From Pseudomonadota bacterium (GTDB lineage: Bacteria > Pseudomonadota > Gammaproteobacteria > Burkholderiales > Rhodocyclaceae), in the NCBI GenBank assembly GCA_029780075.1, contig JAKOZI010000045.1:1-33366 (forward strand): a stretch of 33,366 nucleotides of DNA, written 5' to 3'. Position numbers and translations under genes: made by a program. The number at the start of each line of letters is the position of its first letter. Position 1 is the stretch's first letter. Below the pieces are notes generated by a model. The model made no database searches and was not told where the DNA came from. It saw only the letters and a program-made list of their open reading frames with translations. This document shows, in pieces, positions 1-33,366 of this stretch.

Positions 1-66
1 TACGAGCTCAATTCCAAGGTGGTTTCGACTTCGGATCAGATGCTGGCGCGTCTGACACAGTTGTAG
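1..66 (+). CDS. flgG: FlgG, distal rod protein (C-terminal end only)
   Basis: Only the last 21 codons lie in the window, ending at TAG (64-66). The visible tail reads YELNSKVVSTSDQML followed by ARLTQL. This is the typical C-terminal signature of flagellar rod/hook proteins, in which the terminal helix packs into the axial structure. FlgG forms the distal rod that passes through the P and L rings encoded just downstream. The gap to flgH is 7 bp, so the genes are in one operon. The identity rests on this short tail plus the gene order flgG-flgH-flgI, which is standard in proteobacteria. Confidence 0.85.
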   Translation, partial: YELNSKVVSTSDQMLARLTQL

Positions 67-73
67 GCAGCGC

Positions 74-757
74 ATGAAGATCGCATCAATTCTGAACCGC
101 ATGCTGCCGGGACTGGTGGTGCTGCTGGCGGCAGCGTGTACCACGGTGCCGCCGACCAATGTTCATCAACCGATGAGTGCGCGCCCCGCACACCGGCCCG
201 ATGCACTAGCCGCCAGTCTCGCGGCGACTGGCAGCATTTATCAGGCCGGTACATCGCGAACCCTGTTCGAAGATCGACGCGCTCGTTATGTGGGCGACAC
301 GATTACGGTGACGATTACCGAAAACACGTCCGCGGCGACCAAGTCGAACAGCAACGTCGCCAAGACCGGCAGCATCAGCGCGTCGCTCGGACCAAACCTC
401 AACCTGCCCGGCAAGTTGCTCACCGAGTTGAAGGCCAACAGCAGCAACACCGCTGCCGGCAAAGGTGATGCGGCAGCCAACAACGTCTTTACCGGGACCA
501 TCACGGTGACGGTCATCGAGGTGCTGCCCAACGGCAATCTGCTGGTTTCTGGCGAGAAGCAGGTGGCGATTGGCCATGGTCAGGAGTACATCCGACTCTC
601 CGGAATCGTCAATCCGTACTTCGTCAATGCCGCCAATACCATTGCTTCCTCGCAGATTGCGGATGCGCGTATCGAATACAAGGAAAGTGGAGCGATCAGC
701 GAAGCGCAGGTCATGGGCTGGCTGGCACGATTCTTTCTTACCTTCCTGCCATTCTGA
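74..757 (+). CDS. flgH: FlgH, flagellar L-ring lipoprotein
   Basis: This 227-residue protein forms the outer-membrane L ring around the distal rod. The N-terminus is a lipoprotein signal: a short basic start, a hydrophobic stretch, then the lipobox LLAAAC with the lipidated cysteine at about residue 22. The FlgH core follows, with LFEDRRARYVGDTITVTITE at about residues 64-83, and the segment GNLLVSGEKQVAIGHGQEYI with the closing Gly/Phe-rich C-terminus typical of the family. Length is normal for FlgH. It starts at ATG 74, 7 bp after flgG, and is followed 12 bp later by flgI. The L ring is assembled with the FlgI P ring, and FlgJ opens the cell wall for the rod. Confidence 0.96.
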   Translation: MKIASILNRMLPGLVVLLAAACTTVPPTNVHQPMSARPAHRPDALAASLAATGSIYQAGTSRTLFEDRRARYVGDTITVTITENTSAATKSNSNVAKTGSISASLGPNLNLPGKLLTELKANSSNTAAGKGDAAANNVFTGTITVTVIEVLPNGNLLVSGEKQVAIGHGQEYIRLSGIVNPYFVNAANTIASSQIADARIEYKESGAISEAQVMGWLARFFLTFLPF

Positions 758-769
758 GGAGGAGAGGCC

Positions 770-1909
770 ATGGCCCGGATCATCTACCTGCAGGCTGGCA
801 AATTGCTGGGTCGTACGGCAATTGTTGCCGGTCTGGCCATAGCCCTGCTCGGCAGTGGCCAGGCCGCAGCCGAACGGCTCAAGGACCTCGCCTCGGTCCA
901 GGGGGTGCGCAACAACCAGCTCGTCGGCTACGGTCTGGTGGTCGGTCTCGATGGTTCGGGAGACCAGACGACGCAGACCCCGTTTACCACGCAAAGCATC
1001 ATCAACATGCTGGCGCAACTCGGGACAACGCTACCAACGACCCAGTCGCTGCAGCTCAAGAACGTTGCCGCGGTAATGGTGACGGCCAATTTGCCGCCGT
1101 TCGCGAGAACTGGCCAGCAGATCGACATTACCGTGTCGTCGATGGGCAATGCCAAGAGCCTGCGTGGTGGAACACTGGTCATGACCCCGCTGAAAGGTGC
1201 CGACGGCCAAATTTATGCCCAGGCGCAGGGGAATCTGCTGGTTGGTGGCGCGGGGGCAGCGTCCGCCGGGAGCAAGGTGGTGGTCAACCATCTCCTGGCG
1301 GGCCGGGTAGTCGGAGGAGCCACCGTTGAGCGCGAGGTTCCCACAGCGCTGGGGCAGGGGCCATTCATCCACTACGAGATGGCAAGCACCGACTTCGGGA
1401 CCACACAGCGGGTCGTCGAAGCGATCAATCGCGAAATTGGTCCGGGTACGGCACAGGCCATTGACGGGCGGCTGGTTCGCGTTGCCGCTCCCGAGGATGC
1501 GAACAGCCGGGTGGCTTTCCTGGGACGACTCGAAAGCCTGGAAGTGCGTCCGACCAAGACGGTGGCCAAAGTGATCATCAACCCGCGCACGGGATCGGTG
1601 GTGATGAATCAAACGGTGACCATCGATTCCTGCGCCGTCGCGCACGGCAATCTTTCGGTGATCATCAATACCGAGCAGAAGGTCAGTCAGCCCAACGCAC
1701 TGGCTGGCGGACAGACGGTGACCACGACGCAGAGCGAGATCGATATCAAACAGGGTGGTGGTTCGTTGATCCAGTTGAAGGCGGGTGTCAATCTCGCCGA
1801 AGTGGTCAAAGCGATCAATGCCTTGGGTGCCGGACCGCAGGATCTGCTGTCCATCCTGCAATCAATGAAGGCAGCAGGCGCGTTGCGCGCCGAACTTGAA
1901 ATCATCTGA
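770..1909 (+). CDS. flgI: FlgI, flagellar P-ring protein
   Basis: This 379-residue protein forms the periplasmic P ring, the peptidoglycan-level bushing of the rod. A cleavable Sec signal occupies about residues 1-33, ending near [12 protein letters not shown]. The mature start carries the family hallmark [20 protein letters not shown] and then GLDGSGDQT. The C-terminal region keeps [20 protein letters not shown] and ends in AELEII, as is usual for FlgI. A strong ribosome site (GAGGAGGAGAGG) lies just before ATG 770. Length matches the family. It lies between flgH and flgJ in the standard order. A single cysteine in [13 protein letters not shown] sits in a conserved beta segment. Confidence 0.97.
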
Positions 1910-1948
1910 GCCAATGCCAGACGGCTTACCAGGAGCGATCAAGCGAGC

Positions 1949-2866
1949 ATGAAATCCACCGAACTCGGCGTGCAGCGCCTGGCCATCGATCCGGCCGCCG
2001 CCGTCGATCTGCGTGCCAAACTGAGACAGGATCCTCAGACCGGAGTCAAGCAGGCGGCGCAGCAGTTCGAGGGCATGCTGCTCAATCTGATGTTGAAAAG
2101 CATGCGCGAGGCGAGCTCGGGTGGCGGTCTGCTGGACAGCGAGCAGAGCCGGTTCTTTACCGCCATCGGCGATCAGCAACTGGCGCAGGGACTGGCCGCA
2201 CAAGCGCCACTGGGCTTTGCCGGATTGATCGAGAAGCAACTGAGCCGGCAGATGACCGCTGGCACCGGCGGCGCAGCCAGTTCGACGCTAGATGCGCTGC
2301 AGCAGTCGTTGTTGTCGCAGTATACGGCTCGTCTGCCGGCAACACCGCCTGCGGCTGGCGGTGCTCCGGCCGCGGCGAGCACCGCCGGTGCCTCACCCGG
2401 CGCGCGCAGTTTTGTCGACCGCGTCTGGCCGCATGCCACCGAGGCGGCGGCGGTGACCGGAGTGCCCGCTCATTTTCTTGTTGCGCACTCGGCACTGGAG
2501 AGTGGCTGGGGAAAACACGAGATTCGGGCAGCCGATGGTTCGCCCAGCTTCAACCTCTTTGGTGTCAAGGCCGGACGCAGCTGGTCGGGGCCCAGCGTTG
2601 AAGTGCAGACCACCGAGTTCGTCAATGGCGAGGCCCGACCGGTACGCGCCAGGTTCCGTGTCTATGCTTCGTATTCCGAGGCGTTTCGTGACTATGGCAC
2701 GCTGCTGAGCAAGAATCCCCGCTTTTCCGGGATCATCGGTCAACAGGATGGCACGCAGTTTGCTCGTTCCTTGCAGCAGGCCGGCTACGCGACTGACCCG
2801 ATGTACGCTGACAAACTGGCGCGCATCATCAACGGCAAGGCTTTGCGGCAGGCTCTGGCGGCCTAG
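1949..2866 (+). CDS. flgJ: FlgJ, rod scaffold with peptidoglycan hydrolase domain
   Basis: This 305-residue two-domain protein has an N-terminal rod-binding/scaffold part (about residues 1-100), with the characteristic AAQQFEGMLLNLMLKSMREA. After a low-complexity Ala/Pro/Gly linker (about 125-152) comes a glucosaminidase-fold domain. Its catalytic glutamate is visible in AHSALESGWGKHE (about E184), and a C-terminal YADKLARIINGKALRQAL repeat-like helix is typical of this lysozyme family. FlgJ caps the growing rod in the periplasm and cuts peptidoglycan for it. The gap to flgI is 39 bp. The fused, dual-domain form is the usual one in beta- and gammaproteobacteria. Confidence 0.95.
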   Translation: MKSTELGVQRLAIDPAAAVDLRAKLRQDPQTGVKQAAQQFEGMLLNLMLKSMREASSGGGLLDSEQSRFFTAIGDQQLAQGLAAQAPLGFAGLIEKQLSRQMTAGTGGAASSTLDALQQSLLSQYTARLPATPPAAGGAPAAASTAGASPGARSFVDRVWPHATEAAAVTGVPAHFLVAHSALESGWGKHEIRAADGSPSFNLFGVKAGRSWSGPSVEVQTTEFVNGEARPVRARFRVYASYSEAFRDYGTLLSKNPRFSGIIGQQDGTQFARSLQQAGYATDPMYADKLARIINGKALRQALAA

Positions 2867-2968
2867 GGGGGTGGCGTTCCTGGCGCCATGACTCGATATA
2901 TTTGCTTTCGGAACTCCAGTTCTTGCCGCGGCTGCCGTTGATAGCGTAAACAACGAGGAATTTAGCAC

Positions 2969-5047
2969 ATGGGCTCAGGAATCATCGGCACCGGTGTCAG
3001 CGGTTTGCACGCTGCTCAGTTCGGGCTGCAAACGACCGAACACAATATTGCCAACGCCAATACCCCCGGCTACACCCGCCAACGGACGATTCAGGCGAGC
3101 AATCCGGGTTTGCTGACCGGTGCCGGTTTTCTCGGACAAGGCACGCGGGTTGCGACGATTGAACGTGTCTATAGTCGTTTCATGACCGAGCAGGTCGATC
3201 GCTCGCAGAGCAGCGTCAGCCAACTCGACAGCTACTACGCGCAGATCAAACAGATCGACAATATGCTGGGTGACGCCAGTGCCGGTCTGGCGCCGGCGCT
3301 GCAGGAGTTCTTCAGCAGTGTCGACCAGGTTGCGGCAAATCCTTCCCAATTGGCGACCCGCCAGAGCATGGTCTCGACGGCGCAGGCGCTTAGCGCACGC
3401 TATCAGGCACTGGGCGATCAACTGGCGCAGATGAACGACAGCATCAATGGCGAGATTACCGGCAGCGTCGCCGAGATCAATTCGTACGCTGAACAGATCG
3501 CCACGCTGAATCAGCAAATCGGTGTCGCCGAAGCCTCGACCGGTCAGCCCGCCAACGATCTGCAGGATAGCCGGGATCAATTGGTGTTCGAGCTGAACAA
3601 ACGCATCAAGACCACAACGACGCGCAATGACGATGGCAGCTACAATGTCTTCATCGGCAGTGGCCAGCAACTGGTCGTCGGTTCTCATGTTATGAGTATT
3701 GCGACGACACCCTCGTCCAGTAATCCTTCGCACCTGCAGGTTGGTTTGAAGACGGCGGTGGGTGTTCAGGAACTGCCAGAGGCCATGATCAAAGGGGGCA
3801 GTCTGGGTGGTTTGCTGGCGTTCCGGAGCGAATCGCTGGATCGGGCCAGCAACGAACTCGGTCGTAACGCCGTGTCGCTGGCTTTGACCTTCAATGCACA
3901 GAGTGCACTCGGTCAGGACCTGCTCGGGCAATCGCAACTCACGGCTGCGCCGACAAGTTTTACACCGGAGTTCTTTTCAGTTTCCGCGCCGGTGGTGACC
4001 GGCAGCAGCACCAACCCGCCTGGCAGTCCGGCGGTTATCGCCGAGTTCATTACTCCGCCGCCGTTCAACGGCAACTTCTATACCGACCTTGGCAGCAGCG
4101 ACTACCGTCTCAGTTCGGACGGGAGCAAGGTCACGCTGGAACGTTTGTCCGACGGGACGAAATGGAGCGGGGTGGACCTTGCTGCGATCAATACGCAGCT
4201 GGCGGGAGACCCACAGGGATTTGCTCTCGATCCATCACCGACCCTGTTGGCCGGATCGAGCTATCTGATCCAGCCGACCCACGACGCCGCTCGCAAGATC
4301 TCGGTCAATCCGGTGCTGGCTGCGGATCCGCGCTTGATCCCGGCGGCAGGGCCCTTGCGCACCGCGGCCGGAACGAGCAATACCGGTGCGGCAACGATTT
4401 CCGCCGGCAGCGTGGGGCCAGGCTATGCAGGGGCAGTCGAGCCGGGGTTTCCGGCGGCTGCAGACAAGTTGCCGCTGACGCTGATCTATCAGGGCGGTGC
4501 GGGACAGACGCTGCAGAACTTTCCGCCGGGCGCGCGAGTGTCGATCAATGGCGCCGCTCCGACAACGATTACCGCGCGCACGGATACCATCCCATACACC
4601 AGTGGCGCAAGTATTACCTTGGTGGGTCCGGCTGCCGGCACGCCGCCCAGCGGATTCACTTTCGCCATCAGCGGCCGGCCGAATAGCGGCGATACGTTTG
4701 TCATCGGGCGCAATAGCGCGGCGACTGCCGACGGACGCAATGCGCTCGCACTTGGCCAGCTTCAGACGCAGGACACGATGTCTGGAAAAACCGCATCGTT
4801 CCAGGAAGCCTACGCGCAGTTGGTCAGCGAAATCGGCAACAAGACACGTCAGGTACAGGTGACCGGAGAGGCGCAGCAGACCCTGCTTGAGCAGGCCCAG
4901 AGTAGCCGGGATTCACTGTCGGGGGTCAACCTGGACGAGGAGGCAGCCAATCTGATCCGCTATCAGCAGGCCTATCAGGCATCGGCCAAGGCCATGCAGA
5001 TTGGCGCCAGTCTTTTTGACACCATTTTGCAGATCGCCGCCGGCTAA
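2969..5047 (+). CDS. flgK: FlgK, hook-filament junction protein 1 (HAP1)
   Basis: This protein has 692 residues. The N-terminus shows the axial-protein signature GVSGLHAAQFGLQTTEHNIA followed by NANTPGYTRQR, and the C-terminus the partner helix SGVNLDEEAANLIRYQQAYQ followed by ASAKAM. FlgK forms the first junction layer between hook and filament. The protein is longer than the roughly 550 residues of enteric FlgK, and the extra length is a Ser/Gly/Thr/Pro-rich surface region at about residues 330-580. A 102 bp gap precedes it, and GAGGAATTTAGCAC sits before ATG 2969. The gap and its position suggest a late-gene promoter, but I found no convincing sigma-28 or sigma-54 site there. It is followed by flgL. 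Confidence 0.96.
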   Translation: MGSGIIGTGVSGLHAAQFGLQTTEHNIANANTPGYTRQRTIQASNPGLLTGAGFLGQGTRVATIERVYSRFMTEQVDRSQSSVSQLDSYYAQIKQIDNMLGDASAGLAPALQEFFSSVDQVAANPSQLATRQSMVSTAQALSARYQALGDQLAQMNDSINGEITGSVAEINSYAEQIATLNQQIGVAEASTGQPANDLQDSRDQLVFELNKRIKTTTTRNDDGSYNVFIGSGQQLVVGSHVMSIATTPSSSNPSHLQVGLKTAVGVQELPEAMIKGGSLGGLLAFRSESLDRASNELGRNAVSLALTFNAQSALGQDLLGQSQLTAAPTSFTPEFFSVSAPVVTGSSTNPPGSPAVIAEFITPPPFNGNFYTDLGSSDYRLSSDGSKVTLERLSDGTKWSGVDLAAINTQLAGDPQGFALDPSPTLLAGSSYLIQPTHDAARKISVNPVLAADPRLIPAAGPLRTAAGTSNTGAATISAGSVGPGYAGAVEPGFPAAADKLPLTLIYQGGAGQTLQNFPPGARVSINGAAPTTITARTDTIPYTSGASITLVGPAAGTPPSGFTFAISGRPNSGDTFVIGRNSAATADGRNALALGQLQTQDTMSGKTASFQEAYAQLVSEIGNKTRQVQVTGEAQQTLLEQAQSSRDSLSGVNLDEEAANLIRYQQAYQASAKAMQIGASLFDTILQIAAG

Positions 5048-5057
5048 GGAGACTGGG

Positions 5058-6380
5058 ATGCGTATCAGTACCAATCAGATCTACGGTAGCGGTGTGCTCG
5101 GCATCGAGCGGAACCAGAATCAGGTCGTCAGGCTGCAGAACCAGATGTCGAGCGGGCGTCGCATGCTGACTCCGGCGGACGATCCGGTGGCTGCTGCCCA
5201 AGTCCTGGCGGTGACCCAGGCCCGCGAGGTGGCGTTACAGTACGCGAACAATCAAGGCGACGCGACCGACCGCCTTGGCCTGGTCGACAGCCAACTCAAC
5301 GCCCTCACCGACTTGCTCCAGAGCGTCCGCAGCCGGACGGTCCAGGCCGCCAACACGATCCTCACCGACAGCGACCGGCAGGCAATTGCCATGGAGCTGG
5401 AGCAACACTTTGACCAGATGCTCGGCATTGCCAATAGTCGCAGTGCAGAGGGAGACTATCTGTTTTCGGGCTACCAGGGCGGCACGACACCGTTTGCACG
5501 CAGCGCGGGTGCCGGGTCTGAGACCAGCATCAGCTATTTTGGCGATGATGGCCAGCGCTTGCTGCAGGTGGCGTCGTCACAGCAGATGGCGAGCAACATC
5601 GCCGGTAGCGATCTGTTCATGAACATTCCTCAGGGCAACGGCAGTTTCGCCACGGCGGCCAGTGGCAACGGTCCTGGCCTTCCGAATCAGGGATCAGGGG
5701 TGATCGAGGCGGGGTCAGTGCTCGATCCGCAGAAATGGCAAAGCGCCTTGAGTTCCGACTTCGCCTGGCAGGGTACGGGTAATCGTCAGTTGCAGATCGT
5801 CTTCTCGTCGGTCGCCGGTGTCCGCAGTTATCAGTTATTCGACGCCTCGACGCCGGACTCTTCGGGCGCCGACTTGCCGCGCAAGCCAGTTGGCGCCGTA
5901 CTGCCGTTTACGCCAGGACAGGCCATCCCGTTGCTGACCACTTCGGCCGATTTCGGTGCGCAAGTGGTGATTACCGGTTCGCCTGCGGATGGCGACAGTT
6001 TTGCGATTACCCCGAGTACCAACAAGAGTGTGTTTCAGACCGTACAGGAAATGATCGAGTTGCTGCGTGCGCCAGTGACTTCCGGTAACGCAAGAACAGC
6101 GTTTTCCGGCGAGTTGCAGGCCCACCTGAGCAACCTTGATCAAGCGTTGGTCAATGTGGGCCGCGTCCAGGCGACAGTGGGTGCGCGCATGCAGGTCCTG
6201 GACGGACTCGCCAATAACGCCACGGCGGTCGACATTCAGTACCAGCAGACCCTGTCGGACCTGCAGGATCTCGATTACGCAGCAGCGATCGCCGATTTTA
6301 CCCGCCAACAGGTCAGCCTTGAGGCCGCACAGAAGTCCTTTGTGGCGATCAGCGGCCTGAGCCTGTTCAAGTACATCTGA
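5058..6380 (+). CDS. flgL: FlgL, hook-filament junction protein 3 (HAP3)
   Basis: This 440-residue protein starts at ATG 5058, chosen because AAGGAG lies 8 bp upstream and because MRISTNQIYGSGV is the standard FlgL/flagellin start. An in-frame extension upstream would run into flgK. The flagellin-type N domain (NQNQVVRLQNQMSSGRRMLT, then PADDPVAAAQ) and C domain (VNVGRVQATVGARMQVLDGL, ending QKSFVAISGLSLFKYI) flank a variable middle of about residues 150-330 that makes it longer than enteric FlgL. FlgL forms the junction layer onto which filament subunits are added. It sits 10 bp after flgK and is clearly co-transcribed. Confidence 0.96.
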   Translation: MRISTNQIYGSGVLGIERNQNQVVRLQNQMSSGRRMLTPADDPVAAAQVLAVTQAREVALQYANNQGDATDRLGLVDSQLNALTDLLQSVRSRTVQAANTILTDSDRQAIAMELEQHFDQMLGIANSRSAEGDYLFSGYQGGTTPFARSAGAGSETSISYFGDDGQRLLQVASSQQMASNIAGSDLFMNIPQGNGSFATAASGNGPGLPNQGSGVIEAGSVLDPQKWQSALSSDFAWQGTGNRQLQIVFSSVAGVRSYQLFDASTPDSSGADLPRKPVGAVLPFTPGQAIPLLTTSADFGAQVVITGSPADGDSFAITPSTNKSVFQTVQEMIELLRAPVTSGNARTAFSGELQAHLSNLDQALVNVGRVQATVGARMQVLDGLANNATAVDIQYQQTLSDLQDLDYAAAIADFTRQQVSLEAAQKSFVAISGLSLFKYI

Positions 6381-6388
6381 ACCACGCC

Positions 6389-6928
6389 ATGGCGATGCGC
6401 GTCTTCAGCACCCTCGCTGTGCTGGTGCTGGTGAGTGCCTGCGGCACTATCGACTGGAAGGTTCCGCCGAGTGCCGAAAATGACGGGGTTGATCATACCT
6501 TCACCCAGTCGCCGAATCCGACCCTGAGCCGGAAGCCGGTCCAGGCGGTCGCTCTGGTCGGTGCTGCGGGATATGCGGTTGGTGAATATGCAAGCAACGC
6601 AGCCTATCTCGGTTTTGGCGCTGCGGCGGCGGTGGCGGCGTATGTTGTTTACGATCCTTTGGCGCCGAACTGGACGATTGAGGAAAAGATCCTGGACGGT
6701 GAGAGCTATCGCCTGTCGATGCGTGCGAAGAGCTTTCGTGTTGGCGGTGATGGCGAGCCGGGACTGATTCTACGGCGCCGGGCACTGCAACTGCAGCGCG
6801 AGCGGGGTTTCCCCGCCTACCGGGTCTTGGAATATTCCGAAGGTATCGAATCCAGTACGCCCTTCACCCATCGCTACGCCGAAGGCGTCATTCAACTCGT
6901 TCGCGCCGAGCCGGCCAAGAAGCCCTAA
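6389..6928 (+). CDS. Uncharacterised lipoprotein at the end of the flg operon
   Basis: This 179-residue protein has a lipoprotein signal (hydrophobic stretch ending in LVSAC, cysteine at about residue 18). A polar segment follows, then a Gly/Ala-rich hydrophobic stretch at about residues 50-90 (VALVGAAGYAVGEYASNAAY and onward), which could be a second membrane-embedded helical pair of glycine-zipper type. Then comes a soluble C-terminal part with YDPLAPNWTIEEKILDGESY. I do not recognise a named family. It begins 8 bp after flgL (ATG 6389; ATG 6395 is an alternative start), so it is very probably co-transcribed with the hook-junction genes. Its stop overlaps the fliR stop tail to tail by 4 bp. 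A role in the envelope near the flagellum is inference from position only. Confidence 0.8.
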   Translation: MAMRVFSTLAVLVLVSACGTIDWKVPPSAENDGVDHTFTQSPNPTLSRKPVQAVALVGAAGYAVGEYASNAAYLGFGAAAAVAAYVVYDPLAPNWTIEEKILDGESYRLSMRAKSFRVGGDGEPGLILRRRALQLQRERGFPAYRVLEYSEGIESSTPFTHRYAEGVIQLVRAEPAKKP

Positions 6929-7710
6929 CCGGAACGCGCTGCAAATGGTCCGAGCATGGTCTGAAGTCCGTACTCGAACAACTGTTGCAGAGGTGTTCCG
7001 AGATATGCAAGACCAAAGATCAGGCCGGAGAATCCGAGCGCGATGGTCAGCGGGAAGCCGATCGCCATCAGGTTGAGTTGCGGCGCGGCGCGGCTGAGTA
7101 CGGCGAGCGCAAGGTTGCTGATCATCAGTGCGACAAGCACCGGCAGGGCGAGGAGTAGCCCCGAGGAAAAGACGACCGCGCCGGCGCTTGCCAGAATCCA
7201 CCAGGCGTCGGCTTGTGGGCTGAAGACACCGATAGGCAGCACTGTGAAGCTGTGCGCCAAGGTGGCAATGACCATCAAGTGGCCATTGATGGCCATGAAC
7301 ACCAGCAAGGCCAGCAATCCCAGGAATTCCGAAATCACCGCCGTCTGACCGGCGGTCTGCGGGTCGTAGGCGCTGGCAAACCCCAGCCCCATCTGCAGGC
7401 TGATGAGATTGCCTGCCATGTCGACCGCGGTGAACACCAGGCGCATGGCAAAACCCATGGCCAATCCGACGACAAGCTGTTGGGCGAGCAACAGGAGCCC
7501 GGCCCCTGACCCCGGGTCAAGCGACGGCATCGGTGGCAGTCCCGGGGCGATGGCGAAGGTGATCGCCAGGCCGAGTATCAGCCGGATGCGAGTCGGCAGT
7601 GCTGGATTGTTGAATGGTGGAGCCGCGCTCAGCAGGGCGAGGACGCGTGCCAGAGGGAACAGGAAGGCCACTACCCAGGCGTTGATCTCGGCGGCGGTGA
7701 CGTTGATCAT
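6925..7710 (-). CDS. fliR: FliR, flagellar type III export gate protein
   Basis: This 261-residue integral membrane protein of the export gate (FliPQR complex) has about six hydrophobic segments. The N-terminus reads MINVTAAEINAWVVAFLFPL, typical of FliR, with LARVLALLSAAPPFNN just after. I placed the start at ATG 7710, because the longer in-frame alternative starting at 7761 would lie inside fliQ and add non-homologous residues. The gap to fliQ is 7 bp. It is the last gene of the minus-strand fli operon and converges on the lipoprotein gene, sharing the bases CTAA at the two stops. Confidence 0.95.
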   Translation of the reverse strand: MINVTAAEINAWVVAFLFPLARVLALLSAAPPFNNPALPTRIRLILGLAITFAIAPGLPPMPSLDPGSGAGLLLLAQQLVVGLAMGFAMRLVFTAVDMAGNLISLQMGLGFASAYDPQTAGQTAVISEFLGLLALLVFMAINGHLMVIATLAHSFTVLPIGVFSPQADAWWILASAGAVVFSSGLLLALPVLVALMISNLALAVLSRAAPQLNLMAIGFPLTIALGFSGLIFGLAYLGTPLQQLFEYGLQTMLGPFAARSG

Positions 7711-7717
7711 CGCGCAC

Positions 7718-7987
7718 TCAGCCGACGAGCAGCGGAATGCTCTCGAACAGCCGACGGACATACTCGACCATGAGTTGCAGCATCCAGGGGCCGGCCAGAA
7801 GGAGTACCAGGAACATGCCTACCAGCTTGGGGATGAAGGCGAGGGTCTGTTCGTTGATCTGGGTCGCCGCCTGAAAGACGCTGACGATCAGGCCGATCAC
7901 CAGTGCTGCCAGCAGCAGTGGGGCGGACAGCAGCAGGGTCATTTCAACTGCTTGCCGCCCGATATCCATGACGATTTCGGGAGTCAC
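7718..7987 (-). CDS. fliQ: FliQ, flagellar type III export gate protein
   Basis: This 89-residue protein has two hydrophobic helices: [20 protein letters not shown] at about residues 16-35, and [20 protein letters not shown] further on. The segment [20 protein letters not shown] between them is the clear FliQ signature. FliQ packs with FliP and FliR to form the helical entry gate of the export channel. The start is GTG at 7987, overlapping the fliP stop in the arrangement GTGA, which indicates translational coupling. Length is exactly that of the family. Confidence 0.96.
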
Positions 7988-8736
7988 GCGGCGAAGCTCG
8001 CGACCAGCGATCCAAGCAGCAAATTCCAGCCATCGACAAGCACGAAGAGCATCAGCTTGAAGGGCAGGGCCACCATGACCGGCGACATCATCATCATTCC
8101 CATCGACATCAGCGCGCTGGCCACCACCATGTCCACGATCAGGAAGGGGATGAAGATGATGAAGCCAATCTGAAAGGCCGTCTTCAATTCGCTGGTGACG
8201 AAAGCCGGGATCAGCAGGCGCATTGGAATGTCATCGGTAGACTGAAATTTCGGGGATGCGGCCATGCGGGCGAACAAGGCGATGTCGGCCTCGCGTGTCT
8301 GCTTGAGCATGAACTTGCGCAGTGGCACGGCACCTCGCTCGACGGCCTGGATGTAGGTAATCCGGTCCTCCGACAAGGGCAGATAAGCCTCGGTGTAGAT
8401 GGTGTCGAGTACCGGCGACATGATGAAGAACGTGAGGAACAGCGAGAGGCCCAGCAGTACCTGGTTTGGTGGCGAATTCTGTGTGCCCAGCGCGGCCCGT
8501 AGCAGTGACAGAACGATGATGATGCGCGTGAAGCTGGTCATCATCAACAGCGCTGCCGGGATGAACGTCAGCGCGGTCAGCGTCAGCAGGCTCTGGATCG
8601 ACAAGCTGTAGGTCTGGCTTCCGGCCGCGCCAGGAGTACTGGTGACCATCGGTAACCCACCCGTTTGCGCCCAGGCCGCCAACGGGCAGAGCAATGCGAA
8701 CAGAACGAGGAAGCTGGCGGCCTTAGCTGCCTTCAT
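7984..8736 (-). CDS. fliP: FliP, flagellar type III export gate protein
   Basis: This 250-residue export gate protein has a cleavable signal peptide (about residues 1-23, ending AAWAQ). FliP family blocks follow: [20 protein letters not shown], then [20 protein letters not shown] and [15 protein letters not shown] periplasmic loop contains [18 protein letters not shown], and the C-terminal membrane hairpin includes [20 protein letters not shown]. FliP pentamers form the export pore with FliQ and FliR. The start ATG 8736 overlaps the end of fliO by 14 bp. Length and motif order are normal. Confidence 0.97.
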
Positions 8737-9175
8737 TCTTGCGCTCGGTAATCTGCTTCAGCCATTGTGCGAAATGCCGTTCGCCATCACTCCCGGGCTT
8801 CAGTTCTCCTTTTGGCAGCGTGTGCAGGGTGCGGATTTGGCCTGGCACGAGACCCACAACGATCCACGTATCATCGATTTCGACGAGTACGATGCGCTCC
8901 CGCGGGCCAATCATCAGGCCACCCACGACGCGTAAGGGGCCGTTGCTGCCAAAGCCGCGACCGCCATTGAGCCGTCGCAGAAAAAAGGCCGCAAGCAACA
9001 GAATGCCGATGACCAATGCCAGCCCAAGAACGGTCTGCAGGAGCGTGTTTGCTGAAACACCCGGGGTTTCGGTGGCCGCCGCCTGCGCAAGAGCGCCGCT
9101 CGGCAACATCGCAAACAGCAAACCGCACGCTTTACCGGTGCCGTCGGACAGGATGGAGGGTACGTGTCGAATCAA
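8723..9175 (-). CDS. fliO: FliO, assembly factor of the flagellar export gate
   Basis: The protein has up to 150 residues. An apparent signal or first hydrophobic stretch ([16 protein letters not shown], about residues 17-32) is followed by a single transmembrane helix ([20 protein letters not shown]). The small cytoplasmic FliO domain follows, with [20 protein letters not shown] and a tail ending WLKQITERK. FliO helps FliP oligomerise. The start is uncertain: the reading frame offers TTG 9175 without an obvious ribosome site, and no ATG lies further upstream, so a shorter product beginning inside the hydrophobic stretch is possible. The order fliN-fliO-fliP supports the identity. The 107 bp gap to fliN is wide for this operon. 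Confidence 0.85.
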
Positions 9176-9282
9176 GAGGGTTGGCCGGACGTGGATGCTG
9201 ACGACTATCTTAAGGCAAGCATGGCGAAGGTCAAAACGTTGCGCGCGAACAGCGTGTGTGCAGGTGTGGAAGGCTGCCGTGC

Positions 9283-9714
9283 TCAGTGCCCGATCTTGCG
9301 TGCTCTTTCGGAAGGGGTCACGATATCTGTCAGGCGAATGCCGAACTTGTCATTGACCACCACGACCTCACCTTGGGCGATCAGCGTGCCATTGACAAAA
9401 ACGTTCAGCGGTTCCCCGGCCAGCGCGTCCAGTTCGACGACCGAGCCGTGCGCCAGTTGCAGGAGGTTCTTGATGGTGATCCGGGTGCGCCCGAGTTCGA
9501 CCGAGATCTGGACCGGAATGTCCAGGATCATGTCGAGTTCATTGATCAGCGAACTCTTGTTGCCGGTGGTATCGAAACTCGGGAAAATATTGGCGGCTTG
9601 TGCGCTGCTGGACGGCGTGCCCTCCGCCATCGCCTGTTCGGCCATCGCCGCAGCCCAGTCATCATCGAGTCCAGCGTCGTCGCTTGCCGGCGCCGCGTCT
9701 GTTTCCTTAGCCAT
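9283..9714 (-). CDS. fliN: FliN, flagellar motor switch/C-ring protein
   Basis: This 143-residue protein starts at ATG 9714, chosen because GGGAGA lies 8 bp upstream and because the in-frame extension to 9786 would be inside fliM. The N-terminal about 60 residues are acidic and Ala-rich (AAPASDDAGLDDDWAAAMAE). The C-terminal SpoA domain is canonical, with MILDIPVQISVELGRTRITI, then KNLLQLAHGSVVELD and NDKFGIRLTDI. FliN forms the lower C ring, docks the FliH-FliI export ATPase and transmits the switch signal. The gene start overlaps the fliM stop (ATGGCTAA), indicating coupling. Confidence 0.96.
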   Translation of the reverse strand: MAKETDAAPASDDAGLDDDWAAAMAEQAMAEGTPSSSAQAANIFPSFDTTGNKSSLINELDMILDIPVQISVELGRTRITIKNLLQLAHGSVVELDALAGEPLNVFVNGTLIAQGEVVVVNDKFGIRLTDIVTPSERARKIGH

Positions 9715-10711
9715 TGATTTCTCCCAGAGGAACGTCTGCGTTCTCTGAAGCGATGAAGCGATCGATCTTGAGGGCGTATTGCCCACCTTGCTGGCCGTAG
9801 TGACACTCCATTACGGGAACATCGTCGACCAGGGCGACGACTTTGTCCGGGACGTCGAGGGGAATGATGTCGCCGACCTTCATCGTTAGAATCTGGCGCA
9901 GACTCACTGTCGTGGTCGCCAGTTTTGCGCTGATTTCAACCTCGGCGTTTTTCAGTTGCTTGCGCAACATGATGATCCAGCGTCGGTCAGTGGTCAGTTG
10001 GTCGCTCTGCATGGCGCTGTAGAGCAGGTCACGAATCGGTTCAAGCATCGAATACGGAAAGCAGATGTGCAAATCGGCACTGGAGCCACCGAATTCCAGC
10101 GAGAAGGTCGTCGACACGACGATTTCGGAAGGTGTCGCAATATTCGCGAATTGGGAATTCATTTCCGAGCGCAGATATTCGAAAGTCAGGTCGTAGACCG
10201 ACTTCCATGATCGCGAGTACTCAGCGAAAACGATCTTGAGCAGTCCCTGGATGATGCGTTGTTCTGTTGGCGTAAAATCGCGGCCCTCAACCCGGGTGTG
10301 GAAGCGACCGTCGCCGCCGAACATATTGTCCACGACGAGAAATACCAGGCTGGGGTCGAAGACGAACAATGCCGTGCCGCGCAATGGCCGCGCGGCGACC
10401 AGATTCAGGTTCGTCGGGACCACCAGGTTGCGGGTGAACTCGCTGTATTTCTGCACTCGTATCGAGCCCACCGAGATCTCGGTGGTGCGGTGCATGTAAT
10501 TGAAGAGACCTATGCGCAGGTAGCGGGCAAAGCGCTCATTGACCAGTTCGAGCGTGGGCATGCGCCCGCGGACGATGCGCTCCTGTGTCCCCAGATTATA
10601 GGAACGCGGGCCATCGTCGGTATCCTCAACGGCTTCGGTTTCGTCGGCTTCACCGCTGACGCCCTTGAGCAGGGCGTCGACTTCATCCTGGGAGAGGAAA
10701 TCGGCGCTCAT
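9707..10711 (-). CDS. fliM: FliM, flagellar motor switch protein
   Basis: The protein has 334 residues. The extreme N-terminus MSADFLSQDEVDALLKGVSG is the conserved CheY-P binding peptide. The middle CheC-like domain carries NMFGGDGRFHTRVEGRDFTP (the GGXG segment that contacts FliG), and the C-terminal SpoA domain contains ISAKLATTTVSLRQILTMKV and GDIIPLDVPDK. FliM links FliG to FliN in the C ring and receives the chemotaxis signal, so the motor is expected to respond to CheY even though no che genes are in this window. It lies 6 bp after fliL and overlaps fliN. Length is normal. Confidence 0.97.
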   Translation of the reverse strand: MSADFLSQDEVDALLKGVSGEADETEAVEDTDDGPRSYNLGTQERIVRGRMPTLELVNERFARYLRIGLFNYMHRTTEISVGSIRVQKYSEFTRNLVVPTNLNLVAARPLRGTALFVFDPSLVFLVVDNMFGGDGRFHTRVEGRDFTPTEQRIIQGLLKIVFAEYSRSWKSVYDLTFEYLRSEMNSQFANIATPSEIVVSTTFSLEFGGSSADLHICFPYSMLEPIRDLLYSAMQSDQLTTDRRWIIMLRKQLKNAEVEISAKLATTTVSLRQILTMKVGDIIPLDVPDKVVALVDDVPVMECHYGQQGGQYALKIDRFIASENADVPLGEING

Positions 10712-10717
10712 CGCAGT

Positions 10718-11269
10718 TCATTGGATGATGAACGAGGTGAACAGCACGTCCTTGATGGGACCGTCACGTTTTTTTCCCTTGCTGGCCGGATCGAGAATGT
10801 TGTTGATTTGCTCCCTGATCTCCTGTGCCAGGAGTTCCTTGCCCTCGGTGGTGACCAGATCGGAAGCCTTCTTGCTGGAGAGGAGCAAGGTCAGGTCGTT
10901 GCGTAGCTTGGGCATGTACTGTTTCATCTGGTCGCCGATCTGAACATCATCGACCTCGACCGAAAGCGACAACTGCAGGAACTGGTCTCCGCGTTCCGGT
11001 ACGAGATTGACCGTGAACGCATCGATCGCCACATAGACCGGTGGCGCACCCCGGTCCACCTTCTTCTTCTTGGCAGGCTTGACCTTTTCCACGGCGACCT
11101 CGCCGTCGTCCTCCTCCGCCGGCCCATGCTTCAACAGGACGTAGGCGGCTGTGCCTCCCAGGCCGAGCACCAGCACCACCACAGCGATGATGATGATCAG
11201 CAGTTTCTTGTTGCTCTTTGCCGGCACAGCTTCTGCGCCTTCAACTGCGGTCTTTGCATCCTTGGCCAT
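10718..11269 (-). CDS. fliL: FliL, flagellar basal body/stator-associated protein
   Basis: This 183-residue single-pass inner-membrane protein has a short cytoplasmic start and a transmembrane helix at about residues 24-46 (LLIIIIAVVVLVLGLGGTAA and onward). A charged periplasmic linker (VEKVKPAKKKKVDRG) follows, then the FliL periplasmic domain with PVYVAIDAFTVNLVPERGDQ and FLQLSLSVEV, ending with the typical VLFTSFIIQ. FliL surrounds or supports the MotAB stators. The start is ATG 11269, with GGGAG about 11 bp upstream. The gene lies between fliK and fliM, 69 bp after fliK. Confidence 0.95.
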   Translation of the reverse strand: MAKDAKTAVEGAEAVPAKSNKKLLIIIIAVVVLVLGLGGTAAYVLLKHGPAEEDDGEVAVEKVKPAKKKKVDRGAPPVYVAIDAFTVNLVPERGDQFLQLSLSVEVDDVQIGDQMKQYMPKLRNDLTLLLSSKKASDLVTTEGKELLAQEIREQINNILDPASKGKKRDGPIKDVLFTSFIIQ

Positions 11270-11338
11270 TCAGTATTATTCTCCCTGGGTCTTTCGGTCA
11301 GATACGTCCGATCCGGTATCTGGCCGGCTACGCTGTCA

Positions 11339-12358
11339 CTACGCGAAAGTGTCGATCAGTCCGTGGCCACTACGAGCTGCGGCTGCATGATTGGGCAGGC
11401 CGCCAACCGAATCTACACGAAGTATACCGTTATCGGTCAGGAGGCGGGGCCGGCGCGAAGGTTCTTGCTGGCCGCCGGACTGTTGGTGGAACGATTCGCT
11501 GCCGACGCTGACCTGCCCCAGATCAATTCCAGTCGCGGTAAACATTTCTCGCAGTCGTGGGACCGCCGTTTCGATGGCTCCGCGAACCTCCGGGCTTGTC
11601 GAAACGAAGTGTGCGTTGGCGCCGTTCTTGTCGATGTTCAGGGTGATCTCGATCGAACCCAACTGTGGGGGGTGTACGGTAAGTTGCGCGAAGTGCTTTT
11701 CGTTGCCGGCGAACCACAGCAGCTTTTGGCCAAACTCACCGGCCCATGCAGGGTCACGCAAGGGCGTCTTCAGATCGCGCGGGATGTCCTGACTGCCTGC
11801 TGCGCCATTCACGACACTGGGCAGGGGAGTGGCGACCACATTGGGGTCATTTGCCGACGACAGCGGTTCATTTTTGCCTGGAGGGGCCTGTTCGGAAGTG
11901 GGCAGTGCGACGTCGGGAACGGCAAAATTTGCCGCTTTGACGGCAGTTGACACCGTCTCAGAAGTGGCAGCCTGTCGGTTATCGCCGGCCTCGGTTTTGA
12001 AGTGCAGGGGATCCTTCTCGATTTGCCCCGTCGTGGACGCGAGCAGTATCCCCGCCGCAGGCTGCGTGGGCAGTTTGACCTCTCCCGTTGCTGCGTCACC
12101 TGCCGGCTTCAGTGGCGGCATTCCGAGACTCGCCAGGAACTGGGGGGCGACGGGAACAAGGCTGTCTTCGGCAATTGCCGGGTCACTGACTGCCTCCTTC
12201 TCCCCGGCGGACACGTCATCGATCCCGGTCACTGGTAGCGCGAACAGGATGCTCGCAAAGTCACCCCCAGTGTTCTGGCGGTCGGAGGTCGCCGGGCTTT
12301 CGAGCTGGGCTTCCCGGACAGGTGATTTAGCAGGTGTTGAGACAATGGCAATGGTCAT
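11339..12358 (-). CDS. fliK: FliK, hook-length control protein
   Basis: The protein has 339 residues from ATG 12358, which has GAGGA about 7 bp upstream; the frame also contains a TTG two codons earlier. The first about 230 residues are low complexity and Pro/Ala/Ser/Thr-rich, as expected for the molecular-ruler part. The C-terminal substrate-specificity domain is clear, with FAQLTVHPPQLGSIEITLNI followed by DKNGANAHFVSTSPEVRGAI and REMFTATGIDLGQVSV. FliK measures the hook and switches FlhB from hook to filament export. A sigma-54 promoter candidate lies 36 bp upstream of the start, so this gene probably begins a sub-operon running to fliR. Confidence 0.93.
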   Translation of the reverse strand: MTIAIVSTPAKSPVREAQLESPATSDRQNTGGDFASILFALPVTGIDDVSAGEKEAVSDPAIAEDSLVPVAPQFLASLGMPPLKPAGDAATGEVKLPTQPAAGILLASTTGQIEKDPLHFKTEAGDNRQAATSETVSTAVKAANFAVPDVALPTSEQAPPGKNEPLSSANDPNVVATPLPSVVNGAAGSQDIPRDLKTPLRDPAWAGEFGQKLLWFAGNEKHFAQLTVHPPQLGSIEITLNIDKNGANAHFVSTSPEVRGAIETAVPRLREMFTATGIDLGQVSVGSESFHQQSGGQQEPSRRPRLLTDNGILRVDSVGGLPNHAAAARSGHGLIDTFA

Positions 12359-12393
12359 GATCAATCCTCTTCGGCAGGAGCCAGTCCGCTACA

Positions 12394-12409
12394 AGCAAAC
12401 ATTGCGCCA
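12394..12409 (-). promoter_or_regulatory. Sigma-54 (-24/-12) promoter upstream of fliK
   Basis: On the minus strand the sequence reads TGGCGCAATGTTTGCT. It has the invariant GG-N10-GC spacing and matches the consensus TGGCACG-N4-TTGCW at TGGC-C and all of TTGCT. It sits in the 59 bp gap between fliJ and fliK. The predicted start of transcription, about 12 bases beyond the GC, is near 12383, giving a leader of about 25 nt before ATG 12358. The sigma-54 activator encoded at 19094-20461 is the obvious regulator. No experimental evidence is available. Confidence 0.7.
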
Positions 12410-12417
12410 TGCATGGT

Positions 12418-12864
12418 TCAGGACTCTTGCTCGTTGTCCTTGCTGCGCGCGGCGAACTCGTCCTGCGCCTTTTGCTCCTGGCGGATTTCCAGCCGTGCCT
12501 CACTAGCGCGATGGCGCTCGGAGAGTGCATCGAGTGCTTTCAGCTTGGTCCGCTGTCGCTTCCAGTCCTCCTGCCCGGCAGCCGTGTGCGTTTCCTGCAC
12601 GCTGACGAGCTGCATCTGCTGCTTGATTGCTTCGTCGAGACGAGTCAGGAACTCCTGGTAATTACGCCATTCGGGTTGCCCCAGTCCATTCTGTACGGCT
12701 TGCCGGAAGCGCGCGGTGTACTCGTCGCGGTACTGCAGCAGCATGGCGAACTTTTCCTTGGCGTCGCGTTCCGCCGCAATCAGCCTGGCGAGGCGTTGCG
12801 TTGCTTCGTCGCTGCGGGTTTGCATCAGTTCGAGGACAGTTTGCAGGGAAAAGGGTCTGGCCAT
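12418..12864 (-). CDS. fliJ: FliJ, export chaperone escort/ATPase stalk protein
   Basis: This 148-residue protein is predicted to be almost entirely alpha-helical coiled coil, rich in Glu, Gln, Arg and Ala. The start is ATG 12864 (MARPFSLQTVLELMQTRSDE); a TTG two codons upstream is less likely. The helices RLARLIAAERDAKEKFAMLL and LTRLDEAIKQQMQLVSVQET are typical of FliJ. FliJ forms the central stalk of the FliI hexamer and couples it to FlhA. Sequence conservation in this family is weak, so position between fliI and fliK carries much of the weight. The gap to fliI is 54 bp. Confidence 0.9.
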   Translation of the reverse strand: MARPFSLQTVLELMQTRSDEATQRLARLIAAERDAKEKFAMLLQYRDEYTARFRQAVQNGLGQPEWRNYQEFLTRLDEAIKQQMQLVSVQETHTAAGQEDWKRQRTKLKALDALSERHRASEARLEIRQEQKAQDEFAARSKDNEQES

Positions 12865-12918
12865 GATCAACTCGCCGACTGGTACAAGAGAAGTGCCGGA
12901 AGTCTAGCGCAACAGGTG

Positions 12919-14373
12919 TCAGCCACCTGGGCCAAACAAGCCGAGCAGTTGAGCGACGCTGCTCGCGAAGTCTGCGCGTTGGCTCAGGTTCTGCTGCAGC
13001 AATCTCTCAAAGCGGGGATAGATGGCAATGGCCTGGTCGAGTTGCGGATCAGAGCCCGCGGCGTATGCGCCGACGCTGATCAGATCGCGCGAACGCTGGT
13101 AGCGCGAGAAGAGGCTCTTGAATTTCCTGATGTGCTCCAGATGAGTTGGGCTTACCAGATTCACCATGGCGCGGGAAATCGATTGTTCGATGTCGATGGC
13201 CGGGTAGTGGCCAGCGTCGGCCAGCGTGCGTGATAGCACGATGTGACCGTCGAGGATGGCACGCGCTGCGTCGGCGATGGGATCCTGCTGGTCGTCACCT
13301 TCTGCAAGGACCGTGTAGAAGCCGGTGATCGAACCTCCGCCCTCGGCGCCGTTGCCGGCACGTTCGACGAGTTGCGGGAGACGGGCGAAAACCGATGGCG
13401 GGTAGCCGCGGGTGACCGGCGGCTCGCCGATCGCCAGAGCGATTTCGCGTTGCGCCATCGCGTAGCGCGTCAGCGAATCCATGATCAACAGGACCTGCCG
13501 ACCCCGATCCCGGAAGTATTCGGCAATGCAGGTGGCGTAGGCCGCGCCTTGCAGACGCATCAGCGGACTGACGTCTGCAGGTGCCGCAACCACGACCGCC
13601 CGCCGCAGACCTTGTTCACCAAGAATCTGTTCAATGAACTCCTTGACTTCGCGACCACGTTCACCAATCAAGCCGACGACGATGACGTCGGCCGCGGTAT
13701 AGCGGGCCATCATGCCGAGCAATACACTCTTGCCGACGCCGGATCCGGCGAAAAGCCCCATCCGCTGTCCGCGGCCGACACACAGCAAGGCATTGATGGC
13801 ACGCACCCCGACGTCGAGCGCCTGCTCGATCGGTGCCCGTGACATCGGGTTAACCGGTCGACTCTGCAGCGGGCGGAGAGAACTCGCGCCTAATGGGCCC
13901 AGCCTGTCGAGCGGTCGTCCGGCGCCATCAAGCACTCGGCCGAGCAAGGACTCGCCGACCGGCACGAGTTTTGCACGGTCGATCGAGCGTCGACGTGCCG
14001 GTGGTGGCTGACCGAGTCGCGGCGGCTGGCTCGGCGCTTCAAGGGCAACGACCCGGGCTCCCGGCGACAGACCGTAGACATCTTCCGAGGGCATCAGAAA
14101 GAGTCGTTCCCCATTGAAGCCTACCACTTCGGCTTCGATCGCCGAGCCACCAACCGGCATGATCCGGCAAGAACTGCCGAGCGGCAACTTTAGTCCCGAG
14201 GCCTCCATCACGAGGCCGTTGATGCGCGTCAGGTGGCCGCTCGGAAGCAGCGAACTGACCTGGCTGGTGACTTGTCGGCAACCTTCGAGGAAGCTGCGCC
14301 ATTCGTCGAGATGTGGGTTTCCGGAAGCGTTGTTCAATGGACCGCTCGCTGTGAGGTTCAGGACTTGAGCCAT
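12919..14373 (-). CDS. fliI: FliI, flagellum-specific export ATPase
   Basis: This 484-residue protein is related to the F1-ATPase beta subunit. The Walker A motif is visible in [20 protein letters not shown], and Walker B in [20 protein letters not shown]. The conserved [20 protein letters not shown] and the [20 protein letters not shown] block also fit. FliI hydrolyses ATP at the base of the export gate, with FliH as regulator and FliJ as stalk. The start ATG 14373 overlaps the end of fliH by 16 bp. The N-terminus is slightly extended compared with enteric FliI. Confidence 0.97.
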
Positions 14374-15059
14374 TCCTGGCTGGCGCCAATGCTTTCAGTG
14401 ACACGTCGCCAACGTGTTTCCAGCGTCGCGTCGACTTCGCTCGCCCCCAGTTCAACGCGGCAGCCGCCGGCAATCAGTGTCTTGTCTTCGACGATTCGCC
14501 AGTTGCTGTGCGCGAGCTGATCGCCTAGCTGGCTGCGTACCAAAGCCGCATCATCCGGGTGTACGAACAGCAGCGGCTGACCATGATGGGGGTGCAGCAC
14601 CGTCACCGCTTCCCTTACCACCGGCAGGAGCAGTTCCGGTTGCACGCGCAAACTTTGACGCAACACCTGATTGGCAATCTCGATCGCCAGCGCCAGCAAC
14701 TGGTCGGCGACGCCCTGGTCGATAGCCGCGAGTGCCTGCTGCAGGCTGTCCATCAGGGCGGCGATTCTCGCTGCCGCGGTCTTGCCCGCCACCATACCCT
14801 CGGCATAGCCTGCGGCATGGCCGGCAGCGTGCGCTTCCTGGTGCATGCGCTCGATGTCTTCGGCAGTGGGTAGGACAACCGGCGGCTCCTGCTCCTGCGG
14901 CACGCTGGCGGGCTCGACCGGCAGGTCGATGGGTTGTTCCATGACTGGCGGTTCGGCAGGCGGCGGAGGGTTGACCGCCGTCCGCTGCTCTTCATCGAAG
15001 GCCGCCACCTCCCAGCGCTGGTAGGCGGTCATTTTTTCCTTGGGAATCCAGTGGCTCAT
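14358..15059 (-). CDS. fliH: FliH, regulator of the export ATPase
   Basis: The protein has 233 residues from ATG 15059 ([20 protein letters not shown]); the longer frame to 15194 lies inside fliG and is rejected. A Pro/Glu-rich segment at about residues 28-65 is followed by a long helix carrying the GxxxG-like repeat [20 protein letters not shown], characteristic of FliH. The C-terminal V-ATPase E-subunit-like domain ([20 protein letters not shown], then [12 protein letters not shown]) binds FliI. FliH tethers FliI to FliN at the C ring. The gap to fliG is 13 bp. Confidence 0.93.
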
Positions 15060-15072
15060 GTGACTTTGATGC

Positions 15073-16071
15073 TCAAACCATTTCCTCACCACCCGCGCCG
15101 CCAAGCGTGATCTGGCCTTCGTCGGCCAGACGGCGGACAATCTTGAGGATTTCCTTCTGCTCGGATTCGACTTCCGAGAGCCGAACCGGGCCACGCGAAT
15201 CGAGATCCTCGCGCAACATTTCCGAAGCCCTTTGTGACATGTTCCGGAAAATCTTCTCGCGCAAGGGTTCGGTGGCTCCCTTCATGGCCAGGATCAGCGA
15301 CTCGGACTGAATTTCGCGCAACAGCAGCTGGATTGCCCGGTCTTCCAGATCGAGGAGATTCTCGAAGACGAACATCTCGTCGAGGATCTTTTGCGCGAGG
15401 TCAGGATCGTATTCGCGGATCGAGTCGAGGACCGCGGTCTCGTTTGCGGTACCCATGAAATTGAGCATCTCGGCGACCGTCCGGACGCCACCCATGGCAG
15501 ATTTCTTGATGCTCGATGAACCCGAGAGCAGGCGTAGCATGACGTCGTTCAACTCCTTCAAGGCTTCCGGCTGAATGCCTTCGAGGGTGGCCACGCGCAG
15601 GACGACATCGTTGCGCAGACGTTCCGAAAACTGGTTCAGGATCTCGCTGGAATGGTCATGAGCCAGATGCACCAGAATGGTCGCAATAATCTGAGGATGC
15701 TCGTTCTTGATCAGGTCGGCGACCGTCGGCGCATCCATCCATTTGAGGCCTTCAATTCCGTTGGTCTCGCCCGGTTGCAGGATCCTTGAGATCAGGTTGG
15801 ATGCCTTGTCATCTCCGAGGGCTTTGGTGAGGACCGAACGAACGTAGGCGTCGGTATCGATGTTTACTGCGGCGGACTCCTCCGCGGTCTTGTGGAACTC
15901 GCTCAGTACCTCTTCGACACGCGCGCGTGGTACCGATTTCAACGCCGCCATGGCGTGCCCGAGCTTCTGCACTTCCTTCGGTCCCAGGTGTTTGAGGACT
16001 TCAGCGGCGTAGTCCTCGCCAAGAGCGATCAGTAGAATGGCGCTCTTTTCGACGCCGTCGTCAGCTGGCAT
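15073..16071 (-). CDS. fliG: FliG, flagellar motor switch protein
   Basis: This 332-residue protein has the family's normal three-part layout. The N-terminal part (KSAILLIALGEDYAAEVLKH) binds FliF. The middle domain contains EHPQIIATILVHLAHDHSSE, with the EHPQ motif that contacts FliM. The C-terminal domain contains MFVFENLLDLEDRAIQLLLR and the torque helix MSQRASEMLREDLDSRGPVR with its conserved charged residues. FliG turns stator action into rotation. The start ATG 16071 overlaps the fliF stop by 11 bp. Confidence 0.97.
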   Translation of the reverse strand: MPADDGVEKSAILLIALGEDYAAEVLKHLGPKEVQKLGHAMAALKSVPRARVEEVLSEFHKTAEESAAVNIDTDAYVRSVLTKALGDDKASNLISRILQPGETNGIEGLKWMDAPTVADLIKNEHPQIIATILVHLAHDHSSEILNQFSERLRNDVVLRVATLEGIQPEALKELNDVMLRLLSGSSSIKKSAMGGVRTVAEMLNFMGTANETAVLDSIREYDPDLAQKILDEMFVFENLLDLEDRAIQLLLREIQSESLILAMKGATEPLREKIFRNMSQRASEMLREDLDSRGPVRLSEVESEQKEILKIVRRLADEGQITLGGAGGEEMV

Positions 16072-17794
16072 TGGCGCCGGTCCATTCCTTGATGATGTTG
16101 GCTACGATATGCGGGTCCTGCTGTGCCAGGGCGCGTGCCACCGCCAGTTTCTTGTCGAACAGTTCAGCGGCTGTCGGGACATGTTCCTTCGCTTCATCTT
16201 CCTCCTCGCCGGCGACGAGATCGATATTGCCGCCGACGCTGGCCTCGCTCTCCGGCGGGCTGGGGAGCATCGTCTTGACCAGCGGCCGCACCACTCCGAG
16301 CAGCAGATAAGCGATGATGGCGGCAATCACGCCATACTTGATCAACTCTTTGGCCAAGGAAACCGTTTCTGGATCTCGCCACAGCGGCGGTCCCTCATCC
16401 TTCTCGACGACGGTGAACGGCGCGTTTGCCACCGAAATGGTATCGCCGCGCTCCTTGCTGTAGCCCATGGCCTCCTTGACGAGGTCGCTGATCTGTTTCA
16501 GTTCATTGTCGGGCAGCGGCTTGTTGACCGCTTTGCCGTCCTTGCCGATTTCCTTGCGCTGATTGACCACCACCGCACCCGACAGGCGCTTTACCGTGCC
16601 GACCGATTGCTTGACGTGGCGGATGGTCTTGTCGAGTTCGTAGTTGATGGTCGAATTCTTGCTGGTGCTGATCGGTTGTCCAACGCTGGCGATCGGCGCT
16701 TGCACGCCGGCGGCGTTGAGCTGTCCTGGCAGTGGTTGGGCCGGCGTCGCGGCTGCACCCGCACCCGGCACCGCCGGTTGAGTCAGCGGGGCGGTTGCCG
16801 GCACGGGGGGTTGATTGCTGAGGGCACCCGGAACGCCCTGTGCGGTCGGGTTGGTGCTGGCGGTTTCACTGGTTTGCTGGCTACGAATGCTGATCTCGGG
16901 GGGGGTCGTGTTCGGTCGATGCGACTCTGCCGTTTGCTCGGACTGCGAAAAATCGATGTCTGCGGCGATCTGGACACGGGCATTGCCCGGGCCGACGATC
17001 GGCGCCAGAATGTCCTCCACGCGCTTGATGATGCTCGCCTCGACTTCCTGGATGTATTTGACCTGCGTCGGGTCGAGGCCAGCTTCGAGCAACTTGCTTT
17101 TCATTTGCGACAGCAGGGTGCCGCTCTGATCGAGGAGGGTGACGCTCGAAGCCGCCAACTGTGGCACGCTGGCGGCGACGAGATTCTGGATGCCGGCGAT
17201 CTGCGCCGCGTCCAGCGACCGTCCAGGATACAGATTGAGCATGACAGAAGCCGATGGTTTCAGTTCTTCGCGCATGAAGACACTCGGCTTGGGTATCGCC
17301 AGGTGTACTCGCGCGGCCTGGACGGCAGCCACTGACTGAATGGTGCGCGACAACTCGCCCTCGAGACCGCGCTGATAATTCACTTGCTCGGCAAACTGGC
17401 TGATGCCGAATTTCTGACTTTCCATCAATTCGAAGCCGACTGCTCCACCCCTCGGTAGTCCCTGCGAAGCGAGCCGCAGACGCACATCGTGAACCCGGTT
17501 CGAAGGAACGAGAATGGCGCTGCCGGAGTCATTGAACTTGAACGGGATGTTCATCTGTTCCAGAGATGCGATGATGGCGCCGCCGTCGCGCTCCGTAATG
17601 TTGGAGAAGAGTATCCTGAACTCGCTTTGTCTGAGGAGCGTGGCGGCAGCGACGAGTAGTGCGATCACCGCGGCGATCGAAACCATCAGCACCACCTTCT
17701 GCCGGTTGCTCAATCGCGCCAGAGCCTCGCGAGCGCGATCCAGCGGATTGCCCGCGCCTGTTGTCCCTGTGGTTTCGGTTCCGGCTGCCGCCAT
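16061..17794 (-). CDS. fliF: FliF, flagellar MS-ring protein
   Basis: This 577-residue protein has two transmembrane helices: VVLMVSIAAVIALLVAAATL at about residues 34-53, and GVIAAIIAYLLLGVVRPLVK at about 468-487. The periplasmic ring-building motifs lie between them (NYQRGLEGELSRTIQSVAAV, then ARVHLAIPKPSVFMRE). A Pro/Ala-rich loop (about 300-360) and an acidic C-terminal tail that docks FliG are also present. FliF forms the MS ring and houses the export gate. It is the first gene of the minus-strand fli operon. The 105 bp divergent region with the histidine kinase gene at 17900 should hold its promoter, but I could not identify a convincing one. Confidence 0.97.
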   Translation of the reverse strand: MAAAGTETTGTTGAGNPLDRAREALARLSNRQKVVLMVSIAAVIALLVAAATLLRQSEFRILFSNITERDGGAIIASLEQMNIPFKFNDSGSAILVPSNRVHDVRLRLASQGLPRGGAVGFELMESQKFGISQFAEQVNYQRGLEGELSRTIQSVAAVQAARVHLAIPKPSVFMREELKPSASVMLNLYPGRSLDAAQIAGIQNLVAASVPQLAASSVTLLDQSGTLLSQMKSKLLEAGLDPTQVKYIQEVEASIIKRVEDILAPIVGPGNARVQIAADIDFSQSEQTAESHRPNTTPPEISIRSQQTSETASTNPTAQGVPGALSNQPPVPATAPLTQPAVPGAGAAATPAQPLPGQLNAAGVQAPIASVGQPISTSKNSTINYELDKTIRHVKQSVGTVKRLSGAVVVNQRKEIGKDGKAVNKPLPDNELKQISDLVKEAMGYSKERGDTISVANAPFTVVEKDEGPPLWRDPETVSLAKELIKYGVIAAIIAYLLLGVVRPLVKTMLPSPPESEASVGGNIDLVAGEEEDEAKEHVPTAAELFDKKLAVARALAQQDPHIVANIIKEWTGANAS

Positions 17795-17899
17795 GCCTGC
17801 GATACGGTGATAAACCTGCGATTAAGCAAGCAAAAAGTGAAAAAGGGCTGATAATCTCGCTGCTATTGTAGCTGTTAATTGCACCGGACCTTCGATCGG

Positions 17900-19078
17900 A
17901 TGACTGAAGTCGGACAAATGCCGAGCCCCGAACTCAAAGCGCAGGAACTGCAGCGCGCTTTCGATGTGTTCAATCAGGTTTCGCTGGCGCTGACACAGTC
18001 GTATCAGGGGCTACAGAGCCGGGTCGAGTCGCTGACGGCGGAATTGGCGGTCGCCAATGGTGAACTTCGTCGGCAGTACGAGGAGAAGCAGGCGCTCTCG
18101 GAACGCCTTTCCTTGTTGCTCAATGCCTTGCCGGCGGGAGTGGTCGTGCTCGACAGCGCAGGCCGGGTCAGCGAGGCCAATCCTGCCGCACGCCAGATGT
18201 TTGCCCAGCCGGTGATCACCGAATCCTGGCCGGCATTGATGCAGGCCAGACTGCTGGCGACTGAGGCCCCTGGCGAGTGGCAGCTCGATGCGCGGCGCCT
18301 GGCCATTGTCGAGAGCCCGCTAGACTCGGCAGGTGGGCGGATTCTACTGATTCACGATGTGACTGCGGCGCACGGTCTGAAGGCCGATCTCGAACGTCAC
18401 CAGCGTCTGGCGGCAATGGGCGAGATGGCGGCGTCGCTGGCGCACCAGTTGCGGACCCCGTTGGCAACGGCATTGCTGTACAGCGCCAATCTGAGTCAAC
18501 CGCAGCTCGCCGACGACGCTCGCAGACGTTTTGCGGACAAGGCGACTGCCCAGTTGAAGCGCCTCGAGCGCCTGATCCAGGAAGTGCTGCTCTTTGCCCG
18601 CGGCGAGAGCATCGGCCGTGACTCGATTCGTGCCGACGAACTGCTTGCCGATGCCGCGCAAACCGTGCAACCATTGTTCATCGAAAGGGGTGTGAATTTC
18701 CGGGTGGCCTGCCAGACTGGCGAGGCAGTCGTCACCGGCAGCCGTAAGGCCTTGGCCGGCGCCTTGGTGAATTTGCTCGAGAACGCCTTGCAGGCCTGCA
18801 CATCAAGTGGGAAAGTGGTGCTTGGCGCGACCCGCGTCGGCCAACAGTTGCGCATCGGCGTTCGCGATACCGGCTCCGGCATTGAACCCGAGGTTCAAGG
18901 GCGCGTCTTCGAGCCGTTCTTCACCACGCGCGGCCAGGGTACCGGGCTCGGCCTGGCGATTGCTCTGGGGGTGGCGCGTGCGCACGGGGGGACCATTGAG
19001 GTCAGTTCGGTGCCGGGCGAGGGGTCGGAGTTCGTTATCGTGCTGCCCGCCGACACCACCAAAGAGCGAAATCACTGA
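17900..19078 (+). CDS. flrB: FlrB/FleS-like sensor histidine kinase
   Basis: The protein has 392 residues from ATG 17900; TTG 17879 and ATG 17918 are possible alternatives, none with a strong ribosome site. There is no transmembrane segment, so it is cytoplasmic. A coiled-coil start (about residues 12-70) leads into a small PAS domain (LLNALPAGVVVLDSAGRVSE). The HisKA dimerisation helix carries the phosphorylated histidine in MAASLAHQLRTPLATA (about H182). The HATPase domain shows the N box (LVNLLENALQA), G1 (DTGSGI) and G2 (GQGTGLGLAIA). Partnered with the activator 15 bp downstream, it should phosphorylate that protein during flagellar assembly, as FleS and FlrB do in Pseudomonas and Vibrio. 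Confidence 0.88.
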   Translation: MTEVGQMPSPELKAQELQRAFDVFNQVSLALTQSYQGLQSRVESLTAELAVANGELRRQYEEKQALSERLSLLLNALPAGVVVLDSAGRVSEANPAARQMFAQPVITESWPALMQARLLATEAPGEWQLDARRLAIVESPLDSAGGRILLIHDVTAAHGLKADLERHQRLAAMGEMAASLAHQLRTPLATALLYSANLSQPQLADDARRRFADKATAQLKRLERLIQEVLLFARGESIGRDSIRADELLADAAQTVQPLFIERGVNFRVACQTGEAVVTGSRKALAGALVNLLENALQACTSSGKVVLGATRVGQQLRIGVRDTGSGIEPEVQGRVFEPFFTTRGQGTGLGLAIALGVARAHGGTIEVSSVPGEGSEFVIVLPADTTKERNH

Positions 19079-19093
19079 GGAAGGCTGGAACGG

Positions 19094-20461
19094 ATGGCGG
19101 GCGGATTCCCGATTCTGATTGTTGAGGACGACGCCGCACTGCGTGAGGCGGTATGCGACACGCTTGAACTGGCCGGGCAGGCGGTAATCTCGGCCGGCGG
19201 CGGCGAGGAGGCGCTGCAATTGCTCGCCAGGCGTGCCGTGTCGCTGGTCGTCAGCGATGTGCGGATGCTCCCGATCGACGGCATTGCCTTGCTGAAGGAA
19301 ATACGCAGCCGTTTTCCACAACTTCCGGTGGTCCTGATGACAGCTTTCGCCGACGTCGACCGGGCCGTCGAAGCGATGCGCGCAGGCGCGTGTGATTTTC
19401 TCCTCAAGCCCTTCGAGCCGAAGGCATTACTCGAACACGTGCTGCGCTATCGCCTGCCGGAAGCACTGGACGACGATGGCGTCATTGCCCATGATGCGCT
19501 GACCAGGAACCTTTTTGCGCTTGCCGGCCGGGTCGCACAGAGTGATACCACGGTCTTGCTGACCGGCGAGAGCGGCGTCGGCAAGGAGGTGGTCGCCCGC
19601 CATATTCACCAGTACTCGGGGCGCAGCAAAGGTCCTTTCGTGGCCATCAACTGCGCGGCCATCCCGGATGGACTGCTTGAGGCGACGCTTTTCGGTCATG
19701 AAAAGGGTGCGTTCAGTGGTGCGCAGCAGGCGCAGGCCGGCAAGTTCGAGCAGGCGCAGCATGGCACGTTGTTGCTCGACGAGATCACCGAAATGCCGCT
19801 TGGCCTGCAGGCCAAACTGCTGCGTGTCCTGCAGGAGCGCGAAGTCGAACGGGTGGGTGGCAAGAAGCCGGTAGCGCTCGATATCCGTGTCGTGGCGACC
19901 TCCAATCGGGACATCGCCGAGGCGGTGGCGAAGGGGCTGTTTCGTGCGGACCTGTATTATCGGCTCAACGTCTTTCCGCTGCTGATTCCGGCGCTGCGGC
20001 AGCGCGCCGACGACATCGTGCCCTTGGCCCGACATTTTCTGGCGGCACACGGCGGCCGCGCTGGTCGTCCCGGTATGCGCCTGTCGGCGGCAGCCGAATC
20101 CGCACTGCTGCGGCATGCCTGGCCTGGCAATGTCCGTGAACTGGAGAACGTGATTCAGCGAGCCGTCATTCTCGCGCCCGGCGATATCGTCGAAGTCGGA
20201 GCGCTCCATCTGACGGCGGCGACTCGCATCGCTCCGCTCGACGTCCAGCAACCGCAACCGCAGCTTCCGAACGCCAGCACAGCGCCGGCAAGGCTCCCGA
20301 AAACCGACAAGCTGCGGGAAGTAGAACGCGACCACATCCTGGAGACACTGGCGTCTGCAGGAGGATCGCGAAAACTGGCGGGGGAGCGGCTTGGCATGTC
20401 CGAGAGAACCTTGCGCTACAAATTGCGACAGTATCGTCTTGAGGGTTTCCTGAAGAACTGA
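19094..20461 (+). CDS. flrC: FlrC/FleR-like sigma-54-dependent response regulator
   Basis: This 455-residue protein has three domains: receiver (phospho-acceptor about D55 in VVSDVRM, Lys in LLKPFEP), AAA+ (about 134-360) and Fis-type helix-turn-helix at the end (GSRKLAGERLGMSERTLRYK). Walker A is GESGVGKE (about 158-165) and Walker B GTLLLDEI. The sigma-54 contact loop reads GAFSGA instead of GAFTGA, a conservative change. It has AGGAAGG just before ATG 19094 and follows the kinase gene directly. Likely targets are the -24/-12 promoters before fliK and fliE found in this window. It is named by analogy to FlrC/FleR from domain layout and flagellar context. Confidence 0.9.
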   Translation: MAGGFPILIVEDDAALREAVCDTLELAGQAVISAGGGEEALQLLARRAVSLVVSDVRMLPIDGIALLKEIRSRFPQLPVVLMTAFADVDRAVEAMRAGACDFLLKPFEPKALLEHVLRYRLPEALDDDGVIAHDALTRNLFALAGRVAQSDTTVLLTGESGVGKEVVARHIHQYSGRSKGPFVAINCAAIPDGLLEATLFGHEKGAFSGAQQAQAGKFEQAQHGTLLLDEITEMPLGLQAKLLRVLQEREVERVGGKKPVALDIRVVATSNRDIAEAVAKGLFRADLYYRLNVFPLLIPALRQRADDIVPLARHFLAAHGGRAGRPGMRLSAAAESALLRHAWPGNVRELENVIQRAVILAPGDIVEVGALHLTAATRIAPLDVQQPQPQLPNASTAPARLPKTDKLREVERDHILETLASAGGSRKLAGERLGMSERTLRYKLRQYRLEGFLKN

Positions 20462-20496
20462 TGTCCAGGTTGCAATGTTTGGCACGACCGAAAGTG

Positions 20497-20512
20497 CGGC
20501 GTAATTCTTGCT
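20497..20512 (+). promoter_or_regulatory. Sigma-54 (-24/-12) promoter candidate for fliE
   Basis: The sequence CGGCGTAATTCTTGCT has the strict GG-N10-GC spacing, a perfect TTGCT -12 element and a partial -24 element (GGC retained). The expected transcription start is near 20523, about 50 bases before the fliE ATG. A nearby TTGGCACG at 20479-20486 resembles a -24 box, but lacks a GC at the right distance. Confidence 0.55.
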
Positions 20513-20575
20513 TTGAGTAACTGAGCGGCGCTGCAGGCACTCGCGTCTGTGCGTCATCACGGTTTGGGGAGACGA

Positions 20576-20899
20576 ATGGAAAGCAAGGGTATTGATCAGA
20601 TGCTGAACATGCTGCGGGCCTCGTCGGCAGCGGCGGGTGGTCGCGTTGCCGAGGGGCAGAGTACACCTGCAGGTGGCGCCGACTTCGCGCAGGTACTACA
20701 GGCTTCGATTGCGCAGGTTAGTCAGACGCAGCAACAGGCGGAAACGATGGCGGCAAATTTTGCCGCCGGCAACAGCACCGAGAACCTGCACGAGGTCATG
20801 ATTGCGTTGCAGAAGGCAAACATCTCTTTTCAGGAGATGATCCAGGTGCGCAACAAACTGGTTTCCGCTTACCACGATGTGATGAACATGCAGATCTGA
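20576..20899 (+). CDS. fliE: FliE, MS-ring/rod junction protein
   Basis: The protein has 107 residues. The start is ATG 20576, with GGGGAGACGA immediately before it; the longer frame from 20549 lacks a ribosome site. The N-terminal about 45 residues are flexible. The conserved C-terminal half reads ENLHEVMIALQKANISFQEM followed by IQVRNKLVSAYHDVMNMQI, the FliE hallmark. FliE joins the MS ring to the proximal rod and is among the first exported proteins. In many species fliE heads the fliEFGHIJ operon; here it is split off, faces the other way, and sits behind the regulator pair with its own promoter candidate. Confidence 0.95.
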   Translation: MESKGIDQMLNMLRASSAAAGGRVAEGQSTPAGGADFAQVLQASIAQVSQTQQQAETMAANFAAGNSTENLHEVMIALQKANISFQEMIQVRNKLVSAYHDVMNMQI

Positions 20900-20921
20900 T
20901 GCGCGCAATGGCGTTCTGGTC

Positions 20922-20950
20922 TTGTATTCGGGCGTCCGGGCCCCCATAAT
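20922..20950 (+). promoter_or_regulatory. Sigma-70-type promoter of the tmRNA gene
   Basis: A -35-like TTGTAT (20922-20927) and a -10-like CATAAT (20945-20950) are separated by 17 bp. The -10 differs from TATAAT at one base; the -35 keeps only TTG. The predicted start is near 20957, just before the hairpin that opens the acceptor part of the permuted tmRNA. It lies only 23 bp after the fliE stop, so read-through from fliE is also possible. Confidence 0.55.
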
Positions 20951-20956
20951 GCCAAG

Positions 20957-21185
20957 CATGATCGTAATTCCGGCAGACCGGAAGCGTTCTGGACGCGGGT
21001 TCGATTCCCGCCACCTCCACCATGCGGGGGTGCACTGGTTTCGACAGGGTGACAGATGGCGCGCAGGCGATCCGAAAGGCGACGGACGTAATCCGAGCAA
21101 ATCCATAAACGCCAACGATGAGCGTTTCGCACTGGCCGCTTAAGGCCTGCTGAGGACGTAGCCGTCCAATAAACAGAATGGCTAT
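20957..21185 (+). ncRNA. ssrA: Permuted two-piece transfer-messenger RNA (tmRNA)
   Basis: The gene encodes the tRNA-like 3' half first. The T arm is GCGGG-TTCGATT-CCCGC (20995-21011), then CACCTCC (21012-21018), discriminator A and encoded CCA (21019-21022). After only three bases comes the 5' half, starting GGGGGTG (21026-21032) and TGGTTTCGACAGGG. The two halves form a 7 bp acceptor stem whose third pair is G-U, the alanine identity mark. The tag reading frame ANDERFALAA ends at TAA 21141-21143. Hairpins TTCCGG-CAGA-CCGGAA (20968-20983) and GGACG-TAGC-CGTCC (21154-21167) are also visible. The tmRNA rescues stalled ribosomes with SmpB. The order shows it must be cut into acceptor and coding pieces. 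The outer ends and the P2 helix are not resolved. Confidence 0.93.
21111..21143 (+). other. tmRNA proteolysis-tag reading frame (ANDERFALAA)
   Basis: The resume codon GCC at 21111 opens AAC GAT GAG CGT TTC GCA CTG GCC GCT and the stop TAA. With the alanine charged on the tmRNA itself, the tag added to stalled proteins would be A-ANDERFALAA. The C-terminal LAA is the standard ClpXP degradation signal. A small hairpin TCCG/CGGA (21071-21086) lies upstream where pseudoknot PK1 is expected. Confidence 0.92.
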
Positions 21186-21209
21186 CGGCGGGGGCTTCGG
21201 CCCCCGCCG
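21186..21209 (+). terminator. Terminator-like hairpin after the tmRNA
   Basis: A perfect 10 bp stem, CGGCGGGGGC/GCCCCCGCCG, closes a TTCG tetraloop. It begins 42 bases after the tag stop codon. It is very stable but is not followed by a T run, so it may act as a terminator, as a processing or end-protecting structure for the coding piece, or both. Confidence 0.65.
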
Positions 21210-21396
21210 TCGCGTTGTCAGTTTGAAGCGTTTGCCAGGGAATAATCGACCAGCGCGGAAATCATGTCACTGTAACGCGGGGCTGCACGGAACGCGGAGC
21301 AGATGCGCAACGCCCTCTGACTCATTGGCCGTAATTCTCGTCGACGTCCCGTTCAACCCGCGAACGGTTACCCGATGGACAGAGCCATTCGGGCGG

Positions 21397-21753
21397 TCAG
21401 CGTTCCCTGACCGTATCTTCAGTTTCGCGCTCGCCGAAACCAGTCAATTGCGACTCCAGTGCGTTGAAGCCTGGTTCTGCTGTCGGGTGAAGGCGCGTCA
21501 GGCGTCTGATCAGACGCTGTTGGGCAAAGGTCTCCGAGGGATCAGGTTTGCCCAACAGGTATTCGGAGCCGCGCCGAGTCATCACCACCATCGAGTTGGA
21601 GTCCAGACTGTAACCCATGACCGGTGAGGTCCGGATGTGCGAAGACGAAGGGAAGCGCGGATTGTTGCCATACACTCGCCCTTCAATACATACCAGCGCC
21701 TCACCGTCACGAGTGACGAAATCGAGCATCTTCCAGTTGTTCAAGATATTCAT
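21397..21753 (-). CDS. Hypothetical protein, 118 residues
   Basis: The start is ATG 21753, with GGAAAGG about 7 bp upstream. The sequence looks like a real folded protein: a hydrophobic/aromatic start (LNNWKMLDFVTRDGEALVCI), a central EGRVYGNNPRF segment, and MVVMTRRGSEYLLGKPDPSE. An Arg/Leu-rich helix FAQQRLIRRLTRLHP and a polar tail follow. No signal peptide or membrane segment is seen. I do not recognise a family. It stands alone on the minus strand, with 187 bp of unassigned sequence between its stop and the tmRNA hairpin. It could be a small cytoplasmic protein of unknown role; position gives no functional hint. Confidence 0.6.
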   Translation of the reverse strand: MNILNNWKMLDFVTRDGEALVCIEGRVYGNNPRFPSSSHIRTSPVMGYSLDSNSMVVMTRRGSEYLLGKPDPSETFAQQRLIRRLTRLHPTAEPGFNALESQLTGFGERETEDTVRER

Positions 21754-22298
21754 GGCGCGGCCTTTCCCAGAACAAGACGCGGAGTGCCGAAACAGGAACC
21801 CATTCTACTCCAGGCGCAGCCAAGGTGGCGTTTGACGAGAGGGAACCCTGCGTCGAGGTCTTCGTGGTCGCTGTGACCGATGCAAACAACAGTCATAATA
21901 TTCGCTCAAGGACATGCAAGAGGTTACAGGGACAACATTAAACGCGTGCCAGCCGACGCGGGTCCCAGGCCAACCACATTGCTCGGCAGGCTCCTGTCGG
22001 CTGGTGTCCCCAGGGAGTTTGCGATCAAGCTCGAAGCCTCCAGGGGGAAACGCGAATATGCATCCAGGATGACAATCATCGCCCCGCGCACCACCTGAGC
22101 CCCGTGCTTGCAGCGGTTAAAGCGTTTGGCAAGTATGCGTTAGCAAAAATCATGCTAGCCGCCTGTTTTCGTTATATTTTCATGTAAACCAGAGGATTGC
22201 GGCTGCTGATCACGACCCTGTCGGATTGCTGTGTAAAGTTTTCCGACAAACGGTAGGGTGAACATGCCCTGGGCGCTTGGTGTGCCGGTATGGCTCCC
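21754..22298 (+). other. Intergenic stretch without a supported gene
   Basis: About 545 bp between the hypothetical gene start and the end of the kinase gene. Two small overlapping frames occur: a plus-strand frame of 72 codons at 21880-22098 and a minus-strand frame of 51 codons at 21924-22079. Neither has a clear ribosome site or recognisable motif. The region from about 22100 to 22200 is noticeably AT-richer than the surrounding genes. It may hold the promoter of the 118-residue gene, which I could not define. No transposase, attachment-site copy or tRNA was seen. Confidence 0.5.
22219..22248 (-). repeat. Inverted repeat downstream of the kinase gene
   Basis: TGTCGGA (22219-22225) and TCCGACA (22242-22248) are separated by 16 bases. 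The arms can be extended with a bulge by ACCCT/AGGGT. It sits about 50 bases beyond the minus-strand kinase stop at 22299, where a transcription end would be expected, but lacks a T run on that strand. It could be a weak terminator or a protein-binding site. Confidence 0.3.
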
Positions 22299-23804
22299 CT
22301 ACACCAGGTAGCCGAGTTCGTCGGCACACAGTGGTTCAACTCGCGCCATTTGTTGCGCGAGCACTGCGAGAGTGGCTTCGGAGGCATCGTGGCCTCTTGC
22401 GAGTCGGCTGCGCACCCGCGACCGCAATTGTGCCGGTTCCGCCCGCGGCGCGACGATCCCGAAGGCCACTCCCGCCTGGGTGGCAAGCATCCGGAAGTCA
22501 TCGCGCCAGGCGCGCTCGAGGAAGGTCGCGTCGACGATGACCGACCAGCCGGCGGCGAGCAAGTCCTGGGTCAGCAGGTGCAAGCGTTGGTAGGTGAGTT
22601 CGCTGCGGTTCCTGGAATAGATGCCACGATCCACCGGCGAGCCACTGCTGGCGGTTGGTGCGACGCCGAACAGTCGTTTCCGTTCGATGTCGGAGCGCAG
22701 GCGGATGGTCGTTGCCGACTTGTCGCCGAGCAGGATACGTTTCGATGCGCGACTTTTGCCGCAGCCCGAGACCCCATGAGTAATCAGCAGGCGTGCTGCA
22801 GGTTTGGCGACGAGGTGCTCGGCAAGCGTCAGGTAGTCGTACGCCTGGCGATGAGCAGCGCTGATCTGCACTGACCGGATTGCGGCCACTTTGGCACGTA
22901 CCAGTGCTCGGTAGACGGCGTAGAACCGCAGCACCTGCAGCGCGTCGTAGTCACCGCTGCACGCGAGCCATTCATTGACCAGCCAGTTGGCGAGCCCCGG
23001 TTGCTGATGGTCGAGCAGGTCGATGTAGGTGAAGGCGATTTCGCTGGCGACGTCGATCCAGCGCAAGTCTTCGCTGAATTCGATACAGTCGAAGAGGGTC
23101 ACGTGCTCGCCGATCAGCACCAGATTGCCGAGATGCAGGTCACCATGACACTCGCGCACCCGTCCCTCCGCCTTGCGGAACGCGAAACGCGGGCGCAGGC
23201 GGGCAAACTCGCTGCGGGTCCAGTCGGCCAGCTGCAGTAGTCGCATACGCTCGGCGTCGCCGGACAGTAGCCTGGTGAGTTCATCAAAGTTGGCCAGCGC
23301 CGGTGCCAGAACCTGTTCGGGTTCTCCGAAACGCGACGACCGGGCTGCCGCTGCCGCCTCCTGATGAAATCCGGCGATGCTTGCGGCGAGTTCGGAAAGC
23401 TGATTCGGTCGCAGTTGGCCGCGCGCGCAGAGGCGGTCCAGTCTGCCGGCTTCGGCGAAACGGCGCATCTTGACCGCGTACTCGATTACCGGCCCGCAGC
23501 CGCCGACCTGCGGGTCTTCCGGCGTGCCAGTAAGGGCCACGACTGCAAGATAGAGCTCCGGGGCAAAGCGACGGTTAAGGCGCAGTTCGGCTTCACAGCA
23601 CGCTAGCCGTCTGCCGAGCGAGCCGTAGTCGAGAAAAGGCAGAAGTACCGGTTTCTTGATCTTGTAGACGAATTCCCCCGCCAGCAGAAGCCACGAGGCG
23701 TGCGTCTCGACGAGATCGACGCGCGCCGCCGGGTCGGGATAACGCGCCGTATCGAACATCGCTTCAATCAGTGGCGGCAGGGGTTGGCGCATTGCCTCAG
23801 TCAT
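22299..23804 (-). CDS. APH-like kinase fused to a P-loop kinase/ATPase domain
   Basis: The protein has 501 residues. The N-terminal part (about 1-320) belongs to the aminoglycoside-phosphotransferase-like group (COG2187 type): EFVYKIKKPVLLPFLDYGSL early on, and the catalytic loop ECHGDLHLGNLVLI (about D222) followed by FDCIEFSEDLRWIDVASEIA. The C-terminal part (about 335-501) is a P-loop kinase-like domain (COG0645 type) with Walker A GVSGCGKS (about 344-351) and a DATF segment (about 425). Proteins of this architecture are widespread, but their substrate is unknown to me. The name does not imply antibiotic resistance. The ATG at 23804 lies within the last codons of the upstream ATPase remnant (8 bp overlap), so translation is probably coupled. 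ATG 23792 is an alternative start. Confidence 0.88.
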   Translation of the reverse strand: MTEAMRQPLPPLIEAMFDTARYPDPAARVDLVETHASWLLLAGEFVYKIKKPVLLPFLDYGSLGRRLACCEAELRLNRRFAPELYLAVVALTGTPEDPQVGGCGPVIEYAVKMRRFAEAGRLDRLCARGQLRPNQLSELAASIAGFHQEAAAAARSSRFGEPEQVLAPALANFDELTRLLSGDAERMRLLQLADWTRSEFARLRPRFAFRKAEGRVRECHGDLHLGNLVLIGEHVTLFDCIEFSEDLRWIDVASEIAFTYIDLLDHQQPGLANWLVNEWLACSGDYDALQVLRFYAVYRALVRAKVAAIRSVQISAAHRQAYDYLTLAEHLVAKPAARLLITHGVSGCGKSRASKRILLGDKSATTIRLRSDIERKRLFGVAPTASSGSPVDRGIYSRNRSELTYQRLHLLTQDLLAAGWSVIVDATFLERAWRDDFRMLATQAGVAFGIVAPRAEPAQLRSRVRSRLARGHDASEATLAVLAQQMARVEPLCADELGYLV

Positions 23805-24183
23805 TCGTGATGCGCCGCAACACGGCTTTGCGAAGCTCTTCGAGGAAATACATCAGGGCTGCACAGGCGATGGCCAGCAGCCAGCTGGCGCCGCTAATCG
23901 GCGCGGTGCCGAACAGCCAGTTGCCGGCAGGGGCGTACAGGATGAAGACGATCACTGCCAGTTCGGCGATGAAGGCCAGACCGGCGCCGATCCACAGGAT
24001 GATGGCAAAGAAGTGGGTGAACTCGCGTGCGCAACGCAGCAGCAGGGGTTCCCGTTCCACCTCTTCGAGATGGTTCGGGCCGAACTCCGCCAGACGACGC
24101 GCCGCTTCGCCGGTGCTGAGGCCGCCAGCCACCGTTTTCAGGCTGGCCAGTGCCTCTTCGACGTTGAGAGCGTGAATGCGCAA
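23797..24183 (-). pseudogene. P-type cation ATPase reduced to its N- and C-terminal ends
   Basis: The open frame has 128 residues. Residues 1-74 match the start of MgtA/PMCA-type P-type ATPases: the cation ATPase N domain (LNVEEALASL, GLSTGEAARRLAEFGPN) and the first membrane segment (REFTHFFAIILWIGAGLAFI). From about residue 74 the sequence reads like the very C-terminus of the same proteins: last membrane segments and PAGNWLFGTAPI, ending FLEELRKAVLRR. Everything between is absent, including the TGES, DKTGT and ATP-binding motifs, so it cannot pump ions. The frame is intact, starts at TTG 24183 with AGGAG 9 bp upstream, and overlaps the next gene. I class it as a deletion remnant, possibly kept for translational coupling or as a small membrane protein. 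Confidence 0.8.
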
Positions 24184-24273
24184 GGGGCGAAACTCCTGCT
24201 AATGGCGCGAAGCCAGACAGCAATTTACACCCTTGTCCGAAACAAAGCATCTGCCGATATGGACCGGATCACT

Positions 24274-25935
24274 TCAGCCGGCGTCCGGCGGGCGCTTCTT
24301 TCGCCATACGGGGAGCAGCGCGGCGAGCTTGTCGCGATGCGACAGGCGTTCGTCGGAGAGCGCCTCAAGAAAATCCGACAACGGTTTCGACTTCACGACC
24401 GCGAAGCCAGTGAGCAGTACAGACGGAATGGCCACCAGGGCAAAAAAGAGGATTCTGTTGACCAGCTCGTCGTGGGCGGCGTCGATCAGATTGATTCCCA
24501 GGAAGCCGGTGGTAATCGTCGCCACCAGGCCGGCAGTGGTCACCACCGTCAACCGCACCACCGTGTTGGCCTGCCGGCGCAGGCTGTCGCTATCCAGGTA
24601 CTGGCTCATGTCCTGGATTTCCTCACGCAGCTCGGTGTAGAGATTTTCGGTTCCCAGGTGTTCGCGGGTCATGCTGAACAGCGCTCTGGCCTGTGCCTGA
24701 TCAGAGATCTCATGAAACCAGTAGCGATGGCTGAAACGCAGGAAGACCTCGAGGATCTGCCGGATGGCGCGTTTGAATTGCTTGACCGATTCGGCGTTGC
24801 CAATCTCCAGACGATTGAGCGCCGTGACCAGACGATCCGAGAGCATCAGCAGCGCCGCCTTGTGGAAATGGGGGATCAGTGCCAACAGGAAGAACTGATG
24901 GCGAAACTGCCCGAGCAGACCGGTTTCCAGACCGGTGAAGTAATCGTCACGGGCGCTGCCGACCATCACGAAGGCGTGCCCGCAGGACAGCAGGCGCGTG
25001 CCAGGATCGTCGGCCTGTGGATGCCAGAAGCGGTCGATGCAGTAGCGGCTTTCAAAACCTTCGAGATGTTGGTCGGAATAGGGCAGGGAGCCTTGCTTTC
25101 CAGGTCCGGTGACCAGGACCAGGCGGGCAAAGTCGCCGCGACTCAAGGTGCGTGGATCGTCCATCGCCAGGTAAGCCAGCAGCGGCATGCGGTGATACTC
25201 GATCTGCCGGTAGCGGACCAGTCCCTTTGCATCCGAGTGGTGCAGTACCAGAGGGCGCAGCAAAAATTCCCAGTGCGACGAAATGCACGGTGCACGAAAG
25301 CGGCTGACGAAAGACAGGTACTTGCTGCGCTTCTCGTAGTCGGAAACGGACAGCAACTGACCGTCCGCCGCCAACCACTCGGCACGTTTGAGGCAATGGC
25401 CACCGCTGCCATCGTCGTCCCAGTATGGCGGATAGGCGCGTCCGAAGCGATACAGCGTGTCCTGTACCTGTCGCAGTTCGAGGTCGTCGGCGCAAATTTC
25501 GACGACCAGGATGACGACGTCGATGTCGTAGAAGAAATACAGGTCGAGGTGCACGATCTCGAAGCTGAGTGCCTCGTCACCCTCCTTGAAGGTCATCCGT
25601 ACCCGCGCCACGTCTTGACGCCGGAAAATGCGGATCGGTGACTCGCCGTAGCGCGCGATGGCCTTCTGGCCTCCGCCCTCACCGTAAAGAAAGCGCTGGA
25701 CATACGGCAGGAAGGTGACGAACTCGCTGTAGTGGCGCTCGTGGAATTGACCAGGGTCGCCGGAGAACTCGTCGACGAGTTCATGCCACGGATTGTCGGG
25801 TGAGGCCGCTTCGAGCAACTGGCTATGGCTGTCGATGGGCGCATCGGCGGGCAACGGCATCAACTGCAACGGCCACATGAGGATCTGCCGAAAATGACTG
25901 ACCCGCTGGTCTGCGGCCTTGCTCTCTGCTGGCAT
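24274..25935 (-). CDS. Large CorA-like membrane protein
   Basis: The protein has 553 residues from ATG 25935, which has GGAGG 5 bp upstream; the frame also opens at TTG 25947, but that codon overlaps the ribosome site. A long soluble N-terminal part (about 1-440) contains HLDLYFFYDIDVVILVVEIC and KYLSFVSRFRAPCISSHWEF, and is followed by long helices. Two C-terminal membrane segments (about 459-484 and 495-516) sit as in CorA/ZntB channels. The family's GMN motif is not present; the first helix ends TTGFLGINLI. The layout is that of the CorA-like superfamily, so divalent-cation transport or sensing is possible but not shown. The gene lies 95 bp after the fructosamine-kinase gene and 90 bp before the ATPase remnant. 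Confidence 0.7.
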   Translation of the reverse strand: MPAESKAADQRVSHFRQILMWPLQLMPLPADAPIDSHSQLLEAASPDNPWHELVDEFSGDPGQFHERHYSEFVTFLPYVQRFLYGEGGGQKAIARYGESPIRIFRRQDVARVRMTFKEGDEALSFEIVHLDLYFFYDIDVVILVVEICADDLELRQVQDTLYRFGRAYPPYWDDDGSGGHCLKRAEWLAADGQLLSVSDYEKRSKYLSFVSRFRAPCISSHWEFLLRPLVLHHSDAKGLVRYRQIEYHRMPLLAYLAMDDPRTLSRGDFARLVLVTGPGKQGSLPYSDQHLEGFESRYCIDRFWHPQADDPGTRLLSCGHAFVMVGSARDDYFTGLETGLLGQFRHQFFLLALIPHFHKAALLMLSDRLVTALNRLEIGNAESVKQFKRAIRQILEVFLRFSHRYWFHEISDQAQARALFSMTREHLGTENLYTELREEIQDMSQYLDSDSLRRQANTVVRLTVVTTAGLVATITTGFLGINLIDAAHDELVNRILFFALVAIPSVLLTGFAVVKSKPLSDFLEALSDERLSHRDKLAALLPVWRKKRPPDAG

Positions 25936-26030
25936 GTTCACCTCCAAGAAGAATCCAAGAATTGATCCGTGCGACGGTTGCTCGGCGGCTGGTCATCACT
26001 GAAGGCTGCTGCGCTCACCTTGTCCGGTAA

Positions 26031-26948
26031 TCAGCAGCCAATCTCGGCAAGCAACGTAGCGACCATGCGCTCGGCCTGGCGAAGATAGCCGCTGCCGAAC
26101 AGGTTCAAGTGATTGAGCACGTGATAGAGGTTGTACAGCGTCTTGCGCTGCTCGTAACCGTCGTTCAATGGCCAGGCCTCGCGGTAGCCCGCGTAGAAAC
26201 TGTCCGGAAAACCTCCGAACAGCTCGCTCATCGCCAGATCGGCTTCGCGGTCGCCGAAATGGACGGCCGGATCGAACAGGGTCAGGGTGCCCGTCTCGTC
26301 GGTCGCGGCGTTACCGTGCCACAGGTCGCCATGCAGCAGGCTGGGTTGGGGGTGATGGTCGACGAACAATGCCGCAAGTTTGCCGGCCAGGCGTTCACCG
26401 TCGGCGATCAGCCGGTTGTACTGGGCGTGTTGCCTGGCCAGCTCGAGCTGTGGCAACAGACGCCGGTGGGCAAAGAAGAAGGGCCAGGTGCGATGCTCGG
26501 CATTAAGCTGTACTGTGCTGCCGATGAAGTTGTCACGATGCCAGCCGTACTGCGGACCATGCAGGCGGTGCAATGCGGCCAGTGCGTGCCCGGCCTTTGC
26601 CCCGTGCTGGTCTGTACGCAAGGCTTGCAGCGGCAGGTATTCGAGCAGCAGATAAGCCTGCCGGCCGCTCACGCCGTGTCCTAACACCTGTGGCACGCGC
26701 AGTGCGGGACAAGCGGCCAGCGCGCGCAGGCCATCGGCCTCGGCAGAGAACATGTCGGCCAGTTCGGCGTCGTTCAGTTTGACGAAGTAGCGTTCGCCGG
26801 CGCTTTCCACCAGTAGCGCGCGCGAAATCGAACCGCCGGCGATTCCGGTCAGCGAGTCGATGTTTGCCGGTGAACCCGTGCCGCCGCCGATGGCCTCGCA
26901 CAGCGCCGCAGCAAGCGGCACATCGAGCCGTTCCTGGTCTGGTCTCAT
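26031..26948 (-). CDS. Fructosamine-3-kinase family protein
   Basis: The protein has 305 residues. The ATG at 26948 has GGAGGGAC directly upstream. Features of the fructosamine/ketosamine kinase family are clear: a nucleotide-binding start (TGIAGGSISRALLVESAGER, then YFVKLND), and the hinge AYLLLEYLPL. The H-x-x-N-F-I-G block reads WHRDNFIGSTVQLN, the catalytic loop LLHGDLWHGN, and the metal-binding segment TLFDPAVHFGDREADLAMSE. Such enzymes phosphorylate sugar amines on glycated proteins or metabolites so that the adduct falls off; bacterial members often prefer ribulosamines or erythrulosamines. It is the first gene of the four-gene minus-strand run. Length is normal. Confidence 0.92.
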   Translation of the reverse strand: MRPDQERLDVPLAAALCEAIGGGTGSPANIDSLTGIAGGSISRALLVESAGERYFVKLNDAELADMFSAEADGLRALAACPALRVPQVLGHGVSGRQAYLLLEYLPLQALRTDQHGAKAGHALAALHRLHGPQYGWHRDNFIGSTVQLNAEHRTWPFFFAHRRLLPQLELARQHAQYNRLIADGERLAGKLAALFVDHHPQPSLLHGDLWHGNAATDETGTLTLFDPAVHFGDREADLAMSELFGGFPDSFYAGYREAWPLNDGYEQRKTLYNLYHVLNHLNLFGSGYLRQAERMVATLLAEIGC

Positions 26949-27179
26949 GTCCCTCCTTGCGGCTCGAGTCGAAAGCCGTCCATCATCGCGACCCTGGAGC
27001 TATCGCTGGGGGCCGGGTTTACTCGTGCCGGGGAATGTGTTGTGATAAGGCGATGCGTGCAGGCTGTAGGTGACCACGCACCAGGCAGGCATGGCACGGC
27101 CGCGGTTCGCGCGACGCGTTCTCGAAACGGCCCGTGGTTTCTCTCTATCCAGATGACTTCAATACCGGAGGCACATTCC

Positions 27180-27497
27180 ATGAAAACTCGCTTGCTCGTC
27201 CTTTCCGCCATGCTGGCCATCACCGCTGCAGCCTGCGACAACAAACCAAAGGCCACCACCGAGTCCGGGCAGAAGGCCGAGGAATCGGCCAAGAAGGCCG
27301 GCGCAGCCGTTGGCGCGGCGGCTGAGGCCACCAAGGAAGCCGCCAAGGACGCGGCCGTCGCAGCCAAGGAGAGTGCGGTCGGCGCGACAGCCGCTGCCAA
27401 GGAGGCCACCAAAGAGGCCGTCGAGGCGACCAAGGAGGCCGGCAAGGAAATGGTGGTCAAGGCCGCCGATGCCACCAAGGCCGCCGTGTCGAAGTAA
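27180..27497 (+). CDS. Small Ala/Lys/Glu-repeat lipoprotein
   Basis: The protein has 105 residues. The start ATG 27180 has CCGGAGG upstream. The signal ends in ITAAAC with lipidated cysteine at about residue 19. The rest is almost only Ala, Lys, Glu, Thr, Val, Gly and Asp, in degenerate repeats such as EATKEAAKDAA, AAKEATKEAVEATKEAGKE and AADATKAAVSK. They suggest one long amphipathic helix, of the kind seen in LEA-like or apolipoprotein-like proteins. I do not recognise a named family. It is probably anchored in the outer or inner membrane and may have a stress-protective or envelope-spacing role; this is inference from composition. It is monocistronic, with a terminator-like hairpin 5 bp after the stop. 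Confidence 0.75.
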   Translation: MKTRLLVLSAMLAITAAACDNKPKATTESGQKAEESAKKAGAAVGAAAEATKEAAKDAAVAAKESAVGATAAAKEATKEAVEATKEAGKEMVVKAADATKAAVSK

Positions 27498-27501
27498 GCT
27501 T

Positions 27502-27548
27502 CGGCCGCCCAGGAAGGCAAGACAAGCGCTTCCTGCGATGCGCGGCCG
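27502..27548. terminator. Hairpin between convergent genes, probable two-way terminator
   Basis: Nested inverted repeats: outer arms CGGCCGC (27502-27508) and GCGGCCG (27542-27548), inner arms CAGGAAG (27510-27516) and CTTCCTG (27529-27535). It starts 5 bp after the lipoprotein stop and ends 4 bp before the stop of the minus-strand cyclase gene, so it can serve both. There is no T run on either side. Confidence 0.6.
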
Positions 27549-27552
27549 TACA

Positions 27553-29073
27553 TCAGGCCTCGCAGACCAGGTCGCCTGGCGTCGCCGGGGCGCTCTGGTC
27601 AGCACGCTGGGGCGGCGTTGTCGCCTCGACCCCTGCGCCTTGCCGGATGGCTGACGAAGCTTGTGCCCGCAGACAGGGAAAGAACTCGCGGTCGGCACCG
27701 AGCATGTGCTTGGTGACCACCTCATAGGCCAGAAACTGGAAAACGTCGCCGACCCCCTGTTTGCCCGTGCGGTAGGCGTCGACCAGCGTCAGTCCCTGGA
27801 GGACGAGTTGTCGATGCAGCAGCACGTGTTCGGCGGTGCCGGGGAAACCGGCTGCCAGGATGACCGACTCCTCATCGTTGAAGTGCTGCAGCACGTCGGC
27901 CAGCAGGCGGTCGATGATCTCGTCTACGCTGGCCGCGGCTTGTCCGGAGAGGATGGCAGACAGCAGTTCGTTGGCGTCCGCAAAAAGCAGTCGGTGACCG
28001 CGGTCGACGAGTTCGTCGCCGCATTCGTACGCCGAGTGCCAGACCAGTTGCACGAAACTTCCGATGACGTAATCCTTCATGCTGTCCGTGGTCGTCGCCT
28101 GTGGTGCGACCTGGACCTGGTTCCTGCCGGCACTCTTGGCCCGGTAAAGCGCTTGATCGGCGCGCTCGAACCACTCCTCCCAGGAGTCTTCGGGCCGGCA
28201 TTCGGCAACTCCCATGCTTACCGTGAGTTGCCCTACGGCCATGAAGGTTGCGGCTGCGACCTGCTGGCGCAGTCGTTCGGCAAGGATCGCCGCACTGGCC
28301 CGTCGGGTATCCGAGCACAGGATGACGAATTCCTCGCCTCCCCAACGGGCCAGTGAGTCGCTCCCGCGCAGTCGTCCCTGCAGCAACTCGGCCAAGGCCT
28401 GCAGCACCTGGTCGCCGGCGTGATGGCCGTTGTGGTCGTTGATCGCCTTGAAGAAATCGATATCGATGAGGATCATGCTCAACGGCTGACCATAGCGGTG
28501 GAGGCGATCCATTTCCTTGCGCGCGCACTCTTCGAGACGGCGCCGGTTCCAGGCACCGGTGAGTTTGTCGGTGCTGGCTACCTGCTCGAGTTCGATCACG
28601 GTTCGCTGCAATTGCTGGTTGACCTGTTGCAGCCGGTCGAGTGTCTGGTGCAGGGCCGAACTGGCTTGTGGCGAGGAGATCTCGTGGATGACCGAGGCTA
28701 TCGACTGCAGACGCTGGTCGGTGCCCAGGACAGGGAGCTTCAGCCATAAATAGGGACGTCCCTGTTCACCACTGGCGGGGAGGTTGATCTCGACGCAGGC
28801 CGCTGGTGCTCCGTCAATGATGAGCTGGTCGCAGTGCGCGAGTCGTTCGACCCGATCTGCGGGCAGGAGGTCGCTCTCCGACCTTCCGGCCAACCGACCC
28901 GTGCCCTGACACAGGAGTTGCTCGATGGCCTGGTTGGCGAGTCGGTAGCGTCCGTCCAGGCGTTTGATGCCGAACCCGACGCGCGAATTGGCCGGCATCA
29001 ACAGCGACAGCAAACCCGAGATCGGGATTACGGCGTGCCGCACAAGCTGGTCGATCTGCTCGATGTGATTCAT
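27553..29073 (-). CDS. PAS-GGDEF-hemerythrin protein, putative oxygen-responsive diguanylate cyclase
   Basis: The protein has 506 residues from ATG 29073; longer TTG starts overlap the upstream gene. A PAS-like region (about 20-135) with FGIKRLDGRYRLANQAIEQL is followed by a short coiled coil. The GGDEF domain (about 165-322) has an intact active site, RWGGEEF (about 245-249), plus STDKLTGAWNRR and DIDFFKAINDHNGHHAGDQ. The C-terminal hemerythrin domain (about 340-475) has all seven expected di-iron ligands with standard spacing: H360, H397, E401, H416, H420, H456 and D461. Hemerythrin domains bind oxygen or sense redox state, so c-di-GMP synthesis may respond to oxygen. It is the last gene of the minus-strand signalling cluster, 58 bp after the preceding cyclase gene. 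Confidence 0.88.
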   Translation of the reverse strand: MNHIEQIDQLVRHAVIPISGLLSLLMPANSRVGFGIKRLDGRYRLANQAIEQLLCQGTGRLAGRSESDLLPADRVERLAHCDQLIIDGAPAACVEINLPASGEQGRPYLWLKLPVLGTDQRLQSIASVIHEISSPQASSALHQTLDRLQQVNQQLQRTVIELEQVASTDKLTGAWNRRRLEECARKEMDRLHRYGQPLSMILIDIDFFKAINDHNGHHAGDQVLQALAELLQGRLRGSDSLARWGGEEFVILCSDTRRASAAILAERLRQQVAAATFMAVGQLTVSMGVAECRPEDSWEEWFERADQALYRAKSAGRNQVQVAPQATTTDSMKDYVIGSFVQLVWHSAYECGDELVDRGHRLLFADANELLSAILSGQAAASVDEIIDRLLADVLQHFNDEESVILAAGFPGTAEHVLLHRQLVLQGLTLVDAYRTGKQGVGDVFQFLAYEVVTKHMLGADREFFPCLRAQASSAIRQGAGVEATTPPQRADQSAPATPGDLVCEA

Positions 29074-29131
29074 CACCACGGCATCCCGGCCGGTTTGGCT
29101 TCGGCACCGGCGGCTGACGTCGGCTGCGGCC

Positions 29132-30184
29132 TCAACGGCTTGCTTCAGGCTGTGGACGCGGTGCAAGGATGACCCGATTGCGTCCCTGCATTTTGGCGGT
29201 GTACAACGCACGATCCGCGCGGGCCACGAATTCGCTGGCGGATTCGCCGCCGAGGTAGTCGGCGACACCGATCGAGACGGACATGTTGCCAATCAGCGCT
29301 TCCTTGTCGCCACTGCGCCGCACCCGACTGGAGAAGACCAGCGCCCGCAGGGCCTCGGCCAGGCCAATGGCGCCGCCGCGCGGTGTTGTCGGCAGGATCA
29401 CCGCGAACTCCTCGCCGCCGTAGCGCGCCGCCGTGTCCTTGCCCTTGACATTGGCCCTGAGGATCTGTCCGACCTTGGCCAGGACCCGGTCGCCGAAGAC
29501 GTGTCCGTGCGCGTCGTTGATGCGTTTGAAATTGTCGAGATCGATCATCAACAGGCACGGACCGGACAGGTCCGGCTGCGCCTCGGCCAGGCAGGCCGCC
29601 AGCGCGAGATCGAAGCTCTTGCGGTTGGCCAGCCCGGTCAGGGCGTCGATCAGCGCCTCTTCGCGCGCGCGCGCGACCTCCTGCCGGAGCTGTTGCGCTT
29701 CGCGGGTACTCTCCGCGAGCTGCTCCTGCAGCCTGCTGATCGCGCCCTGCATCTCGCGGGTGCCGCGCAGGATGTCCTCGACGCCGGCGGCCAGCGGTCC
29801 GGGGGAGTCGACAGGGCGCAGCAGGGTATCCGTCCAGCGTTCCAGCGAACTGCCGTAGCGGGACGCCTGATCGACCGCCTCCGCCGCGGAATCGGAAACC
29901 TGGCCGACGATTTGGCTGACGCTGTCGCCGATGCGCAAGGCGGTCTTCGAGTCGAGCTCGGCCAGGTAGCGGTCATACAGTGCGTAGGTCGCCTCGTCGT
30001 CGAGCGGCCCCTCGTCGCCGAGGTGGTTATCGATCGCGGCCTGCAGCGCCGGGTTGAGATTCGCCACGTACTCGTACCAGATGGCATAACTCGCCGGATG
30101 CAGGCCGGCTTTTTGCTTGGTCATTTGCTTCAGTGCCAGACGCAGATAGTCTGCGCTCTGGGCGCTGCTGTGGCGATACTTCAT
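29132..30184 (-). CDS. GGDEF diguanylate cyclase with helical N-terminal domain
   Basis: The protein has 350 residues. The start is ATG 30184 with GAGAGA about 9 bp upstream; the longer frame to 30229 lacks support. The N-terminal about 110 residues include LHPASYAIWYEYVANLNPAL, a segment shared by many GGDEF proteins but of unknown function. A coiled coil follows (about 135-178: GAISRLQEQLAESTREAQQL). The GGDEF domain shows DALTGLANRKSFDLAL, DLDNFKRINDAHGHVFGD and active-site RYGGEEF (about 254-260), so cyclase activity is expected. No membrane segment is seen. It is followed by the hemerythrin-linked cyclase gene and was probably transcribed with it. Confidence 0.88.
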   Translation of the reverse strand: MKYRHSSAQSADYLRLALKQMTKQKAGLHPASYAIWYEYVANLNPALQAAIDNHLGDEGPLDDEATYALYDRYLAELDSKTALRIGDSVSQIVGQVSDSAAEAVDQASRYGSSLERWTDTLLRPVDSPGPLAAGVEDILRGTREMQGAISRLQEQLAESTREAQQLRQEVARAREEALIDALTGLANRKSFDLALAACLAEAQPDLSGPCLLMIDLDNFKRINDAHGHVFGDRVLAKVGQILRANVKGKDTAARYGGEEFAVILPTTPRGGAIGLAEALRALVFSSRVRRSGDKEALIGNMSVSIGVADYLGGESASEFVARADRALYTAKMQGRNRVILAPRPQPEASR

Positions 30185-30291
30185 CGTCGGTTTCTCTCTG
30201 TTGGGTCTGGCTGACCGGCCATTCTCCACGAAGCCAGTTTCTCGCTGTCGGGGGCAGGGTGAATCTGCAGCCGCGGCGCTGCCGGCGTCGC

Positions 30292-30519
30292 GGGCGGCAG
30301 CAGGCGACTGGACAAACCGGCTTGTAGTTTAGGGCATTTTGCTCGTTGCAGGAATTCGAACTGGGCGCGGGTTTTGGCGCCATCGGCAATCACCTCCAGC
30401 TCCAGCCTGTGCGCCGTGGCCATGATCGCCGTGCCGGTTCCGGCAGCGATGACACGGTGCAAGCCGATTGGAAAGTGCCTGACATACGATCAGTTGAGTT
30501 TCAGGGCAATCGACAGACT
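30292..30519 (-). pseudogene. Decayed EAL (c-di-GMP phosphodiesterase) domain remnant
   Basis: In the 415 bp between the cyclase gene and the REC-PAS-GGDEF-EAL gene, one minus-strand frame reads like the last third of an EAL domain. LKLN-stop-SYVRHF corresponds to LKIDRSFVRD; AIMATAHRLELEVIADGAKT to AIIAMAHSLGLKVIAEGVET; and RAQFEFLQRAKCPKLQAGL to RAQLEFLxxxGCxxxQGYL. The stop is TGA at 30490-30492, at a position that is usually Arg or Gln. The catalytic glutamate is Asp and the glycine of QGY is lost. The rest of the domain is not visible. It differs enough from the neighbouring intact EAL domain not to be a recent tandem copy. Confidence 0.7.
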
Positions 30520-30599
30520 GCGGAAGCGGCTGGTCATGCGCTGGTCCTTTCACGGGCGGGGATGGCAGAGTACTACGGTGCCGGCGGCGCAGGCGGGGG

Positions 30600-32753
30600 T
30601 CACTCGGCGGTCTGCGCCGACAGTCCGCGATCGAAGCGGTCGCCGCGGCGCAGCAGCGCTGCGAAGTCATCGGCCGCGATCGGCGGCGAATACAGGTAAC
30701 CCTGCTGGATCGGGCAGCCGTGGGCCAGCAGAAAGCCGGCCTGCGCGCGGGTCTCGACGCCCTCGGCGACCACTTGCATGCCGAATCGACGTCCGAGTTC
30801 GATCACCGACAGGGCGATGGCGGCGTCCTTGTCGCCCAGGGTCACGTCGGTGATGAACGATCGGTCGATTTTCAACTCGTCGAGCGGAAAACGCTTGAGA
30901 TAGCTCAACGAGGAATAACCGGTCCCGAAATCGTCGAGCGACAAGCCGAAGCCCTTCTCGCGCAAGCGGTTCAGGCGGGCGATGGTGCTCTCGGCATCGA
31001 CCATCAGCAGCGATTCGGTCAGTTCGAGCAGCAGTTGCCCTGGCGACACGCCTGCCCGGCGTAGCGCGTCATCCAGTCGGTCGGCGATGTCTTCCTGCAG
31101 GAAGCTTGGGCTGGCCAGATTGATCGACAGGCGCAGCGGCGGCAGGCCGGCGTCCTGCCACTGCCGCAACTGGCGTGCGGCAGCGGTCACCACCCAGTCA
31201 CCGAGCGCGACGATCAGCCCCGATTCCTCGGCCAGGCCGATGAACTGATCCGGTCCGAGCAGGCCGCGTTGCGGATGCTGCCAGCGTACTAGTGCCTCGG
31301 CGCCGATCAACCGGCCGCTGCCGGCGTCGACCTTGGGCTGAAAGTGCAGGCGCAATTCGTCGTTGCCGATCGCTCGTCGCAGCGCGTTTTCCAGCCCGAG
31401 CTTGACGCTGGCCGCGGCATTCATCTCTTTATCGAAAAAATGGCAGGTCGAAGGGCCGGTCGCCTTCGCGGCGTACATCGCCTGCTCGGCGTGCCGCCAT
31501 AGTGTCTCGACCGTCTTGCCGTCGCGGGGAAAGACGGCAATGCCGATACTGGCGGTGAGCACGATTTCGCTGCCGCCGAGCAACAGCGGCAGCGAAATCG
31601 TCTTCAGCAAGCGTTCGGCGACCAGCGCGGCGTGGCTGGCCGCGCGGATTTCGAGCACCAGCACCGTGAAGGCATCACCGTCGATGCGCGCCACGACTTC
31701 GGCGGTACGCATCGGCGGTTTCAGTGCCAGCAGGTCGGCGCCGCGGACCTCCGCGCGCAGCCGTTCGGCAAGCGTGCATAGCAACTGATCACCGGCCGCG
31801 TCGCCGAGCGCATCGTTGACCGTCTTGAAATGGTCAATGTCGAGATACAGGATCGCGCACGCGCTCTTGTCGCGGCGGGAGCGTTCGAGTTCGACCTCGA
31901 CCAGTTGGCTGAAGAACTGCCGGTTGGCCAGGCCGGTCAGCCCGTCGTGCAAGGCCATGTGCTGGATGCGCCGCTGCGCCTCGACGCGCTCGGTGATGTC
32001 CTGCGTGACGCCTTCGATCGTGATGATGCGACCGCTGCCGTCGCGGACCGCGACCGCCTGTTCGAAAACCTCGCAAAGAGTGGCGTCTGGTCGATCGATG
32101 CCGTAGGTCAGCTGGTAGGCGGTGCCTTCGAAAAGCAGCGCCTGGCGAGCAGCGCCGACGGTGGCGCGATCACTTTCGCGGACCATGTCGAGGAACCTCT
32201 CGGGCGTCGCCGCGCCGGCCAGCTTCCAGTCGCCACTGAAGATCTGCTGCAGTTCGTCGGACCATGAGAATCGCTGCTCGGCGATCGACCATTCCCAACT
32301 GCCCATCCGCGCCAGGCGTTGGGCGTGTGCCAGTCGCTGCTGGCTGTGCGTCACGAGGGCGATGGCGTGGCTGGCGCGCAGACCATAACGCACACGTTGC
32401 GTCAGCAACAGCCAGTTGATCGGCTTGGTGATGAAGTCGGTGGCGCCGGCGCGGTAGGCGCGTTCGATCGATTCGCTGTCGTTGAGGCCGGTGAGCATCA
32501 GGATCGGCAACCATTGGCCGCGCGGGTGCCGGCGCAGACGTTCGCAGACCGTATAGCCGTCGATGCCCGGCATCAGCACATCGAGCAGCATCAGGTCGAA
32601 GGGGCTTTCCTCGAACACGCGCAGCGCCTGTTCACCGCAGTCGGCTTCGCTGACCTCGAAGCCGGCGTGTCGCAGCGATTCTGCGGCCAGCATGCGGATC
32701 ATCGCGTCGTCATCGACGAGCAGCACGCGCCCGTGTTCAGGCTGTGTTTTCAT
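30600..32753 (-). CDS. REC-PAS-GGDEF-EAL response regulator, probable c-di-GMP phosphodiesterase
   Basis: The protein has 717 residues. The receiver domain (about 1-125) has acidic pocket DDD (14-16), phospho-acceptor D58 in MLLDVLMPG and K110. A PAS domain with PAC follows (about 140-258). In the GGDEF domain (about 265-440) the signature is DGDAF (358-362), and an extra segment LLALKPPMRTAE precedes it, so cyclase activity is unlikely. The EAL domain (about 455-700) is intact: GAEALVRWQHP (E486), ELTES, LSLDDFGTGYSSLSYL, KIDRSFI and VVAEGVET. Degradation of c-di-GMP under control of the upstream kinase is the expected role. ATG 32753 overlaps the stop of the HPt-containing kinase gene (ATGA), so the two are translationally coupled. 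Confidence 0.93.
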   Translation of the reverse strand: MKTQPEHGRVLLVDDDAMIRMLAAESLRHAGFEVSEADCGEQALRVFEESPFDLMLLDVLMPGIDGYTVCERLRRHPRGQWLPILMLTGLNDSESIERAYRAGATDFITKPINWLLLTQRVRYGLRASHAIALVTHSQQRLAHAQRLARMGSWEWSIAEQRFSWSDELQQIFSGDWKLAGAATPERFLDMVRESDRATVGAARQALLFEGTAYQLTYGIDRPDATLCEVFEQAVAVRDGSGRIITIEGVTQDITERVEAQRRIQHMALHDGLTGLANRQFFSQLVEVELERSRRDKSACAILYLDIDHFKTVNDALGDAAGDQLLCTLAERLRAEVRGADLLALKPPMRTAEVVARIDGDAFTVLVLEIRAASHAALVAERLLKTISLPLLLGGSEIVLTASIGIAVFPRDGKTVETLWRHAEQAMYAAKATGPSTCHFFDKEMNAAASVKLGLENALRRAIGNDELRLHFQPKVDAGSGRLIGAEALVRWQHPQRGLLGPDQFIGLAEESGLIVALGDWVVTAAARQLRQWQDAGLPPLRLSINLASPSFLQEDIADRLDDALRRAGVSPGQLLLELTESLLMVDAESTIARLNRLREKGFGLSLDDFGTGYSSLSYLKRFPLDELKIDRSFITDVTLGDKDAAIALSVIELGRRFGMQVVAEGVETRAQAGFLLAHGCPIQQGYLYSPPIAADDFAALLRRGDRFDRGLSAQTAE

Positions 32754-33366
32754 CTGCCTCCGCCCTTGTTCTCGGAGGCTGCAGCGGCGAGTGCACGATG
32801 TCGCGTCAACGCCTGTTCGAAATCGGCGTACGCGCGTCGCAACATATCCGGCCAGTCGGCGGTGGTAGGCTGACCGGCGCGCAGCAACAACTCCAGTCGC
32901 TTCGCCTGCTCCGACAGCGCCAGGGCGCCGATCGTCGCGCTCGACGACTTGAGCGTATGAGCCGCACGCTGCAGTGCCGGCGCGTCGCCCCGGTTGGCGG
33001 CGTCGTCAATCTCCGCCAGCAATTTGACGGCATTCTGGACGAACAGGTCGAGGACCCGGTCGGCGAACCCAGGAATGCTGCCGTCGGCAACCATCGGCAG
33101 CGACTGGACGACGCTGGGGTCGAAAAGCAACACTTCGCGCCGCTCGCGAAGCGCCGCCTCGGCGTCGCGCGGAGGGCCGGCGCCGTCGGCAGGCAGTTGC
33201 GTCCGCAGGTGACGTTCGAGAGCGGCAGTCAGTTGCGCCCGGTTGATCGGTTTCGCCAGATAGTCGTTCATGCCGGCAGTCAGGCAAGCTTCGCGGTCGC
33301 CGGCCAGGGCGTTGGCCGTCAGGGCAATGATCGGCAATGGGCTGCGACCGGCGGCCTGCTCGATGG
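32750..33366 (-). CDS. Hybrid sensor kinase, C-terminal part with receiver and HPt domains (partial)
   Basis: The frame is open to the window edge, so the N-terminal part is outside. What is visible starts in the second half of a receiver domain (LPIIALTANALAGDREACLT, then GMNDYLAKPI with the conserved Lys-Pro). After a linker of about 45 residues comes an HPt domain with the phosphorylated histidine in AAHTLKSSSATIGA. Such BarA/ArcB-like proteins pass phosphate from kinase to receiver to HPt and then to a separate response regulator. The gene directly downstream encodes a receiver-EAL protein and overlaps it by 4 bp, making that protein the likely final acceptor. Confidence 0.9.
   Translation of the reverse strand, partial: IEQAAGRSPLPIIALTANALAGDREACLTAGMNDYLAKPINRAQLTAALERHLRTQLPADGAGPPRDAEAALRERREVLLFDPSVVQSLPMVADGSIPGFADRVLDLFVQNAVKLLAEIDDAANRGDAPALQRAAHTLKSSSATIGALALSEQAKRLELLLRAGQPTTADWPDMLRRAYADFEQALTRHRALAAAASENKGGGR

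Follow-up and report, generated by a model that had tools for sequence, protein, structure and literature searches.

The tmRNA locus

The DNA analyzed (the window) is the whole 33,366-nucleotide stretch of contig JAKOZI010000045.1 (GCA_029780075.1, positions 1–33,366, + strand), and all coordinates follow it. At 20957–21208 (+) it carries a circularly permuted tmRNA gene of the betaproteobacterial type. The gene had been predicted to lie beside a flagellar locus, and FliE is indeed encoded directly upstream, with FliF and FliH farther upstream. The flagellar region also carries a histidine kinase and a sigma-54 regulator. The features referred to below are:

20549–20899, +, fliE (PF02049, E = 3.7e-31), directly upstream of the tmRNA gene
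20922–20950, +, putative promoter read from the sequence: −35 TTGTAT (20922–20927), 17-nt spacer, −10 CATAAT (20945–20950)
20957–21022, +, acceptor piece (about 66 nt), running from the putative start of transcription through CCA; 5′ end placed from the position of the −10 element
20995–21011, +, T arm GCGGG-TTCGATT-CCCGC, from the sequence and the predicted fold
21012–21018, +, 3′ strand of the acceptor stem, CACCTCC, pairing with 21026–21032 (7 of 7 pairs)
21019–21022, +, discriminator A (21019) and encoded CCA (21020–21022), read from the sequence
21023–21025, +, joining (intervening) segment TGC, 3 nt, which the mature RNA is not expected to retain; called the joint below
21026–21032, +, 5′ strand of the acceptor stem, GGGGGTG, with which the coding piece is predicted to begin
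21026–21186, +, coding piece, from the RF01850 match; its 3′ end is approximate and deduced, and the hairpin at 21187–21208 may remain attached
21036–21049, +, TGGTTTCGACAGGG element, read from the sequence
21111–21143, +, tag frame ANDERFALAA with stop, from ARAGORN
21187–21208, +, GC hairpin GGCGGGGGC-TTCG-GCCCCCGCC, part of the RF01850 match; perhaps a terminator, without a T run

The original prediction had given the permuted order as T arm, CCA strand, three bases, 5′ acceptor strand, TGGTTTCGACAGGG and tag, with a 7-bp acceptor stem closing across the permutation point. All parts were found in their places, and all seven pairs form. The third pair, G21028-U21016, had likewise been described as G-U; it is the G3-U70 pair, known as the identity element for alanine. 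The proposed extent, 20957–21185, held at its start, which fits the position of the −10 element, but not at its end, for which about 21208 is better, RF01850 including the hairpin.

The −10 hexamer CATAAT and the first three bases (TTG) of the −35 hexamer are identical in the studied gene and all three aligned congeners, and the putative promoter region falls inside the RF01850 match. A consensus promoter scan did not report 20922–20950, whose two hexamers agree with the consensus at 3/6 and 5/6 bases and fall under the scan thresholds. The hairpin at 21187–21208 was not found by a terminator scan that requires T's.

Identity of the gene

The betaproteobacterial type, also part of the prediction, was checked with the Rfam model RF01850 (beta_tmRNA), which matched 20909–21212 from end to end (model positions 1–331) with 234.8 bits (E = 5.6e-75; gathering cut-off 84 bits). 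The newer merged model RF04321 (tmRNA_permuted) gave 160.4 bits, and ARAGORN called a tmRNA* with the tag ANDERFALAA. Given both scores and a tmRNA* call with the same tag, the gene is not a chance resemblance. The reading as a one-piece tmRNA was dropped, as the standard model RF00023 reached 35.2 bits at the locus, below its cut-off of 47. This was the best RF00023 score in the whole genome (the next was 27.5 bits), in line with the expectation that no standard ssrA would exist elsewhere.

Folding energy was discarded as evidence: shuffled sequences folded as well as the 46-nt piece in 21 of 200 cases, and as well as the 104-nt piece in 89 of 200. The identity of the gene is based on the covariance models and on conservation in the three congeners. 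For the 104-nt piece, the best predicted fold differs from the tRNA-like one. For the acceptor-arm stretch, the predicted fold matches the expected structure, and its 7-nt loop, ACCAUGC, is predicted to be fully open.

The models and the conservation show that the gene is an ssrA in the permuted betaproteobacterial form; its host is a Rhodocyclaceae-like betaproteobacterium, probably Candidatus Accumulibacter. Its product would be the two-piece tmRNA that rescues ribosomes by trans-translation. The genome is a 4.5 Mb draft of 346 contigs (99.73% complete, 6.13% contamination) in which SmpB, RNase P RNA and RNase PH are present. Permuted tmRNA genes as a kind are already known; 11,946 sequences have been catalogued (PMC11915505, with a tmRNA database of 97,179 sequences). 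The interesting part of this one is its joint.

Joint length and encoded CCA among relatives

Within the family, 395 genomes were scanned with a pattern for permuted tmRNAs that encode CCA and have a joint of 0–20 nt, which gave 45 matches in 44 genomes. The joint was 4 nt long in 42, 6 and 20 nt in one each, and 3 nt in the studied gene. Pattern and covariance-model searches together yielded 97 loci (one per genome), of which 94 were parsed and three (L024, L147 and L149) dropped; two more genomes with a pattern match, G217 and G236, whose joints are 4 nt long, lie outside the 97 loci. One genome (G210) held two mini-joint pattern matches, on contigs C5 and C40, either a duplicate gene or a mixed assembly.

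Fifty of the 94 parsed genes encode no CCA and have joints of at least 24 nt. The other 44 encode CCA, with joints of 4 nt in 39 and of 3 (the studied gene), 6, 20, 23 and 24 nt in one each. Joints of at most 6 nt are therefore found in 41 of the 94 relatives, studied gene counted, and its 3 nt are the shortest. Because 39 of the 44 CCA genes have 4 nt, so small a joint is typical of a sub-type, and the studied gene falls one base below what is typical. It belongs to the sub-type with an encoded CCA and a joint of few bases. The original prediction had seen a processing question in so short a joint. The question is a fair one, but it is not peculiar to this gene: it applies equally to these 4-nt relatives and to joints of 1 and 0 nt in phage contigs.

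All 39 joints of 4 nt read C-N-R-N, so that position −4 is always C and position −2 always a purine (A in six). By tmRNA sequence the closest relative is 96% identical, and its joint is 4 nt long. The tmRNA body is conserved with all three aligned congeners, whose joints are 4 nt; the studied gene shows a single gap there. The tag ANDERFALAA occurs in 60 of the 94 relatives (studied gene counted), variants in 33, and in one no tag was recognised.

Short and zero joints in viral contigs

In viral contigs, 20 stretches fitted a pattern for permuted tmRNAs with an encoded CCA and a joint of 0–15 nt; the joint lengths seen were 0, 1, 3, 4, 5, 9, 12 and 15 nt. The 1-nt joint occurred in one contig, L287, whose gene scores as cyano_tmRNA. 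The 0-nt joint was seen in one sequence, present in two contigs from differently numbered metagenomes and identical over 300 bases:

L273, 6914–7217, and L284, 9079–9382, zero-joint permuted tmRNA, CCA followed directly by GGGGCTG

This gene reached 111 bits with RF04321, carries the full tag ANDAVYELAA and is preceded by TTGACA and TATAAT, 15 nt apart. Directly behind it in L273, the stretch 7217–7831 matches PHROG families of ATP-dependent proteases and head maturation proteases; phage-type neighbors were present in the one zero-joint contig checked. The zero-joint tmRNA of L273 had no match in the phages collection. With a zero joint, one cut in the ACCA tetraloop would make both mature ends.

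Three further candidates for viral joints of 0–2 nt were rejected. L396 and L397 have RF00023 matches over the cut-off and no permuted match, and L398 has no tmRNA match. The 322-kb viral contig L396 carries 38 ARAGORN tRNA genes in the 13.5 kb examined, with the standard RF00023 tmRNA at 9321–9698.

Functionality and joint length

The gene might be a decayed copy, with another tmRNA serving the cell, which we consider extremely improbable: the conserved elements are intact, and apart from this gene no RF01850 or RF00023 match over the cut-off exists in the draft, which is 99.7% complete. An error in the joint itself deserves more weight. Only one draft assembly shows the 3-nt joint, so the missing fourth base may be an error, the true joint then having the usual 4 nt (e.g., CTGC), with gene and sub-type unchanged. 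A single draft in 346 contigs with the contamination given above makes this conceivable, as does the uniform 4 nt in the 19 other parsed CCA-encoding members of the same genus (19/19, the nearest relative included). The change from CCACTGC to CCATGC sits outside a homopolymer, however, and the existence of phage-contig genes with 0, 1 and 3 nt makes a joint of 3 nt plausible; we regard an error in the assembly or sequencing as unlikely.

Pairing in the joint

In all 50 no-CCA genes, 6–7 of the 7 outermost joint positions (discriminator included) pair, so that the acceptor stem continues into a hairpin. The 44 CCA genes are without a continuous helix extending the acceptor stem; in three long joints after an encoded CCA, pairing was found at 2 of the 7 outermost positions. 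Across the 53 joints of at least 20 nt (three with CCA), the contiguous extension averaged 7.9 pairs versus 0.7 in shuffles. Both leader-RCCA pairs, N(−1):73 and N(−2):74, form in 45 of 50 no-CCA genes versus 0 of 44 CCA genes, while one of the two is possible in 37 of the latter. The 41 joints of at most 6 nt were predicted open in 23 cases (including the studied gene), with two pairs in 16 and one pair in two.

The same tendency was seen in alphaproteobacterial-type loci (n = 27), with both leader pairs in 3 of 7 no-CCA versus 0 of 20 CCA genes. Of the 81 unique viral junctions among the matches listed, those that could be scored had two pairs in 12 of 52 no-CCA and 2 of 25 CCA cases, a weak link (Fisher p 0.13, rows not independent). 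Fisher values for pairing versus CCA ignore relatedness, and a tree-based pairs test, with two supported independent pairs, was not significant.

Comparison with known systems

A permuted tmRNA of Betaproteobacteria was reportedly described by Sharkady and Williams in 2004. The studied gene shares with the RF01850 family the order of parts, the acceptor stem across the permutation, TGGTTTCGACAGG, the tag, the pairing between the pieces and the terminal hairpin. It differs in the joining region, where 29 model positions are skipped against four bases of the studied gene, its 3-nt joint falling far short of the model length. As 41 of the 94 parsed relatives have joints of at most 6 nt, a model-length joint does not define the RF01850 type. 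The studied gene, with CCA and 3 nt, also differs from the 50 relatives that combine a missing CCA with a long paired joint.

Like the studied gene, the alphaproteobacterial permuted tmRNAs (RF01849 type) are permuted and encode CCA in 20 of 27 parsed loci. Their joints are longer (22–47 nt in 25 of the 27, 5 and 10 nt in the other two), and the T arm is different; in loci from other classes the T loop is without TTCGA. These loci are the best 30 of 109 genomes over the cut-off, 27 of them parsed and two of the three misses being of the beta type (the studied gene and G019); "alphaproteobacterial" is here deduced from the gene type and a position outside the class of the studied gene.

Viral-contig genes share the short joint. 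Among the matches listed, at most 9 nt separate the acceptor strands in 38 of 54 unique no-CCA junctions, and joints of 0–5 nt occur in 9 of 27 unique CCA junctions; unlike the studied gene, 54 of the 81 unique junctions among the matches listed lack CCA. A very short joint in the acceptor loop is also known from the permuted tRNA-Tyr of Thermofilum pendens (joint 1 nt, CCA encoded; PMC3978253). Permuted tRNAs of algae differ in being ligated via a circular intermediate, whereas tmRNA pieces stay separate.

Proposed maturation

Cells can split a permuted tmRNA, since Northern blots showed the tmRNA of Prochlorococcus, whose gene is permuted, as two molecules (PMC1242208). For the studied gene we lean, with restrained confidence and judging from the sequence, towards maturation of its two-piece tmRNA, and that of the CCA-encoding short-joint sub-type, by RNase P and a short 3′ trim. 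Transcription would start at about 20957, and because it starts there the acceptor piece would need no 5′ cut. The acceptor stem would fold with the closed 7-nt loop, and RNase P would recognise the T arm and the acceptor stem stacked together. A cut 5′ of G21026 would free the coding piece with UGC as leader, and UGC would then be trimmed back to CCA by a 3′ exonuclease such as RNase PH. The acceptor piece would be charged by alanyl-tRNA synthetase and stay paired to the coding piece. In the long-joint no-CCA sister sub-type, the hairpin would have to be cut (e.g., by RNase III) or unwound by RNase P, followed by CCA addition.

What is known of E. coli RNase P bears on this scheme (PMC9433436). 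The enzyme is inhibited when leader and RCCA form two pairs and so prolong the acceptor stem, C(−4) and A(−2) favor it, and GG leaders are among the slowest. The long-joint design has this two-pair pairing, and the short design is without its direct form. Cleavage before G21026 with exonucleolytic removal of UGC is proposed because the short design lacks the direct inhibitory pairing and because the 4-nt joints carry C(−4) and a purine at −2. Several observations speak against it. The slow leader G(−2)G(−1) is present in 16 of the 44 CCA genes, with the CC of CCA predicted to pair with GG in 16/16, and only 9 of 44 read AC or AT at −2, −1. In the studied gene the −4 base is the A of CCA, the usual C being lost. 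Moreover, in the closed loop the same CCA must act as both 3′ contact and leader, which counts against the RNase P reading.

The first cut could instead be made in the short loop by an endonuclease that acts on single strands, such as RNase E/G, with RNase P and exonucleases only tidying the ends. The loop of the studied gene is predicted open, as are 23 of the 41 joints of at most 6 nt, and the first 3′ cut in the one-piece tmRNA of E. coli is made by RNase III or E (PMC3968760). The closed loop may also hinder RNase P, for which many short joints are poor leaders. This explanation is strained by the 0-nt phage joints: every base there belongs to a mature piece, and an exact cut at G1 is needed unless CCA is cut and rebuilt. 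The fit of C(−4) and purine(−2) to the leader preferences of RNase P also speaks against it. In our view, initial cleavage by a loop endonuclease is rather improbable.

Extending the RNase P scheme to the family, there may be two designs, although we hold this idea as doubtful, if possible. One would combine CCA with a minimal joint serving as RNase P leader, down to the jointless phage genes; the other would lack CCA and have a long hairpin that hinders RNase P, with hairpin cutting and CCA addition; the two would replace each other in evolution. The literature searched, to which the founding papers (Keiler 2000, Gaudin 2002, Sharkady and Williams 2004) do not belong, held no account of joint length in relation to CCA encoding or of a zero joint, and one may be in print.

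Evolution of the two sub-types

The 32-row clade holding the studied gene had a support of 100/100. CCA-encoding genes also occur elsewhere on the tree, with at least four state changes, two of them forced by well-supported branches; these counts are rough, given 254 columns, long branches, an unsettled bootstrap and four too-short rows left out. Genus g19 combines both states: its CCA genes have joints of 4, 6, 20, 23 and 24 nt, its no-CCA genes joints of 24–42 nt. One gene (L120, genome G032) has a 4-nt CCA joint on a body inside the long-joint part of the tree, a possible independent shortening.

In a covariance-model survey, at least 60 of 150 genomes scored over the cut-off (10 candidates scored per genome); 39 were searched anew, with 20 over it. 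Forty genomes were searched with the permuted and RF00023 models: 16 had only a standard and 21 only a permuted tmRNA, three had neither, and none of the 40 had both over the cut-off. The three drafts without either over the cut-off in g19 (G187, G247 and G362) may have missing contigs or a divergent gene. Genera g7, g29, g31, g44 and g62 (family f1) have standard and permuted genes in different species, which suggests horizontal replacement or repeated switching; the mix in g7 depends on a single permuted genome (G183, 5% contaminated).

The regulator upstream of the studied gene has its closest matches, among 80 loci, in proteins from records labelled Accumulibacter, Propionivibrio and Rhodocyclus (72–80% identity in the best segments). 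A permuted tmRNA follows a few hundred bases downstream in six of these loci, all labelled Accumulibacter and all with a joint of 4 nt; in the remaining 74, no permuted tmRNA was parsed within the stretch examined.

Mini-joint tmRNAs pose a maturation question in bacteria, where RNase P is testable in vitro. The long-joint sister genes offer a natural control, having a related body and tag with a different joint and CCA state, and the zero-joint gene of the phage contigs is the sharpest case.
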